From positions 124,001 to 188,000 of the forward strand of contig NZ_FNVU01000004.1 of the NCBI RefSeq assembly GCF_900107965.1: DNA of 64,000 nucleotides. The letters are read 5' to 3'. The first letter of the stretch is position 1, and every line of letters starts with the position of its first letter. A program made the translations under genes and the position numbers. Below the pieces are notes generated by a model. It was given only the letters and a program-made list of their open reading frames with translations. It did no database searches and was not told the DNA's origin. Positions 1-64,000 of this stretch are shown here, one piece after another. The stretch comes from Actinacidiphila yanglinensis. Its GTDB lineage: Bacteria; Actinomycetota; Actinomycetes; Streptomycetales; Streptomycetaceae.

Positions 1-2
1 TC

Positions 3-545
3 GCCAGGGCAGCCCTGCAGCGGTTCCACGCGCAGGGTTTCCACGCCACCGGCATCGCCGACATCACCACGGCGGCCGGGGTGCCGAAGGGGTCGTTCTA
101 CAACCACTTCTCCAGCAAGGAGGAGAGCGCGGCCGAGGCGATCGGCCGGTACGGCGAGAGCCGGCGCTTCGACATGCTCACCGCCCCGGGGCGCCCCCCG
201 CTGCAGCGGCTGCGGGCGCACTTCGAGCACCTGGGCGCCGAGACCGTCGAGAGCGGCTACGCCCAGGGCTGCCTGATGGGCAACCTCAGCGCCGAAGTGG
301 GCGACCACAACGACGAGTTGCGGGGCGCGCTCCGCGACGGCTTCGCGACGTGGGCCGGGCACATCCGCCAAGTGCTGGCCGAGGCCCGGGAGGCCGGGGA
401 CATCGCGCCCGGGCTGGACATCGCGGCCACCTCGCTGTTCCTCCTCAGCGCCTGGGAGGGCACCCTGCTCACCGCCCGCGCGGAGAAGTCGTACGCCCCC
501 TTCGAGGCGTTCTTCCGCACGGTCTTCGAGGTCGTCCTGCGCTGA
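3..545 (+). CDS. TetR/AcrR-family repressor, 5' end outside the window
   Basis: The reading frame is open from base 3, so the start codon lies left of the window and 180 residues are visible. A TetR helix-turn-helix is at the beginning (GFHATGIADITTAAG, then recognition helix VPKGSFYNHFSSK). It is followed by an all-helical ligand domain (GCLMGNLSAEVGDHNDELR, then TSLFLLSAWEGTLLTARAE) of the AcuR/YxaF-like kind. Such proteins usually repress an adjacent oxidoreductase and release DNA on binding a reactive or hydrophobic ligand. The next gene downstream, on the same strand, is a zinc alcohol dehydrogenase, which fits that pairing. The family assignment is firm; the ligand and target are inferred. 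Confidence 0.88.
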   Translation, partial: ARAALQRFHAQGFHATGIADITTAAGVPKGSFYNHFSSKEESAAEAIGRYGESRRFDMLTAPGRPPLQRLRAHFEHLGAETVESGYAQGCLMGNLSAEVGDHNDELRGALRDGFATWAGHIRQVLAEAREAGDIAPGLDIAATSLFLLSAWEGTLLTARAEKSYAPFEAFFRTVFEVVLR

Positions 546-709
546 GGCGGAGGTCGGGGGCTCCCGCACCCTCGGCGGTCCCCGGCGCTTCCCGGCGGTC
601 CCGACACTTCCCGGCAGCCCTCCGTGCTGCCCCGCGCCGCCCTCTACGGGCCTCCGCGGTCCTCCATGGCCCTCGGCCACCCACCACCGTCGACCCACGG
701 CCGAGCCGT

Positions 710-738
710 TTGCGGATTTAAAGATGGTCGGTCATATT
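710..738 (+). promoter_or_regulatory. Putative promoter with overlapping operator for the alcohol dehydrogenase gene
   Basis: TTGCGG (710-715) and CATATT (733-738) are spaced 17 bases apart, like weak -35 and -10 boxes. An imperfect palindrome, ATGGTCGGTCAT (724-735), lies between them and overlaps the -10. This placement suits the TetR-type repressor encoded just upstream. Assignment is by eye only. Confidence 0.35.
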
Positions 739-776
739 GAAACGGGGAACCACGTCCGACCGACAGAGGGACAGTC

Positions 777-1793
777 ATGAACACCTACCGTGCACTGGAA
801 GTCACCGGCTCCCACGACTTCCGGCTCGTCGCGCGCGAACTGCGCGAACCCGCCCCGCACGAGGTGCGGGTCCGGGTCGAGTACTGCGGGGTGTGCCACA
901 CCGACGTGCTCGCCGTCGAGGGCCTGCGGGCCGACCCGAGCCGGCCGGTGGTGCCCGGCCACGAGATCGTGGGCGTCATCGACGCCGTCGGCCCCGGCGT
1001 GCGCGCCTGGCACGTCGGCGAGCGGGTCGGCGTCGGCTTCCTCGCCGGCCACTGCGGCGAGTGCGACCCCTGCCGCCGCGGCGACTTCGTCAACTGCACC
1101 GACCAGGAGCAGACCGGGACCACCGTCGACGGCGGCTACGCCGAGTACGTGCACGCCCGGACCAGCGGCCTGGTCCGCGTGCCCGAGGGCATCGCTCCCG
1201 CCGAGGCGGCCCCGCTGCTGTGCGCCGGCCTGACCACCTTCACCGGGCTGCAGCAGGCCGGCGCCTCCCCGGGTTCGCTCGTCGCGGTCCAGGGCATCGG
1301 CGGACTCGGCCACCTCGCCCTGCAGTACGCGCGCAGCCTCGGCCACCGGGTGGCGGCGATCGCCCGGGGCGCCGAGAAGGAGGAGTTGGCCCTCGGGCTC
1401 GGCGCCCACCACTACATCGACAGCAGCGCGCAGGACCCGGCCGCGGCCCTGCAGGCGCTCGGCGGTGCGGCGGCGGTGCTGGCGACCGCGTCGAGCGGCG
1501 CGTCCATGAGCCCCCTGGTCGCAGGGCTCGCCCCGCGCGGGCGGCTCGTCGTCCTCGGCGCCGCTCCGGACCCGCTGGAGGTGCGGACCACCGAGCTGAT
1601 CTTCGGTTCGCGCAGCCTGCTGGGCCACCTCACCGGCACGCCGATCCAGAACGAGGACAACCTCGCCTTCAGCGTCGCCAACGGGATCCGGCCGCGGATC
1701 GAGACCGTCCCCCTCGCGGACGCCCCGAAGGGGTATGCGCGCATGCTCGCCGGGCAGGCCCGCTTCCGCGTGGTGATCGACGCCGCCGCCTGA
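777..1793 (+). CDS. Zinc-dependent alcohol dehydrogenase (MDR family)
   Basis: 338 aa, the usual length of bacterial class I-like alcohol dehydrogenases, which oxidise primary alcohols to aldehydes with NAD(P). The catalytic zinc site is visible (CGVCHTD about residue 38, GHE about 61). The structural zinc loop has four cysteines (CGECDPCRRGDFVNC). The Rossmann motif GIGGLGHLALQYA lies near residue 177. The ATG at 777 follows a short purine-rich stretch (agaggga) and is the first start in frame with the zinc site. The TetR gene upstream on the same strand suggests inducible expression. The exact substrate cannot be read from sequence. Confidence 0.93.
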   Translation: MNTYRALEVTGSHDFRLVARELREPAPHEVRVRVEYCGVCHTDVLAVEGLRADPSRPVVPGHEIVGVIDAVGPGVRAWHVGERVGVGFLAGHCGECDPCRRGDFVNCTDQEQTGTTVDGGYAEYVHARTSGLVRVPEGIAPAEAAPLLCAGLTTFTGLQQAGASPGSLVAVQGIGGLGHLALQYARSLGHRVAAIARGAEKEELALGLGAHHYIDSSAQDPAAALQALGGAAAVLATASSGASMSPLVAGLAPRGRLVVLGAAPDPLEVRTTELIFGSRSLLGHLTGTPIQNEDNLAFSVANGIRPRIETVPLADAPKGYARMLAGQARFRVVIDAAA

Positions 1794-1822
1794 GGCCGCT
1801 CCGGGGCCCGGGTGAGCGCGGA

Positions 1823-1848
1823 GTACGCGGCGGGCCGGCCCACCGCGT
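1823..1848. repeat. Palindromic direct repeat, copy 1
   Basis: The 26-base unit beginning gtacgcggcggg recurs identically at 1949-1974. Each unit is itself a near-perfect inverted repeat (arms acgcggcgggcc and ggcccaccgcgt, one mismatch). In this copy the flanking gt and ac extend the stem to 14. It lies 29 bases after the dehydrogenase stop, so it may also act as a terminator. Confidence 0.7.
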
Positions 1849-1948
1849 ACCCCGGTGTCGCCGGCGGTCGGCCCGGCGTCCTGCGCGACCGCGGTCGCGG
1901 GGAGGGACCCGGGCGCCGAGACGGCCAGGGAGAGCGCTGCCGTCGCGG

Positions 1949-1974
1949 GTACGCGGCGGGCCGGCCCACCGCGT
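1949..1974. repeat. Palindromic direct repeat, copy 2
   Basis: Identical to 1823-1848 over 26 bases, with start points 126 bases apart. It lies 64 bases before the truncated TetR gene. A further inverted pair, acctgg (1985-) and ccaggt, follows immediately. The tandem, palindromic arrangement suggests a duplicated regulatory or terminator element. Confidence 0.7.
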
Positions 1975-2038
1975 CCTGCCCGCTCACCTGGGGCCCGGGC
2001 CCGGACCAGGTCAACGGCTCACAGCGTAGGCTGCGGAG

Positions 2039-2353
2039 GTGTCCGTGAGCCGCCCGTACCACTCCCCGCGACGCGCCGAGGCTGCCGCCGCCACGCGGCA
2101 CGACATCGTGGACGCGGCCCGGCGGCTGTTCCTGGAGCGGGGATACGCACAGGTCACCGTCCCCGATATCGCCCGCGAGGCGGGGATCGCGGTGAAGACC
2201 GTGTACGCGAGCGCGGGCGGCAAGGCCGAGATCCTGCGCGAGAACGTCGGCACCGGCGTGACCGCCTCGGGAGCCGAGGAGACCGTCGCGCGGGTGCGGG
2301 AGTCCGGTGACGGCGCCGCCGCCCTGGCCGGCGACACCCTGCTGCGCCCCTGA
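2039..2353 (+). pseudogene. TetR-family remnant: DNA-binding domain only
   Basis: 104 codons from GTG 2039 (a second GTG at 2045 is possible). Residues about 20-68 form a complete TetR helix-turn-helix (ARRLFLERGYAQVTVPDIA, then IAVKTVYASAGGKAEI). The roughly 120-residue ligand/dimerisation domain expected afterwards is missing. The frame stops at 2353, only 153 bases before pheA. No continuation is seen in the other frames, so a deletion is likelier than a single frameshift. A truncated HTH protein could still bind DNA weakly, but I treat it as a decaying gene. It probably once controlled a neighbour. Confidence 0.6.
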
Positions 2354-2506
2354 CGGGGCGGCCGCAGAGGCGGTCCGGAGGTCCTCGCGGGGCCGGCCGC
2401 GGCACCGCGTGAAGGAAGAGGAGTTGGAGGCCGCGACCGTGACCGGGGAACATGGGCGGGCGCCGGTGACCGGGGCGACCGATGAACGGGCAGGAGAGCC
2501 AGCAGC

Positions 2507-3352
2507 ATGACCACCATTGCCTACCAGGGGGAGCCGGGATCCAACTCGGCCGCCGCGACCGCCGATCTCTACCCCGGCAGCACCGGCCTGCCCTGCACCA
2601 GTTTCGAGCAGGCGCTGGAGGCGGTGACGCTCGGCAGCGCGGACCTCGCGGTGATCCCGGTGGACAACTCGGCCGCCGGGCGCGTCGCGGACGTGCACCA
2701 CCTGCTGCCCGAGTCGGGCCTGTCCATCATCGGGGAGTACTTCCTGCCCATCCGCTTCGACCTGGTCGTCGTGCCCGGCGGCACCCGGGAGGGGATCGAG
2801 TGCGTCCGCAGCCACGTGCACGCGCTGGGCCAGTGCCGCAAGGTCCTGCGCGAGGGCGGCTGGCGGACGCTGGTCACGCAGGACACGGCGGGCGCCGCGC
2901 GCGAGGTGGCCGAACTCGGTGACCCCCGGCACGCGGCGCTGGCCCCGCCCGCTGCCGCGCGTACGTACGGCCTGGACGTGGTGCGGGCCGGTGTCGAGGA
3001 CGACCCGGACAACACCACCCGCTTCGTCGTGCTGTCCCGGGAGGCCGTCCTGCCCGAGGACACCGGCGCCCCCACCATGTCGAGCCTGTTCTTCTGCGTG
3101 CGGAACATCCCGAGCGCGCTCTACAAGGCGCTGGGCGGCTTCGCCAGCAACGCCGTGAACATCACCAAGATCGAGAGCTACCAGATGGGCGCGGGGCTGT
3201 ATCCCAGCCGCTTCTACATCGAGATCGAGGGCCACCCCCAGGAGGCCCGGGTCACCCTCGCCCTGGAGGAACTGGAGTTCTTCTCCTCCGAGGTGCGGCT
3301 GCTCGGGGTGTATCCGTCCGCGCCCTTCCGCATCGCGGGACGCGCGCAGTGA
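2507..3352 (+). CDS. pheA: Prephenate dehydratase with C-terminal ACT domain
   Basis: 281 aa. It decarboxylates and dehydrates prephenate to phenylpyruvate in phenylalanine synthesis, in the cytoplasm. The catalytic domain opens with IAYQGEPGSNS and carries IPVDNSAAGRVADVHHLL. The NTTRF signature holding the catalytic Thr-Arg lies at about residue 170. The ACT domain (about residues 197-275) holds the phenylalanine-binding ESYQ motif. The start ATG at 2507 sits behind AGGAGAG. The opening and the HHLLPESGL-IIGEYFLPIR stretch resemble the form common in alphaproteobacteria more than the usual streptomycete PheA, which typically opens YTYLGPEGTFTE. It may therefore be a second, horizontally acquired copy. 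Function is well supported; origin is inferred. Confidence 0.93.
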   Translation: MTTIAYQGEPGSNSAAATADLYPGSTGLPCTSFEQALEAVTLGSADLAVIPVDNSAAGRVADVHHLLPESGLSIIGEYFLPIRFDLVVVPGGTREGIECVRSHVHALGQCRKVLREGGWRTLVTQDTAGAAREVAELGDPRHAALAPPAAARTYGLDVVRAGVEDDPDNTTRFVVLSREAVLPEDTGAPTMSSLFFCVRNIPSALYKALGGFASNAVNITKIESYQMGAGLYPSRFYIEIEGHPQEARVTLALEELEFFSSEVRLLGVYPSAPFRIAGRAQ

Positions 3353-3400
3353 CCTGAGGCGCCGTACGCGCGGTACCGCCGTACGCAACCCGCGGTCCGT

Positions 3401-4210
3401 TCAGGAGCGGGTGCCGGTGGAGGAGCCCGAGGCGGGGGAGACGAGGGTCGCCATGAGGGTGCCGTCGGCGTCGAAGGCCCGGAGCGTCATCGCGGGCATC
3501 GTGTCGGGGCCCGGCGGGGGCGGGCCGATGAGGTAGCCGGAGGCGTAACCGGGGTGGCCGGGCAGGGTGACGAGCCGGACCGGATACCTCCGGCCCTCGA
3601 TCGTGACGGTCATCCGCGCCGGAAGCACGGGTCCGGTGTACAGCGGGGCGAGGACGACGTGGTGCGCGTCGCCGCGGTTCTGCGAACTCAGGCTGCCGGC
3701 GGGGTGGTTGCCTCCGCCGAGGTCGTCGCACTGCCAGACGTCGCCGCTCTCGGCGATGCAGCGCCGGGTGGGTTCCAGTTTCATCCGCTCACCGTCGCCG
3801 ACGGAGAAGGGCCGCCCCGGCTGGACGACGCGCACGGCGGGTGCCGGGGTCGTGGGCAGGGGGCTCGGGGTCGGCGCGCTGGTGGACACGGCGGGCGGGG
3901 CCGGCCTGTCGGGCGCCCGGTCGTGGCTCGCCGCCGCCATGACGACGGCGCAGGCCGCGACCGCGGTGACCACGGGGAGTGTCGCGGCGATCCTGCGGGC
4001 CCGGCGGAGCCGTGCGGCCCGCTGCCTGACCGCGGCCGACCGCCAGGGGGACGGCTCGACGGCGCGTACGGCGTCGTGCAGGGCGGCCCGGACCCGGTCC
4101 TCGGCGGACATGCCGCGGGACCGCGGGTCGGACGTGCCGCCGGGTTCCCGGTTGGAGGCGGCGCGGGGGCCGTGGGGCGCTGCCGTGCCGTCGGGCGGTG
4201 GTGTGCTCAA
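3401..4210 (-). CDS. Single-pass membrane protein, putative anti-sigma/sensor partner of the SigE-family sigma factor
   Basis: 269 aa from a TTG start at 4210, six bases after the sigma stop and behind GAGAGGGG; an internal ATG (MSAEDRV) is an alternative. A basic cytoplasmic N-terminus of about 85 residues is followed by one membrane segment (TLPVVTAVAACAVVMAAAS). A Pro/Thr linker then leads to an extracellular domain of about 140 residues. That domain is visibly paralogous to the secreted protein encoded at 4851-5348. Both share VxxGR/Q, a W-flanking Cys pair, PLYxG, ARMTVT and VTLPGxPGYAxG. Position and topology suggest a membrane regulator of the sigma factor, although no HxxxCxxC zinc motif is present. 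The anti-sigma role is inference. Confidence 0.72.
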   Translation of the reverse strand: MSTPPPDGTAAPHGPRAASNREPGGTSDPRSRGMSAEDRVRAALHDAVRAVEPSPWRSAAVRQRAARLRRARRIAATLPVVTAVAACAVVMAAASHDRAPDRPAPPAVSTSAPTPSPLPTTPAPAVRVVQPGRPFSVGDGERMKLEPTRRCIAESGDVWQCDDLGGGNHPAGSLSSQNRGDAHHVVLAPLYTGPVLPARMTVTIEGRRYPVRLVTLPGHPGYASGYLIGPPPPGPDTMPAMTLRAFDADGTLMATLVSPASGSSTGTRS

Positions 4211-4216
4211 CGCCTG

Positions 4217-4864
4217 TCACCCCTCTCCATGGGCCAGGGCGGCCAGTGCCGGGTGTTCCCGTAGCTTGCGCAGGCCGCGGCTGGCCTGGCTCTTCACGTT
4301 GCCTGTACTGCAGCCGAGGATCTCGGCGACCTGGTGCTCGCTGAGGTCCTCCCAGTAGCGCAGGACGACCGCCGCGCGCTGCCGTGGCGGCAGGGTGGCG
4401 AGCGCCGAGACGAGTAAGGCGCGCTCCTCGACCTGGTCCTGTGGCGGTTCGCGCGGGCGGTCGGGGATGACGGAGGTCAGCAGCTGGACGACGCGGCGCT
4501 TGCGGAAGCGGCTGAGGTTGTTGTTGACCAGGGCGCGGTGGACGTAGGCGTCGGGTTCGTCGAGCCGGCTGATCCGGTTCCAGGCCAGGTACACCTTGGC
4601 GAGGGTGGCCTGGACGACGTCCTCCGCCTCGTGGCGGTCGCCGGTGAGCAGGTAGGCGGTGTGCACGAGCGTGGGCCAGCGCGCCGCCGCGTAGCTGTCG
4701 AAGTCCCAGCCGGCCCCGGTCCGTTCCGTGGCGGCGGGTGCGGCGGGATCACGCGGGCGGCGCCCCTCTCCCGCCCGCGCCGCGGACGGGGGCGGGGCCG
4801 CCGGCCCGGGGCGCTGGGCGCTCCGGGCCGGCAGCCCCAGTGACGGGGCGTCAGGACTGGGCAA
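4217..4864 (-). CDS. ECF RNA polymerase sigma factor, SigE family
   Basis: 215 aa. A Pro/Ala-rich leader of about 55 residues precedes sigma region 2 (TAYLLTGDRHEAEDVVQ, AWNRISRLDEPDAYVHRAL). Region 4 follows (LPPRQRAAVVLRYWEDLSE, then helix-turn-helix VAEILGCSTGNVKSQASRG). The only plausible start is the TTG at 4864. It overlaps the end of the upstream gene by 14 bases and has no Shine-Dalgarno of its own, implying translational coupling. The middle gene of a three-gene operon, it presumably directs transcription of a small regulon including itself in response to an envelope or extracellular cue. Confidence 0.9.
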   Translation of the reverse strand: MPSPDAPSLGLPARSAQRPGPAAPPPSAARAGEGRRPRDPAAPAATERTGAGWDFDSYAAARWPTLVHTAYLLTGDRHEAEDVVQATLAKVYLAWNRISRLDEPDAYVHRALVNNNLSRFRKRRVVQLLTSVIPDRPREPPQDQVEERALLVSALATLPPRQRAAVVLRYWEDLSEHQVAEILGCSTGNVKSQASRGLRKLREHPALAALAHGEG

Positions 4865-5348
4865 GAACCGCGCCCGACCTGTCGAACACGGTCACCTGCG
4901 GGATGTCGTTCAGGTCGCTCTGCGGGGCGCCCCACGCCCAGCCGGTGGCGTAGCCCGGGCTTCCGGGGAGGGTGACGACCTGGACGTCGTAGGTCACGCC
5001 GTCCTCGGTCACGGTCATCCGGGCGGCCTTGCCGGAGCCGATGTAGAGCGGGGAGTAGACGGTGCCGGTGGCGTCGCCCTGGGTCTGCACGCTGACGGTG
5101 CCGGGGGGCTGGTTGCCGTCGACGACGCTCTTGCAGCTCCACGCCACGGGGGTGCCGAGGCAGCGGTCGGTCCGGTTGAGTTGCAGGTCGACGCCGTGGC
5201 CGGTGTCCACCACCTGGCCGGGGCGGACCACCTCGACCGGCTGGTTCCCGGTACGGGCGGCCGCCGCGGTCGCGGTGCCCGCGGTGGCCAGGGTGGCGGC
5301 GGTCGCGGCGGCCAGGACGGCGGCGGTGACGATCTTGCTCGGGTACAT
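4851..5348 (-). CDS. Secreted protein, soluble paralogue of the adjacent membrane sensor ectodomain
   Basis: 165 aa. The ATG at 5348 follows CCGAGGAG and opens a classical signal peptide (MYPSKIVTAAVLAAATAA, then ATAGTATAAAA). The mature part of about 130 residues matches the extracellular domain of the protein at 3401-4210. Shared elements include RPGQV versus QPGRP, one Cys pair around a Trp (CLGTPVAWSC), GDATG, PLYIGSG, ARMTVT and VTLPGSPGYATG. It is the first gene of the sigma operon. I do not recognise a named family. Because the same fold occurs both as a secreted and as a membrane-anchored form in one operon, it may be a ligand, decoy or dimerisation partner of the sensor. Confidence 0.8.
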   Translation of the reverse strand: MYPSKIVTAAVLAAATAATLATAGTATAAAARTGNQPVEVVRPGQVVDTGHGVDLQLNRTDRCLGTPVAWSCKSVVDGNQPPGTVSVQTQGDATGTVYSPLYIGSGKAARMTVTEDGVTYDVQVVTLPGSPGYATGWAWGAPQSDLNDIPQVTVFDRSGAVLAQS

Positions 5349-5661
5349 CGTGCTCCTCGGCGTTCTCAGTTCGGCGGCGCCGCGTGGCGTGCGCCCGAAC
5401 CCGGTCCGGCAGGCCGCCGGGCGCCGGGTCCGGCGCCTCCCGCGTCGCTCGTTTTCCGGCGGAGGGGCCCTCTCCGACCTACTCACTCCCGGATCGGCCG
5501 AAGTGGTTGCACGGATCGTCGAAGTGGCTGCCGACGGGGCGCGGAGGGGCCGCGGGCCCTCGTGCGGATGTCACTTGCTGCGACGTTCTTCTCACTCATC
5601 GAACGGGAGAAGGGGTGGGCATTTGTCACGGAATCGGAATATTTGACTGGAGGTGCGCGCT
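5349..5661. other. Divergent intergenic region between the sigma operon and the PP2C gene
   Basis: No gene seen. The sigma operon is transcribed leftwards and the phosphatase rightwards, so both promoters must lie here. Only the two ribosome-binding sites are clear (AGGAG before 5348, GGAGG at 5649-5653). I could not assign -35/-10 boxes with confidence. Confidence 0.5.
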
Positions 5662-6819
5662 GTGCCGACCATGGTCAGGGCCATGAGGACCCCGGAAGAA
5701 GTCCGTCCGCGCGACCGGCGACGGCAGATGCCGTCGGAGAAGCTCACCGGTGGGCGCGAGCGCGCCTGGACCGCCACGGCGATCGTGCTGATCGTGCTGG
5801 TGCCCCTCCTGGACCTCTTCGTCCCGCCGGACGTCCACCTCGCCCATGCGCTGGTCCTGCCCGTCGCGCTGACCGCGGTCCTCGTCGGTTCGCGGCGTGC
5901 GGCCCTGACGGCCGGACTGGCGGTGCTGGCCCTGGTCGTCGCAGGCGCCGAGCGGATGACCCTCGCCACCGAGGACGTGCTCGTGCAACTCGGCTCGCTG
6001 GTGCTGCTGTCGGTGGTGCTGGTGGGGGTCAGTCGCCTGCTGGAGCGGCGCCGCCTCGAACTGGCCGGCCTGCGCCGGGTGTCGGAGGCGGTACTGAGAC
6101 CGCTGCCCCCGCGTTCCGGGCCGATCTCCATCGCGTCCGCCTACCGTGCCGCCGAGGTCGGGACGCCGATCGGCGGCGACCTGTACGCCGTGGCGCGGAC
6201 CGCCGACTCCACCCGGCTGCTGATCGGCGACGTGCGGGGCAAGGGCCTCGCGTCGATCGGCGACACCGAGCTGGTCCTGGGCGCCTTCCGTGCCGCGGCC
6301 CACCGCCAGTCGCCGCTGCCCGAGCTGGTCGCCTCGCTGGAGGGCAGCGTCCGCTGGGGCCTGAACGAGCACTGGGACGCCGCCGACGGAGCGGACGCCG
6401 CGGAGCGGTTCGTCACGGCGGCGGTCATCGAGATCCCCGACCACGAGCCCTGGGTGCACGTGATCAGCTGCGGCCACCTGCCGCCGCTGCTCTTCCACCG
6501 GGAGAAGGTCACCCCGCTCGACGTCACGGATCCCGCGCCCCCGCTGGGCCTGGGCGCGCTGGCCGACGGCGGCTACACCCCGACCACCTTCGCCTTCGGA
6601 CCGGGCGACCGGCTGCTGATGTACACCGACGGGGTCACCGAGGCCCGGGACGCGAACGGCGACTTCTATCCGCTGCTGGAGCGGGCGCCCGGCTGGACCG
6701 CGCACCACCCGCCACTGCTCGTCCAGGCGGTGACCGACGACCTCGAGGCGCACGCGGCGGCAGGGCTGAACGACGACATGGCGGTGGTCGCCCTGGAGCG
6801 CGATCCGCACCAGATTTGA
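5662..6819 (+). CDS. Membrane-anchored PP2C/SpoIIE-type serine/threonine phosphatase
   Basis: 385 aa from GTG 5662, eight bases after GGAGG; an ATG at 5668 is also in frame. Three hydrophobic segments (about residues 33-50, 57-80, 98-115) anchor the N-terminus. The C-terminal SpoIIE-like domain (about residues 145-380) has the metal-binding motifs GGDLYAV, IGDVRGKG, YTDGVTEARD and LNDDMAVVAL. Proteins of this build dephosphorylate anti-anti-sigma factors (STAS domain) in partner-switching systems and are numerous in streptomycetes. No anti-sigma or STAS partner lies beside it, so its target is unknown. Confidence 0.9.
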   Translation: MPTMVRAMRTPEEVRPRDRRRQMPSEKLTGGRERAWTATAIVLIVLVPLLDLFVPPDVHLAHALVLPVALTAVLVGSRRAALTAGLAVLALVVAGAERMTLATEDVLVQLGSLVLLSVVLVGVSRLLERRRLELAGLRRVSEAVLRPLPPRSGPISIASAYRAAEVGTPIGGDLYAVARTADSTRLLIGDVRGKGLASIGDTELVLGAFRAAAHRQSPLPELVASLEGSVRWGLNEHWDAADGADAAERFVTAAVIEIPDHEPWVHVISCGHLPPLLFHREKVTPLDVTDPAPPLGLGALADGGYTPTTFAFGPGDRLLMYTDGVTEARDANGDFYPLLERAPGWTAHHPPLLVQAVTDDLEAHAAAGLNDDMAVVALERDPHQI

Positions 6820-6879
6820 CCAACTCCATACGCAACGGTGGGCGGATCGAGATCTGGGACCGCCGGTACGTTCGGCGGC

Positions 6880-7980
6880 ATGACGCTCCCGAAGACCAAG
6901 CCTCCACTGCGCAAATACCGCGACGTGGCCCCCGAGGGTGATGTCCCCACCACCCGCACCACCGGACTCGACCCCGACTTCTGGTACCCCTTCGCCCGGT
7001 CCCGCGACCTGAAGCCGGGCAAGACCCTGGCCGTCAGGTTCGCCGGCACGGAGATCGCCCTGGTGCGGCCGGAGCAGGGCGAGCCGTACGCCCTGGAGGA
7101 CCGGTGCGCCCACCGCCAGGTCCCGCTCAGCATGGGGGTGGTGAAGGGCGAGCAACTGCAGTGCGGCTACCACTGCTGGGCGTACGACCGGACCGGGGCG
7201 TGCGTGAGCATCCCCTACCTCGACCGCGGACGGACGCTGCCCAACGGCGTCCGCGGCTACGCGTGCCGTGAGGCGTACGGCTTCGTGTTCGTCTTCCCGG
7301 GCAACCAGGAACTGGCGCAGGCCACCCCCGTACCGGAGTTGCCGTACCACGGCGACCGCCGGTACAAGACGCGCGTGCTCGACCGGGACATCGCGTGCCA
7401 CTACTCGTTCATGCACGAGAACCTGATGGACATGAACCACCAGTTCCTGCACCGCAGTCTGATGGGCCGGATACGCGCCAAGCTGCTGGACGTCCGCGAG
7501 GGCGAGGACTGGCTGGAGGCGGACTACTCCTTCTCCCGCACCGAGGGGAAGCAGTCCCTGGGCGAGCGGCTGATCATCGGCAGTTCCAGCACCGACAAGT
7601 ACGCGGACCTGATGACGATCCGCACCGGCTACCCGTACCAGACGCTGCGCTACTGGACCGACGGCAAGCGCGAGGAACCGCCGGCCCTGGACCTGTGGAA
7701 CGCCTACGTCCCCACCGACCGGGCGCAGAACCACAACCACACCTACGGCCTGATCATGGTGCAGAAGCCCCCGATCCCCGGGGTGATCCACCTGCTGTGG
7801 CCGGTCATCACCCTGTTCACCGAGGGGATATTCGGCCAGGACCGCGCGATCGTCGAGGCCGAGCAGCGCGCCTACGAGGCCCAGGGCGCCGACCTCAACA
7901 ACGAGGTCTTCCCGATCATCCAGTCCCTCAAGGCGCTTCTCGCCCGCCGCGGGGTGCCGTTGCCGCCGACGGAGCACTGA
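6880..7980 (+). CDS. Rieske non-haem iron oxygenase, alpha-subunit type
   Basis: 366 aa from ATG 6880. The Rieske [2Fe-2S] ligands are CAHR (about residue 72) and CGYHCW (about 93). The mononuclear iron site is suggested by HENLMDMNHQFLH (about residues 180-192). The layout resembles vanillate/phenoxybenzoate-type or PAO-like oxygenases, which hydroxylate or demethylate aromatic or cyclic substrates using electrons from a separate reductase. No reductase or ferredoxin gene is adjacent, so electrons must come from elsewhere. Substrate unknown. A strong terminator hairpin follows. Confidence 0.88.
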   Translation: MTLPKTKPPLRKYRDVAPEGDVPTTRTTGLDPDFWYPFARSRDLKPGKTLAVRFAGTEIALVRPEQGEPYALEDRCAHRQVPLSMGVVKGEQLQCGYHCWAYDRTGACVSIPYLDRGRTLPNGVRGYACREAYGFVFVFPGNQELAQATPVPELPYHGDRRYKTRVLDRDIACHYSFMHENLMDMNHQFLHRSLMGRIRAKLLDVREGEDWLEADYSFSRTEGKQSLGERLIIGSSSTDKYADLMTIRTGYPYQTLRYWTDGKREEPPALDLWNAYVPTDRAQNHNHTYGLIMVQKPPIPGVIHLLWPVITLFTEGIFGQDRAIVEAEQRAYEAQGADLNNEVFPIIQSLKALLARRGVPLPPTEH

Positions 7981-7997
7981 CCGGCCGTGCCGAACTC

Positions 7998-8036
7998 GGC
8001 GGCCGGGAGCGGCCGATGGGGTCGCTCCCGGCCGCC
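7998..8036 (+). terminator. Strong hairpin after the Rieske gene
   Basis: Perfect 14-base arms, GGCGGCCGGGAGCG (7998-8011) and CGCTCCCGGCCGCC (8023-8036), surround an 11-base loop, 17 bases after the stop codon. No U-tract follows, which is normal for high-GC actinobacterial terminators. Confidence 0.75.
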
Positions 8037-8066
8037 GGGCGCTCCGGCCGCCCCGCGGGATGAATG

Positions 8067-8119
8067 GTGGAATCCACGCGGACCGCGGGGTTTGAATGAC
8101 GCAATCGCGTGACATCATG
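8067..8119 (+). promoter_or_regulatory. Candidate RpiR operator region upstream of the rpiR-like gene
   Basis: An 11-base palindrome, GTGGAATCCAC (8067-8077), is followed by the blocks CGCAATCG (8100-8107) and CGTGACATCATG (8108-8119). Nearly the same blocks occur inverted ahead of the glycosidase gene (9097-9118). Shared motifs at both promoters suggest autoregulation plus control of the neighbour. Confidence 0.4.
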
Positions 8120-8166
8120 GACCTCCGAACGGCCGTGCCGTCAGGCGTGAGTGATCAGGGAGCCGC

Positions 8167-9078
8167 ATGGATGCCAAGGGCTTCGGCCACCCCGGCGCAC
8201 GCGCGGACGTCACGGCACTGATCCGGGCCGAGTTGCCGCATCTGACGGGCTCGCTGCGGAAGGTCGCCGACCTCGTCCTCGCCGACCCCGGCTCCGTCAT
8301 CGGCTGCTCCGCCGCCGAGTTGGGGCGGCGCACCGGCACCTCGCAGCCGACGGTGACCCGTTTCTGCCGGGCGGTGGGGCTCGACTCCTACCAGCACCTG
8401 CTGATCGAGCTGGCCCGCGAGGGCGCGCGGGGCGACGACGCCAGCTGGGGCTCCTCCGAGATCGGCCCGGACATCTCGCCGGACGACGACCTCGGCCGGG
8501 TCGTCACCGTCGTGGGCCAGGCGGACCTCGGCGCGGTCCAGCGGACCCTGGACACCATCGACCTCGCCGCGCTGGAACGCGCGGCCCAGGCCATCGCCCG
8601 GGCGCGCAGGATCGACGTGTACGGCGTCGGCGGCAGCGGCGCCGTGGCTGTGGAGACCGAACTGCGGCTGTTCGGCATCGGATGCGCGGTGCGCGGGTGG
8701 AACGAGGTGCACGCCGCCAAGACGTCCGCCGCCCTCCTCACGCCCGCAGACGCCGCCATCGGCATCTCCCACTCCGGGTCGACCAGGGAGACGATCGAGC
8801 CCTTCGAGCTGGCCCGGGAGCGGGGCGCGACCACCGTGGCGATCACCGCCGACCCGAAGTCGCCGCTGGCGCGTGCCGCGGAGGTCCGGCTGATCTCCAC
8901 GACCGCGGAGACGTCCTTCCGCGCCGGCAGCATCGGCGCCCGCCACTCGGTGCTGGTGCTCATCGACTGCCTCTACGTGCGCGTGGCGCAGTTGTCCTAC
9001 GGCCGAGCGAGCGCGTCCATGGCGCTCACCGGGCACATCGCCGGCCAGCACGTGGTCAAGGGCCGCCGTCCGCGCTGA
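8167..9078 (+). CDS. MurR/RpiR-family regulator with SIS sugar-phosphate domain
   Basis: 303 aa from ATG 8167 behind agggagcc. An N-terminal HTH_6 domain (about residues 15-90) includes SLRKVADLVLADPGSVIG and the recognition segment GTSQPTVTRFCRAVGL. A SIS domain (about 135-270) carries YGVGGSGAVAVE and SHSGSTRETI, which bind phosphosugars. Members sense sugar phosphates or amino-sugar phosphates and control catabolic or cell-wall recycling genes. The next gene encodes an exported glycosidase-like protein. A sequence motif is shared between the two promoters, so it is the probable target. Confidence 0.92.
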   Translation: MDAKGFGHPGARADVTALIRAELPHLTGSLRKVADLVLADPGSVIGCSAAELGRRTGTSQPTVTRFCRAVGLDSYQHLLIELAREGARGDDASWGSSEIGPDISPDDDLGRVVTVVGQADLGAVQRTLDTIDLAALERAAQAIARARRIDVYGVGGSGAVAVETELRLFGIGCAVRGWNEVHAAKTSAALLTPADAAIGISHSGSTRETIEPFELARERGATTVAITADPKSPLARAAEVRLISTTAETSFRAGSIGARHSVLVLIDCLYVRVAQLSYGRASASMALTGHIAGQHVVKGRRPR

Positions 9079-9096
9079 GTCCCGCCCTGCCTTCTG

Positions 9097-9140
9097 CATG
9101 ATTCATTCACCGATTGCGCGCACGGTGGTTGTTTGAACCA
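9097..9140. promoter_or_regulatory. Candidate RpiR operator upstream of the glycosidase-like gene
   Basis: On the minus strand 9118-9097 reads CGCAATCG, GTGA and ATCATG in order, the blocks seen upstream of the rpiR-like gene. Just downstream is a further inverted repeat, TGGTT (9126-9130) and AACCA (9136-9140). Position and repetition support a regulatory role; binding is inferred. Confidence 0.4.
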
Positions 9141-9203
9141 TCACCTGTCTGCCAGCCTGGAGCCACCCTCCTCGTTACCGCGTTCCAACGATCGGAGTTG
9201 GCC

Positions 9204-10643
9204 ATGTCAGAGCAGAACCCCCCTGCCTCCTCGGGCACTTCGCACGCGATGCACCGCCGAACGCTGCTCCAGGCCGCGGGCCTGGGGGCGGGGGTGATCG
9301 CCGCGGGCGGGATGGCCGCGGGCCGGGCGTCGGCCGAGCCGGCGAGTGCCGAGTCCCGTGCGACGGAGGCGAGTTCGGCCGGTACGGCATCCACTGTGTC
9401 GGCCGCCGCGAGCAGCGCGGACCTTCCGCTGACCGGCGGACCGGACTTCCCGATCGGGCTGTTCTGGCCCCCGCACCCGTACGAGACGACGCTCGACCGC
9501 TACCAGGAGATCGCCGACGCCGGCTTCACCTTCCTGATCACCGGCAACTACCAGTTCGACACCCAAAGCGGCGGCTACGCGCTCCAGATGGCCGACCAGA
9601 CCGGTCTGAAGGTGCTGATCGCCGGCGATCCGCGGATGGAGGCGATCGCGCAGTACATGGCGGTCACCGACGACCGCACCGTGCCCTCCTCCCTCACCAC
9701 CGCCGACGCCACCTCGTGGGTGAACTCCGCGCTGGCCGGTTACTCCGGCCACGCGTCGTTCGCGGGATTCAACGTCTTCGACGAGCCGGCCCAGTCCAGA
9801 TTCCCCACGGTGGCGGCACTGACCGGCATCCTGCGCCAGGTCGCGCCGGGCCTGCTGCCGTACTCCAACCTCGTGCCGGGCAACGGTGCCGGGTACGCGG
9901 CGCTGCTCCAGGACTACATCGAGACCGTGCAGCCGCCGCTGATCTCCTTCGACCGCTACCCGATCCTCACCGACGGGATCGACCTCAACTACTTCGACAA
10001 CTGGGCGATCTACCGCGACGCCTCCCTCGCGTCCGGCCTGCCCGCCTGGACCTACATCCAGTCCGTCGGCTACAACAACCACCGGGTACCGACCGCCGCG
10101 GAACTCGCGTGGCAGGTCAACATCAGCCTGGCGTACGGCTGCAAGGGCATCCAGTACTTCACCTACTGGACGCCCGACCCGGCCCGCGGCGAGGGCTTCA
10201 CCAAGGCGCTGATCACCGTCGACGGCAAGCAGACCCCGCTGTACGGCGCGGCCCGGAAGCTGAACCGCGGCTGGCTCCAGCCCGTCGGCGCCCAACTCAA
10301 GCCGCTGGTCTCGGAGTCCGTCCAGCACGCCAACGACGACCCGCTGCCGCCCAGCACCGTCGCCTTCACGCCCGGCGACCAGCTGACGGCGGCCACCGGC
10401 GACGCGAGCGTCCTCGGGCTCTTCAGGAACCCGCAGGACGACGGCACCCGCTTCCTGCTCGTCGCCAACCGGAACCCGGACGCCGCCGCCTCGGTGCAAC
10501 TCGGCGTCAACCAGGCGAACATCGGCACCGTCGCGCAGTTCGCGCCCGCCACCGGCACCTACCGCAGCCTCGGCCGCCCGGCCACCCTGCGCGTGGAGCT
10601 CGCGGCCGGCGGGGGAGCGCTCTACCGGCTGTCGCCGCGCTGA
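9204..10643 (+). CDS. Tat-exported TIM-barrel glycoside-hydrolase-like protein
   Basis: 479 aa from ATG 9204 with GGAG eight bases upstream. A twin-arginine signal (HRRTLLQAAGLGAGVIAAGG) is followed by an Ala/Ser-rich spacer. A probable (beta/alpha)8 domain lies at about residues 85-390, with NVFDEPAQ (a candidate acidic catalytic residue after a beta strand), ISFDRYPI and YFTYWTPD. The C-terminal 80 residues look like a beta-sandwich. The overall look is of GH42/GH5-like clans, but I cannot name the family. It is probably secreted folded and acts on an extracellular glycan. Its sugar product could be sensed by the RpiR regulator encoded just upstream. Confidence 0.72.
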   Translation: MSEQNPPASSGTSHAMHRRTLLQAAGLGAGVIAAGGMAAGRASAEPASAESRATEASSAGTASTVSAAASSADLPLTGGPDFPIGLFWPPHPYETTLDRYQEIADAGFTFLITGNYQFDTQSGGYALQMADQTGLKVLIAGDPRMEAIAQYMAVTDDRTVPSSLTTADATSWVNSALAGYSGHASFAGFNVFDEPAQSRFPTVAALTGILRQVAPGLLPYSNLVPGNGAGYAALLQDYIETVQPPLISFDRYPILTDGIDLNYFDNWAIYRDASLASGLPAWTYIQSVGYNNHRVPTAAELAWQVNISLAYGCKGIQYFTYWTPDPARGEGFTKALITVDGKQTPLYGAARKLNRGWLQPVGAQLKPLVSESVQHANDDPLPPSTVAFTPGDQLTAATGDASVLGLFRNPQDDGTRFLLVANRNPDAAASVQLGVNQANIGTVAQFAPATGTYRSLGRPATLRVELAAGGGALYRLSPR

Positions 10644-10661
10644 CCTGCGTCCGACGCCGCA

Positions 10662-10697
10662 CCGGCCCGCCCGCGCGGATCTGGGCGGGCGGGCCGG
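10662..10697. terminator. Bidirectional hairpin between convergent genes
   Basis: Perfect 13-base arms CCGGCCCGCCCGC (10662-10674) and GCGGGCGGGCCGG (10685-10697) with a 10-base loop. It lies between the glycosidase stop and the pseudokinase stop and can serve both. Confidence 0.75.
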
Positions 10698-10737
10698 CGT
10701 GCGCCCGGTGGCGGGCGCGGCGGGTCGTGCGGGCCGG

Positions 10738-13224
10738 TCAGCGGCAGCCGGCGCGGAAGGAGTGGTCGCCGAACTTCGCGGCCGGGTCGGTGGAGACGCT
10801 GAGGCCGATGTAGGGGTGGGCCGGGTCGGGGGTGAAGGACAGCTTGTCGGTGAAGGTGAAGCTGGTCGAGCCCTTGGGGAAGTGGCCGGCCTGCGGCGAG
10901 GTCATGGTGATCGCGCCCTGCGGGGTGCCGTTGGCGCTGCGCCACCAGGTGGCGTGCAGCGTGCCGCCGGTGGTGCCGTCGTAGCGGACGCTGACCGTGG
11001 CGCTCGCCGTGCGGCCGTCCGGGGAGCACTCGAAGCCGGTGACGGCGACCGAGGTGACGTGCGACCCGGCGGGCGGCTTCGGGAGCTTCGGCGGAGCGGC
11101 CTTGTGCGTCGCAGCGGCCGTGGTGGGGGCCGTGGACGGGGTCGAGGCGGGCGTGGTGGACGGGGCCGCCGAAGTGGCGGTCGGGGACGGGGTGGTGGCC
11201 GTCGGGGAGGCGGTCGGCGCGGCCGAGGGGGACGCCGAGGTGGCGGCCGGGGAAGCGGTGGGCGAGACCGTCGCGGTCGGCGTCGGATCCGCGGCGGCGG
11301 CGTCGTGCTTGCCGCCGGTGGCCACGGCCGTGACCGTGAGGGCGCCGGCGACGAGGACCGCCGCGACCGCGAGCGCGAGAATCTTGCCGCGCCGGCCGAA
11401 CCGGGGCTCGCGCTCGGCTCCGTCCACGCCTTCGCCGATGCCTGCGCCCGCACCCGTTCCGGAGTACGCCGGTGCCGCCTGCGGGGCCGGCGGAGGAAGG
11501 GGCGCGGCGACGGTCGCGGCCGGGGCGGTCGCGGGGTCGGCCTCCTCCGCTGCCGCTGCTGCCAGCAACGGCGCCGCCAGCGCGCCGAGTTCGGCCCGCC
11601 CGCGCTCCTCCCAGTCCTCGCCGTAGGCCGCGACGGCCACCGCCTCCAGCTCGACCGCGAAGTCCGCTGCGCTCTGGTGGCGTTCGGCCGGGACCTTCGC
11701 CAACCCCCGGACGACCAGGGACCGTACCGGTTCGGGGACCCGGTCGGCCGGGACCGGCGCCTCGGCGTGCAGGGAGGCGAGTTCGTCCGCGGTGCCGCCC
11801 TGGTACGGAGGCGCGCCGGTGAGGTGCGCGTGGAAGACGGCCGTCGCCGCGTAGAGGTCGGACGCCGGGGCGGCCGGGGCGCCGGCCCAGCGCTCGGGTG
11901 CGGTGTACGGGGCGGCGCCCTCGGGCACGCCGCTGTCCGCGCCGCGCGCCGCCACACCGACCTCGACGAGGTGGACGCCGCCGTCGGCGCCGACCACCAC
12001 GTTCGCGGGCTCGTGGGCGGCGCCGTGGACGACACCGGCCTCGTGCACCGCGGCGAGCCCCCGCAGCGACCCCTTGAGGACGGCCAGGGCCGCCTCGGGG
12101 GAGGCCGGGCCCGACTCCCGGAGCAGGGCGTCCAGCCCGGCGCCCTCCACCGGCTCCCGCACGACCGCCGCGTGCGGGCCGTCCGCGACGAACGCGTACA
12201 GCCGTGCGACGTACGGCGATTCGAGCGCGGCGAGCCGTTCGGCCTCGGCCGGGAACGCCTCGCGGAAGGCGGGGTCCTCGGCGAGCTCCGGGGACAGGTA
12301 CGTGATCGCGACGGCGGTGCCGTCCGCCTCGGACCGTGCCCGCACCGTCCGGCCGCAGGGTCCGGCGCCGAGGTCCGACTCGTGCAGGTAGCCGGGCACC
12401 TGCCAGGTGCCGTCCCCGGGGGCGGGCTGCGGTGCGGTGGGTTCGCCGCTGGCGCCTTGCGCGGGCGACTCGACGGTCACCGGCGGCTTCGCGGTCGGTC
12501 CGTCCGGGGACGTGCCGTCGGCGGCGGGGGATTGCGGGGCCGCCTCGGGGGAGGGCTGCTGCTTGGTCGTCTTCACGGCCGGCTTCCCGGCCGCGGTGGG
12601 CGGTGCGGTCGTGGGCTGCGCTGCCTTGCGCTGTGCCGTTTTGGGCTGCGCTGCTTCGGACTGCGCCGGCTTGGGCGGCTCGGCAGGCGCCGCTCCCTTG
12701 GGGCCGGCTGCCTTCCCGGTCCCTTCCGTGGCGCCGGCGGTCCGTTGCCGCGGGACCGATCGGTTCGGCGTTGCCTTGGGTCCGCGTGTGGCGGGCCCGG
12801 CCGCTGCCGTCTTGCGCTTCCCCTGGGCGGGCAGCCGGGTCCCCGCCGTCTTGGGTTCCTGCGGCCCGGGCGTGGACCGGGGTGCCGCGGCGGGCTCACC
12901 GGCCTCGGCGTTCTCGGCGGGCTCCGTGGGCGCTGCGGGCTCCTCGGGCTCCGTGGGCTGCGGGGACTCGGCCTGAACGACCCGCAGTTCGACCGTGGCG
13001 TCGTTCGCCTCCGGCTCGGGCTTCCTGTCCGGAGCCGCCTCCGAGGCGGCCGTGCCAGCCTTCGCGTTGCGCGGCGCCGACTTCCTTGCCGCGGGCCGGG
13101 CCGGGGGCCTCACCGCGGGTTTCGCGAGGGGGCGGCCCGGCGCGGCCGCTTTCGGTGCCGCGGCCGCCTTGCCGTCCCCGCCGGGTATGCCCGCGTCCGC
13201 GCCCTTGCCGTCGTGGTCGTCCAC
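10738..13224 (-). CDS. Large membrane pseudokinase (Ser/Thr kinase fold lacking catalytic residues)
   Basis: 828 aa from GTG 13224 (GAGGGA upstream; a GTG at 13296 would add 24 residues). The first 280 residues are Ala/Pro/Lys-rich and low in complexity. The kinase-like domain spans about residues 280-540. The glycine loop LGAGPCGRT and YTAPERW are kept, but the VAIK lysine is threonine (TAVAITYL). The HRDxxxxN loop is VVHGAAHEPANV and DFG is VEVG, so ATP-dependent phosphotransfer is unlikely. One membrane segment (about 613-636, ILALAVAAVLVAGALTV) leads through a Thr/Pro/Ala linker to an extracellular domain of about 105 residues with three cysteines. It is probably a scaffold or receptor that binds a protein partner through the dead kinase fold. 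Confidence 0.85.
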   Translation of the reverse strand: MDDHDGKGADAGIPGGDGKAAAAPKAAAPGRPLAKPAVRPPARPAARKSAPRNAKAGTAASEAAPDRKPEPEANDATVELRVVQAESPQPTEPEEPAAPTEPAENAEAGEPAAAPRSTPGPQEPKTAGTRLPAQGKRKTAAAGPATRGPKATPNRSVPRQRTAGATEGTGKAAGPKGAAPAEPPKPAQSEAAQPKTAQRKAAQPTTAPPTAAGKPAVKTTKQQPSPEAAPQSPAADGTSPDGPTAKPPVTVESPAQGASGEPTAPQPAPGDGTWQVPGYLHESDLGAGPCGRTVRARSEADGTAVAITYLSPELAEDPAFREAFPAEAERLAALESPYVARLYAFVADGPHAAVVREPVEGAGLDALLRESGPASPEAALAVLKGSLRGLAAVHEAGVVHGAAHEPANVVVGADGGVHLVEVGVAARGADSGVPEGAAPYTAPERWAGAPAAPASDLYAATAVFHAHLTGAPPYQGGTADELASLHAEAPVPADRVPEPVRSLVVRGLAKVPAERHQSAADFAVELEAVAVAAYGEDWEERGRAELGALAAPLLAAAAAEEADPATAPAATVAAPLPPPAPQAAPAYSGTGAGAGIGEGVDGAEREPRFGRRGKILALAVAAVLVAGALTVTAVATGGKHDAAAADPTPTATVSPTASPAATSASPSAAPTASPTATTPSPTATSAAPSTTPASTPSTAPTTAAATHKAAPPKLPKPPAGSHVTSVAVTGFECSPDGRTASATVSVRYDGTTGGTLHATWWRSANGTPQGAITMTSPQAGHFPKGSTSFTFTDKLSFTPDPAHPYIGLSVSTDPAAKFGDHSFRAGCR

Positions 13225-13519
13225 CTGAATCCGTCCCTCGCGCTGCCCCTTGAGGAGGGGTGCCGTTCGCGACCCCTCGACGCCCTGTTCCGTCACCGGA
13301 CCCCGCCGGCAGCCGGGCCGGTCTGCCGGGGCTCACGGCGTCCCTGTGGCCTCTCCCCCCGAGGAAGCGGGCCGGGCATCCGGGATCCGGGCAGGCCCGG
13401 GAACCCCCCGGGGGCCGCAGAGGCGGGGCCGTGAGGCTCAAGAGGGTACTGCCAAGGACGACTTGAGGGTGACCGGGGCAGCGGGGACGAGCGTCGTACC
13501 GCGGGTGCGGCGTACCGGT

Positions 13520-14317
13520 TCAGCGGGCTTTGCGGCCCACGCCCGCGTAGAAGCCGATCTCGGCGGAACCGCGCGGGGGCGTGGCATCCGGGCGCCAGAA
13601 CGGGGCCTGGGCGACGCCGGGTTCGAGCAGCTCGAAGCCGTCGAAGAAGCGCTCGACCTCGGCGCGGTCGCGCAGGTTCATCGTTGCCGTCGCGTTCTTG
13701 TAGACCTCTTCGGTGTCGGTGCGGTCGGCGAAGTCGCCGGTGGCGTGGGACAGCACGAGGTAGCTGCCGGCCGGGAGCGCGTCGCGGAGGGTGGCGACGA
13801 TCTGCCCTGGGTGGTCCGCCTCGGACAGGAAGTGCAGGATCGCGACGAGGAGCAGGGCGACCGGCTGGTCGAAGTCGATGACCCGGTGGACGTCGGGGTG
13901 GTCCAGGATCGCCCGCGGCTCGCGCAGGTCGGCGAGGACGACGCTGGTCGCGGCGGAACGCGTGAGGAGCGTGTTGGCGTGCGTGTTGACGATCGGGTCG
14001 TTGTCGACGTACGCGATCCGCACGTCGGGGGCCACCTCCTGGGCGACCTCATGGACGTTGGGCGAGGTGGGCAGGCCGGTGCCTATGTCGAGGATCTGCC
14101 GGACGCCCGCACCGACCACGTGCCGGACGGCCCGCTGCAGGAAGGCGCGGTTGGCCTGAACCCCGATCCGCGCCTCGGGGGCGACGTCGACCAGCCGGTC
14201 GCCGGCCTCGCGGTCGACCTCGTAGTTGTCCTTGCCCCCCAGCAGGTAGTCGTAGATCCGCGCGGGATGCGGCCTGCTGGTGTCGATCTCCTCGGCGCGG
14301 AAGCCGTTCCGGGTCAC
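13520..14317 (-). CDS. SAM-dependent methyltransferase, DUF574/Methyltransf_19 family
   Basis: 265 aa from GTG 14317 with GAGGAG upstream. The family's conserved N-terminus is present (SRPHPARIYDYLLGGKDNY), then the SAM motif ILDIGTGLPTSPNVHEVA, the acidic ribose contact AYVDNDPIV and the core DQPVALLLVAILHFL. This family is greatly expanded in streptomycetes, often beside regulators. Substrates are mostly unknown. The gene stands alone between a pseudokinase and a BrkB-like gene. Confidence 0.93.
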   Translation of the reverse strand: MTRNGFRAEEIDTSRPHPARIYDYLLGGKDNYEVDREAGDRLVDVAPEARIGVQANRAFLQRAVRHVVGAGVRQILDIGTGLPTSPNVHEVAQEVAPDVRIAYVDNDPIVNTHANTLLTRSAATSVVLADLREPRAILDHPDVHRVIDFDQPVALLLVAILHFLSEADHPGQIVATLRDALPAGSYLVLSHATGDFADRTDTEEVYKNATATMNLRDRAEVERFFDGFELLEPGVAQAPFWRPDATPPRGSAEIGFYAGVGRKAR

Positions 14318-14537
14318 GATGCGCTCCTCTCAGCACATGACAGGACGTCTGCCTCCCCCGCGAACGTCCGGCTGACGACAGCGTCTCATGCGGATGACCG
14401 TGCATACGAATGGAGTTGTGCCTCGTCGCGGCTTCGCCGGTGCCCCGGACGGCGGGGGCACGGCGGTGCGCGGAACGGGCCGACGGCGGTGCGCCGCCGG
14501 CCCGTTCGGCAGGTGATCCGAGCCGGGTCCGGCCGGC

Positions 14538-15434
14538 TCAGTCGATCGTTCCGCCCCCGCCGTCCGAGCGCCAGGGCAGGCCGGGGACGGTCTCCTCGGG
14601 CACCTCGTACCAGCCCTTGGGGTCCGGCGGTCGCGGTATCTCGCCGCCTCGGCGCAGGGTGCGGCCGTCGCGGACGTGGCGGCCGACGAGCGCGCCGCCG
14701 AAGACCACGAAGCCGACGCCGACCAGCCAGGTGACCACGGTCAGGACGCTGCCGACCGGGCCGTAGGTGAGCGCGTTGGTGACGACGAGCGGCGCGAAGA
14801 ACAGGTGGGAGAAGATGCGCAGTCCGGCCAGGCCCACCATGGTGAGCACCGCGCCGGGCAGGGCGGTGCGCACCCGGACGGAGCCGTAGAGCAGGAAGTT
14901 CTGGCCCCAGGCGAAGAACAGGACGCCCAGCACGAAGGTGAGCAGGATGCGCACCGCGCTCGGCAGCGGGCCGCTGCCCAGGACGGCGGCGCTCTGCGAC
15001 TCGCAGAACAGATAGGCGGTGAGGACCGCCAGCCACACCGCGCGGCGCCAGTCGCGGTGCCACGGCCCGGACGGCAGGTCCCAGATCTTGCGGTAGCCGG
15101 TCTCGACGTTCGCCACGAACGACAGCCCGAAGTACGCCGCCGACGCGAGGCTCCACGCGCCGGTCGCGCTCAGCACGCGGTTGGGCGCCGCGAACAGGCT
15201 GCGCATGCTGCGCGCGCCGTGGGCGTCCAGGCCCATGCCGTCGATCACCCACTGGGCGAAGCCGGGGCGGTTCTCCCAGGGGGTCGCGGCGGCGACCACC
15301 ACGAGCAGCGGCATCAGCGTGACGAAGCCGAGCGCGGCGAACCCCATCGCACGGGTCATCAGTTCGATGTGCGCGGCCTGCTTCCACAAGCGCCCGATCG
15401 CGGACCGCTTCCAGGCGTCCGTCAGTCCTGCCAT
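14538..15434 (-). CDS. YihY/BrkB-family inner membrane protein
   Basis: 298 aa from ATG 15434 behind GGAAGGTGA. About six hydrophobic helices are seen, including GFAALGFVTLMPLLVVVAAA, VWLAVLTAYLFC, LLTFVLGVLFFAWGQNFLLY and VVTWLVGVGFVVFGGALVG. A hydrophilic C-terminal tail of about 45 residues follows. The spacing fits the YihY/virulence factor BrkB family (formerly misnamed ribonuclease BN), whose transport or envelope role is not settled. It is monocistronic here. Confidence 0.82.
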   Translation of the reverse strand: MAGLTDAWKRSAIGRLWKQAAHIELMTRAMGFAALGFVTLMPLLVVVAAATPWENRPGFAQWVIDGMGLDAHGARSMRSLFAAPNRVLSATGAWSLASAAYFGLSFVANVETGYRKIWDLPSGPWHRDWRRAVWLAVLTAYLFCESQSAAVLGSGPLPSAVRILLTFVLGVLFFAWGQNFLLYGSVRVRTALPGAVLTMVGLAGLRIFSHLFFAPLVVTNALTYGPVGSVLTVVTWLVGVGFVVFGGALVGRHVRDGRTLRRGGEIPRPPDPKGWYEVPEETVPGLPWRSDGGGGTID

Positions 15435-15635
15435 GGCGTCACCTTCCCGCAGCGTTAGGGCTTGTGGATACCTGGCGGAGTGCCTCACGCGCAACTCGGC
15501 TCCCGCCAGCGGCGGGTGGGTGACGCGGCCGTCGGAGGTCCGGCCCGCGCGCGGCGCCGCTCCCGGGTGGCTTTCGGCGCGGGTTGCGGTGCGGCTCTCG
15601 GTGGGCCTTTCGGTGCGGGCGCCGCGCGACGGCGG

Positions 15636-16058
15636 TCAGCTCTTGCACACGGTCAGTTTCAGCGCCGCGTCGATCGCCGCGCCCTGCGCGTCGGTCAGCG
15701 GATGGCCCGGGCTGCCGAACCGCTCCGCGGCGAGGTGGTCGGCGGTCTGCGTGTCGGTGTTGATCTCGGTGCACTGGGTGCGGCCCTCGTCGACCACCTT
15801 GTCCGGGTCGGACGCGAGGGACGGGTCGATCGCCTTCAGCGCGGCCAGGTAGGTCTGCCGGGACGCGCCCTTCGGCGCCGGCGGTCGGGGCAGGGGTGAG
15901 CCGGTGGCAGGGGCGGCCGAGGTGGTCGGGGCGGCTGCCCCGGTCGTGGCGTGCGTCGGGGGCGCGTCCTTGTCGCCGCTGCCGGACGAGCACGCGGTCG
16001 CGCAGAACAGGGCGAGTGCGGCGGCGGCCACGGCCGCGGCGGCGATACGGGTACGCAT
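15636..16058 (-). CDS. Small lipoprotein of unknown function
   Basis: 140 aa. The signal peptide MRTRIAAAAVAAAALALF ends in a lipobox (CATACSS), so the mature protein should be lipid-anchored outside the membrane. A Thr/Ala/Pro linker is followed by a helical domain of about 85 residues with two cysteines (TQCTEIN and the terminal TVCKS) that may pair. It resembles short DUF732-like lipoproteins only loosely. It is transcribed away from the ArsR gene, and its 5' end lies 79 bases from the 44-bp dyad. Confidence 0.75.
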   Translation of the reverse strand: MRTRIAAAAVAAAALALFCATACSSGSGDKDAPPTHATTGAAAPTTSAAPATGSPLPRPPAPKGASRQTYLAALKAIDPSLASDPDKVVDEGRTQCTEINTDTQTADHLAAERFGSPGHPLTDAQGAAIDAALKLTVCKS

Positions 16059-16136
16059 CCCGACACCCTGCCCGACCCCGCGCCGCGTGCCGATGGCCGT
16101 GACCGTGCTGTAACCGCTTCACCGCCGGGGCACATT

Positions 16137-16180
16137 CCAAAGAAGGCGTTGACATCTCACGATGTCAAAGTATTCTTTGG
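16137..16180 (+). promoter_or_regulatory. 44-bp nested dyad operator containing the arsR promoter
   Basis: Two perfect 8-base inverted repeats are nested with equal 4-base gaps. The outer arms are CCAAAGAA (16137-16144) and TTCTTTGG (16173-16180). The inner arms are TTGACATC (16149-16156) and GATGTCAA (16161-16168). The inner left arm supplies a consensus -35 (TTGACA). TATTCT (16171-16176) gives a -10 after a 16-base spacer. The transcript would start at or next to the ATG at 16184. The symmetry suits binding of two dimers of the ArsR-type protein encoded immediately downstream, giving autorepression. Confidence 0.8.
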
Positions 16181-16183
16181 AGT

Positions 16184-16993
16184 ATGAGGATGAGCGATCC
16201 CCAGGCGATGCGGGCGCTGGCGCACCCGTTGCGGCTGGACCTGCTGGAAGTGCTCTCGACGGCGGGGCCGGCGACGGCCGCGTGGTGCGGGCGCGCGCTC
16301 GGCGTTCCCCAGGCGAACTGCTCGTTCCACCTGCGGCAGCTGGCCAAGTACGGATTCGTGGAGGAGGCGGATTCCGGGACGGACCGGCGGGAGCGCAAGT
16401 GGCGGCTCGTCGAGGGGGACCGGGAGTTCCGCTTCGACCTGTCCGGTGCGGAGGCGGCCGCGGGTGAGGGTGCGGGTGCGGGTGGGGTCGCCGCGCGTGA
16501 GGCGGTCGCCGCGGGTGCGGTCGCGCGGCAGGTGGAGCGCACCGTGGTGGAGCGGGAGATGGCGGCGATCCTCGAGTACGCGGGACGCCGCGCCGAGGAG
16601 GGCCCGGAGTGGCGGGGGAGGGCCGGCATGGTGAGCGCGCTCGCGGTCGTCTCCGCGGAGGACCTGTCCGAGATCGAGCGCAAGTGGACCGAGCTGCTGG
16701 CGCCCTACGTCGTGCGGGCGGACGCCCGGCGCGCGGGGGACGGCGAGGGCCGGTCCGCGTCCGGTGGTTCGCCCGAGGGGCCGGCGGAGGGCGCGAGGGA
16801 GCCCGAGCGGCGGCTCGTGCGGTACTTCATGGCGGCGACACCTCTTGCCGCACCGGATGCGATGACGGGGTACCCGGCCGCTGCCGGGCCCGATCCGGCG
16901 CCGGCCGGGCCCGATCCGGAGCCCGAGCCCGATTCGACGCACGAGTCCGCGGCCGAGTCCGCGGGGAAGGGGGACCGTGATGGCGGGAAGTGA
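16184..16993 (+). CDS. ArsR-type winged-helix regulator with long acidic tail
   Basis: 269 aa. Residues 1-80 form an ArsR/HTH_20-like winged helix (MRALAHPLRLDLLEVLS, recognition region GVPQANCSFHLRQLAKYGFV, wing RRERKWRLVEGDREF). The middle resembles streptomycete ArsR-like proteins with a helical C-terminal domain. The last 60 residues are rich in Pro/Ala/Asp/Glu. No clear metal-binding cysteine cluster is seen. ATG 16184 would make a leaderless transcript from the predicted promoter; ATG 16190 with GGAG at 16179-16182 is the alternative. The gene overlaps the MBL gene, so the two are co-translated. It is the likely ligand of the 44-bp dyad. Confidence 0.85.
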   Translation: MRMSDPQAMRALAHPLRLDLLEVLSTAGPATAAWCGRALGVPQANCSFHLRQLAKYGFVEEADSGTDRRERKWRLVEGDREFRFDLSGAEAAAGEGAGAGGVAAREAVAAGAVARQVERTVVEREMAAILEYAGRRAEEGPEWRGRAGMVSALAVVSAEDLSEIERKWTELLAPYVVRADARRAGDGEGRSASGGSPEGPAEGAREPERRLVRYFMAATPLAAPDAMTGYPAAAGPDPAPAGPDPEPEPDSTHESAAESAGKGDRDGGK

Positions 16994-17945
16994 CACCGCG
17001 GTGGACTTCGTGACGGGGGCACCCGGGCCCGGCTCGCTCGACGTGGCCTGGAGGCACGGCGTCCGCACCAGATGGCAGCGGTCCGAGCCGCCCCTCCAGG
17101 TGCACCGGTACGACGAGCACACCCTGGTGCTGCGGCAGAGCAAGGCGGTGAACTACGAGGCGCCCTTCGTCTTCCTCCTCTTCGGCAACGACCGGGCGCT
17201 GCTGCTGGACACCGGCGCCACCGGGGACCCGCTGCTGTGCCCGTTGCGCGCGACCGTGGACGGGCTGATCGACGACTGGCTGGCCGCGCATCCGCGCGCG
17301 GACCACGCGGCGGACTACGCACTCGTGGTGGCGCACACCCACGCGCACGGCGACCACGTCGCCGGGGACGTCCAGTTCGCCGACCGCCCCGCGACCACCG
17401 TGGTGCCCAAGGAGGCAGCGGCGGTGCGGGACTTCTTCGGCTTCGGCGGGAGCTGGCCCACCGGCCGGGTCACCTTCGATCTCGGCGGCCGGGTGCTCGA
17501 CGTGCTGGGCTCCCCCGGCCACCACGACTCCGCCGTCACGTTCCACGACCGCTGGTCCGGCATCCTGTTCACCGGTGACACCGTGCTCCCGGGCCGGCTC
17601 TATGCCGCCGACTTCCCGGCCTTCCTCGCCACGCTGGACCGCTTGGTGGAGTTCGCCGAGGCCCACCGGGTGACCCATGTGCTGGGCTGCCACGTCGAGA
17701 TGCACCGCCGGCCGGGCCGTGACTTCCCGCTCGGCGCCACCTTCCAGCCCGGCGAGCGGGCCCCGGGGATGACGCCCGCCCAACTGGTCGCGGTGCGCGA
17801 CGCCGCCCGGTCCGTCGCCGGCAAGCCCGGCGTGCACCGGTTCGACGACTTCGTCATCTACCACGAGCCCGGCAAGCGGGAGACGCGGCGGCTGCTCACC
17901 CGGGCGCGGGTGCGGAAGGCGATGGCCGCGCCGCTGCGGAGCTGA
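16980..17945 (+). CDS. Metallo-beta-lactamase-fold hydrolase
   Basis: 321 aa from ATG 16980 (GTG 16977 is also possible), overlapping the end of the arsR-like gene by 14 bases. The metal site is complete: HTHAHGDH (about residue 121), GSPGHHDSA, FTGDTVLPGR and GCHVEMH. This is the glyoxalase II-like branch of the MBL superfamily, soluble and cytoplasmic with no signal peptide. Because an ArsR regulator and a nested operator control it, it probably hydrolyses or detoxifies an inducing compound. The substrate cannot be read. Confidence 0.9.
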   Translation: MAGSDTAVDFVTGAPGPGSLDVAWRHGVRTRWQRSEPPLQVHRYDEHTLVLRQSKAVNYEAPFVFLLFGNDRALLLDTGATGDPLLCPLRATVDGLIDDWLAAHPRADHAADYALVVAHTHAHGDHVAGDVQFADRPATTVVPKEAAAVRDFFGFGGSWPTGRVTFDLGGRVLDVLGSPGHHDSAVTFHDRWSGILFTGDTVLPGRLYAADFPAFLATLDRLVEFAEAHRVTHVLGCHVEMHRRPGRDFPLGATFQPGERAPGMTPAQLVAVRDAARSVAGKPGVHRFDDFVIYHEPGKRETRRLLTRARVRKAMAAPLRS

Positions 17946-18169
17946 GCTGCCCCGCGCCGACCTGCCCCCCGCTGATACCCGCCGGCCTGCTGATCTTCCT
18001 GGTGACGGGACGGTCGCCGGCGTGCGGACCCCCTCGTCCGGGTGCCGCCCCGGAGTCGGTGGTCGACGCACCGTTATGAGGTCTTGACTGACCGGATGCC
18101 TTTCCGAGGCCCCCGGATACGGGACGGCGGCGTTACCGTGTGCCCCTCGCGTCCCGATCTGGGGGGAAC

Positions 18170-18712
18170 ATGCGCATCTGCACCACCTTTCGCACCATCC
18201 GTATCAGCGCTGCCGCGGCGGTGGTCGCCTCTTGCGTCCTGCTGGCGGGGTGTTCGTCGAGCGGGAGCGGAGGGAACGGGGGGAGCGCGTCGTCCTCGCA
18301 GCAACCGGTCGCGGTGGGGCTGACGTCGGCGGAGCAGGTGGCGTCGACGCTGGAGGAGAGCGTGTCCACCATGACGACGACGGTGGTCTACACGGCGGCG
18401 ACCGACCCCGACCACCTGCTCGGCAAGGCCAAGGGCTACCTGTCCAAGGTCGCGTTCTCCGACTCCCGGGTGCAGCCGGCCGACGTGGAGGGCACCAAGT
18501 CCGACGCGATCGTGCGCGGCGGCAGCGTCGAGACGTTCGCCACCGTCGCGCAGGCCCACGCGCGCGCGAAGTCCATCGAGGCCGGCGCCCAGGGCTCGGC
18601 GAGCGCGGGCGAGTACCACTACTACCTGGGCAACTCGCTGATCCGGGTCTCCCAGGTGCTCACCACGGCCGAGGCGGAGGACTACGCGCTCGCGGTGCAG
18701 AGCCTCAGCTGA
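18170..18712 (+). CDS. Lipoprotein of unknown function
   Basis: 180 aa from ATG 18170, immediately behind GGGGGA. The signal peptide (FRTIRISAAAAVVASCVLL) ends in lipobox LLAGCSS, followed by a Gly/Ser linker. The mature domain of about 120 residues is mixed alpha/beta and ends YHYYLGNSLIRVSQ. I recognise no family. It is convergent with the nitrate reductase gene. Confidence 0.8.
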   Translation: MRICTTFRTIRISAAAAVVASCVLLAGCSSSGSGGNGGSASSSQQPVAVGLTSAEQVASTLEESVSTMTTTVVYTAATDPDHLLGKAKGYLSKVAFSDSRVQPADVEGTKSDAIVRGGSVETFATVAQAHARAKSIEAGAQGSASAGEYHYYLGNSLIRVSQVLTTAEAEDYALAVQSLS

Positions 18713-18810
18713 CCGCCCCCCAACGGACCTTTCGCCGTGCGGCACGGGGCTGCGCCGTACGGGGATGCGTCGGGCCGGGCCGTACGCTCCGGGAGCCGGC
18801 CGGGGGCCGC

Positions 18811-21800
18811 TCAGTACACGTCCCGCACGTACCGCTTCTCGGCGGCCAGTTGCTTGACGTACACGGCCGCCGCCTCCGGGCTCAGCCCGCCGTGGGCGAC
18901 CACGACGTCGCGCAGCGCCCGGTCGACGTCCTTGGCCATCCGCGACGCGTCACCGCACACGTACACGTGGGCGCCGTCCTGGAGCCAGCTCCACAACCGG
19001 GGGCCGTGCTCGCGCATCCGGTCCTGCACGTAGACCTTGGCGCGCTGGTCGCGGGAGAAGGCGGTGTCGAGGCGGGCGAGGGTGCCGCCGGCGAGATGGG
19101 CGGCCAACTCCTCCTCGTAGTAGAAGTCGGTGGCGCGGTGCTGCTCGCCGAAGAAGAGCCAGTTCGGGGCGCGGTCGCCGCGGGCGCGGCGCTCGTCGAG
19201 GAAGCCGACGAAGGGCGCGACGCCGGTGCCCGGGCCGATCATCACCATCGGGGTGGACGGGTCGGCCGGCGGCCGGAAGTGCGGGGCACGGCGCAGCGCG
19301 ACGGGGACCGGCGTGCCGTGCGCCGCGTCGGCGAGGAAGGGCGAGCAGACGCCCTGCCGGCGCCCCCCGAGCGGCGTGTCGTAGCGGATCACCGCCACGG
19401 TCAGCGCGACTTCGTACGGGTCGGCGAGCGGGCTGGACGAGATGGAGTACTGGCGCGGCTGGAGCCGCTTGAGGACCCCCGCCCACTCCTCCGCGGAGGC
19501 GGACACGGGGTGTTCGGCGATGACGTCGACCGCCTGGCGTCCCCAGCACCACTGCGCGAGCCGGTCGTCGCCCTCGGCCCGCAGCAGGGTCTTGAGGTGG
19601 CGGTCGCGCGTACGGTCGGCGACGAAGTGCAGCAGGGCCGGGGTGATGCGGGTGATGTCGAAGTGGCGGTGCAGCGCGTCGCCGAGGGGGAGTTCGGCAC
19701 TGCCGGCCCGTTCGCCGGGCGAGGCGACCGGCACGGGTGAGGCGGCGTCCAGCCCGGTCACGGCGAGCCATTCCGCGACCAGGCCGGGGGAGTTGACCGG
19801 GCTGACACTCAACGCGTCACCCGCCTCGTAGCGGAACGGCACCGCGCACCCAGTGGTGTCGAAGGCGAACCGGCGGACTTCCTTGGCGGCGCCCGGGCGG
19901 CTGAGCAGCCGGTTCCCGGTCAGCAGCGCGGTGACCGGGCCGGGTCGCGGGGAGCCGGCGTGCCGGGCGGGAGCGGGGAGCGGCGCACCGTTTGTCCTCG
20001 CGTGGGCGTCGAGAGGCGCGTCGTCGGGCCGCGCCGCGTCGTCGGGCCGCGGTGAGGCGGCGGGCAGTCCGGGGCCGGCGGGGCGCGCCGCTGCGTCCAC
20101 CCCCACCTCCGTCACCTCCGCCACGAGGGACTCCAGCACGCCGTCCAGCCATCCCGCGGCGGTGTCCTCGCCGTCGGGCTCGCAGTCCGCGCGGGGGGCC
20201 AGCCGCACCGCGCCGAGCTCGCCCAGCCGCCGGTCGAGCCGGCGGCCGTGGCCGCAGAAGTCGTCGTACGACGAGTCGCCGAAGGCCAGCACCGAATAGC
20301 GGCGGCCCTCCAGCCGGGGCGCGTCGGGCCCGGCCAGGGCCTCCCAGAAGCCCGAGCCGTTGTCGGGGGCGTCGCCGTCGCCGAAGGTGCTGGTGATCAG
20401 GAGCAGGTCGGCGGCGTCGGGGAGCGCACGGGGATCGGCCCGGTCCATGCCGGTGAGCACCGGACGGTGGCCCTCGCCGGCCAGGCGATCGACCGCGGCG
20501 GCGGCGAACTCCTCGGCGGTGCCGGTCTGTGACGCCCACAGCACCACGATCTCCCGTGTGGAGGAGGGGGGTTGGTCGGGCGCCGCGACCCCGTTCTCCG
20601 TGCGGGCCGCCGGCACGGACTGCGGCACCCGCGAGTACATCCCCGCGAGCACGCCGTTGACCCACCGCGCGTGCGCCGGTGAGAAGGGCGCGTCCGGCGG
20701 CAGCACCGGAACCCCGGGGGCACCGGACTCCAGCCCGGCCAGGAAGCCGACGAGGTACTGCCGTTCGTCCGGCGCCAGCACCGGCGGCGGATCGGTGAGC
20801 CCGAACAGCCCGACGGCGCCCGCCATGTGGTCGCCGACCGCCGGAACGGGCCCGGTCCCGGGTCCCGTCGGGCTCCGCAAGGAGGCCGCCTCCTGGGAGA
20901 GCGGCGGCGTCCCCTGCTCCGGCGGCGAGGGGTCCGCCGCGGGGGCGGCCACCTTGGCCAGCGCCACCGCGCAGACCTTGAACTCCGGCTGGAAGGAGAT
21001 CGGGTCGACCGCGTCGTTGGTGACCGCGTTGACGCACCGGTACTCCCCGAACAGGTCGTTCCAGTGGAAGGGGGCGAAGCAGCAGCCCGGCAGCACCCGG
21101 TCGGTGACCACCGCGGGCAGCACCGCCCGGCCGCGCCGCGAGGACACCTCGACGGTGTCGCCCGCGGCGATGCCGAGCCGCTCCGCGTCCGTGGGGTGCA
21201 CCTCCACGAACGGCGCCGGGTCGAGCCGGTTCAGCTTCGCCACCTTCCCGGTCTTGGTGAGGGTGTGCCACTGGTGCGGCAGCCGCCCGGTGTTGAGCGC
21301 GAACGGATAGTCGTCGTCGGGGAGTTCGGCCGGCGGCAGGTGCGGGCGCGGGAAGAAGGCGGCACGCCCGCTCGCGGTCGGGAAGCGCGGTCCGTCCGGC
21401 CCGGCGTAGCGGATCGGGTTGCGGTCCGGCCCGTCCGGGTCGGCGGCCGGCCACTGCACGGGGGTGTCGCGCAGCCGGGCGTAGCTCACCCCGCGCAGGT
21501 CGTAGCCGGTCGTCGGGTTCCAGGCGCCCTTCAGCTCCTCGAAGACCTCCTCGGGGCCGGCGTAGGAGAAGGCGTCGGCCCAGCCCATCGCGCGGGCCAC
21601 GTCGGCGATCAGCCGCCAGTCGGCGGTGGCCTCGCCGGGCGGGTCGAGCGCGGGCCGGGCCAGGGTGAGGTTGCGCTCGCTGTTGACCAGTACGCCCTCG
21701 GCCTCGGTCCACATCGCGCCGGGCAGCACCACGTCGGCGTACCCGGTGGTCTCGGTGTCGGCGAACACGTCCTGGACGACGACGAGTTCGGCCGCCTCCA

Positions 21801-23067
21801 GGCCCTCGATGACCGTCCGGCGGTTGGCGACGGACGCGACCGGGTTGGTGCAGATGATCCAGCACGCCTTGATGTCCCCGGCCGCCATCCGCCGGAACAT
21901 CTCCACGGTGCCGGTCCCGGAGCCGTCGCCGCGGATGGTGCCGGGCGGCAGCCCCCACAACTCCTCGGTGGCCGCGCGGTCCCCGGCGACCAGCACCGAC
22001 CGCTGCCCGGGCAGCCCCGGGCCCATGTAGCCCATCTCGCGGCCGCCCATCGCGTTGGGCTGCCCGGTCAGCGAGAAGGGGCCGCTGCCGGGGCGGCAGA
22101 TGGCGCCGGTGGCCAGGTGCAGGTTGATCAGGGCGTTGGTGTTCCAGGTGCCGTGCGTGGACTGGTTCAGGCCCATCGTCCAGCAGCTCATCCACTCCCG
22201 CGCGTCGCCGATCAACCGGGCCGCGGCCCGCAGGTCGTCCTCGGCGATCCCGGTCAACCCGGCCACGGCGGCGGGCGGGTAGTCGGCGAGCAGGTCCGGC
22301 ATTGCCTCCCAGCCCTCGGTGTGCGCGGCGATGAACTCCGGGTCGGTGCGGCCGTCGGCCACCAGCAGGTGCAGCAGCCCGTTGAGGAGCGCCAGGTCGG
22401 TGCCGGGCCTGAGTTGGAGGAACACGTCCGCCTTGGCGGCGGTCGCGGTGCGCCGCGGATCGACCACGATCAGCTTGGCGCCCGCCTTGACCCGGTCCAT
22501 CATCCGCAGGAACAGGATCGGGTGGCAGTCGGCCATGTTGGAGCCGATCACCAGGAAGACGTCGGCCCGCTCGAAGTCGCGGTACGAGCCGGGCGGCCCG
22601 TCCGCGCCGAGCGAGAGCTTGTAGCCGCTGCCCGCACTGGCCATGCACAGACGGGAGTTGGACTCGATCTGGTTGGTGCGCACGAAGCCCTTGGCGAGCT
22701 TGTTCGCCAGGTACTGCGCCTCCAGGCTCATCTGTCCCGAGACGTAGAAGGCGACCGCGTCCGGGCCGTGCTCGTCGACGATCGCCCGCAGCCGCTCGGC
22801 GGTGCGGGCCACCGCGTCGGCGACCGGTACCGGGGTCGCCGCGCCGCCGCGCTCGTCGCGTACGAGTGCGGTGGTCAGCCGGCCCGGCGCGGCGAGCATG
22901 TCCGCGGTGGTGGCGCCCTTGGTGCACAGCCGCCCGAAGTTCGCCGGGTGCTCCTTGTCGCCGGACGCCTTGAGCACCTTGCGCCGCCCGTCGGGCCCGG
23001 CCGCCACGTCCAGCACGATCCCGCAGCCCACCCCGCAGTACGAGCAGACCGTCCGCACCTTGGACAC
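18811..23067 (-). CDS. Assimilatory nitrate reductase fused to a CysJ-type diflavin reductase
   Basis: 1418 aa from GTG 23067 (GAGAGGGGAG upstream). Residues about 1-700 are a molybdopterin oxidoreductase of the NasA/NarB type. The N-terminal [4Fe-4S] motif is CSYCGVGCG with a fourth Cys in GRLCTKG. The Mo-domain stretch [13 protein letters not shown] follows, and the dinucleotide-binding C-domain contains [18 protein letters not shown]. After a linker, a flavodoxin domain (about 838-985, [21 protein letters not shown]) follows. An FAD/NADP reductase module (about 1045-1418, [30 protein letters not shown]) completes it. The fusion lets NADPH drive nitrate reduction to nitrite in one cytoplasmic polypeptide. 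No nitrite reductase or transporter is adjacent. Confidence 0.95.
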
Positions 23068-23427
23068 GCGTCTCCCCTCTCGCGAACGACTGACCGTCGC
23101 ACCGTACGAACGGCCCGTTTCGCCGCCGTCACGCGCGCGAAGCGGGCCCGGTTACACCCGCTGCACAGGCAGCGCGGGGCGGGTGTGAGGTGCCGGGCCG
23201 CTCCGCGCGGGCCGGGCGGGCTCGGCGGCGGCTCGGCGGCGCGGGCCGGGCGGGCAGCGGCGACGGCGCGGCGGCGATCGGACGGGAACCCGGGGGGATC
23301 GGAGGGAACGGGGAAATCGGGAGATCGGCAGAAGATCGGCGGAGATCAGGTACGAGTTATTGACATGCTCGCGAGGACGCGCGCATCGTTCCACCATTCG
23401 ATAGGAACCTACCGACAGGTGGAATCC
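23068..23427. other. Divergent promoter region between nitrate reductase and glcD
   Basis: No gene seen in about 360 bases. TTGACA (23360-23365) is a good -35 towards glcD, with only a weak -10 (CATCGT) 18 bases on. An inverted repeat, GTTCC (23388-23392) and GGAAC (23404-23408) around 11 bases, lies just upstream of the glcD ribosome-binding site. It resembles operator half-sites of GntR/IclR-type regulators of organic-acid catabolism. Confidence 0.45.
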
Positions 23428-24948
23428 GTGTCGTCAACTCGTCAGGATCGTCCAGGCCGCCGCCCCCTACGAGAAGACGCCAACGACGGCGCGCGGGCCG
23501 GCGCGCTGGCCGACCGGCTCCGTGCCGCCGTCGGCGCCGCCAAGGTGCTGACCGACCCCGCCCAGTTGCGCACCTACGCGTGCGACGGGCTGGCCACGGT
23601 GCGGGTGACGCCCTCGGTCGTGGTGCTGGCCGAGCGGCGCGAGGACGTCGTCGCGGCGGTACGGCTGTGCGCCGGGGCGGGCGTGCCGTTCGTGGCGCGC
23701 GGCTCCGGCACCGGGCTGTCCGGCGGCGCGGTGCCGGTGGCCGACGGCGTACTCATCGTGCTCTCCCGCCTGCGCGCGGTCCGCTCGGTCGACCCCGGCA
23801 ACGCCCGGGTGGTGGTCGAACCCGGCGTGATCAACCTGTGGGTGACCCGCGAGGCCGCGCCCTACGGCCAGGCGTACGCGCCCGACCCGTCGTCCCAGCA
23901 GGTCTGCTCGATCGGCGGCAACGTCGCCGAGAACGCGGGCGGCGCGCACTGCCTGAAGTACGGCTTCACCGTCAACCACGTCATGGGCGCCGAAGTGGTG
24001 CTGCCCGACGGGGAGGTGGTGCACCTCGGCGGGATCGCGCCCGAGCACCCCGGCTTCGACCTGCTGGGCGCGTTCGTCGGCAGCGAGGGCACCCTCGGCA
24101 TCGCCACCGAGGTCACCGTCCGGACCGTCCAGGCACCGGAGTCGGTGCGGACCATGCTGGTCGGCTTCCACAGCGTCGCCGACGCGGCCGGCACCGTGAG
24201 CGACATCATCGCCGGCGGCATCCTGCCCGCGGCGGTCGAGATGATGGACGCCCTGGCGATCGAGGCGGCCGAGGCGGCGGTGCGCTGCGGCTACCCGCAG
24301 GGCGCGGTGGCCGTCCTGGTGATCGAACTCGACGGCCCGCGCGTGGAGGTGGACGAGCAGTTCCTGCAGGTCGAGCGGATCGCGGCGGCCCGGCACGCCT
24401 TCGAGACCCGGATCGCCCGCGACGAGGACGAGCGGGCGCTGATGTGGAAGGGCCGCAAGTCCGCGTTCGCCGCCGTCGGCCGGATCAGCCCCGCCTACTA
24501 CGTGCAGGACGGGGTGATCCCGCGCACCAAGCTGCCCGAAGTCCTCGACGAGGTGGGCAGGTTGGCGGACGCCGCCGGCATCCGGGTGGCGAACGTCTTC
24601 CACGCCGGCGACGGGAACCTGCACCCGCTGATCCTCTTCGACGACAAGGTCGAGGGCGCCGCGCACGCCGCCGAGCAGCTCGGCTTCGCCATCCTCGACC
24701 TGTGCGTGGCCTCGGGCGGCTCGATCACCGGCGAGCACGGCGTCGGGGTGGAGAAGAAGTCCAGGATGGCCGTGCAGTTCAGCGCCGACGACCTGGACAC
24801 CATGCACCGGCTTCGGTGCGCCTTCGACCCGGCCGGACTGGCCAACCCCGGCAAGCAGTTCCCCACCCCGCGGCTGTGCGGGGAGCGTCCGGGGGTGCGT
24901 ACGGCCGCGAGCGAGGACCACGACCCCGCGCTGGGCGAGGTGTTCTGA
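23428..24948 (+). CDS. glcD: FAD-linked 2-hydroxyacid oxidase, GlcD-like subunit
   Basis: 506 aa. GTG 23428 follows AGGTGG by five bases; the frame is open far upstream only as antisense to the nitrate reductase. The PCMH FAD-binding domain shows PFVARGSGTGLSGGA and SIGGNVAENAGGAHCLKYG. The C-terminal FAD-oxidase domain has NVFHAGDGNLHP and the conserved GEHGVGVEKK. It oxidises glycolate or D-lactate to the 2-oxoacid and passes electrons to the GlcE/GlcF partners at the membrane. First gene of glcD-glcE-glcF-permease. Which 2-hydroxyacid is preferred cannot be decided; the lactate-type permease favours lactate. Confidence 0.93.
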   Translation: MSSTRQDRPGRRPLREDANDGARAGALADRLRAAVGAAKVLTDPAQLRTYACDGLATVRVTPSVVVLAERREDVVAAVRLCAGAGVPFVARGSGTGLSGGAVPVADGVLIVLSRLRAVRSVDPGNARVVVEPGVINLWVTREAAPYGQAYAPDPSSQQVCSIGGNVAENAGGAHCLKYGFTVNHVMGAEVVLPDGEVVHLGGIAPEHPGFDLLGAFVGSEGTLGIATEVTVRTVQAPESVRTMLVGFHSVADAAGTVSDIIAGGILPAAVEMMDALAIEAAEAAVRCGYPQGAVAVLVIELDGPRVEVDEQFLQVERIAAARHAFETRIARDEDERALMWKGRKSAFAAVGRISPAYYVQDGVIPRTKLPEVLDEVGRLADAAGIRVANVFHAGDGNLHPLILFDDKVEGAAHAAEQLGFAILDLCVASGGSITGEHGVGVEKKSRMAVQFSADDLDTMHRLRCAFDPAGLANPGKQFPTPRLCGERPGVRTAASEDHDPALGEVF

Positions 24949-24949
24949 G

Positions 24950-26194
24950 ATGCCGGACCCCGACTCCCCGGCCGGCGTGCGCGGTTCGGCCGACCCGACG
25001 CCGGTCGTGCCCGGTTCGGCGGGCGAGGTCGCCGCGCCCGGTTCGGCGGGCGAGGTCGCCGAACTGCTCCGGTCCACCACCGGCACCGTCGTACCGGTGG
25101 GCGCCGGCACCAAGACCGGCTGGGCCGCTCCCGCCACCTCCTGCGACCTGCTGCTGCGCACCACCGGACTGGACCGCGTCACCGAGTACGCCCCGGGGGA
25201 CCTCGTGGTCGTGGCGGAGGCGGGCGTGCCGCTGGCCGCGCTGCAGGAGCAACTCGCCACGCACGGGCAGATGCTGGCCCTCGACCCGCCCGAGCAGGGC
25301 GCCACGCTGGGCGGGATCCTGGCCGCCAACGCCTCCGGGCCGCGGCGGCTGCGCTACGGCACCGTGCGCGACCTGCTGATCGGCGTCACCGTGGTGCTCG
25401 CCGACGGGACCGTCGCCCGCTCCGGCGGGAAGGTGGTCAAGAACGTCGCCGGCTACGACCTCGGCAAGCTCCACACCGGTGCGCACGGCGGCCTCGGCAT
25501 CGTCGTCTCCACCACCTGGCGGCTGCACCCGCGGCCCCCGGCCGCCGCCACCGTCACCGCCCCGGTGCGCGGCAGCGCGGCGGCCGGACGGCTCACCGCC
25601 CGCGTCGCCCGCTCCACCCTGACCCCGACCGCCCTCGAACTGCGCTGGCAGCGCGGGGAGTCGGGCACCACGGGAGAGCTGGTGGCCCTCTTCGAGAGCA
25701 TCCCGGCGTCGGTCCGCGACCAGGCGCCGCGCTGCGCCGCGCTGCTGGCCGAGGAGGATGCGGGCCGTGGCAGCGAGGCGGCGGACCCCGAGGCGCGGAC
25801 CACCCGGGGAGACGAGGCCGTGCGCATCGGTGCCGCGCCCCCCGCGTGGTTCGGTGAACGTCCCGTCGGACAGCTGGTGTTGCGGTTGGCCTTCGCGCCG
25901 TCCGCGCTGCCGTACGTCCTCGACGCGCTGCCGCCGGGCTCCCGCGGCACCGCCTCCGCCGCGGTGGGCGTGGCGTACGCGGCGGTGCCGCCCGCCATCG
26001 ACCTCGCCGCCCTGCGCGCGGCCCTGGCCCGCTGGGACGGATCGGCCGTCGTGCTCGCCGCGGACCCGGAGCTGCGCCCGGGGCTGGACCACTGGGGGCC
26101 GACCGGCGACGCGTTCGGCCTGATGACCCGGGTCAAGGACCGGTTCGACCCGGAGCGGCGCCTCTCCCCCGGACGACTGCTGGGAGGACTGTGA
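24950..26194 (+). CDS. glcE: FAD-binding subunit of the glycolate/lactate oxidase, GlcE-like
   Basis: 414 aa; ATG 24950 comes one base after the glcD stop. The FAD-binding half only is present, as usual for GlcE (VGAGTKTGWA, DPPEQGATLGGILAANASG, GGKVVKNVAGYDLGKLHTG). The C-terminus ends RVKDRFDPERRLSPGR, a family signature. Residues about 19-38 contain an in-frame duplicated nonapeptide (GSAGEVAAP then GSAGEVAEL) from a 27-base tandem repeat. It works with GlcD and GlcF as one complex. Confidence 0.92.
   Translation: MPDPDSPAGVRGSADPTPVVPGSAGEVAAPGSAGEVAELLRSTTGTVVPVGAGTKTGWAAPATSCDLLLRTTGLDRVTEYAPGDLVVVAEAGVPLAALQEQLATHGQMLALDPPEQGATLGGILAANASGPRRLRYGTVRDLLIGVTVVLADGTVARSGGKVVKNVAGYDLGKLHTGAHGGLGIVVSTTWRLHPRPPAAATVTAPVRGSAAAGRLTARVARSTLTPTALELRWQRGESGTTGELVALFESIPASVRDQAPRCAALLAEEDAGRGSEAADPEARTTRGDEAVRIGAAPPAWFGERPVGQLVLRLAFAPSALPYVLDALPPGSRGTASAAVGVAYAAVPPAIDLAALRAALARWDGSAVVLAADPELRPGLDHWGPTGDAFGLMTRVKDRFDPERRLSPGRLLGGL
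25009..25060 (+). repeat. 27-base-period tandem duplication inside glcE
   Basis: The 25-base unit starting gcccggttcggcgg occurs identically at 25009-25033 and 25036-25060, offset by 27 bases, and so adds nine residues in frame. It lies in the poorly conserved N-terminus and is probably tolerated slippage. Confidence 0.75.
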
Positions 26195-27813
26195 TGACGG
26201 CAGCGACGGCACCGGACGACCCGGGTGGGCAGAAGGCCAGGCCGGATGGCCCGCCCGGGTCGGGCGAGGGCGCGCGCCCGCCCGCGCCGCCGCTCGGTGC
26301 CACGGTCGCGGCCAGCGCGGACGCGGCGACGGCCGGCGGGGCCCGGCCCACGATCGGCCTCGGCATGCCCGGGTTCGGCGCGCCCGGCGGCGCGTTCGAC
26401 GCCCACCAGCCGCCGGACGCCGCACTGGTCGGCGACTGCGTGCACTGCGGGTTCTGCCTGCCGAGCTGCCCCACCTACGTGCTGTGGGGCGAGGAGATGG
26501 ACAGCCCGCGCGGCCGGATCGACCTCATCAAGGGCGGCCTGGAGGGCGAGGCGTTCGACGCCGCCGCGGTCCGCCACCTCGACCAGTGCCTGGGCTGCAT
26601 GGCCTGCGTGACCGCCTGCCCCTCGGGCGTGCAGTACGACCGGCTGATCGAGGCCACCCGCGCCCAGCTGGAACGCCGCACCACCCGCCCGCGCCGCGAA
26701 CGGCTGCTCCGGGCCCTGGTCTACGGCCTGTTCCCGCACCCCCGCCGGCTGCGCGTGCTGCGCGGCCCGCTGCGCGCCTACCAGTCCTCGGGCCTGCGGA
26801 CCCTGCTCGCCCGCACCGGGCTGCTGCGCCGGCTGCCGGCCGCGCTCCGGGCGATGGAGGCGCTGGCCCCCAGGCTGGGACCGGCTCCCGCGCTGCCCGC
26901 CCGCATCCCGGCGAGCGGCACCCGGCGCCGGACGGTCGGGCTGCTCACCGGCTGCGTCCAGGGCACCTTCTTCCCCGACGTCAACGCCGCCACCGTACGG
27001 GTGCTGACCGCCGAGGGCTGCGACGTCGTCGTCCCGCGCCGGCAGGGCTGCTGCGGTGCGCTGTCCGCGCACGCCGGGCGCGCCCCGGAGGCGGTGCGGT
27101 TCGCCCGGCACGCCATCGAGACCTTCGAGGCGTCCGGCGTCGACACCGTCGTGGTCAACGCGGCCGGCTGCGGCTCCCATCTCAAGGAGTACGCCCACCT
27201 GTTGCGTGACGAGGGCGGTGACTGGCCAGCTCGGGCGGGGGCGTTGGCGGCCAAGGTCCGCGACATCACCGAACTCCTCGACGAACTCGGCCCGGTCGCC
27301 CCCCGCCATCCGCTGCCGGTCACCGTCGCCTACCAGGACGCCTGCCATCTCGCGCACGCCCAGGCCGTACGCGACCAGCCCCGCAGGCTGCTGCGCGGCG
27401 TACCCGGGGTGGAACTGCGCGAGCTGCCCGAGGCGGAGATCTGCTGCGGCAGCGCGGGGACGTACAACCTGCTGCACCCGGAGCCGGCAAGGGAGTTGGG
27501 TGAGCGGAAGGCCCGCGCGGTGCTGTCCACCGGCGCCCGGCTGATGGTCACCGCCAACCCGGGCTGCTGGATGCAGGTCGCCACCACGCTCGCCGGCATG
27601 GGGGAGCGGATGCCCGTCGCCCACACCGTGCAGGTGCTCGACGCCGCGATCCGCGGCGTGCCCGTCGAACGGCTCCTCGCGCAGGCCCTCGACGGTCCCG
27701 GAACACCGCTCGCGCCCCCGTCGTCCGGCCCGCCCCGTACGTCCCCTCCGGCCGCCACCGGGCCGCTCCCCGGCACCGGCGGCGCCGATCCGTCCCCCCA
27801 GGCGTCGTCATAG
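26194..27813 (+). CDS. glcF: Iron-sulfur subunit of the glycolate/lactate oxidase, GlcF-like
   Basis: 539 aa; ATG 26194 overlaps the glcE stop by one base, with GGGAGG seven bases upstream. Two [4Fe-4S] ferredoxin motifs are present (CVHCGFCLPSCP about residue 87, CLGCMACVTACP about 132). Two CCG domains follow (RQGCCGALSAHAG, EICCGSAGTYNL). It accepts electrons from GlcD/E and delivers them to quinone. The roughly 65-residue Ala/Pro-rich N-terminus and 50-residue C-terminal tail are longer than in E. coli GlcF. Confidence 0.93.
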   Translation: MTAATAPDDPGGQKARPDGPPGSGEGARPPAPPLGATVAASADAATAGGARPTIGLGMPGFGAPGGAFDAHQPPDAALVGDCVHCGFCLPSCPTYVLWGEEMDSPRGRIDLIKGGLEGEAFDAAAVRHLDQCLGCMACVTACPSGVQYDRLIEATRAQLERRTTRPRRERLLRALVYGLFPHPRRLRVLRGPLRAYQSSGLRTLLARTGLLRRLPAALRAMEALAPRLGPAPALPARIPASGTRRRTVGLLTGCVQGTFFPDVNAATVRVLTAEGCDVVVPRRQGCCGALSAHAGRAPEAVRFARHAIETFEASGVDTVVVNAAGCGSHLKEYAHLLRDEGGDWPARAGALAAKVRDITELLDELGPVAPRHPLPVTVAYQDACHLAHAQAVRDQPRRLLRGVPGVELRELPEAEICCGSAGTYNLLHPEPARELGERKARAVLSTGARLMVTANPGCWMQVATTLAGMGERMPVAHTVQVLDAAIRGVPVERLLAQALDGPGTPLAPPSSGPPRTSPPAATGPLPGTGGADPSPQASS

Positions 27814-27828
27814 AACGAAGGGGTTCTC

Positions 27829-29688
27829 ATGTCCCTCGCCGCTCACCCCGCCCTCCTCCGACTCGCCGACTACCAACAGGACTACCGCCCGGTCGGGCAC
27901 TCCCTCGGGCTCTCCTCGCTGATCGCGATCCTCCCGCTGCTGGTGCTGTTCGTGCTGCTGGGCGTGCTGCGCATGCGAGCGTGGCTCGCGTCCCTGATCG
28001 GGCTGGCGGTCGCCCTGGTGCTCGCCTGCGCGGTCTACTCGATGCCGGTCGGTGACGCCCTCAACAGCGGCCTGCTCGGCGCCGCGTTCGGCTTCTTCCC
28101 GATCATGTGGATCGTCATCAACGCGATCTGGGTCTACAACCTCACGGTGGGCACCGGCCACTTCGACGTGCTGCGGCGCTCGTTCGCGTCCGTGAGCGAC
28201 GACCAGCGGGTGCAGGCGGTCATCATCGCGTTCTGCTTCGGCGCGCTGATGGAGGCGCTGGCCGGGTTCGGCACCCCGGTCGCGATGTGCTCCGTGATGC
28301 TGGTGACGCTGGGCTTCCGGCCGTTGAAGGCCGCCACCGTCGCGCTGGTGGCCAACACCGCGCCGGTCGCGTTCGGCGCGATCGCGGTGCCGATCACCAC
28401 CCTGGCCGGGGTCACCGGCATGCCGGTGGACGACCTCGGCTCCATGGTCGGCCGGCAGACCCCGATCCTGGCGCTGTTCGTGCCGCTGGCCCTGGTGTTC
28501 ATCGTGGACGGGCGGCGCGGGCTGCGCCAGACCTGGCAGCCGGCGGTCCTGTGCGGGGTCGTCTTCGCGGTCTTCCAGTACCTGTCGTCGAACTTCTGGT
28601 CCGTCCAACTGGCCGACATCATCGCCTCGCTGGCCTCCGCGCTCGCACTGCTGGCACTGACCCGGGTGTGGCACGCCAAGGAGCCCTACCAGGAGGAGGA
28701 GATCGCCGAGGGGGATGGCCTCGGCGGCACCGGCAGCGAGGGGCCCGAGGCCACCGACGGCACCGACGGGACCGGGATGGGCCCGGCCGGCGGCGGCGTC
28801 GACGGAGCCGGCGGGGCCGCGGGCGCCGGGCACACCGACTCCCTCGTACTGACCCGGGTCGCCTCCGGGCCGGAACCCCGACCCGCCGACTCGCGGCTGG
28901 ACATCTTCCGGGCCTACGCGCCCTACCTGGCGATCATCGTGGTGTTCGTCCTGGCCACCAGGGTCCCCGCGATCACCGGCAAGCCGCCCGCCAAGGCCGG
29001 CGCCACCGGCTCCGGCATCGAGTCGATCACGCACATCGTCAACTGGCCCGGCCTGCACATCACCAACGCCAGCGGCGCCGCGGTCGCCACCACCTTCAAG
29101 CTGAACTACCTCTCGGCGGCCGGCAGCCTGCTGCTCATCTCGGGCCTGCTCAGCATGGCGCTGCTCGGCGTCGGGGCGCGCCGGGCGCTGGCCGCCTACG
29201 GCCGCACCCTGGACCAGCTGAAGTTCGCCATCCTGACGGTGATGCTCGTCCTGGCGCTCGGCTACATCATGAACGAGTCCGGCGAGACCACGACGCTGGG
29301 ACTCTGGGCGGCCGGCGCGGGCGGTGCCTTCGCCCTCCTGTCGCCGCTGCTCGGCTGGCTCGGCACCGCGGTCACCGGCTCCGACACCTCCTCCAACTCC
29401 CTGTTCGGCACCCTCCAGGTCACCGCCGCCCACCAGGCCGGCCTCTCCCCGGTTCTCATGGCCGCGGCGAACTCCTCCGGCGGCGTGCTCGGCAAGATGA
29501 TCTCCCCGCAGAACCTGGCGATCGCGGCCGCCGCGGTCGGCTACCAGGGCCGCGAAGGGATCATCTTCCGCCGGGTGTTCGTGTGGAGCATCGGCTTCGT
29601 GGCCTTCATGTGCCTGCTCGTGTACCTCCAGAGCACTCCGGTGCTGGACTGGATGGTGGTCTCCACTCCCAAGGTCGCCGCACCCTGA
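27829..29688 (+). CDS. lctP: L-lactate permease (LctP family)
   Basis: 619 aa, fifteen bases after glcF, with GAAGGGG before ATG 27829. About twelve to fourteen transmembrane helices are seen. Family stretches include GFFPIMWIVINAIWVYNLT, ALMEALAGFGTPVAMCSVML and GSDTSSNSLFGTLQV. A long acidic Gly-rich loop (about residues 285-345) separates the two halves. It imports lactate or glycolate with a cation, supplying the GlcDEF oxidase encoded upstream. Last gene of the operon. Confidence 0.94.
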   Translation: MSLAAHPALLRLADYQQDYRPVGHSLGLSSLIAILPLLVLFVLLGVLRMRAWLASLIGLAVALVLACAVYSMPVGDALNSGLLGAAFGFFPIMWIVINAIWVYNLTVGTGHFDVLRRSFASVSDDQRVQAVIIAFCFGALMEALAGFGTPVAMCSVMLVTLGFRPLKAATVALVANTAPVAFGAIAVPITTLAGVTGMPVDDLGSMVGRQTPILALFVPLALVFIVDGRRGLRQTWQPAVLCGVVFAVFQYLSSNFWSVQLADIIASLASALALLALTRVWHAKEPYQEEEIAEGDGLGGTGSEGPEATDGTDGTGMGPAGGGVDGAGGAAGAGHTDSLVLTRVASGPEPRPADSRLDIFRAYAPYLAIIVVFVLATRVPAITGKPPAKAGATGSGIESITHIVNWPGLHITNASGAAVATTFKLNYLSAAGSLLLISGLLSMALLGVGARRALAAYGRTLDQLKFAILTVMLVLALGYIMNESGETTTLGLWAAGAGGAFALLSPLLGWLGTAVTGSDTSSNSLFGTLQVTAAHQAGLSPVLMAAANSSGGVLGKMISPQNLAIAAAAVGYQGREGIIFRRVFVWSIGFVAFMCLLVYLQSTPVLDWMVVSTPKVAAP

Positions 29689-29725
29689 CCGGATGAGGCG
29701 GGGGGAGGTGCGGGTCACCCCACTC

Positions 29726-29854
29726 CGGGAGCAGCGCCACCTCCAGCGCGGCGACCTGCTCCGGGTCCGCCACCCCGCCGATCGCGCGCACCCGGCCGGC
29801 CGGGGAGACCGTGAAGGCGAACACCGCCCTCGGCTCCCCGTCCGGCGCCGTGAC
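29726..29854 (-). pseudogene. C-terminal fragment of an ECF sigma factor (SigJ/ECF41-like)
   Basis: On the minus strand about 43 codons read GEPRAVFAFTVSPAGRVRAI then GGVADPEQVAALEVALLP. This matches the very end of SigJ/ECF41-type sigma factors, whose SnoaL-like tail closes with a beta strand and VADPExL. No sigma region 2 or 4 is present upstream in any frame, so it is a remnant left by deletion. The rest of the 29689-30022 interval shows no gene. Confidence 0.45.
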
Positions 29855-30022
29855 ACACCGGGGCGTGTCACGCGCCCGGGGGAGCACCCCGGCCCCGCGG
29901 CGGCGGGAACGCTGACCGCACACGGTCACGAGGCAGGAAGGCTTCCTGACGCACGGTCAACTCGTGTTCCACCCCATGGAATTGTGCGTGCGGCAGCGGG
30001 GCCCCTGACATAGTCCGGGGCC

Positions 30023-30676
30023 ATGGAGACCGACTCCTTCTGGGCTCTGATCGAGGACTGCCGTACGCACGGGTCCGGCACCGCCCGGCGGACCGCGTGG
30101 CTCCGCGACGCGCTCACCCGGCTCCCGGCCCGGCGCATCGTCCGCTTCCAGGCGTGCCTGGAGTGTGTCACCGACGAGGGTCACACCTGGAACCTCTGGG
30201 CCGCCGCCGACCGCATCTTCGGCGGCTGGTGCTCCGACGACGCGTTCTGCTGCTTCCTGTGGTGGCTGGTCGGGCTCGGCCGGCCGGTCTACGAGGCGGC
30301 CGTCTCCGACCCCGACGCCCTCGCGCGGGCGCCGGAGGTGCGCCGGTTGTCCGAGCTGCCCCGCGCGGACTGGACGGGCGAGGACCGGCCGCGCTGGGAC
30401 GCGCTGGCCGAACTGGCGCACCGCGCCTACGCCGACGCGACCGGCGCCGCCCGGGACGACTGGCGCGGGTCGTTCTGCACCGCGGTCGAGCGGCTGCTGG
30501 CGGCTGAGGCGGACGTGGGGGCGGTGGCGGCGGACGCGGCGGCCCCCGGGCCCGACGGGCCGTGGGGGCGCCGCTGGAGCGCCCTCGACGAGGCGGAGTG
30601 CGCCCGCAGGCTTCCGCGGCTGAGCGCGCTCTTCCCGCTGCCGACGGCAGGGCGGGCCGAGGTCAGCCGCCGTTGA
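30023..30676 (+). CDS. DUF4240 domain protein
   Basis: 217 aa from ATG 30023 with only a weak ribosome-binding site. The start (TDSFWALIEDCR) and WNLWAAADRIFGGWCSDDAF with CFLWWLVGLGRPVYEAAV are characteristic of DUF4240 proteins, which are soluble and of unknown role. A variable Ala/Asp-rich tail follows. The 3' end overlaps the convergent amidase gene by 14 bases. Confidence 0.8.
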   Translation: METDSFWALIEDCRTHGSGTARRTAWLRDALTRLPARRIVRFQACLECVTDEGHTWNLWAAADRIFGGWCSDDAFCCFLWWLVGLGRPVYEAAVSDPDALARAPEVRRLSELPRADWTGEDRPRWDALAELAHRAYADATGAARDDWRGSFCTAVERLLAAEADVGAVAADAAAPGPDGPWGRRWSALDEAECARRLPRLSALFPLPTAGRAEVSRR

Positions 30677-31289
30677 CCAGGCGGATGTAGCGCACCCAGT
30701 CCCAGTTGGGGCCCGGGTCGGTGTGGTCGGTGCCCGGCACCTGGACATGGCCGATGATGTGCTCGCGGTCCTTCGGGATGCCGTACTTGCCGCAGATCTC
30801 GGCGGTGAGTGCGGCCGACGCGTGGTACATCGCGTCGGTGAACCAGGACGCGTCGTCGACCCAGCCCTCGTGCTCGATGCCGATGCTGCGGGTGTTGTAG
30901 TCCCAGTTGCCGGCGTGCCAGGCCACGTCGTGCTCGTGCACGCACTGGTCGATGGCGCCGTCGGCGGACCGCACGACGTAGTGCGCCGCGGCGGCGTGGG
31001 CCGGGTCCTGGAAGAGGGTGATGGTGTCGGCGAAGGTCTCCTGGGTGACGTGGATGACGACCATGTCGATCGCGTAGGTGGTGGGGCGGTTGGACGCGGT
31101 GTAGTTGGCGGTGCTGGCCGGGGCCCAGACGGCGCCTGGGTAGTCGACGGTGGTGGCCGCCGAGGCCCGGCCGCCGCCGGTCCACAGCTCGCCGGCGAGC
31201 GCGGTACCCGCAGCGGCGCCCAGCGCGAGGCCACCGCGCAGCAAGGACCGGCGGGTGTGGGGGAGTCGGGGGCTGCTGGGGCGTTCCAT
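30663..31289 (-). CDS. Tat-exported N-acetylmuramoyl-L-alanine amidase (amidase_2/PGRP fold)
   Basis: 208 aa from ATG 31289 behind GGGAG. Signal: TRRSLLRGGLALGAAAG, a Tat motif. The amidase domain shows the zinc/catalytic histidine in DMVVIHVTQE, then AHYVVRSADGAIDQCVHEHD, NTRSIGIEHEGWVDD and HVQVPGTDHTDPGPNW, all typical of AmpD-like amidase_2 enzymes. It cleaves the lactoyl-alanine bond of peptidoglycan outside the membrane. No extra wall-binding domain is present. Confidence 0.9.
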   Translation of the reverse strand: MERPSSPRLPHTRRSLLRGGLALGAAAGTALAGELWTGGGRASAATTVDYPGAVWAPASTANYTASNRPTTYAIDMVVIHVTQETFADTITLFQDPAHAAAAHYVVRSADGAIDQCVHEHDVAWHAGNWDYNTRSIGIEHEGWVDDASWFTDAMYHASAALTAEICGKYGIPKDREHIIGHVQVPGTDHTDPGPNWDWVRYIRLVNGG

Positions 31290-31691
31290 GGCGGGCTCCC
31301 TGAGAGGTCGCGGGGTGGTCGAGTCCATGACAAGAACGTCGGGCTCGCCCATCGTGGGGCCCCGGTTCGCGGCCTGCCAAGCACTTCGCGCAATGGCAGA
31401 GGTCCATGCCACTGGCGGACCCGCCGCACGGCCCGCCCCAGCTGCCTGCGGGCCGAGATCGTCCACTCACCCAACGTAGTCATGCTGTCCCCGTCCGGAT
31501 AACGACTGATGCACGCTCACATCACCGCCCGGCCACATCGACTGACCGGTTTGCCTGCTCTGGGTATACCCTGCGCGTTTTGTTCCTACGCCCAACTCTC
31601 CGATTCGGCTTGGAAAACGTCTCCGGCTCTATTAACGTTCGATAACGCAGCGCGGTCGTCACCGCCGCCGCCAGGACGGCGGACCGCGCGC
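31290..31691. other. Divergent promoter region, amidase and M23 peptidase
   Basis: No gene seen. A perfect 10-base palindrome, GGGTATACCC (31562-31571), and an A/T-richer stretch around 31605-31646 (TTGGAA, TATTAA, GATAAC) mark the probable promoter zone of the riboswitch transcript. Exact boxes are not assignable. Confidence 0.45.
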
Positions 31692-31822
31692 TTGCCGAAT
31701 CCCGTCCGCGGGAACCGGGGACCCGAGAAAATGGGGTGAATCGGGCAGTAGTCAGGCCCGTAGGAGACCTTCTTCCTCCGAACCCGTCAGCTAACCCGGT
31801 AGGCGAGAGGGAAGGAAAGGAG
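31692..31822 (+). promoter_or_regulatory. c-di-AMP riboswitch (ydaO-yuaA class)
   Basis: The leader carries the conserved blocks of this class in order: CGGGAACCGGGGACCC, ATGGGGTGAATCGGG, CCGAACCCGTCAGCTAACCC and GGTAGGCGAGAGGGAAGGA. The last block runs into the ribosome-binding region. In actinobacteria these elements sit ahead of cell-wall hydrolases and turn expression off when c-di-AMP is high. The gene that follows encodes an M23 peptidase, exactly this context. Boundaries are approximate. Confidence 0.88.
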
Positions 31823-31832
31823 AGCGCCCGTC

Positions 31833-32915
31833 GTGGCGTCCGACCAGCTTGCCTACGCCCCCGTCCGGCCCGAGGGCGACACCGCCCAGGAGCGGGACGA
31901 CTTCCGACTTCCGCGCCAGCGCTCCAACGCCCTTGCGGCGCAAGGTGCCCCCGGCGCGACGGCCACTCCGGCGTTCGCCGCCTTCGCCCACGCGGGCGCG
32001 GCCGGACTGGCCCCGGCTCCCACCGTCGAGCCCGCCGCGCGCCCCGCGAAGATCCCGCTGCCGGACGCCGTACCGGGCGGCGGCGCGTCGCTGGCCGGTG
32101 TCCCCGCCTACGACCCGACGGCGCTCACCGCCCCCTCGGCCTTCTCCACCTCCGCTGCCGCACCGGTAGCCGACGCGGCGTCAACCGCGCTGCTCACGCG
32201 GCCCGTTGTGGACCCCGAGCCCGTGGAGGTCGCGGAGGTCGCGGAGGTCGCGGACACCACCGGGACCGTCGCCGAGCCCGTCGACCCCGGTACCGCGCTG
32301 TGCGCCCGCATCCTCGGCCAGGCCACCGCCCAGCGCGAGGCCGCGGCCCGCGCCGAGCGGGAGGCGGCCGAGAGGGCCGCCGCCGAGCAGGCCGCCCGCG
32401 AGGCCGCCGAGCGCAAGGTCCGCGAGCAGGTCGCCGCGGCGAAGGCCGCGGCCGAGGAAAAGGCCCGCGAGGAGGCCGCCGCGGCGGCCCGCGCCGAAGC
32501 CGAACGCCTCGCCCTGCTGGCCGCTTCGTACATCAAGCCCGTCGCCTGCGCCACGCTCGGCGCGGGCTTCGGCGAGACCGACCCCTGGGCCAACCTGCAC
32601 AACGGCCAGGACTTCACCGCGCCGACCGGCACCCCCGTGCACGCCGTGCACGGCGGGACCGTCACCTCCGCGGGATGGGCCGGCAGCGACGGCTACCGGG
32701 TCGTGCTCACCCTCGACGACGGCACCGAGTTGAGGTACTGCCACCTGTCGACCATGGTCGTCACCGAGGGCCGTGTCACCACCGGCGACACGATCGGCCG
32801 CGTGGGCGCGACGGGTAACGTGCCCGCGCCGCACCTCCACCTGGAGGTCCGCCCCGACGGCGGCGCCCCGGTGGACCCGCTGCCATGGCTGCGCGCCCAC
32901 GACGTCACCGTCTGA
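31833..32915 (+). CDS. M23-family peptidoglycan endopeptidase with coiled-coil stalk
   Basis: 360 aa from GTG 31833 behind the riboswitch's AAGGAAAGGAG. Residues about 165-230 are an Ala/Glu/Arg-rich coiled coil. The C-terminal LytM domain (about 235-355) has the zinc ligands in NLHNGQDFTAPTG and HLHLEVRPDG plus RYCHLSTM. It should cleave stem-peptide cross-bridges during growth or germination. Oddly, no clear signal peptide or membrane anchor is seen in the first 60 residues (only a weakly hydrophobic Ala-rich stretch). A non-canonical export route or an unrecognised upstream start is therefore possible. Confidence 0.88.
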   Translation: MASDQLAYAPVRPEGDTAQERDDFRLPRQRSNALAAQGAPGATATPAFAAFAHAGAAGLAPAPTVEPAARPAKIPLPDAVPGGGASLAGVPAYDPTALTAPSAFSTSAAAPVADAASTALLTRPVVDPEPVEVAEVAEVADTTGTVAEPVDPGTALCARILGQATAQREAAARAEREAAERAAAEQAAREAAERKVREQVAAAKAAAEEKAREEAAAAARAEAERLALLAASYIKPVACATLGAGFGETDPWANLHNGQDFTAPTGTPVHAVHGGTVTSAGWAGSDGYRVVLTLDDGTELRYCHLSTMVVTEGRVTTGDTIGRVGATGNVPAPHLHLEVRPDGGAPVDPLPWLRAHDVTV

Positions 32916-32968
32916 GGGTCGGCGGCGCCGGGGACCTGACCCCGCGGCGCCCCGCTCCACCGCCCCGG

Positions 32969-33004
32969 CGGCCCTGGCGACCATCCCCCCCGGCGCCAGG
33001 GCCG
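32969..33004. terminator. Hairpin between the M23 gene and the convergent MBL gene
   Basis: Perfect 11-base arms CGGCCCTGGCG (32969-32979) and CGCCAGGGCCG (32994-33004), loop of 14. It can terminate both convergent transcripts. Confidence 0.65.
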
Positions 33005-33093
33005 TCGGCCTTCGCGGGCACCCGGACCCCCGCGTCCCGGACGGCCAATAGGGCGCCGCGGCGCGGGCGTTGAGCGCGGGGGCGCGGTCCGCG

Positions 33094-34065
33094 CTAGAGG
33101 GCGACCGGGTCGGTGTGGCGGGCCGCCAGGTCCACCAGGGAGATCAGGTCGACCGGGGCGGTGTCGCCGTCCAGGGCGCGGTACTCGACGGCGGTGAGGA
33201 TGGCCAGGCGCTCCGCGAGTTTCCAGTGGGGGTGGGTGTCGCCGGCGATCACCTCCGCGGCGGCCTGGGCGAGCGGGTGGCCGGCGGCGTGGGCGGTGTG
33301 GATGCGGTCGCGGGTCTGGAGCAGGTAGTCCGCGTAGACACCGACGTCCGCGGGCGTCATGAGCGGACCGTGCCCGGGCACCACGACCTGCGGGTCGCAC
33401 GCGAGGACGCGCTGGACCGCCCGGTGCACCTCGTCGAGCGGCCCGGCCCAGTGCACGGGGTGGTCGTCGCAGAAGATGACGTCGCCGGCGCAGACCACGC
33501 CCTCGGTCGGCAGATGGACGATGAGGTCGCCGACCGTGTGCGCCGGGCCGACCTCGATCAACTCCACCGCGACACCGCTGACATCGAGGTCCAGCCGGCC
33601 TCCGAAGGTACGGGTCGGCGGCACCGCCTCGCTGACCCCGAAGTCGCCGTAGCGGCCGAAGTGCCGCGTGACATAGGCGCCGAGCGGGGTGCCCGGGTCG
33701 CTTCCGGCGACCAGGGCGGCCAGTTGGGCCGGACTCGGCTCCTTGCACAGGTGCTCGGTGTTGGCGTCCGTGCTGATCACCTCGGCGCCGGTCGCCGTGA
33801 ACAGCCCGTTGCCGTACGAATGGTCACCGTTCCCATGGGTGTTGACGACCGTGGTGATCTCGGTGCCGGGCCGGAGGACGCGGGCGGACAGGCGCATCAG
33901 GTGGCGGGTCAGGTCGGCGGTGTAGGGGGTGTCGACCAGGAGCGCGGTGCCCTCGCCGGCGACCAGGACGCAGTTGGCCAGGCCCCAGGTGCCGTGCCCG
34001 TCGGGCAGCCACGCGTGGACGGCGGGGGTCAACGCGTGCAGCCGGCGCGGGGGTTCGATGGTCAT
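33094..34065 (-). CDS. Metallo-beta-lactamase-fold hydrolase
   Basis: 323 aa from ATG 34065, overlapping the upstream stop as ATGA and so translationally coupled. Metal motif NTHGNGDHSYGN (about residue 75), then VGPAHTVGD, CAGDVIFCDD and VVPGHGPL. It belongs to the cytoplasmic glyoxalase II/quinoprotein-relay-like group. Last gene of a three-gene minus-strand operon with two DNA-binding proteins, which suggests a regulated detoxification or signal-degrading role. Not closely similar in sequence to the MBL at 16980-17945. Confidence 0.88.
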   Translation of the reverse strand: MTIEPPRRLHALTPAVHAWLPDGHGTWGLANCVLVAGEGTALLVDTPYTADLTRHLMRLSARVLRPGTEITTVVNTHGNGDHSYGNGLFTATGAEVISTDANTEHLCKEPSPAQLAALVAGSDPGTPLGAYVTRHFGRYGDFGVSEAVPPTRTFGGRLDLDVSGVAVELIEVGPAHTVGDLIVHLPTEGVVCAGDVIFCDDHPVHWAGPLDEVHRAVQRVLACDPQVVVPGHGPLMTPADVGVYADYLLQTRDRIHTAHAAGHPLAQAAAEVIAGDTHPHWKLAERLAILTAVEYRALDGDTAPVDLISLVDLAARHTDPVAL

Positions 34066-34985
34066 GTCGCCTCACTGGGTGCGGTTCGCGGATCGGTCGG
34101 GGGTTCGATATCGGGGCCGGGGACGTCGGAGCCGGAGGCACGGGCGGGGTCGGGGTCGGGGTCGACCGGACCGGTCGCCGGTGCCTGCATCGGCGGCTGC
34201 GGCACCGGCCGCTCGCCCTGGTCGAAGAGCACGAACATCAGCCGCCCGCCGGGCACCCCGAACGGTCCCGCCGCGCACATCGTCGCCCATCCGGGCCCGA
34301 GTTCGGGGTGCAGCAGCGGTCTGGCGCCTTCGGCGCGCGGCTGGACGTACTCCGTCGTCGGGGAGTCGTAGCGGGGGCCGACCACCGGGTCGCGCCGCAG
34401 GTCGGCGAGCAGTCGCCGCAGGGTCGGGTCGGCCGGGCGCGCGGTGATCCCCGCCCGTAACTGCGGGACCAGCAGCGACAACCAGCTGTTCTCCCAGTCG
34501 ACGAGGATCTCCCGGGCGCGGGCGTCCAGGAGCATCCACCGCATGATGTTGCCCGGCACCCCCTGTCGCCCGAACAGCCGCGCGAAGGCGGAGTTGTACG
34601 CGACGAGGTCCCACGCCGCGTCGCTGACGTACGCGATCTCCGGGGTGCCGGCCAGCACCCGCCGCCACGGCCGCGGGACGACCCGGCCGACCTCGGGGTC
34701 GAGCGGGAAGGCGGGCGGGGCGCCGGTCGCGTACAGCACCAGCGCCTCCCACTCCTGCTCGGTCAGGCGCAGCGTCCGGGCGATCGGTTCGAGGACCTCG
34801 GCGTCGATGGTGGCGAGCCTGCCGCGCTCCACGTAGCCGTACTTGTGCTCGGGCCAGCCCAGCAGGCGCGTCATGTGCTCGTGGGTGAGCCCCGCCACCT
34901 TGCGGCCGCGCGGTTCGGCGCGCGGCGTGAGGCCGAGGGCGCCCGGGTCCTGGCGGGCGCGCGCCCGGGCGAGCAGGATGCGCAT
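34062..34985 (-). CDS. XRE-type regulator with MmyB-like ligand domain
   Basis: 307 aa from ATG 34985. The N-terminal 95 residues form a helix-turn-helix (LTHEHMTRLLGWPEHKYGYV, ERGRLATIDAEVLEPIA). This is followed by an MmyB-like PAS/ligand-binding domain (PWRRVLAGTPEIAYVSDAAW, DLVAYNSAFARLFG). Such actinobacterial proteins bind fatty acids or similar small molecules and regulate short-chain dehydrogenases or hydrolases next to them. The Pro/Asp-rich last 45 residues are probably disordered. The gene lies between the LuxR-type regulator (55-base gap) and the coupled MBL gene. Confidence 0.85.
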   Translation of the reverse strand: MRILLARARARQDPGALGLTPRAEPRGRKVAGLTHEHMTRLLGWPEHKYGYVERGRLATIDAEVLEPIARTLRLTEQEWEALVLYATGAPPAFPLDPEVGRVVPRPWRRVLAGTPEIAYVSDAAWDLVAYNSAFARLFGRQGVPGNIMRWMLLDARAREILVDWENSWLSLLVPQLRAGITARPADPTLRRLLADLRRDPVVGPRYDSPTTEYVQPRAEGARPLLHPELGPGWATMCAAGPFGVPGGRLMFVLFDQGERPVPQPPMQAPATGPVDPDPDPARASGSDVPGPDIEPPTDPRTAPSEAT

Positions 34986-35040
34986 GGCCTGACGGTCGCG
35001 CAACGGCGTCCCCCTCCACCGACGTCGCCCACCGGGCCCC

Positions 35041-36033
35041 TCATCCGGCCCCGGGCGAGAGCTCGGACGGGTCCAGCGCGCGGGCGAGCTTGTATCCGAC
35101 CTCGAAACGACTGCCGGCACCGAGGCGTTCCATCAGCGCGGCCATCACATCCTCCACCGTGCGCCGCTCGATGCCGAGTCTGCGGGCGATCCGGTCGTCC
35201 CCGTACCCGTTGGTCATCAGCCGGATCACCGCCCGCTCCAACTCGCCCAGCGCCGCCTGCCGCAGCCGGGCGCCGGCCAGCGGCAGCGGGGTGGCCCGCT
35301 GCCAGTACGACTCGTAGATCGCGGTGAACGAGCGGACCAGGGCGGAGCCGCGGACCCGGAGCAGGGAGGGGCCGGGCGCGCCGGGTGTTCCCGCCGGGCC
35401 GACCGGACGCGCCGGGCGCAGCGGAACCGGCGAGCCCGGCCCCGCAGGCGCCGCGGACGGATACTCCGCAGGCAGGCAGACGGTGTGCCGGTCGAAGATC
35501 AGCATGTCGTGCGCGGTGTGGTCGACCACCCGGACGATGACGCCCGCCTCGGACAGTTCCTGGAGGAACCGGGCGCCCGCCGGGTCGCCGAGCACCGCGC
35601 GGGGGTACAGCGCGCGGACCCGTACCCCGCGCCGGGCGGGTGCCGCGTCGGCCTCCAGCCGCCACTGCGCACCGGTCCGGTCCAGGGGCGGCGGGACCTG
35701 GTAGAGCGTGTCCACGGACTCGCTCAGCCCGGCCGCCAGTTCCCGCAGGATCAGCGCGCCGGCGTACGGCCCGCTGAACTGGTCGACCGCGGCGGTCTGT
35801 TGTCCGGAGGACCGGTGCGACCCCGTGCTCGTGCCGGCTCCGGCGTCCGGGTCCGTCCCGGTGCGCGGGTGCGCCTCCGTGCTCCTCCAGCCCCCCGGGC
35901 GGTTGGAGTTGATGGCCAGCCGGTACCCGACATGCGTGGCCGCGTGCAGGACTTCCCTCAAGTCGCCCACCGGCTCGGTGTGGTGTCCGGTGCCTGGCCC
36001 GGACTTCGGATCGTCGCCGGAATCGGAATGCAT
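35041..36033 (-). CDS. LuxR-type helix-turn-helix regulator with TrmB/PLD-like sensor region
   Basis: 330 aa from ATG 36033 behind GAGGGAGG. The C-terminal 65 residues are a LuxR/GerE-like HTH (LGELERAVIRLMTNGYGDDR, IARRLGIERRTVEDVMAALM). The middle (about residues 100-200) contains VRVRALYPRAVLGDPAG and VVDHTAHDMLIFDRHTVCLP. This resembles the sensor domain of a widespread streptomycete regulator group with an N-terminal TrmB-like part, here degraded or divergent. First gene of the operon that ends with the MBL hydrolase. Confidence 0.8.
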   Translation of the reverse strand: MHSDSGDDPKSGPGTGHHTEPVGDLREVLHAATHVGYRLAINSNRPGGWRSTEAHPRTGTDPDAGAGTSTGSHRSSGQQTAAVDQFSGPYAGALILRELAAGLSESVDTLYQVPPPLDRTGAQWRLEADAAPARRGVRVRALYPRAVLGDPAGARFLQELSEAGVIVRVVDHTAHDMLIFDRHTVCLPAEYPSAAPAGPGSPVPLRPARPVGPAGTPGAPGPSLLRVRGSALVRSFTAIYESYWQRATPLPLAGARLRQAALGELERAVIRLMTNGYGDDRIARRLGIERRTVEDVMAALMERLGAGSRFEVGYKLARALDPSELSPGAG

Positions 36034-36417
36034 CTGGCCTGACCTCCCTCGCTCACCGCGCGTTGCCGTTAGCGGCGTCCCCCCGCGCGCACGAGCCCCC
36101 CGTGGGACGAGAATCGACCCATCAGGCACAGAGTGTTACAGCGGCATCACTGGATTTCCAGGCCCAATCCGTCCAGGAAATCAATCCCCCGAAAGTACTC
36201 TCCAGTGGTGAAGTGGGGGCGTATGGTGCGGCGCTCGGGGGCTCATGTGCCGGTCGGCGTCCCACGCGCCTCACATGTCCCGCACGCACCACTGTGGCCT
36301 CCTGCTCGTGGTGCGGACACCTCGCGGTCCCGCCGTACACGGAATCTCCCCATCCTGCGGGCGGCCTTCGCCTTCGCGGGCCCGCCCCGCCTCCGGGCGC
36401 TGTCGTACGCTGGCCGG
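36034..36417. promoter_or_regulatory. Divergent intergenic region with nested inverted repeats
   Basis: No gene seen in 384 bases. Two overlapping dyads sit near the middle: CTGGA/TCCAG at 36150-36161, and GATTTCC (36153-36159) with GGAAATC (36176-36182). CACTGG (36148-36153) is also matched by CCAGTG about 50 bases on. These are candidate operators for the LuxR-type regulator (leftward) or the MarR gene (rightward). Confidence 0.4.
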
Positions 36418-37029
36418 ATGGGGAAGGAAGCGGGCGGGCGGATGGGGATCGTCACCGCGCTGGTCCGCTCCTCGTTCCTGGTGAACGCCGTGTACACCGA
36501 GTCCGGGCGGACCTACGGACTGACGCCCCAGCAAGGGCAGTTGCTGTGCGTGCTGATGCCGCAGCCCTACGGGATGGGCGAGCTCGGAGCGACGCTGGGG
36601 CTGGCGAAGTCGAGCCTGACCGGGCTGGTGGACCGCACCGCCCGGCGCGGCCTGGTGCGGCGCAGGGTCGACCCGGTCGACCGGCGGGTGGTGCGGGTGG
36701 AGCTCACCGAGCGCGGCGCGGCGCTCGCCCAGCGGTTCCACGCCGAGACCTGCCGCCAGCTCGAGCGGTTGCCCGAGGAGCTGGCCGAGCCGGACCGCGC
36801 CGCCCTGGCCGTACTGCTCGGGCGCCTGGTGCACGCCAACGAGGTGCCCGACGTCTTCATGGAGCCGGGGGAGTTCGGGGAGCTCGGAGAGGCCGGGAGT
36901 GTCGGGGACACGAACGACGGCTCGCCCGTACCCGCCGCCGCGCGCGCACCACGGCCCCCGCGTCTCGCCCGGACCGCGCCGGCGACCCGCACATCCGCGA
37001 CAGGGAGGCGCCCGACCGGCGGGCGGTGA
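36418..37029 (+). CDS. MarR-family regulator
   Basis: 203 aa from ATG 36418; ATG 36442 is an alternative with GGAAGGAAG further upstream. The winged helix is complete (MGELGATLGLAKSSLTGLV, DRTARRGLVRRRVDPVDRR, VVRVELTERG). The C-terminal helix region QLERLPEELAEPDRAALAVL is followed by a disordered tail of about 50 residues rich in Arg/Pro/Ala. It likely regulates itself or a neighbour, but no transporter or enzyme is adjacent on the same strand. Confidence 0.88.
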   Translation: MGKEAGGRMGIVTALVRSSFLVNAVYTESGRTYGLTPQQGQLLCVLMPQPYGMGELGATLGLAKSSLTGLVDRTARRGLVRRRVDPVDRRVVRVELTERGAALAQRFHAETCRQLERLPEELAEPDRAALAVLLGRLVHANEVPDVFMEPGEFGELGEAGSVGDTNDGSPVPAAARAPRPPRLARTAPATRTSATGRRPTGGR

Positions 37030-37049
37030 GGGACCGCCCGCACGGTCCC
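37030..37049. terminator. Short hairpin between MarR and PrsW genes
   Basis: Arms GGGACCG (37030-37036) and CGGTCCC (37043-37049), loop of six, directly after the MarR stop and before the convergent PrsW stop. Confidence 0.55.
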
Positions 37050-37063
37050 GTACGGAGCACGGT

Positions 37064-38560
37064 TCAGAGGTGCTTCGGTTCGTGCCGCGTCTGCTGCGGC
37101 GGGCCGTACGGCGGCGGCGGGTACGGCCCGGGCCCGCCGGGGGGCTGCGGCGCGTACACCGGCCGGTCGGCCGGCTGCCCAGTCGGCCCCGGAATCCCGA
37201 ACTGCTGCCCGCCCGGCGCCATCTGCGGGGGCCATCCGGCGAACTGCGCGGGCGGGACCCAGCCGTGGACGCGGGGCGGCGGGATCGGCGGCGGCCCCTG
37301 CCGGACGGCGGGCCGGTCCAGCGCGACCGCGTGGGCCAGCGCGGGCTGCGCCAGCGCCCTGCGGTGCCACAGGTGGGAGAGGAGTTCGGCCTCCCGCGCG
37401 GCGAAGTCGGGCTCGGGGGCGCCGCGTTCGGCGGCCGCTCGCAGGAACGCGAGGTGGGTGGCGAAGGTGGTGTAGTCGCGGACCGCCCGGGCCGCCTGCT
37501 CGCCCACCAGCCGTTTGGCCTCGCGCCGGGCCTCCGCGCGTATCCGCATGGTGCCCAGCGCGTTCGGCTCGCCGACCGGCAGCCAGCCCGCGGCGGCGTA
37601 CGGCGGCAGGTGGCGGCGGACCGTGCGCAGCTCGTCGGAGCGGGCCCAGAACGCCAGCCACACCACCAGCCCGAACACCGGCACCATCACCGAGACGTAC
37701 ATCGTCAGGAAGCCGATCGGGGACAGCTCGGAGCTGCCGTTCCACGAGCCGTGCAGCACCATCGCCATCAGCCAGCCGCACACCGGCGGCACCCAGCGCC
37801 AGCGCCAGTGCACCCCCGGGCGCAGGGTGGCCGCCAGCGCGAAGCCGATGCCGGTCATCGACGTGAACAGCGGGTGCGCGAAGGGCGTCATCAGCACCCG
37901 CACGATGAACGTCGCCACGGTGGTGCCGATCCCGCCGTCGCCCAGCGTCTTGTCCTGGTCGAAGGCGGTGCCGAGGTAGAGGATGTTCTCGGTGAACGCG
38001 AAACCGGTCGCGGTCAGTCCGGCCAGCACGATCCCGTCGAGCAGCGACTCGATGTGGCGGCGGCGGAAGAGGTAGAGCAGCAGCAGCGCGCTGCCCTTGG
38101 CGGTCTCCTCGACCAGCGGCGCGACGAAGGTCGCGCCCCACCGGTCGGACTGCGTCTGCGACGCGGAGAACGCCGTGGCCAGCAGCTTGGCGCCGTACTC
38201 GTTGGCGAAGATCGCCACCAGCGTGGCCGCGCAGGCGCCCCAGGAGAAGGCGAAGACGACGTTCTGCCACGGGCTGGGCGCCACGTGGTCGAACCACAGG
38301 TACGCCCACACGATCAGCGGTACCGGCAGCAGCGCGAGGGCCATCCCGACCAGGAACGGCTCGGTGCCGATGTGGTGCCGCAGCACCCCGAGGATCACCA
38401 CCCCGCACACCGCGAGCGCGGTGAACAGCGCGCCCGTTCGTACCGCCCGGCTCTCCCAGAAGGCGCGCCGCGGCCCGTAGTGCACCGTGGTGGGCTCCCC
38501 CGCCGCGGCATCCCCGGCGGGGGAGTCGGGGGCGGAAGGGTACGAAAACGTCGTCACCAT
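37064..38560 (-). CDS. PrsW-family intramembrane protease
   Basis: 498 aa from ATG 38560. About eight membrane helices span residues 40-310, with the PrsW motifs APLVEETAKGSALLLLY, TGFAFTENILYLG, PFAHPLFTSMTGIGF and VLHGSWN. PrsW enzymes cleave membrane proteins such as anti-sigma factors inside the bilayer. The 190-residue C-terminal part is cytoplasmic, first helical, then Pro/Gly/Gln-rich. The gene is followed by the convergent MarR gene and preceded by trmB 53 bases upstream, so the two may share a transcript. Its substrate is unknown. The SigE-type module at 3.4-5.3 kb is one conceivable but distant client. Confidence 0.9.
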   Translation of the reverse strand: MVTTFSYPSAPDSPAGDAAAGEPTTVHYGPRRAFWESRAVRTGALFTALAVCGVVILGVLRHHIGTEPFLVGMALALLPVPLIVWAYLWFDHVAPSPWQNVVFAFSWGACAATLVAIFANEYGAKLLATAFSASQTQSDRWGATFVAPLVEETAKGSALLLLYLFRRRHIESLLDGIVLAGLTATGFAFTENILYLGTAFDQDKTLGDGGIGTTVATFIVRVLMTPFAHPLFTSMTGIGFALAATLRPGVHWRWRWVPPVCGWLMAMVLHGSWNGSSELSPIGFLTMYVSVMVPVFGLVVWLAFWARSDELRTVRRHLPPYAAAGWLPVGEPNALGTMRIRAEARREAKRLVGEQAARAVRDYTTFATHLAFLRAAAERGAPEPDFAAREAELLSHLWHRRALAQPALAHAVALDRPAVRQGPPPIPPPRVHGWVPPAQFAGWPPQMAPGGQQFGIPGPTGQPADRPVYAPQPPGGPGPYPPPPYGPPQQTRHEPKHL

Positions 38561-38613
38561 GACGACAGTACGGGGGCGGGGCGGCGCCGCGCGAGGGTAC
38601 GGGGGAACCCGGC

Positions 38614-39387
38614 TCAGGTCCGTACGAACAGCAGGTCGCGCACCGCGTGGCCCTTGGCGAGCCCGGCCCGTTCGAACTTCGTCATCGGCCGGAAGTCCGG
38701 CCGCGGCGCGAACCCGGCACCGTACCGGTTGGCGAGACCCGGGGCCGCGGTCAGCACCTCCAGCATCTGCTCGGCGTAGGGCTCCCAGTCGGTGGCGCAG
38801 TGCACCACCGCGCCGGGCCGCAGCAGCGGGGTGACCAGGGTCACGAACTCCGGCTGGATCAGCCGCCGCTTGTGGTGCTTGGCCTTCGGCCAGGGGTCGG
38901 GGAAGTACACCCGCAGCCCGTCCAGCGAGGCCGGCGGCAGCATGTCGCGCAGCAGCACGATCGCGTCGCCGTTGGCCACCCGTATGTTCGTCAGCCCGGC
39001 CCGGTCGGCGAGCGCCAGCAGGTTCCCCTGGCCGGGGGTGTGCACGTCCACCGCGAGGATGCCGGTCGACGGGTCGGCGGCGGCCATCGCGGCGGTGGCG
39101 TCGCCCATGCCGAAGCCGATCTCGAGGACGACCGGGGTGCGGGAGCCGCCCTCGCCGGCCGGGAACAGCCGGCCCGGGTCCAGCGCGGAGCCGTCCAGCT
39201 CCACCCCCCACCGCGACCAGAGCCGGTCGATCGCCGCGGCCTGCGCCTGCGTGATCCGCCCGCGCCGGGCGTGGAAGCTCCGGATGCGGTGCTCACCCCG
39301 TGACCCGGCGGGATCGGGGGCGGGACCGGACGGGAACTTCACGGAGGGGGCGGGGGCAGGTGCGGGGGCAGGGGATGACGTCGACAC
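38614..39387 (-). CDS. trmB: tRNA (guanine-N7)-methyltransferase
   Basis: 257 aa from GTG 39387. It methylates G46 of tRNA with S-adenosylmethionine. The family order is clear: IRSFHARRGRIT, SAM motif LEIGFGMGDATAAMA, DVHTPGQGNLLAL, catalytic FPDPWPKAKHHKRRLIQPEF, TDWEPYAEQML and TKFERAGLAKGH. A Pro/Ala-rich N-terminus of about 30 residues is the only unusual part. Confidence 0.95.
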   Translation of the reverse strand: MSTSSPAPAPAPAPSVKFPSGPAPDPAGSRGEHRIRSFHARRGRITQAQAAAIDRLWSRWGVELDGSALDPGRLFPAGEGGSRTPVVLEIGFGMGDATAAMAAADPSTGILAVDVHTPGQGNLLALADRAGLTNIRVANGDAIVLLRDMLPPASLDGLRVYFPDPWPKAKHHKRRLIQPEFVTLVTPLLRPGAVVHCATDWEPYAEQMLEVLTAAPGLANRYGAGFAPRPDFRPMTKFERAGLAKGHAVRDLLFVRT

Positions 39388-39471
39388 AATGCCGCCGATT
39401 CTACGGGGGCGGCGCGGGAGGCGGCCGAGACGCGGATCACGGGGGGAGCCCGCCGCGGCGCCCCGTCGTGC

Positions 39472-40887
39472 CTACGCGGGGGCCGCCAGGAGGGGGCGGG
39501 CGCGCTCGCGCAGGTCGAGCACCTGGGGGTCGTCGTTGTACGGCTCCAGGCGGTGCAGGAGGTCGCGGACGTACTCCGTGGTGCGGGCGGAGGAGATCCG
39601 CCCGGCCACCTCGACCGCCTTGACGCCGGCCGCGCAGCACGCGTCCAGGTTGCCGGACTCCAGCTCGGCGACCGCCGAGACCACCAGGCGCAGGCCGTGC
39701 GAGCGGACGAACTCCTCGGTGGGCCGGGCCAGGGCCTGCTCGGTGAAGCGCTGGACCTGGCGCGGGAGGCGCAGGTCGCGGTAGCACTCGGCGGCGTCGG
39801 CGGCGAGCCGGTCGTAGGAGTAGAAGCCGAGCCAGCTCGGGTCGGTGTCCCCGGCGCGGGCCCGCTCCAGCAGCGCCTCGGCGGCGGCCAGCGAGGCACC
39901 GCAGGCGGCGGCCTCGCCGGCCTTGGCGTGCGCGCGTGCCTCGACGAGGTGGAAGAAGCTCATGGTGCGGGCGGTGGCCAGGCCCCGGTTGCGCTCGAGG
40001 GCGGCCTGCGCGAGGTCGACGCCTTCGTCCGCGAAGTTGCGGTAGGTGGCCTGCAGCGACATCGACGCCAGGACGTAGCCGCCGAGCGGGACGTCCGCGG
40101 CGGCGCGGGCCAGCCGCAGCGCCTGGATGTAGTAGCGCTGCGCCGCCTCCTGCTGGCCGGTGTCGAAGGCCATCCACCCGGCCAGCCGGGTGAGTTCGGC
40201 GGTCGCGCCGAACAGCGCGCGGCCCACGTCGTCGCTGTAGGAGCCGAGCAGCAGGGGCGCGGCCTCGACCCGCAGGCACTCCGGCACCATGCCCGAACGC
40301 CAGTCGCCGCCGCCGTACTTGGAGTCCCAGCGGCGCGCGTCGTCCGCGGCCTCGCGGAGCTTGGTGACATCGGTGTGGCCGACGTGCGCCATGCCGGGCG
40401 CGGGGGCGTCGCGGGCGACGGTCGCGTCGGCCGGGGTGATCAGCCAGCGCGAGGCGGGGGTGACGTAAGCGCTCACTGCGAAGGATCCGGCCAAGCTCTG
40501 CCAGATCCCCGCGCCACCGGGACCGCGCCGCCCGGCGAGATCGAGCCGCCACAGGTCGGTGGCCGATTTCACCGCCTCCCCGACGTCGCGCGGGAAGGCG
40601 AGCCCGACCTCCGGTGCGGGGTCGGCGTCGGCGAGCCCTATCTCGTGCAGGGGGACGGGGCGGCCGAGCTTGCCCGCGATGGCCGCGGCTATCAGGTGGG
40701 GCGCCGCGCCCTGCGGCACCATGCCCTTGGTGACCCAGCGGGCCACCGAGGTCTTGTCATAACGCAGCGTCAGACCACGTTGCGCACCTAGGTCGTTGAC
40801 CCTGCGGGCGAGTCCGGCGTTGCTGATGCCCGCCATGGCGAGAAGGGTGCCGAGCTTCTCGTTCGGCCCGCGGTGTTCTCTGTTCAC
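39472..40887 (-). CDS. NsdA-like transcriptional regulator with TPR region
   Basis: 471 aa from GTG 40887 behind GAGGTGAACC. An N-terminal DNA-binding-like segment ([33 protein letters not shown]) of about 95 residues is followed by a long helical-repeat region. That region includes [40 protein letters not shown] and [20 protein letters not shown]. The architecture is that of the streptomycete NsdA group, negative regulators of differentiation and antibiotic production. The sequence similarity is by recollection, so the exact orthologue is not claimed. Confidence 0.8.
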
Positions 40888-41731
40888 TGCGGTTCACCTC
40901 GTGATGCCGCTGGGGGCAGGCCGGCCCGGCCTGGTGATGTCATGGGGTACGGGGGTCACCCTCCCCTGGCGCCCGATTCAGCCACCGCGGAAGCCGCGGT
41001 GCGGCGGGTGCGGTGCCTGTGCCGGACACCCGAGCCGCGCGTACGGGTGCGAACCGGGTACACCCAGCGTAGTTCGCCGCATCCCGACCGTTAAGAGGCT
41101 TGTGCCGGATGGCCGGAAACGGTCGGGTGCCCCCGGGCGCCCGGCGTGCGATGCGCGCACGATCCGGCGTGTGCTCCCGGTATATGTGGCCGTGCGCCCG
41201 GCCGTGCGCTCTGTGCCGTTCGGTGCCGTGCCGCTTGCATGGGCCCATGGGTCGGCCCGCGGGCCACGGCAGGCGGCTATGCCGGGGTGGAGCGGGCCAC
41301 GGGGTTCCGCTGCCACAATCCCCGCGGGTGGCGGACCGGCCCGGGCGGCGTCCGAACGCCTCCCGGGCCGTTGACCCCGTGGCCGATTCTGTAAAGGTGT
41401 TTCCCGGGCGCATGATCGGCCCGAGACACGTTCGGTGACCGTTCCCGACCGCCCGGGGACGGCTCGTCCCGCACCCGCGAGGCATATCAACTGCGGCATG
41501 TGCCGCGGACTTTGGCGCGAACCAGACGTTTCGCCCCGGTCCGCCGCCGGCCGGCCCGCCCGCTGTTTCCGGGTGGGTTCGCACCCGGCCCGGGCATGCG
41601 ACCCGGTGCCCCTTGGTGCACCCATGCGTCTCCTCGCGCGCTTCCTCGTGGCAGCATGGTCTTTCGGACGTCAGACGTGGCGGCCCGGCGGGGTGAGCGG
41701 CACTGGGAGCGGAGCCGAGCCACGCCGGCTG
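40888..41731. other. Long intergenic region with a strong orphan hairpin
   Basis: About 840 bases without a convincing gene; open frames here are GC-artefacts with no ribosome-binding site. The outstanding element is a hairpin at 41338-41369: arms GGCCCGGG and CCCGGGCC, then GGCGT and ACGCC inside, one mismatch, loop CCGA. No neighbouring gene ends here, so it is not an ordinary terminator. It could close a small RNA or an upstream leader. Both flanking genes are transcribed away from this region. Confidence 0.45.
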
Positions 41732-41746
41732 TCCACAGCCTGTGGA
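41732..41746 (+). promoter_or_regulatory. Hairpin overlapping the ribosome-binding site of the synthetase-like gene
   Basis: TCCACAG (41732-41738) and CTGTGGA (41740-41746) are perfect complements around one base, and the right arm includes part of the GGAGG (41744-41748) that precedes ATG 41754. A one-base loop cannot close, so as RNA the innermost pairs would open. It may mask the ribosome-binding site or, as DNA, be a protein site. Confidence 0.4.
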
Positions 41747-41753
41747 GGCGGCG

Positions 41754-44039
41754 ATGCGGTGGTTGGTGGGGTGGAGCAGTGCCACTGCGGGTCCACTGCC
41801 CGGCGCGCGGTCGCGTGCGCTCCAGCCCGTCGGCGCCCAACTCCTGTGGGGTGACCCCGATCCGCTGTGGGCGGTGGGGGATTGGCGCCCCGACGAGGTG
41901 CGGGTGGTGCACGCCGACGCCGGCACGAACCTCAACGGACGTGCCCCGGCGCGCGGTTCGGGTGCCCACGGCGCAGGTGCCGACCCGTACGGAGACGGGT
42001 ACGGCGGTGCAACGCGCCGCGGCACGAACGGTGCCCCGTACGGAAGTTCGCAGGGCGTGGCCCGGCTCGCCGTGCTCGGGCGGTGCGGTGCCACCGACGC
42101 CGAGCTGCGGCTCGGCCTGGTCGCGGCCCGGGGCGGCGCGCTGCGGCATGTCACCGCCTGGCCGGGCAGCTACGCCGCGGTACTCCAACTCGGCCGCCGC
42201 ATCACCGTGTTGGGTGACCTTGCCGGTGCCCTTCCGGTCTTCCACACCCGCTGGCAGCACGGCACCGCCTACGCCACGGCCGCCCTTCCGCTGGCCGACC
42301 TGATCGAGGCCGGTCTCGACGTCACCCACCTCGCGGCCACCCTGGCCTGCCCGGACGCACCCGAGGCGCTGATCGACGGGACGCCGTACCTGGGCGTGCG
42401 CCGGGTGCCGCCCGGGCACGCGCTCATCCTGCGCGACGGCGCACCCGAGATCACCGGTTACGAGCCCACCGCGTCGCTGGCCGCCGGCCATCAACCGGCC
42501 AGCGCCGCCGAGGGATTGGCCGCCGTGGAGGGCGTGCGCGACGCGCTGCTGGACGCGGTGCGGGTCCGGCTGGCGCAGCCCCGCTTCGTGCCCGACGGCG
42601 CCCTGGACGGGATCGGACCGGCGCCGGGCATCGGCGCCGACCTGTCCGGCGGCATCGCGTCCTCCACGCTGGCGCTGCTCGCCGCCGGGCTGCCCGGCAT
42701 GCCCGGCACCCTGCCCGGTGCGCCCGGGTCGCTGGCCGGGGAGCGGCTGCTCGCGGTCACCTTCAACGACCTGGCCGGCGGCGGCGCCGACGGGCCGCAC
42801 GGCGCGGCGGCCGAACTCGAACGGGCCCGGGAGATGGCCGCCGACCCCCGGCTGCGGCACATCGTCGTCCCCGGCGGCCCGGAGGCGCTGCCGTACGCCG
42901 ACCTCCTCTCCGGGTGGTCCGACGGCTCCGGCGGGATCGGCGCGCTCACCGACGAGCCCGGCCCCGCGCTGGTCAGCGCCGAACGCCACCGGCGCCGGCT
43001 CGCCGCGGGCGGCGCCGACCACCTGATCGGCCACGGCGCCCGGCAGGTGCTCGACGCCCACCCGGCGCGCCTGGCCGACCTGTTGATGGACCGGCGCCGC
43101 CGGCACCTGCTGCGCCCGGTGGCCGCGCTCACCCGGGCGGACGGCGGCGGCACCCTCTCCGGCTCGCTCACCTCCGTGACCGTCCCGGTCACCGTCTACC
43201 GCGCCGCGCGACGGCTGGCCCGTACCCCGTACCGGCAGGGCGTCGAGGACGTCGCGGCGGCGCTGCTGCGGCGGGACTTCGGGCTCGGCGGGCCGGAGGG
43301 CCCGGGCGGCGGCGCGCTCACCGCGTCGCTGGCCGCGATGGTCTGGGTACGGTCCGGGCCGGCGGCGCGCTGGCTCACCGGCGAGGCACTGGCCGAAGTA
43401 TCGGTTCGCCTCCAGGAGGCGGCGCGCCGGCCCTGGCCGCTGGAACGCCCCGGCGAGCGCCGCGCCCGCGCCGCGCTGGCCCGGCACGCCGCGGACTACC
43501 GGGTGCTGGAGCAGGCCGCGACCGTACCGAGCCAGCGGCTGCACGCGCCGTTCCTCGACAACCAGGTGGTACGGGCCTGCCAGGCGCTGCCGGGCGCGCT
43601 CCGGGTCCGCCCGGGGGCCCGCGCGGAGGTGCTGCGGGTGGCGCTGTCCGGTGCCGGCGTGCACGGCCTGCCGGCGGGCTGGGGGAGCAGTTCGCCGGGG
43701 GCCGCCTGGTCGTCGGCGACCCGGGTGGGGCTGCGCGCCGCGCTCGACCCGCTGCTCGACCTGTTCGAGGCACCGCTGCTGGCGGACGCGGGGCTGGTCG
43801 ACGCGCGGGTGCTGCGCGGAGGGTTCCGCGCGGCGGCCTCGGCGGCCGCGGCAGCCGCCTCGGCGGACGGGCGGGGCGCCGGGATCGGTGAGGTGCTCGC
43901 GCTGGAAGGGCTCGGCGAGATCGTCGCCACCGAGGTCTGGCTGCGCCGGCTGCTGGGGCGGCGGGGTTCGTGCTGGACGGGGGCGGACGCGCCGGAGCAG
44001 CGCGCGCTGGCCGAAGGGGTGCAGCGGCTTTCGTTGTGA
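41754..44039 (+). CDS. Asparagine-synthetase-related protein with altered PP-loop and no N-terminal Cys
   Basis: 761 aa from ATG 41754, five bases after GGAGG. The N-terminal 200 residues are class II glutaminase-like (LRLGLVAARGGALRHVTAWP, ITVLGDLAGALPVFHT, GVRRVPPGHALILRDG). Residue 2 is not Cys, so glutamine hydrolysis is not expected. The synthetase domain carries the PP-loop as GADLSGGIASSTLALL, where the usual Asp of SGGxDSS is Ala. Later parts (VPSQRLHAPFLDNQVVRACQ) keep the AsnB fold, as in lasso-peptide and beta-lactam cyclases. It may be a ligase with unusual chemistry or a non-catalytic homologue. No precursor peptide is adjacent. Confidence 0.82.
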   Translation: MRWLVGWSSATAGPLPGARSRALQPVGAQLLWGDPDPLWAVGDWRPDEVRVVHADAGTNLNGRAPARGSGAHGAGADPYGDGYGGATRRGTNGAPYGSSQGVARLAVLGRCGATDAELRLGLVAARGGALRHVTAWPGSYAAVLQLGRRITVLGDLAGALPVFHTRWQHGTAYATAALPLADLIEAGLDVTHLAATLACPDAPEALIDGTPYLGVRRVPPGHALILRDGAPEITGYEPTASLAAGHQPASAAEGLAAVEGVRDALLDAVRVRLAQPRFVPDGALDGIGPAPGIGADLSGGIASSTLALLAAGLPGMPGTLPGAPGSLAGERLLAVTFNDLAGGGADGPHGAAAELERAREMAADPRLRHIVVPGGPEALPYADLLSGWSDGSGGIGALTDEPGPALVSAERHRRRLAAGGADHLIGHGARQVLDAHPARLADLLMDRRRRHLLRPVAALTRADGGGTLSGSLTSVTVPVTVYRAARRLARTPYRQGVEDVAAALLRRDFGLGGPEGPGGGALTASLAAMVWVRSGPAARWLTGEALAEVSVRLQEAARRPWPLERPGERRARAALARHAADYRVLEQAATVPSQRLHAPFLDNQVVRACQALPGALRVRPGARAEVLRVALSGAGVHGLPAGWGSSSPGAAWSSATRVGLRAALDPLLDLFEAPLLADAGLVDARVLRGGFRAAASAAAAAASADGRGAGIGEVLALEGLGEIVATEVWLRRLLGRRGSCWTGADAPEQRALAEGVQRLSL

Positions 44040-44465
44040 GGGCGGGGCGTTGCGGGTGGGGCGGGTGGTTGCCGGGGTGCCCGGGGGTTCGCGCGCCTGG
44101 GGGTTCGCGTGCCCGGGCGAGCCCGGTTGCCGGTCCGGGCGGGGGCGGAGCGTCCGTGCGGGTGGGTGCGTGCGGGTGGAGCCGCGGCCGGCAGCCGGGT
44201 GGGCTCGCGGCCGACGGGCGGACCTTTGCACCTGTCCACCTGGGGGCGTGGGGGAGCCGCGGTCGTGCACCCGTGGACACGCAGAGGCGTGCACCCGTGA
44301 ACACGCGGAGCCGGACATCGGGTACCCGTCCCGGCGGCCGCGGGCATCCCGCAGAATGGGGGAGCGGGTGCGGCCGCCCACGGACGCGGGGCGCCGCAGG
44401 CAGCGGCACAAGGTGAGCAGACGCCGGCCGGGCGGATGCCGGACGCGAGGCGAGGTGCGGGCACG
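44040..44465. other. Intergenic region upstream of holB with a 24-base tandem repeat
   Basis: No gene seen. It is unusually rich in short G-rich direct repeats (ctgggggttcgcg-like). It contains two adjacent 24-base units at 44264-44287 and 44288-44311 (each beginning cgtgcacccgtg), identical at 21 of 24 positions. The holB promoter must lie here or upstream. Confidence 0.6.
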
Positions 44466-45692
44466 ATGGCCGTGTGGGACGACGTGGTGGGGCAGCCCGG
44501 CGTGGTGGCCGAACTGGCCTCGGCCGCGGAGGCCGCGGACGCGCTCGTGGCGGCCGACCACGGCGACGAGCGGCCCGCCGGCGCCGCCGCCAACGCCTCG
44601 CGGATGACCCACGCCTGGCTCTTCACCGGCCCACCCGGCTCCGGCCGCGCCACCGCGGCGAAGGCGTTCGCGGCGGCGCTCCAGTGCGTCAGCCCGGACA
44701 AGAAGCTGGGCGCGCCCCCCGGCTGCGGCTTCTGCGACGGCTGCCACACCGCGATGATCGGCACCCACGCCGACGTGGAGTACGTCCGCACCGACCTGCT
44801 CACCATCGGCGTGAAGGACACTCGCGACCTGGTCCGCCGCGCCTCGCTCTCCCCGGCCGGCGGCCGCTGGCAGGTGATCGTCCTGGAGGACGCCGACCGT
44901 CTCACCGAGGGCGCGGCGAACGTGCTGCTCAAGGCGATCGAGGAGCCCGCCCCCCGGACGGTGTGGCTGCTGTGCGCGCCGTCCGTGGAGGACGCGCTGC
45001 CCACCATCCGCTCCCGCTGCCGGCTCCTCACCCTGCGCACCCCCTCTCCGGAGGCGGTCGCCGACGTCCTGACCCGCAGGGACGGCATCGACCCTGACCT
45101 CGCCGCCCGCGTGGCGCGCTCCACCCAGGGCCACATCGGCCGGGCCCGCCGGCTGGCCACCGACGAGTCCGCCCGGGCCCGCCGCGCGAACGTCCTGCGC
45201 CTGCCGATGCGCGTCGCCGACATCGGCGGCTGTCTGCGCGCGGCCCAGGAACTGGTGGACGCCGCCGGGGAGGACGCGAAGGCCGTCGCGGAGGAGGTCG
45301 ACGCGAAGGAGACCGAGGAGCTGCGCACGGCCCTCGGCGCCGCGGCCGGCACCGGTGGGCGGATGCCGCGCGGCACCGCCGGCGTGATGAAGGACCTCGC
45401 CGACCGCCAGAAGCGCCGTTCGACCCGCACCCAGCGCGACACCCTCGACCTCGCCCTGACCGACCTGGCCGGCTTCTACCGCGACGTGCTCAACCTCCAA
45501 CTCGGCGGTTCCCGCGACCGGGTGGCCAACGTCGAGGTGCTCGACGGCATCGAGCAGATCGCCGGGGCCTCCCGTCCCGAGCACAGCCTGCGGCGCATCG
45601 ACGCGGTCCTGGCCTGCCGTGACGCCCTCGACCGCAACGTGGCGCCGCTCCTCGCCGTCGAGGCCATGACGCTGGCCCTGCGCGCCGGTTGA
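44466..45692 (+). CDS. holB: DNA polymerase III subunit delta-prime
   Basis: 408 aa from ATG 44466, behind GAGGTG. This is the clamp-loader AAA+ fold: WDDVVGQPGVVAEL, the degenerate P-loop GPPGSGRAT (Arg in place of Lys), a four-cysteine zinc site between CVSP and CGFCDGCH, VLEDADRLTEGAANVLLKAI and EEPAPRTVWLLC. A sensor-1-like SRC motif (TIRSRCRLL) follows. Delta-prime does not hydrolyse ATP, so the changed P-loop is normal. It loads the sliding clamp as part of the replicative polymerase. Linkage to an exported TAP-type hydrolase and tRNA-Thr resembles the arrangement in streptomycetes. Confidence 0.95.
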   Translation: MAVWDDVVGQPGVVAELASAAEAADALVAADHGDERPAGAAANASRMTHAWLFTGPPGSGRATAAKAFAAALQCVSPDKKLGAPPGCGFCDGCHTAMIGTHADVEYVRTDLLTIGVKDTRDLVRRASLSPAGGRWQVIVLEDADRLTEGAANVLLKAIEEPAPRTVWLLCAPSVEDALPTIRSRCRLLTLRTPSPEAVADVLTRRDGIDPDLAARVARSTQGHIGRARRLATDESARARRANVLRLPMRVADIGGCLRAAQELVDAAGEDAKAVAEEVDAKETEELRTALGAAAGTGGRMPRGTAGVMKDLADRQKRRSTRTQRDTLDLALTDLAGFYRDVLNLQLGGSRDRVANVEVLDGIEQIAGASRPEHSLRRIDAVLACRDALDRNVAPLLAVEAMTLALRAG

Positions 45693-45750
45693 CCGCTCCC
45701 GGGATGTCCCGCCGTTCCGTCGGCCGAGCCCCACTCCGGCACCGCGGGGC

Positions 45751-45888
45751 TCACCTCACGGTCAGCACCACCTTTTCCCGACTCCAGCTCCGCGTGCGCC
45801 TTCGCCGCGTCCCGCAACGGGAACGTCGCCGAGACGTGCGGCTGCCCTCGTCCACCAGCGCGGCCAGCGCCTCCAGCCCGGTCCGGTC
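45751..45888 (-). pseudogene. C-terminal fragment of an NADP-dependent quinone oxidoreductase, with two frameshifts
   Basis: On the minus strand, frame one reads TGLEALAALVDEG. A shift then gives HVSATFPLRDAAKAHAELES, and a compensating shift gives KVVLTV before the stop at 45751. Together these form the canonical C-terminus of zinc-less quinone oxidoreductases/MDR reductases (LVDxGxLxVxxTFPLxxAAxAHxxxExG). Everything before is missing at a junction near 45888, where an HxlR fragment begins on the other strand. Confidence 0.75.
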
Positions 45889-46153
45889 CGGCGAGCTGCG
45901 CCGCCGCCTCGACGGCATCACCCAGAAGTCCCCCACCCAAGGGCTGCGCAACCCCGAAGGCGACGGCCTGGTCATCCGCACCGTCCACCCGACCATCCCG
46001 CGCCGGGGCGAGTACGCCCTCACCGATTCGGGCCGCGACTCTGCCGCCCTGCTCGAGTCGATGCGCGTGCGGGCCGAGCACCACATGGCCGACATCCTCA
46101 CCGCCCGCCAGGACTACGCGTCCCGCCCCGCCCCCGAGCCCGTCTCCGGCTGA
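45889..46153 (+). pseudogene. C-terminal fragment of an HxlR-family regulator
   Basis: The plus strand reads GELRRRLDGITQKSPTQGLR, then GDGLVIRTVHPTIPRRGEYA and LTDSGRDSAALLESMR, ending AEHHMADILTARQDY. This is the second half of an HxlR winged helix; the first half and start codon are absent. Substitutions at normally invariant places (LTQTLRxLE appears as PTQGLRNPE) also point to decay. HxlR genes commonly lie divergent from NADP oxidoreductases, the very gene left on the opposite strand. Confidence 0.75.
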
Positions 46154-46429
46154 CCGGAAGGGCGGGTAGGCGCGGAACGGCCCGGAACGGACGGCACGGG
46201 CTGGCACGACGGGTCCGCCCGGTACGGGTCGGGGCGACGGGGTCCGCATGGCACGACGGCACGCCTCGGTAGGCCGCGACCTGCCCCGTTGTGCTGCCTT
46301 CGGGTGATCACGCGCCCCCCGCGCACCCGGGTCCCGCCCGCCGGGCGCCCGCGGATGCAAGGTGCATGCAGCGTCCCCGCCGCTCGCCGTGTCCCCGCGG
46401 GGCCGCAGCCGTCCCGAAGGGGCTCCGCC

Positions 46430-47791
46430 GTGCCCGACGCCGTACTCGTCCTCCTCCTGCTGCTGGCCGCCGGTGCGAGCGCGGTGCTGGCGCTGCGGGC
46501 CCTGCGGCACTGGTACGGCGAGCGAGCCGGCCGCGTGTACGAGCTGCCGGTCGACCATCGCGGCACCCTGCTGCGCGCGGGCGCGTCGAGTGTGGCCGCG
46601 CTGGTCGCCGCGACCGTCGCCGTACCGCTGCTGCACGACGCTGCCTCCGGCCCGGTCCGCACCCGCGCGGTGGCCGCGCGCAAGCCCGGCGGCCGACCGT
46701 CACCACCCGCGCGCACGCCCGAACCCGCGCCCCCGCCGCCGGAACTGCGCACCCTCGGCCGCCCCGGCGGCGGCACCCTGCAGGAACTCCGCGACGGCAC
46801 CCGCGTCTGGCTGCCGCGCCACTACACGACCCCGGCCGCGGCCGACATCGCCTATCCCGTCGTTGTCGTCCACGACTCCTCCCCCTCGGCCTCCACCTCG
46901 GTCTCCCCCTCCGCCGCTTCCGCCGCCTCCTTCGTCGATACGGCGCTCTACTCGGCCTTCGCCGGCCAGGCGGCCCACCACCTCGCCAACTCCTTCCTGC
47001 TCGTCACTCCTCCCGCCTGCGGCACCGACTCCGCTGCCGTGCTCACCGAAGTGGCCGCCCACTACCGGACCCTGACCGGCCGGGCCGCGCGCGGCGTGAT
47101 CGGGATCGGCACCCAGGCACCCTGCGCCGTCCGCGAGGCGCTGTCCCATCCGGGGCGCTACGCGGCCGCCGCCGGCATCTCCGGCAGCTATCCCTCCCTC
47201 ACCCGGCCGACCGGCCGCTATCCCTCCCTCCTGCTGGCATCCACCGCCTCCGAGGCCGGGCAGCGCGCGTCCGGCGTACGGCTGCGGACGTCCCTCCGGC
47301 CCACCGGCGACCAGGTCCGCCTGCTCGACGGGGTGCCCCGGGCGCAGGACCTACTGGCCCAGGTCGCCGCGTACCTCACCGAGAAACTGGACGGCCCGGC
47401 CCGCACCCCGACGGCGCACCTCACCCCGGCGCCCACCGCACCGGGCACGTCGGCCGCACCGACCGCCGTACCCACCGGAACCGGACCCGCCGACGGCACC
47501 CCGCACGGCACCGCGACCACCGGCACGTCCCCGAGCGCACCCCATTCCGTCACCGCGCCGACCTCCCGGTCGGCCCGCGAACGGACGCGCACTCCCGTGG
47601 CCTCCCCGCACTCCTCCGCACACACCACCCACCCGCCGGCACCCGTCCACAAACCCGCCACCGCACCCACATCCGCACCCCGGCGAACCCCGCGGGCCGC
47701 GCCCCGCACCCCTTCACCCCACCCTTCACCGCACCCGCACACCTCCACGATGCCCGGCAGACCCCGCGCCACACCCGGAATCCACCCGTAG
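46430..47791 (+). CDS. Membrane-anchored esterase-like protein with missing nucleophile and long Pro/Thr tail
   Basis: 453 aa from GTG 46430, seven bases after AAGGGG. Two membrane segments are present (AVLVLLLLLAAGASAVLALR and SVAALVAATVAVPLL). A putative-esterase (alpha/beta) domain then spans about residues 110-310: YPVVVVHDSS, VDTALYSAFAGQAAHHLANS, then GIGTQAPCAVREALSHPGRY and AAAAGISGSYPS. The nucleophile elbow, normally GxSxG, reads GIGTQAP with no serine, so hydrolase activity is doubtful. The last 140 residues are Thr/Pro/His/Ala-rich. It resembles streptomycete secreted esterase D-like proteins, but function is unknown. Confidence 0.65.
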   Translation: MPDAVLVLLLLLAAGASAVLALRALRHWYGERAGRVYELPVDHRGTLLRAGASSVAALVAATVAVPLLHDAASGPVRTRAVAARKPGGRPSPPARTPEPAPPPPELRTLGRPGGGTLQELRDGTRVWLPRHYTTPAAADIAYPVVVVHDSSPSASTSVSPSAASAASFVDTALYSAFAGQAAHHLANSFLLVTPPACGTDSAAVLTEVAAHYRTLTGRAARGVIGIGTQAPCAVREALSHPGRYAAAAGISGSYPSLTRPTGRYPSLLLASTASEAGQRASGVRLRTSLRPTGDQVRLLDGVPRAQDLLAQVAAYLTEKLDGPARTPTAHLTPAPTAPGTSAAPTAVPTGTGPADGTPHGTATTGTSPSAPHSVTAPTSRSARERTRTPVASPHSSAHTTHPPAPVHKPATAPTSAPRRTPRAAPRTPSPHPSPHPHTSTMPGRPRATPGIHP

Positions 47792-47887
47792 AACCCGGAA
47801 TCACTCAAAAGGCGACAGGGTTGACGGTCGCGGGCCCCTCACGCCGGATACGCTCGCTGTCACCCAACGGGAGGATCCGAGCCGCCG

Positions 47888-49480
47888 ATGCCCGCCGCCA
47901 AGCACCCCACGCGACTGCTCCGTGTCCCCGCCACCGTGCTGGCGGTGGCGGGACTGATGCTGACCGCATGCTCGGGAGGGAGCGGCCACAAGGCCGCCGC
48001 GTCCTCGCCCGGCGCCTCCACGTCCTCCTCCGTGGCCGGCTCGGCCGCGCCGTCGGCGTCCAGCACCTCCGTGGACCTGACCTCGTACTACAAGCAGAAG
48101 ATCACCTGGAAGAGCTGCGGCGTGGCCGGGTTCGACTGCGGCACCATGACGGTCCCGCTGGACTACGCCCACCCCGTGGCCGCCGACGACATCAAGCTCG
48201 CCGTCGCCCGGAAGAAGGCCACCGGCAAGGGCAAGAAGCTCGGCTCCCTCCTGGTCAACCCCGGCGGCCCCGGCGGCTCCGCGATCGACTACCTCCAGTA
48301 CGCGGCCCTCGGCTACCCCTCCGAGGTCACCTCGCGCTACGACATGGTCGCCGTCGACCCGCGCGGCGTCGCCCGCAGCGAGCCCGTGGAGTGCCTGACC
48401 GACAAGCAGATGGACACGTACACCGCCGTCGACACCACCCCCGACAACACCGCCGAGATCAAGGCCCTCACCGCCGCGGACCGCACCTTCGACGCCGCCT
48501 GCAACCGCCGCTCCGGCAAGCTGCTCGGCCACGTCTCCACCGTCGACTCCGCCCGCGACATGGACGTCCTGCGCGGCATCCTCGGCGACCCGAAGCTCAA
48601 CTACGTCGGCAAGTCGTACGGCACCTTCCTCGGCGCCACCTACGCCGGGCTGTTCCCCAAGAACGTCGGCCACGTCGTGCTCGACGGCGCGATGGACCCC
48701 TCCATCAGCTCGCTCGAGAGCAGCCGCACCCAGGCCGGCGGCTTCGAGGTCGCCTTCGACGCGTTCGCCAAGGACTGCGTCGCCCGCGCCGACTGCCCCC
48801 TCGGCACCAAGTCCGTCGCCGTCGCCGGCAAGCGCCTGACCGCGCTCTTCAAGTCCCTCGACGCGCACCCCCTGAAGACCGGCACCCCGGCCCGCCCCCT
48901 CACCGAGGCCCTCGGCACCACCGGTGTGATCTCCGCGATGTACGACCAGTCCGCCTGGCCGAGCCTGCGCGACGCCCTCACCGACGCGACCAAGGGCGAG
49001 GGCGACGCCCTCCTCAAGCTGTCCGACAGCTACTACGAGCGCGACGACTCCGGCAAGTACAGCAACCTCATGTACGCCAACGCCGCGGTCAACTGCCTCG
49101 ACCTGCCGCCGGCCTTCAAGTCCCCGGCCGAGGTCGAGAAGGCCCTGCCGTCCTTCCGGAAGGCGTCCCCCCTCTTCGGCACCACGCTGGCCTGGTCCTC
49201 CCTCGGCTGCGCCTACTGGCCGGTCGCCGCGACCGGCCACGCCGCCAAGATCACGGCGAACGGAGCGGGCCCCATCCTGGTCGTCGGCACCACCCGCGAC
49301 CCCGCCACCCCCTACGCCTGGGCCCAGTCCCTCGCGTCCCAGCTCAGCTCCGGCCACCTCCTCACCTACAACGGCGACGGCCACACCGCCTACGCCCGTG
49401 GATCGGCCTGCATCGACTCCGCCGTCAACGCGTACCTCCTGGCGGGTACCGTCCCCCCTGCCGGCAAGAAGTGCTCCTGA
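47888..49480 (+). CDS. Exported alpha/beta hydrolase, tripeptidyl-aminopeptidase-like lipoprotein
   Basis: 530 aa from ATG 47888 with GGGAGGA upstream. The signal peptide ends in lipobox GLMLTACSG, so it is probably lipid-anchored. The S33-type hydrolase fold has the oxyanion region LLVNPGGPGGSAIDYL, the nucleophile elbow YVGKSYGTFLGATYAGLFP, a C-terminal TAP-like domain with acid residue near GTTRDPATPYAWA and the histidine in YNGDGHTAY. Four or more cysteines probably form disulfides. It releases N-terminal tripeptides or hydrolyses related substrates outside the cell. The last protein gene before tRNA-Thr. Confidence 0.92.
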   Translation: MPAAKHPTRLLRVPATVLAVAGLMLTACSGGSGHKAAASSPGASTSSSVAGSAAPSASSTSVDLTSYYKQKITWKSCGVAGFDCGTMTVPLDYAHPVAADDIKLAVARKKATGKGKKLGSLLVNPGGPGGSAIDYLQYAALGYPSEVTSRYDMVAVDPRGVARSEPVECLTDKQMDTYTAVDTTPDNTAEIKALTAADRTFDAACNRRSGKLLGHVSTVDSARDMDVLRGILGDPKLNYVGKSYGTFLGATYAGLFPKNVGHVVLDGAMDPSISSLESSRTQAGGFEVAFDAFAKDCVARADCPLGTKSVAVAGKRLTALFKSLDAHPLKTGTPARPLTEALGTTGVISAMYDQSAWPSLRDALTDATKGEGDALLKLSDSYYERDDSGKYSNLMYANAAVNCLDLPPAFKSPAEVEKALPSFRKASPLFGTTLAWSSLGCAYWPVAATGHAAKITANGAGPILVVGTTRDPATPYAWAQSLASQLSSGHLLTYNGDGHTAYARGSACIDSAVNAYLLAGTVPPAGKKCS

Positions 49481-49589
49481 CCTGGCCTTCCCCATGATCC
49501 CCCCGCGGTCCCGAGCACCCTCCCGAACCCTGTAGACTTTCCCCCGCTGCTGCTGACACCCTTGTGCCCAGTGGCGCACCCCGCACCAA

Positions 49590-49663
49590 GCCGCCTTAGC
49601 TCAGTTGGCCAGAGCAACGCACTCGTAATGCGTAGGTCTCGGGTTCGAATCCCGAAGGCGGCT
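49590..49663 (+). tRNA. tRNA-Thr (CGT anticodon)
   Basis: 74 bases. The acceptor stem is GCCGCCT with AGGCGGC, the anticodon stem ACGCA/TGCGT, and the loop CTCGTAA gives anticodon CGT (49624-49626). The T-arm contains GGTTCGAATCC. CCA is not encoded. Such tRNA 3' ends are common integration sites, and an inactive integrase lies 3-4.5 kb downstream. Confidence 0.97.
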
Positions 49664-49668
49664 CCGGC

Positions 49669-49703
49669 AAAGGCCAGGTCACATAGCCCGTGACCTGGCC
49701 TTT
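49669..49703 (+). terminator. Rho-independent terminator of tRNA-Thr
   Basis: Perfect 14-base arms AAAGGCCAGGTCAC (49669-49682) and GTGACCTGGCCTTT (49690-49703), a seven-base loop, then a further T. Confidence 0.92.
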
Positions 49704-50250
49704 TGGCATTTCTGGGGGGTGTCGCGTCCGGCCGTTCGGACGGCGGCGAACGGCTTGCGTGAGAGATGCGTGAGCGGGTCCGGCGATCTTGGTTCTGCGC
49801 GTGGTGTCGAGGTCGCAGTTTGACCCGTGCGGGAACGAGATTCGCGACGATTCCCGGTGCGAACCTGCGGGAGAAGGTGTGCCCTCGCCCCCGCTAAACG
49901 TCCGGCCGTTCGCACGTTGCTCTTGCACAAGCCCCGGCCGTCGCCTCCTGGTCCTGCTGGCACACCCGGAGCATGGTGGGTCCCGCAGCCTCAACGAGAT
50001 GGCGCCACCCGGCTGGAGATGGGCTCCGACGACCAACCGTCAGCCTCATGGTCTTGCAAGACCTATGAGGTCGCCCGGGAGCAGGTCGGCAACCAGCAGG
50101 GGACCGCGAAGCGGGGTTGGCGGGCGGATCCGCGTCGGCCGCTCCGCCCAATAGCCGAGTCCTGGGAGCTTCCGCGGTGCGGGCCCGTCACCTGTCTGCG
50201 ACGGTCGAAGGGCCTCCTGAGCGGGCACGATTCCCCAAGAAGGGCCTCCC
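49704..50250. other. Gene-free stretch between tRNA-Thr and the patatin gene
   Basis: About 550 bases of lower GC than the flanking chromosome. No supported gene is seen, and open frames on both strands lack start signals or known motifs. I looked for a copy of the tRNA 3' end here and further right and did not find one. The patatin promoter should lie in the last 150 bases but was not assignable. Confidence 0.45.
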
Positions 50251-52815
50251 GTGAGCGACGAGAACAACACGCAGGCGCAGCCACGCGGCACTCAGATCCG
50301 TCTCGCGCTGGTGATGAACGGTGGCGTCAGCCTCGCGGTCTGGATGGGCGGCGTGACGCACGAGCTCGACTTGCTGCAGCGCGCGTCCAGACCCGGCGAT
50401 TCCGAAGGCGAGGTGACCACACGGGACAGTGCAGTATTCAAGATCTGGCATGACCTGGCCGGGTCCATGGACAAGGAGGTACGGATCGACATCGTGTCAG
50501 GAACCTCCGCGGGCGGCCTCAACGGCCTCTTCCTCGCCACCGCGACAGCCCGCAATGCCACCCTCCCCGACCTGCGGGACATGTGGCAGTCCTCGGCCTC
50601 ACTGGACAAACTCCTGAAGCGGCCGTCGAAGCTGAAACAGAAACTGGCGGGGGCTACTGCGGAGGAAAACGCCGTACTGAACGGACAGTACTTCGAGCAG
50701 GAGATCGGCAAGGCACTGAAGTCCATCGGGGACGGTTCCGATAGAGACGGCGGCGACGTCACGCTGTTCATCACCGCCACCGCTCTGGACGGCCGCTGCA
50801 GGAACTACCGGGACGGCTACGGTCGGATCTTCAGCGTCGCGGACCACCGGCGGGTCTATCGCTTCGAGAGCAAACCGGGAGAATATGCGTACCGGAAGCA
50901 GCAGGACGGCTGCTACGCGTTCGGCCCCTGTGAGAAGGGGGAGAAGAATCATTTCGACAGAGAGGCCGAGCCGCAGCTGACGCTTGCCGGTCGTGCAACA
51001 GCGAGCTTCCCCGGCGCGTTTCAGCCCGTTGACGAGTCCCCGCTACTCGACCGCCGAATCATTCCGGACGACGTCCGGCGGTATCCGGCGAGCAGCGTGA
51101 TGGACGGCGGCGTGCTGAACAACGAACCCTTCGGATCCGTCCTGGAAGCCATCACCAAGCGCGTGGCCTCGCGCGCCGTGCAGCGCGTGGTCGTCTACGT
51201 CGTACCCTCCAGCGGCCAGGTGGCCGAGGAGCGGGCCAAGGGCCTGCGAAGCGGTGAGATCTCCCTCGGCGCGACACTGTGGAGTGCTACGAACTACCCC
51301 AAGGAGGCCAACTTCCGTGCCAGCGTGGAAGAACTCGAGGACCGGCTTGCCACGAGCGGGCTGGCCGGCCGTGACGAGCTCTTCGAGCGGCTCATTCTCG
51401 CGGAAGCCGCGAATGGCGACGGTGTCGGCTGGACGAAGCATGCCGCCCTGGACCCCGAGCCCCCCAGATTGGCGGAAGCGCAGGGGCTCTTGGGCGAATA
51501 TCGGCGCAGCCGGCTCGCCGCCCTGCTGCTGGCTCTCCGGCCAGCCGTCGGAACCGATACGGATGCTGCGACCGTCCTGGCCGCTCCGCAGACACCGAGC
51601 CCGCAGGCGCTGACGGCCATCCTCGACGAGGGGAAGGAGTGGCGGTGGTGCCCCTCAAACCATCCCGCGGAGATCGCGAACCCTGGCAGAGGCGACACGA
51701 AGTTCTGGCGGTGGGGGCTGATCGTGGCAGAACGAGTCCTGCAGACGTTCGGCAACCACCTGCAGGCCCGCCTCCAACGTACTTCCGACGCGAAGGGGCG
51801 ACGCGAGCACGGGGACACCCGGAAGGTCCTCATGGAGAAGGCAGAAGTCATCGACAGACATCTTCGCCGCGTGATCGCGATCACGGAGGCTGTGATCGCC
51901 GAGGAGGCCCGGAGACGTCCGGTCGGCATCGATCTGAGCGAGGAGCAGGTGGTGCGGCTGGTTGAAGACGTCTTCCATGACATGAACGTGAACTGCGAGA
52001 CCGGTGAGCTCGTGTGGGATGCGGCCAATCAGTTCGCGCAGGCGCTGAGGAAGGCCGGCCCGACACCCTCCGCGGGCGGTGACGGTGCCACGCTTGCGGC
52101 CCCGCCGACGAAGTGGAGCGATAAGCAGGTGATCTCCCTCGCGCTGCGGGTGGAGGTGCTGACCCAGACCTTCGCGCCCCCGGCCAAGGTGTTCGGCAAG
52201 CTCACCCCCCGCTTCGAGTTCCTGCGTCTGGGGCCCGACAGCGTCGGGCCCCTGTTCAACGAGGACTGGGCGGAGGACCTGGGCGACCGAAAGCTCTACG
52301 GCACCCGGTTCCACCACTTCGGCGCGTTCATCGACGACGAGTGGCGGAAGTCGGACTTCTTGTGGGGGCGGATGGACGCGGTCCACCACCTGCTGCCGCT
52401 TCTGATGCCTGAGTGCGACGTCCTGGCCAAGGAGATGGAACTCCAAAGGGCCATCCTGAAAGCCGAGACAGGTCGTTCGGCCGACGCGGCCATCGCCTCG
52501 GTCCGCGACAGCCTGGCGCAGCTGAAGAAGAATACAAATGCGCAGCTGCTTGACGACAACCGCCGCGCGACGGTGAAAGCAGCCGGCGACTCCAGCCTGC
52601 GGTGGGCGACCAGAGACAGAGGGTGGCTGGTCCGGCAGATCGCCTTCTCGGTCTGGGCCTACGTCTGGGAGGCGTGGTCGCACGGCAGGTCCCCGCACGG
52701 CCTGATCGGCGCCTCGAAGAGACTCTGCAGGACGTTGCTCTGGAGGACGCTCGGGGGCTACCTGGTTCTGCTGGCGGGCATTGTGGCGATCATCGTCCTC
52801 GTGATCGTCCTCTAG
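50251..52815 (+). CDS. Large patatin-like phospholipase with DUF3376 region and C-terminal membrane anchor
   Basis: 854 aa from GTG 50251 behind AAGAAGGG. The patatin domain spans about residues 15-330. The oxyanion-loop region is VMNGGVSLAVWMGGV. The nucleophile elbow IVSGTSAGGLNG places the catalytic serine near residue 85. The catalytic aspartate is in VMDGGVLNN near 284. A central helical region (about 340-800) fits DUF3376-type patatins. The last 20 residues (GGYLVLLAGIVAIIVLVIVL) form a membrane anchor. Codon use is more relaxed than in neighbouring genes, with more A/T third positions, suggesting acquisition. It should hydrolyse acyl esters of membrane lipids. Membrane-targeted patatins on islands can serve in defence, which is possible here but not shown. 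Confidence 0.85.
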   Translation: MSDENNTQAQPRGTQIRLALVMNGGVSLAVWMGGVTHELDLLQRASRPGDSEGEVTTRDSAVFKIWHDLAGSMDKEVRIDIVSGTSAGGLNGLFLATATARNATLPDLRDMWQSSASLDKLLKRPSKLKQKLAGATAEENAVLNGQYFEQEIGKALKSIGDGSDRDGGDVTLFITATALDGRCRNYRDGYGRIFSVADHRRVYRFESKPGEYAYRKQQDGCYAFGPCEKGEKNHFDREAEPQLTLAGRATASFPGAFQPVDESPLLDRRIIPDDVRRYPASSVMDGGVLNNEPFGSVLEAITKRVASRAVQRVVVYVVPSSGQVAEERAKGLRSGEISLGATLWSATNYPKEANFRASVEELEDRLATSGLAGRDELFERLILAEAANGDGVGWTKHAALDPEPPRLAEAQGLLGEYRRSRLAALLLALRPAVGTDTDAATVLAAPQTPSPQALTAILDEGKEWRWCPSNHPAEIANPGRGDTKFWRWGLIVAERVLQTFGNHLQARLQRTSDAKGRREHGDTRKVLMEKAEVIDRHLRRVIAITEAVIAEEARRRPVGIDLSEEQVVRLVEDVFHDMNVNCETGELVWDAANQFAQALRKAGPTPSAGGDGATLAAPPTKWSDKQVISLALRVEVLTQTFAPPAKVFGKLTPRFEFLRLGPDSVGPLFNEDWAEDLGDRKLYGTRFHHFGAFIDDEWRKSDFLWGRMDAVHHLLPLLMPECDVLAKEMELQRAILKAETGRSADAAIASVRDSLAQLKKNTNAQLLDDNRRATVKAAGDSSLRWATRDRGWLVRQIAFSVWAYVWEAWSHGRSPHGLIGASKRLCRTLLWRTLGGYLVLLAGIVAIIVLVIVL

Positions 52816-52907
52816 GTAGAGCCGGACCTCTGTGATGTTCGGGGCGTCCCGGCGTGACATGGCTGGGCGCCCTGAGATTGACTACTTGAGAGAAGTCGCC
52901 CGTGGAC

Positions 52908-54160
52908 CTACTTCTTGGGCTTCTTGCGCTTGTCCTTCTTCATGGCCCGGGCCTGTGCTTCCTTGGCCTTCTTCGCGGCCTTCCGGGCCTGCTCGGCCTC
53001 GGTCTTGCGCTGGAGGGGGACGAGCTTGGCGGTGGCTTCGGCTGCGCGCTTGCCGACCTCAGGAGGACGCTCTGGTAGATGTCTCGCGTGATCCGGGTGT
53101 CGCTGTGCCCGAGGGTGTCGGAGACGACCTTCACGTCGACGCCGGCGACGAGTATGAGCGTGGCCGCGCCGTGGCGGAGGTCGTGCAGCCGGATCGGCGG
53201 CAGACCGGAGGCGGCGACGAGCCGCTCGAACAGGTCGGTGACCTTGCCGGGGTGCAGCCAGGAGCCGTCCTCCTGTGTGAAGACGAGGCCCGTGTCTACC
53301 CAGGCCTATGCCCACTCCTCGCGGTCAGCTTCCTGCCGCTCGCGGTGCCCTTTCAGCACTTCCACGGTGTCGTCGTCCAGGGCGATCACGCGGAACCCGC
53401 TGTCCGTCTTGGGCTCCGAAGTCTCGACCTGCCAGCCGTCCTGGACGAGTTGGGCGGAGACGGTGAGGGGGTGCGCGTCGAGGTTGGTCTCCGACCAGGG
53501 CTGACCGCACGCCTCGCCTCGCCGCAGCCCGCGGAACGCGATGAGGTGCCACATCGCGTACAGCCGGTCCTCGGCGACGGAGTCCAGGAACGCGCCGGTC
53601 TGCTGGGGCGTCCAGACCATGACGGGGGACGGCTTTTCGCCGCTCCCGCGCCACTTCTCGACCCGCTCGTCCGTCCACACAAGGGCCTTGGGCTTGCGTA
53701 CGGGGTCGATCTCGACGTGGGCGGCCGGGTTGAAGGTGATGATCTGCTGGCTGATGGCGTCGTTGAGCGCCGCCCGCAGAGTGGCCTTGACGTGTAGCCC
53801 CGTCGTCGGACCAGTCACCCGCCGAATCGCCGGCATGGCGTCGATCGCTTCCTTCATCGCTTTGCGGCGTGCACGATGCTCGGCTCCTTTCCACGGAACG
53901 GTGGCCAGTTCGGCTACCGCAGCTTTCCGCTGGGCGTTCTGCTCCAGGACCTCGGCGTTGCCGTCGGCGATGGCGGTGAACATGTCGCTGAGGTGGCTGA
54001 CACGGAGCCGGTCGAGACGGAGATGCCCGATGCGCGGCTTGAGGTGGATGCGGATGTCGGTCTCGTACCGGCTGATCCCCGACTTGCGTATGCGCTTGGC
54101 GGCGAGCCACTGGTCCAGCCACTCGCCCACGGTGATCCGGCCGACGAGGTTCTGCGCCAA
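52908..54160 (-). pseudogene. Tyrosine site-specific integrase, inactivated
   Basis: The minus strand encodes an actinobacterial phage-type integrase in pieces. From TTG 54160 the core-binding domain (RITVGEWLDQWLAAKRIRKS) and the start of the catalytic domain (FRGLRRGEACGQPWSE, carrying Arg I) run to an amber codon at 53308-53306. It falls where a Trp is usual (EEWA, stop, VDTGLVFTQEDGSW). The same frame then continues through LHDLRHGAATL (His-x-x-Arg) and LGHSDTRITRDIYQSVL (with the Tyr). A one-base deletion near 53065 moves the Lys-rich tail (EVGKRAAEATAKLVPLQRK) to another frame. Another in-frame amber (54166-54164) precedes the TTG. The N-terminal arm-binding part is not recognisable. 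The element is probably immobile. Confidence 0.88.
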
Positions 54161-54342
54161 CGTCTATCGGCCGACGTGTTTCGTGTGTGCGTCGGCCTGT
54201 CCCGCCGCGGCCGACATCAACTGCAGGACCGGGGCGCCCACATCGCCCGGCGCAAGAGTGCTTCCGTGTCGGGTGGCTGATGCAGTCACCTCGGAGCTCA
54301 GGCGCCATCCTTCATTCGTGCGTGGACAGTGCCTGGGAGCGA

Positions 54343-54537
54343 TCAAGAGACCGGAGCCTGCGACCTAACGTCCCGTCGATCACGATTGAGGCCCGCCGCT
54401 TCGTCCTCGCCGATGACCCTGTACTCGTGCAATCCTCGCTCGGTGAGCTTGTAGCGCACCCACGCCTTCTGTCGCCCGCGGTCGAGGAATGTGCGCTTGA
54501 CTTCGTACTTCGGATCGAGTCCGGTGATGCGCGCCAC
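54343..54537 (-). CDS. Small hypothetical protein, possibly 5'-truncated
   Basis: 64 codons from GTG 54537 (VARITGLDPKYEVKRTFLDR, then KAWVRYKLTERGLHEYRVIG). The frame stays open upstream to 54618 and reads like protein (HRAAFEAVLRGEVARSTGW), but no start codon exists there, so the N-terminus may have been lost. The mixed beta-rich, charged sequence is unlike the GC-driven junk frames nearby. I recognise no family. It lies between the dead integrase and other fragments. Confidence 0.45.
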   Translation of the reverse strand: MARITGLDPKYEVKRTFLDRGRQKAWVRYKLTERGLHEYRVIGEDEAAGLNRDRRDVRSQAPVS

Positions 54538-54698
54538 CCATCCTGTGGACCGTGCGACCTCCCCCCGTAGGACGGCCTCGAAGGCTGCACGATGGTCCGA
54601 GCAGATCGAGTTGGGGGATCACCGAAGCATGACTGCATCCGTTGGGTGACCGATGGTAACGCTATTGGCTGCAAAGCCGAGATCATCCGCAATCTCAC

Positions 54699-54827
54699 AC
54701 GATCGAGAGCGAATTCATCGTCACCCCGGGGACCATCGCGCGTGGCTGGTACTACGACGGCCCGGGTCACTCCGCCAGGGTCTATGTCAGCGATGCCTAT
54801 GGGGACGCCCGCGGGCCGATCAACTGA
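54699..54827 (+). pseudogene. Unidentified 3' gene fragment
   Basis: The plus strand reads TIESEFIVTPGTIARGWYYD then GPGHSARVYVSDAYGDARGP before a stop at 54825-54827. The composition is protein-like, with a beta-rich aromatic pattern, but there is no start codon or ribosome-binding site. A shifted frame just upstream (NAIGCKAEIIRNL) may belong to the same lost gene. Function unknown. Confidence 0.35.
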
Positions 54828-55474
54828 TCGCATCGCTGAGGAAGCCTCCTGTCCGTCGGCCACCTTTTACGGCGGGGCCGGACGGCTTCGTCGAAGACGG
54901 TCTACGCGAGCGCGGTCTTGCCGCACCCGGCCGTGCCCGCGTGGACCCGCTCAGCGTGGGCTGTGTCGACTGCCGGTAAGAGAGTGCGGCGCGGTTCGTG
55001 CCGGTCCCGGCCCGGACCGGGGACGGCCGGCCGGCGGCGGTGCGCTGACGGAGTCGGGTCCACCCGTACCCCGTACCCCGTACCCCGTACCCCGTGGCCG
55101 CGCACCGCACGGCGGAAAGCACCCGGAGAACGCGGAGTTCAACGCCCCGAAGGCTCTCGTCCACCTCTACCCGGCTATCGTGGCCTGCACGACCACCTGA
55201 TCTTGCCCGTCGTCACATACGTTCATGGTCACGGTCGTCGTCCGCATCCCCCCAGCAACCCACCCGACCTGCGTAGACCCCCCAACGATCAAGACTTTGC
55301 AGCCGCCGTAGGGCGCTTCCCTCCCGCATGATCGTCCGCTATAACACAAACGGCGATGCTCGGGCCTGTGATGTTCACGATCGGTTGCCTAGGCTTCCCC
55401 TGAACGGGGCAGGGGCGGCGACGGACCGTTCGAAAAGGTGCGGGGCGCTTGAGAACAGCAGACCAGGAGGCAGC
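54828..55474. other. Degenerate intergenic mosaic with a heptanucleotide repeat
   Basis: About 650 bases with no supported gene. Four perfect head-to-tail copies of CCGTACC occupy 55064-55091, followed by a partial fifth (ccgtg). A small minus-strand frame near 55167-55245 (MRTTTVTMNVCDDGQDQVVV) is conceivable but lacks support. TATAAC near 55342 may belong to the promoter of the EspI-like gene. Confidence 0.5.
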
Positions 55475-57283
55475 GTGAGCAGCGATCGGGACTACAACCG
55501 GGCAGGCGGGGGCGGCCCTGTCGACGACCTGTCAGAGTCCGATCGCACCAGCGAGTTGACGATCAGATCGCGGCTGCCCACCTGGTACATGGTGAGCGCG
55601 CCGGACACCGCCGAGCCGGACAGCGAGGAGCCCGAGGACGCGGCGCCCGGGCCCGGGACGTCCGGGGCGGCGCCGTCAGTGCCCGCGGCCGCACCGCAGG
55701 AGCAGCAGTCGCAGCAGGAAGAGGAAGAGGAGGAGCCGCGCACGCAGGTTCTGCGCCATCCCCTCCTTCGGGGCGGTGCGGGTTTACCCCCTGACCAGCA
55801 GCCGCAGTACGGGACCGCGGAAGCGCCGCAGTCGCTGCCCGCGCAGAGCGGGTACGGGTTCCCGCAGTCGGACCGGCCCGCGGCTCCCGTGGCTTCAACG
55901 CCGCCCGGCCCGCAGGCGGCTCAGGTGGCGCCCGGCCCGCCCGCTGCGCCCGCCGCTCCCGCAATGCCCGCTGCCCACGCGCCCGCGACACCCGCACCTT
56001 CCGGCCCCCCGCAATCACCGACGCCCACCCCGCAGCCGGCTGCCACGCCCGGCGACCCGCGGACCGAGCAGCCCGCAGCCCCGCAGGGGTTCGGTCCTCC
56101 CCTGGATCCCCGGGACGGTGGCTGGCCGACCGTGACGCCCGACCAGCGTCAACGCACCGCGCAAGGGGGTGCGCCGCTCGGTCACACGGCGGCGGTGGAG
56201 CTGAGTTCGGACCGGTTGCTGCGCAATCAGCCGAGGCCGAAGAAGCCCGGCGCGAACGCGCAGCCGTCCCGGTTCAAGCTCGGCGGCAAGAAGGAGGAGG
56301 CGGAGCGGCAGCGGAAGTTGGAGCTGATCCGTACCCCGGTGCTCTCCTGCTACCGGATCGCGGTCATCAGCCTCAAGGGCGGTGTCGGCAAGACGACGAC
56401 CACCACCGCGCTGGGTGCCACGCTCGCGGGTGAGCGGCAGGACAAGATCCTGGCGATCGACGCCAACCCCGACGCGGGCACGCTCGGTCGGCGCGTGCGG
56501 CGGGAGACGGGTGCGACCATCCGCGATCTGGTGCAGGCGATCCCGTACCTCAACAGCTACATGGACATCCGGCGGTTCACCTCGCAGGCGCCGTCGGGTC
56601 TGGAGATCATCGCCAACGACGTGGACCCGGCGGTCTCGACGGCGTTCAACGACGAGGACTACCGGCGTGCCATCGACGTGCTGGGCCGCCAGTACCCGGT
56701 GATCCTCACCGACTCCGGCACCGGCCTGCTCTACAGCGCCATGCGCGGCGTACTGGACCTGGCCGACCAGCTCATCATCGTCTCCACACCGTCCGTGGAC
56801 GGCGCGTCCAGCGCCAGCACCACCCTCGACTGGCTCTCCGCACACGGCTATGCCGAACTGGTCGCGCGCAGTATCACCGTCATCTCCGGGGTCCGCGAGA
56901 CCGGCAAGATGATCAAGGTGGACGACATCGTCGCGCACTTCCAGACCCGCTGCCGCGGCGTGCTGGTCGTGCCGTTCGACGAGCACCTGGCAGCAGGCGC
57001 CGAGGTCGACCTCGACATGATGCGGCCCAAGACCCGCGAGGCGTACTTCAACCTCTCCGCCATGGTCGCCGAGGACTTCATCCGCGCCCAGCAGGCACAG
57101 GGGCTGTGGACACAACACGGCACCAACCCACCGCCCGCGCAGGCGCCGCCGATGCCGGGGCAGCCCGGCTACCCCGGCCCGGAATCCGGTCAGCCCGGCC
57201 AGCCCGGCCAGCCGGGATATCCCGGGCAGTATCCGCCGCCCAACCCGCAACAGGGCTACGGCTACCCGCCCTCTCAGCAGTAG
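55475..57283 (+). CDS. EspI-like MinD/ParA-type ATPase with long Pro/Ala/Gln N-terminus
   Basis: 602 aa from GTG 55475, four bases after AGGAGG. Residues about 40-270 are low-complexity Pro/Ala/Gln/Glu. The P-loop domain (about 288-545) has [20 protein letters not shown] (Walker A, deviant-type), [38 protein letters not shown] and [20 protein letters not shown] Gly/Pro/Gln tail follows. The build matches EspI of type VII (ESX) secretion loci and its streptomycete relatives. No EccB/C/D/E or WXG100 genes are in the window, so here it is an orphan or belongs to a locus elsewhere. Confidence 0.85.
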
Positions 57284-57312
57284 CCGCCCATCGCCGAACC
57301 CGGTGAGAGGTC

Positions 57313-57338
57313 GCCCCCGTGCGGACGGCACGGGGGGC
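57313..57338 (+). terminator. Hairpin after the EspI-like gene
   Basis: GCCCCCGTGC (57313-57322) pairs with GCACGGGGGGC (57328-57338, one bulged G), 30 bases after the stop codon. Confidence 0.6.
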
Positions 57339-57556
57339 GGCTTCTCGCCCGTCCGGAGATCTTCCACTTGCCGGGCGGGCGGTGGGCGAAGTCGCGCTCC
57401 CCCCGGCATCACCGGAAACGATCACTTCGTGATCAAATCAAGGAGATTTTGCGTGGTTCTTGAGCGCGTAGCCATGGGACAGCCGGACCGTCATCATGAC
57501 AACCTATGGTGAGGGACCCGTCCTGACGGCGTGCAGGCCACCCGCTTCAGCCCGCC

Positions 57557-57787
57557 GAACTCGTCCGTGACCATTGGAAGATCGAGACCCTGCACCGTGT
57601 TCGCGAAAACATCCTGGCTGACGACGCCTCTCTCCTGTGGACCGGCAACACGTTCCGCATGACGGCCACATGGTGTGAACTCGCCGTCGCAGCCGTCCGT
57701 ACTTCCGGAGTGAAGAACATCGCGGCCGGTCCCCCCATCGCGTACGGAGCAACAGGGTTTGAGGTGAGGAGGCGCCGTGCAGCCTGA
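57557..57787 (+). pseudogene. C-terminal remnant of an ISAs1-type transposase
   Basis: The plus strand reads [20 protein letters not shown], then [20 protein letters not shown] and [18 protein letters not shown]. This matches the ending typical of ISAs1-family transposases (HWxIExLHxVRDxTFxEDAS, TGxxPRVMATxRNLAIxxxR, TNIAA). A neighbouring frame just upstream (DGVQATRF) may continue it through a frameshift. There is no start, no N-terminal half and no visible terminal inverted repeat. The frame runs on across the start of the LAL gene before stopping. Confidence 0.65.
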
Positions 57788-60593
57788 ACGTGTGTCGGAA
57801 CTCTCCGACCTCCTGACCCGTGCGCGCAGTGCCAGGGCGGGCAAGGGCAACACCGTGCTGGTCAGGTCCGTCTCGGGCATGCGATGTTCCGCGTTCCTCG
57901 GCGAATTAGCCGAACGGGTACGGCGCTTGGGCAGCATGGTACTGAGCACTTCCTGTTCCCCTTCGGACGCGCACAGCGAGCTCGGGGTTGTTCGGCAGCT
58001 CGTGGCCGCCGCACTTGAGGTCGCCAACAAGGACCGGGCCACCGAGGACGAGGAGTTCCTGCACGGCGTGCTCGAAGGCGCCGGCCCGATCGACCATCAG
58101 CTCTTCGAAGCCCTGCGGGGAGTCTTCGCGCGAGGCGCACGCCGGCAGCCCCTGGTCATCGTCATCGATCACATCCAGTGGATGGACGAGACCACCCTGC
58201 GCTGGTTCGGCTATCTGGTACGTCACTTGAGCAATCTGCCGGTCCTGCTGGTCCTGGCCTACCGGACCGACGAGACCCCGGTCGACCGCAAGCTGACCGA
58301 CGACATATCCAAGCGCGACCAGTGCTTCACCCTCACCCTCAGCCCGCTCTCGTCCCACAGCGTGCGCGAGGTGGTCGAGGCCGCCTATCCCGGGCAGGGG
58401 TGCGACGACGAGTTCGTGCGGGTCTGCGCCGAGACCTCCCGCGGACGCCCTTCCCGCCTGGACCGGCTATTGGCGTCCCTGACCGCCGAATTCGTGCCCC
58501 CTCGGGCGTCGCAGGTCGATCTGGTACGGCACTGCGGTGTACGCATAGAGGCCGAGGCCGCTGCCGACCGGCTGCTGCGCCAGCCCGTCCACCTCCGGGA
58601 GGTCGCCGAGGTCGCGACGGTGCTCGGCGAAGAAGGCGACTGCGCGGTGATCGCGGACATGCTGAACCTCTACGGGGACGCGATCGGCGGGCTCATAGCG
58701 GAGCTCACCCCGGTGGAGATCTTTCGCGAGACGGGCGTCCCCGGCCGGTACCGCTTCAGCAGCGCGGAGCTGCGGAGCCTGATCCACCGTGACATGTCGG
58801 CCGATGCGCGGCGCTCCCTGCACATGCGGACCGCCCGGCGGCTGAGCGATCTGGGGGCCCCGCTGGCGCAGGTCGCCGAGCACCTGCTCCAGGCCGACAT
58901 GGCCGACGACGCGTGGGCCTGCGGCGTCCTGAAGGAAGCGGCCGACGACGCCCTGAAGACCGGCGACCCCAAGACGTGCGCCAAGTACGCGCGGCGCGTG
59001 CTCCGGGACAGGATTCCGGACGAGGAGCGCGCGGAGGTGCTCTGGCTGCTGGGCCGCGCCGAGGCGCTCTTCGCGCCCGCGGCCGCCGACCGCCATCTCG
59101 ACGAGGCCGCACGGCTGTTCTCGGATCCCGCGCTCCAGGCGGGGGCGATCGTGGAACGTGCCCACGCGCGGGTCCTGCGGCAGGGCAGTGCCGAGTCGGC
59201 GCTGCGCCCGCCCCGGACCGTACTCGCCCATGTCGACCACAAGGCGTTCGCCGAGCTCGGTGACTCCGAACTGTGCCTGAGCGTGCAGTCCCTGACCCAC
59301 ACGGTCCCCGCCGAGGGCAGGGCGGCGGCACTGGAGGCGCTCGGTGGTCCCACCCTGAGCGACAACCTCGGTGTCACCCCCGGCGAGCGGGAGTTGCTCG
59401 CCTCCATCGCCGGCGATCTCGCGTGCAGATCCGAGCCCTACGACGTCCCGTTGGAGCTGGTGCACCGGGCGCTGGCGGGCGAGCGGCCGTCCGGCAGCGC
59501 TTCGATGGTGCTGTTGCTGCGATGTATCACCGTACTGACGTGGGCGGGCCATCTGCGGGAAGCACAGCGCTGGGCCGATCACATGCTGACCGGAGCGCTG
59601 GACACGGACGCGCTCTTCCCGCGGGTGATCGCCCTCTGCCAGCGCGCGAAGATCGCGTTGCTGATGGGCGACCTTCCGATGGCGCTCGCCGAGGCCGAGC
59701 GGGCGCTGGCGCTCACCACCGAGCATCACGAGGTGAAGAGCTGCCGTGCCGTCGCGGTGACCGAGGTCGCCAGGGCGCGCGGGGCGATCGGCAACTACGC
59801 GGGGGCCGTCGGCCTCCTGCAAGGACTTCACGACCTGCCCGCGAGCAGCCTGGGCGTCCGGGGGATGTTCCGCCTGCACCTGGGTGACCTGCGGGGCGCA
59901 CTCGCGGACCTGATGGAGTGCGGGCACCGGCTGGACGCACTGGGGATCGTCAACCCCGCCCTGAGCGACTGGCGCAGCCTCGCCGCGCGGGCGTGGAAAC
60001 GGCTCGGCAACGACAAGGAGGCTCGCGAGCTCGTGGAGGCGGAGGTCGAACTGGCGCGCCGCTGGGGCGATCCCGCGGTGATCGGCCGGTCCTTGCGCTC
60101 GCTGGGGGAGGTGAGTTCGGGTGCGGTGTCGGAGCGCGCCTTCGCCGAGTCCGTGGACCTGCTCGAACAGACCGACGCCCGGCTCCAGTTGGCGCTCTCG
60201 CTCGTCGCGGCGGGCCAGGCGTACGGGGACAACGGCTCTCTCGCGCAGGCCAGGCGAGCGCTGCACCGGGGGATGCTGCTCGCCGAGGAGTCGGGGGCGA
60301 ACTGGCTCACCACCGAGGCGCGCAAATCGCTGCTCGCGGCGGGGGGACGGCTTCGCCGCACCCCGGCGTCCGGAGTGCCGGCCCTGACGCCGACCGAGCA
60401 CCGCGTCGCCATGCACGCCGCCCGGGGGCGGACCAACAAGGGCATCGCCGACCTGCTGCACATCACCCCGCGCACCGTCGAGGTCCATCTCACCCGCGTC
60501 TACGGCAAATTGTCCATACGGGGACGGACCGCCCTGGCCGAGGCCCTCGGCGTCGACTGCGCCGGGAGCGGGAACAAGCGCGTCACGTCCTGA
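57777..60593 (+). CDS. LAL-type LuxR regulator lacking a recognisable Walker A motif
   Basis: 938 aa from GTG 57777 behind AGGTGAGGAGG. The N-terminal ATPase-like domain keeps Walker B ([20 protein letters not shown]) and following stretches ([13 protein letters not shown]). The region where GxxGxGKS should stand reads [20 protein letters not shown], so normal ATP binding is doubtful. TPR-like helices fill about residues 330-850. The C-terminal GerE helix-turn-helix is intact ([44 protein letters not shown]). LAL proteins are frequent cluster-situated activators; the convergent MT-P450-exporter operon is the likely target. Confidence 0.9.
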
Positions 60594-60680
60594 CGGTATG
60601 CGGTTCGCGGGCATGGCCGGACCGCACCGTCCGGGCCCGACCGGCTCGCGCCCGCCGGGCCCTTTCCGGCCGCCCCGGGC

Positions 60681-61514
60681 CTACCGCCGTCCGACCACGG
60701 CGAACCCCAGCAGCAGGACGAAGCCGTCCCGCGCCACGAAGTTCTGCCAGGCGGTCATCGCCCGGAGGTACGCGGTCAGGCTGAGCGTGCCCCGCTCGAC
60801 CAGCGGCAGCAGCCGCTCGGGGGAGAGCTGCGGCGCCAGGGCGGCGAGCCCCACTTCGTCGCTGGTGTAGGCGAACGGCTGCACGGTCACGTCCGTGAAA
60901 CCGGCGTCCCTGAGGATGCGGGGCAGCCGCCGGGCGATCAGCCGGTCCCCGCCGTCCGCGGACTGCGTCGCGCCGAGGGCGCGGTACGCCTCTTCCGAGA
61001 AGCCGGACAGATCGGGCTCCGCCGTCCCCCACAGTCCGGCATCGACGTCGATCACGGCAAGGTGCCCGCCGGGGCGCAGGACCCGGCGCAGTTCCCGCGC
61101 GACGCCGATCGGCTCGGGCAGGTGCTGGAAGACGTACCGGGAGAGCACCAGGTCGAACGTCTCGTCCGCGAACGGGGTGTCGCCGACGTCGCCCAGGAGC
61201 AGCTCCGGTTCCGGTCCGCCCGTCCCGCGGGCACCCGCCCGCTCCAGGAGTCCGGGGTGCGCGTCCAGGCCGACGATCCGGGTTCCCGGCAGCGCGGCAC
61301 TCAACTCCGCGGTCACCGCGCCGTTTCCGCAGCCCGCATCCAGCACCGCCCCGCCGCCGGAAGGCGCCAGGGGCCGCAGGATGCGCCACTCGTGGGCCCA
61401 GGTCAGCGCGGCCTGGTGGTCCAACCGCGCGACCTCCTGCTCGAAGCCGCCCAGTTCCTCTTCGGGACGGTAGCTGCGAGCGGCCGGTCCCGCCTGCTGT
61501 GCCGCGTCATCCAT
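60681..61514 (-). CDS. Class I SAM-dependent methyltransferase
   Basis: 277 aa from ATG 61514, overlapping the P450 stop by eight bases. SAM-binding motifs: AVLDAGCGNGAVTAELSAAL, IVGLDAHPGLLERA, LLLGDVGDTPFADETFDLVL, then SRYVFQHLPEP and LRPGGHLAVIDVDAGLWGTA. The UbiE/Methyltransf_11-25 fold is usual for natural-product O-, N- or C-methylation. The C-terminal 100 residues (GFTDVTVQPFAYTSDEVGLA) form a lid. It is the last gene of the ABC-P450-MT operon, so a tailoring role is likely. Confidence 0.88.
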   Translation of the reverse strand: MDDAAQQAGPAARSYRPEEELGGFEQEVARLDHQAALTWAHEWRILRPLAPSGGGAVLDAGCGNGAVTAELSAALPGTRIVGLDAHPGLLERAGARGTGGPEPELLLGDVGDTPFADETFDLVLSRYVFQHLPEPIGVARELRRVLRPGGHLAVIDVDAGLWGTAEPDLSGFSEEAYRALGATQSADGGDRLIARRLPRILRDAGFTDVTVQPFAYTSDEVGLAALAPQLSPERLLPLVERGTLSLTAYLRAMTAWQNFVARDGFVLLLGFAVVGRR

Positions 61515-62892
61515 GGCGCCGCTCCACCGTCATCAGCAGGCCGTCACGCGGCCGCAAGGTCACCAGCGCCTCGGGGACGACCGTGGTGCCGGGTGCCTGG
61601 GTCAGCCGGAGCCGTTGCAGGACGACCGTCAGCACGAGCATCGCCTCGGTCGTGGCGAACGCCTGCCCGATGCAGACCCGGGGTCCACCGCCGAACGGCA
61701 GGTACGCGTGGCCGGCGCGGGCATGCTGCTGCTCGGGCTCGAACCGCTCCGGCCGGTACTCCTCCGGCGCCTCCCAGTGGTCCGGATGCCGGTGCAGCGT
61801 CCAGGGGCTGACGCACACCAGCGTGCCGGCGGGGATACGGAACCCGCCGAGCATGTCGTCGTCCACCGCGAGCCGGGAGATCAGCCATACGGGCGGGAAC
61901 AGGCGGATGGCCTCGTCGAGGCACTGCCTGGTGTAGACGAGTCCGGACAGGTCCGCGGCGGTCGGCAGCCGCGTCCCCACGACCCGGTCGATCTCCTCCC
62001 GGACCCGCGCCGCGTGCTCGGGATGCCGGTCGAGCAGGTGGAGCGTCCAGCTGAGGGCCTTGGCGGTCGTCTCGTGACCGGCCATCACCATGGTCAGGAC
62101 CTGGTCGTGCAACTCCTGGTCGGAGAAGGCGTTGGCGTGCTCGTCCCGGGCGCCCAGCATCGCGTCCAGCAGGTCCCCGTGATGCCCGTCGGAGCCGGTC
62201 AGCCGCCGGGCCCCGATCATGGTGCGGACCACCCGGTCCAGGAAGCCCTTCGCGCCCGTGTACGCCCGGAGCCGGGCCCGGAAGTCCGCGTCCTGGGGCG
62301 GGGTCCCGTCGAAGTGGCCGATGAACCGGTTGATGTCGTCGACAGCCTGCCCGAACCCGCGGCCGGCCGCCGTCAGTTCGGAGCCGAGCAGCGCGGAGGC
62401 CACCACCCGCAGGGTCAGCGCCGTGAAGTCGTGGTCCACGCGCACGGCCTCGCCCCGGTCGGCCGCCTCGCCCCAGGCGGTGGCCAGGTCGTCGGCCGCC
62501 TCGACCATCAGGCCGTCGAACGACTCGACGGCCACCCGCCGGAAGGACGGCGCGGACAGCCGCCGCTGGCGTTCCCACTGCGCGCCGTTGCTGGTGAGCA
62601 GCCCCTTCCCGAGCAGCGGGGTCAGCATGAAGTCGTCCGGCGTGCCGGCCTTGGTGTAGTTGGTGTAGTTGTCCTTGAGAATGTGCTGGACGAGTTCGGG
62701 CGTATTGGCGAACCACACGTTCTGGCCGCGGGTGCGATGGCTGCACAGGTCGCCGTACTCGCCGACCAGGTCCTGCAGAAAGATGAGCGGGTCCGCACGG
62801 ATGCCGGCAAGCTCCAGGTCCTCGGCCGGTCCTGGCGGGCGATCGTCGGAGCCGGCTGCCGGGATGACGCCGGACGTGGAGGGGCGGGGCAT
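61507..62892 (-). CDS. Cytochrome P450 monooxygenase
   Basis: 461 aa from ATG 62892 behind AAGGAGA. The I-helix MVMAGHETTAKALSW, K-helix ExxR (CLDEAIRLFPPVW) and haem loop YLPFGGGPRVCIGQAFA with the axial Cys are all intact. An N-terminal membrane anchor is absent, as expected for a soluble bacterial P450. It has the look of class I enzymes related to CYP102/fatty-acid or isoprenoid hydroxylases (ILKDNYTNYTKAGTPDDFML, LTSNGAQWERQRRLSAPSF). No ferredoxin is adjacent. It probably oxidises a metabolite later methylated by the coupled MT and exported by the ABC protein. Confidence 0.94.
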   Translation of the reverse strand: MPRPSTSGVIPAAGSDDRPPGPAEDLELAGIRADPLIFLQDLVGEYGDLCSHRTRGQNVWFANTPELVQHILKDNYTNYTKAGTPDDFMLTPLLGKGLLTSNGAQWERQRRLSAPSFRRVAVESFDGLMVEAADDLATAWGEAADRGEAVRVDHDFTALTLRVVASALLGSELTAAGRGFGQAVDDINRFIGHFDGTPPQDADFRARLRAYTGAKGFLDRVVRTMIGARRLTGSDGHHGDLLDAMLGARDEHANAFSDQELHDQVLTMVMAGHETTAKALSWTLHLLDRHPEHAARVREEIDRVVGTRLPTAADLSGLVYTRQCLDEAIRLFPPVWLISRLAVDDDMLGGFRIPAGTLVCVSPWTLHRHPDHWEAPEEYRPERFEPEQQHARAGHAYLPFGGGPRVCIGQAFATTEAMLVLTVVLQRLRLTQAPGTTVVPEALVTLRPRDGLLMTVERRHG

Positions 62893-62928
62893 GACAAGTC
62901 TCCTTCGGAACGGGCAGGTCGGGGAGAA

Positions 62929-62972
62929 GGCGCCCGGCACGGCCGGCCACGGCACCGGCGGTGCCGGGCGCC
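62929..62972. repeat. Perfect 12-base inverted repeat between the ABC and P450 genes
   Basis: GGCGCCCGGCAC (62929-62940) and GTGCCGGGCGCC (62961-62972) pair around 20 bases. In mRNA read leftwards this hairpin lies 36 bases before the P450 start. It could attenuate transcription or stabilise the downstream part of the message. The 167-base gap shows no convincing small peptide gene. Confidence 0.65.
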
Positions 62973-63059
62973 GGCACGACGGCTCGGGGGCCGCATGCCG
63001 GCGCTGGCGGCGCCGCGGGCCGTGCCGGCGGGACCGGGCAGGCCGCAGATGGCAGCAGG

Positions 63060-64000
63060 TCAGGACATCTGCCGCTGGACGAGGCGGTAGAACATGCCGT
63101 CCTTGTCCTGCAGCAGTTCGTCCGGGCTGCCGGACTGCACGAGCCGGCCGGCGTCCAGCACCAGCACCCGGTCGGCCCGCATCACCGTCGACAGCCGGTG
63201 GGCGATCACGATGCGGCTCGCGTTCAGCCGCCGCATGCTCTGGGTGACGATCTCCTGCGTGCGGTTGTCCAGCGCGCTGGTGGCCTCGTCGAAGAAGAGG
63301 ATGCGGGGCCGGCCGATCAACGCACGGGCGATCATGAGCCGCTGCCGCTGGCCGGCCGACAGCGTCGTCGCCCCTTCGGACAGGACGGTGTGCATGCCCA
63401 TCGGCATCCGTCCGAGATCCTCGTCGAGGCCGGCCATCTCGGCGGCCTCCCATGCCTCGTCGAGCGAGTAGTTGCCCATGCCGCAGATGTTGGACAGGAT
63501 GCTGCCGGCGAACAGCTGCCCGTTCTGCAGCACGACGCCGCACTGCCGGCGGACGGCCGTCACGTCGAGCGACGACAGGTCCATGCCGTCGTAGAGGACA
63601 GCTCCGGTGGTGGGCTCGTCGAAACCGATCAGCAGCCGCAGCAGCGTCGACTTCCCGCACCCCGTCGGCCCGACGATGGCGACGAACTCACCGGGCCTGG
63701 CCTGGAAGCTGACATCGTGCAGCACCGGCGGCTGGTCGTCGTGGTAGCGGAAACTGACGTTGCTGACCTCGATCTCGCCGTAGAGGTCGCCGGGCGACTC
63801 CTTGGCGGACGACACCTCCGGCACCTCGGAGATCACCGGCTGCAGGCCGTCGAAGAGCGGTCCCACGGCCGACGCCATGGTGACGCTCCCGGTGATCTGG
63901 ATGCAGGCCGCCAGCATCATGCCGTAGGCGCTGTTGAAGGTCAGGAACGCGCTGGTGGACAGCTGGTGACTGGCCGGACCGCCGACGAGCGCGAACAGCA
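63060..64000 (-). CDS. ABC exporter, NHLM-type permease/ATPase (3' part; start lies beyond the window)
   Basis: 313 codons are visible; the frame is open to the right edge (LFALVGGPASHQLSTSAFL leads into the last membrane helix). The ATPase domain is complete: IEVSNVSFRYHDDQPPVLHD, Walker A VGPTGCGKSTLLRLLIG, Q-loop VVLQNGQLFAGSILSN, signature LSAGQRQRLMIARAL, Walker B ILFFDEATSALDNRTQEIV and H-loop IAHRLSTVMRADR. The closely spaced EAAEMAGLDEDLGRMPMGMHT is typical of NHLP/NHLM bacteriocin exporters. Such proteins export ribosomal peptides or related metabolites. Any peptidase or cNMP-binding-like N-terminal domain is outside the window. Confidence 0.92.
   Translation of the reverse strand, partial: LFALVGGPASHQLSTSAFLTFNSAYGMMLAACIQITGSVTMASAVGPLFDGLQPVISEVPEVSSAKESPGDLYGEIEVSNVSFRYHDDQPPVLHDVSFQARPGEFVAIVGPTGCGKSTLLRLLIGFDEPTTGAVLYDGMDLSSLDVTAVRRQCGVVLQNGQLFAGSILSNICGMGNYSLDEAWEAAEMAGLDEDLGRMPMGMHTVLSEGATTLSAGQRQRLMIARALIGRPRILFFDEATSALDNRTQEIVTQSMRRLNASRIVIAHRLSTVMRADRVLVLDAGRLVQSGSPDELLQDKDGMFYRLVQRQMS

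Follow-up and report, generated by a model that had tools for sequence, protein, structure and literature searches.

An ECF sigma factor operon of Actinacidiphila yanglinensis with secreted and membrane-tethered copies of one ectodomain: a putative sigma/anti-sigma switch

The window analyzed here is a stretch of 64,000 nucleotides from the genome of Actinacidiphila yanglinensis. At positions 3401-5348, its minus strand carries three closely spaced genes, which encode a secreted protein (SEC), a SigE-family ECF sigma factor, and a single-pass membrane protein (TETH) whose extracellular part is homologous to SEC. The favored reading, to which a probability of roughly one half is assigned, takes this operon as an autoregulated ECF sigma/anti-sigma switch that chiefly yields its sensor domain in free form, which would act on the ligand of the sensor as feedback or as an effector. 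The coordinates and strands given for the three genes in an initial annotation of this DNA were correct. The features are as follows.

5483-5512, minus strand: putative autoregulated ECF promoter, GTGCAACC (5505-5512), 14 nt, GGGAGTGAGTA (5480-5490), a motif that relatives also carry ahead of their secreted gene
5461-5475, minus strand: GC-rich near-palindrome GGAGAGGGCCCCTCC in the leader, just after the promoter, read from the sequence
4851-5348, minus strand: SEC, 165 amino acids; signal peptide at about residues 1-30, ectodomain at residues 37-165 (4854-5240)
4217-4864, minus strand: SigE-family ECF sigma factor (TIGR02983, 1.2e-57; Sigma70_r2 and r4); conserved sigma2-sigma4 part at residues 53-206
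3401-4210, minus strand: TETH, 269 amino acids, single-pass membrane protein and putative anti-sigma factor, from sequence and model
3992-4111, minus strand: cytoplasmic module of TETH, Met34-Arg73 (helix, EPSPW, Arg-rich helix), putative sigma-binding part, from model and relatives
3935-3991, minus strand: transmembrane helix of TETH, residues 74-92, from hydropathy; a helix in the model
3404-3841, minus strand: ectodomain of TETH with the C-terminal tail, starting at residue 124; homolog of SEC

The sigma factor contains the sigma2 and sigma4 regions only. It scores 194.3 bits for TIGR02983 ("SigE family") against a curated NCBIfam cut-off of 141.55, which confirms its earlier assignment to this family. 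Its start at TTG 4864 is uncertain and lies in a 14 nt overlap with the SEC stop. TETH may start at ATG 4111 (Met34) instead of TTG 4210, because several relatives begin just before the same helix.

The ectodomains of SEC and TETH are 42% identical over 129 aligned residues (E=1e-28), a match far beyond chance. This bears out the proposal of a shared domain in the initial annotation, and all of the motifs listed there, including the Cys pair flanking a Trp, are present. No other copy of the ectodomain was found in the whole 9.59-Mb genome at E<=0.1. Pfam and NCBIfam searches with all three proteins returned no family for the ectodomain or for the N-terminal module of TETH, Pfam gave no family match for 22 ectodomain relatives, and PDB sequence searches with the ectodomain and TETH profiles gave chance matches only. 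The AlphaFold2 model of SEC is a confident all-beta domain (pLDDT 93, pTM 0.86), and the model of the TETH ectodomain has a similar run of strands, with pLDDT of about 81-95 across most of the domain. Both are modeled as Ig-like beta-sandwiches. Foldseek returned nothing at E<=0.001 for either model; the best, non-significant matches were Ig-like folds, with NEAT for the SEC model and sulfite-dehydrogenase entries for both. A NEAT haem-binding domain was rejected, with a Foldseek E of about 0.06, a TM of about 0.4, and no Pfam match in the 22 members. The YxxxY haem motif of NEAT is also not preserved, as most Streptomyces-type members carry a Trp at the first Tyr position.

The ectodomain profile detects the domain in 95 of 395 Streptomycetaceae genomes, and same-strand pairs of ectodomain genes lying 1.1-1.6 kb apart occur in 36 of these 395 sampled genomes (hand count of the profile table). 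The order secreted-sigma-tethered was found in the window and in 26 further loci (25 analyzable pairs and L076), and also in L140 and L142, so that the conservation of gene order on which the initial annotation had staked its proposal is borne out. About one in ten related species retains the operon set as a unit. Among the carriers are Actinacidiphila rubida, A. cocklensis, Streptomyces sp. NRRL F-5123, S. albidoflavus NRRL B-1271, and several Streptacidiphilus, the last with the two-gene form in the loci read. At least 12 loci have the sigma and tethered genes without the secreted gene, and lone secreted-type genes with no adjoining sigma or tethered gene occur in two genomes (L040 in G034 and L109 in G026). 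The loci lacking SEC indicate that TETH and sigma can operate as a pair on their own, and the solo genes suggest that SEC may also function without a tethered partner. L040 retains most of the promoter motif. One genome (G090) carries two oppositely oriented, near-identical operon copies, L075 and L076, and the secreted gene of L076 is frameshifted. A class-wide search gave matches in 14 of 395 genomes, and beyond the Streptomycetaceae these were weak only. Two loci from two other actinobacterial families (L131 and L132) have weakly related ectodomains (E of about 1e-4 genome-wide) adjoining SigE-like sigmas. Three weak records were found on plasmids, one of which is a sigma with a membrane protein and without SEC.

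The model of TETH shows two N-terminal helices and then the transmembrane helix. All 42 relatives in the tethered slot have, by a hydropathy rule, a short Arg-rich N-terminus followed by one hydrophobic segment, and 28 of 29 proteins in the secreted slot pass a simple signal-peptide test (also a hydropathy rule, not SignalP), the exception being the frameshifted copy in L076. Nearly all of the loci read have the tethered gene behind the sigma gene. Single ORFs that join a sigma-like region, a cytoplasmic linker, a membrane helix, and the ectodomain are present in L097, L106, and L110, which form one clade, and in L128 and L141. In addition, the same kind of N-terminal module is found with unrelated ectodomains behind other SigE-family sigmas (L022, L024, L029, and L032). 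Distances between TETH N-termini also remain correlated with sigma distances once ectodomain distance is removed (partial r 0.50-0.52). Gene adjacency, the fusions, and the module common to other SigE-family sigma partners support the assignment of sigma and TETH as a putative sigma/anti-sigma pair. The same three observations make it very improbable that TETH is an independent envelope protein, under sigma control like SEC and with no anti-sigma function. What speaks for such a protein, and against the switch reading, is the lack of any match between the cytoplasmic module and a known anti-sigma family in Pfam, NCBIfam, or PDB sequences. L097, L106, and L110 also have a second ECF sigma ORF on the opposite strand. 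The pairs of a sigma and a membrane protein with an Arg-rich module in L022, L024, L029, L032, and L033 appear as a broader, uncharacterized partner class of SigE-family sigmas.

Compared with class I anti-sigma factors, the cytoplasmic part of TETH has no Hx3Cx2C motif, and its module of about 40 residues is shorter than an ASD of about 50-100. The initial annotation had pointed out the missing zinc motif as a departure from the usual. The motif is indeed absent, but its absence is not unusual, as about 44% of class I anti-sigma domains also lack it (PMC7406223). Because non-zinc class I domains exist (PMC7406223), the missing motif firmly excludes only a zinc-type class I anti-sigma factor, as judged from the TETH sequence. 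In the comparison with class II (CnrY) and class III (RsbN), the module shows two predicted helices and no PDB sequence match.

A conserved ECF-type promoter precedes the operon, as in autoregulated ECF operons, and its -35 box contains the AAC that is canonical for ECF promoters (PMC8103513). The window-type motif is GTGCAACC-N13/14-GGGAGTGA, and the Streptomyces type is TGTCATCCGG-N-GGAGTTTG. An initial pattern, TGCAACC-N-GGGTGAGTA, proved too narrow to match the window and was replaced by GTGCAACCN{11,16}GGRGTGA, which has a single match in the A. yanglinensis genome, at this operon; dropping the first base adds one further match. With the first base dropped, the operon site is the only match or one of two in nine of twelve further carrier genomes, and in the other three (G006, G034, and G090) this exact pattern finds nothing at the operon. 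Nine genomes that lack the window-type system yield 0-1 matches each. For the Streptomyces-type pattern, five out of five matches lie at the operon. Two-gene loci have the window-type motif (L035, L036, L100, and L101) or the Streptomyces type (L041) before the sigma gene. These patterns are most simply read as autoregulation, with SEC at the head of a very small regulon, and we infer that the promoter is used by the sigma factor of this operon. The leader near-palindrome, possibly a hairpin or an operator, has a similar counterpart, GTGGAGAGGCGCCCTCC, in the corresponding position of many Streptomyces-type loci.

The position of SEC as the first gene behind a promoter motif that is almost unique to the operon would also be expected if SEC were a plain effector, which arose as a copy of the sensor domain (for example, one that binds a harmful compound or enzyme) and exerts no feedback on TETH. 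The persistence of solo SEC genes agrees with this, as does G006, which lacks SEC and has its sole motif match before a neighboring gene for a predicted secreted protein. A plain effector is nevertheless considered unlikely, and the repeated homogenization of SEC and TETH described below counts against it, as this pattern points to ectodomains that are still linked to each other. The motif match in G006 (L035:3318-3345, plus strand) lies about 85 nt before the ORF at 3430-4692 (plus strand), which is convergent with and adjoins the two-gene sigma operon. The product of this ORF is predicted to be secreted and is possibly beta-propeller-like, and the gene is a candidate regulon member.

The two ectodomains of a locus tend to be matched. 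The mean identity is 56% within own pairs and 33% between non-cognate ones, and in 11 of 26 loci the best match is the tethered copy of the locus itself. On the ectodomain tree, a minimum of 12-13 switches between the labels secreted and tethered is required across well supported branches. Between the two copies of L103 and those of L082, DNA identity (93% and 91%, respectively) spans the ectodomain and ends at its borders, and identity at fourfold sites is 87-89% vs about 50-60% for typical pairs taken from different loci; L093, L107, and L108 fall in between. The tethered protein of L103 is a mosaic, as its N-terminus, like its sigma factor, is nearest to L096/L098, and in its ectodomain it is closest to the secreted copy of the same locus. 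Placing this ectodomain with the tethered ones of L096, L098, and L104 gives a tree that was rejected (AU p=0.001, for a group picked after seeing the tree). With sigma distance removed, SEC and TETH ectodomain distances correlate, also when converted loci are left out (partial r 0.64); pairwise distances are non-independent, and the p-values are a guide only. In the genus of the window, the copies are about 40% identical, old, and in separate clades. It can be concluded that conversion-like tracts confined to the ectodomain have, to judge from sequence, homogenized both copies repeatedly in several lineages. The SEC and TETH ectodomains look interchangeable in some lineages because the tracts are domain-limited and have low synonymous divergence and because the tethered protein of L103 is a mosaic. 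The earlier description of matched free and tethered copies thus gains support from homogenization limited to the ectodomain.

In a rival, homotypic model, SEC would bind the TETH ectodomain directly, in an autocrine manner, and release or re-lock the sigma factor with no third ligand. The ectodomains stay matched within loci and co-diverge beyond sigma distance, which favors this homotypic model. The sulfite-dehydrogenase family carries an Ig-like dimerization domain, and its entries were among the best, non-significant Foldseek matches of both models, with the matched part not located. Homotypic binding is considered unlikely. Loci with sigma and TETH and without SEC are common, SEC occurs alone in two genomes, and cognate pairs in the genus of the window are only about 40% identical. 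Because of these loci without the secreted gene, or with the secreted gene alone, SEC is not an obligatory trigger, and direct homotypic signaling is less likely as a general rule. A more elaborate form, in which the secreted sensor domain is an autocrine protein signal whose accumulation outside the cell sets sigma activity through homotypic binding to the tethered copy, seems doubtful. The operon would then be a protein-based sensor of density or confinement, its ligand and receptor being copies of one domain that gene conversion keeps alike. The data fit better with competition of the two forms for one ligand, an option that the initial annotation had offered beside homotypic sensing.

Under the favored switch reading, the short cytoplasmic helices of TETH would hold the sigma factor inactive at the membrane, and its Ig-like ectodomain would sense an extracellular ligand or the state of the envelope. 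When TETH is altered or cleaved, the sigma factor would be freed and would transcribe its own operon from the GTGCAACC/GGGAGTGA promoter. SEC would be the first and main product and would leave the cell. Given that some lineages have SEC and TETH ectodomains that look interchangeable, SEC most likely meets the ligand of TETH. Together, the sequences, the gene order of the operon, and the homogenization of the ectodomains suggest that SEC may bind this ligand, so that competition damps the signal, or that it may neutralize the ligand as an effector. Two points weigh against this reading: conversion between close tandem copies can be neutral, and the specificity of the copies may have diverged in the genus of the window, where they are only about 40% identical.

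Membrane ECF anti-sigma factors of classes I, II, and III (RseA/RsiW/RskA, CnrY, and RsbN) are alike in being single-pass proteins encoded directly behind an ECF sigma gene, with cytoplasmic N-terminal helices, an outside sensor, and an autoregulated operon. TETH differs from them in that it has no class I or zinc signature and has an Arg-rich module of about 40 residues with two helices only, and its operon differs in its new ectodomain and secreted twin gene. The nearest idea to this operon is RsgI-type sensing. In Clostridium thermocellum, the ectodomain of RsgI-type anti-sigma factors recognizes what the secreted products of the regulon act on. Substrate-sensing RsgI factors have been described (PMC12203970). 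RsgI systems have carbohydrate-binding-type sensors and cellulosome enzymes as products, whereas the first product of the present operon is its own sensor domain in stand-alone form. Fused ECFs (IutY; ECF48/52/53, SCO4117) have the sigma factor covalently joined to transmembrane and extracytoplasmic parts, as in L097, L106, L128, and L141 (PMC8999054). However, ECF48/52/53 have a zinc-finger domain, which the present fusions lack, the ectodomain is different, and the proteins of the window are separate. The other pairs of a TIGR02983 sigma and a short Arg-rich membrane protein (L022, L024, L029, and L032) share the sigma family and the kind of N-terminal module, but their ectodomains are unrelated and no secreted twin is present in the stretches read.

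The chassis of ECF sigma factor, membrane partner, and autoregulation is already known. A literature search, with thin coverage of subscription journals, found no description of an ECF anti-sigma factor whose ectodomain also exists as a secreted copy, and within this incomplete coverage nothing relevant contradicts the earlier remark that no anti-sigma system built this way has been described. Within the same coverage, the ectodomain family, the in-operon secreted twin, and the domain-limited homogenization were also not found described. Feedback of SEC on TETH, if it exists, would be an undescribed form of anti-sigma control as far as the literature searched shows. The signals of most ECF switches are not known, and a soluble copy of the sensor means that the signal or ligand could be fished with a small and probably stable secreted protein. 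Natural experiments are at hand across the Streptomycetaceae, in which pairs, loci without SEC, SEC alone, and fusions all occur.
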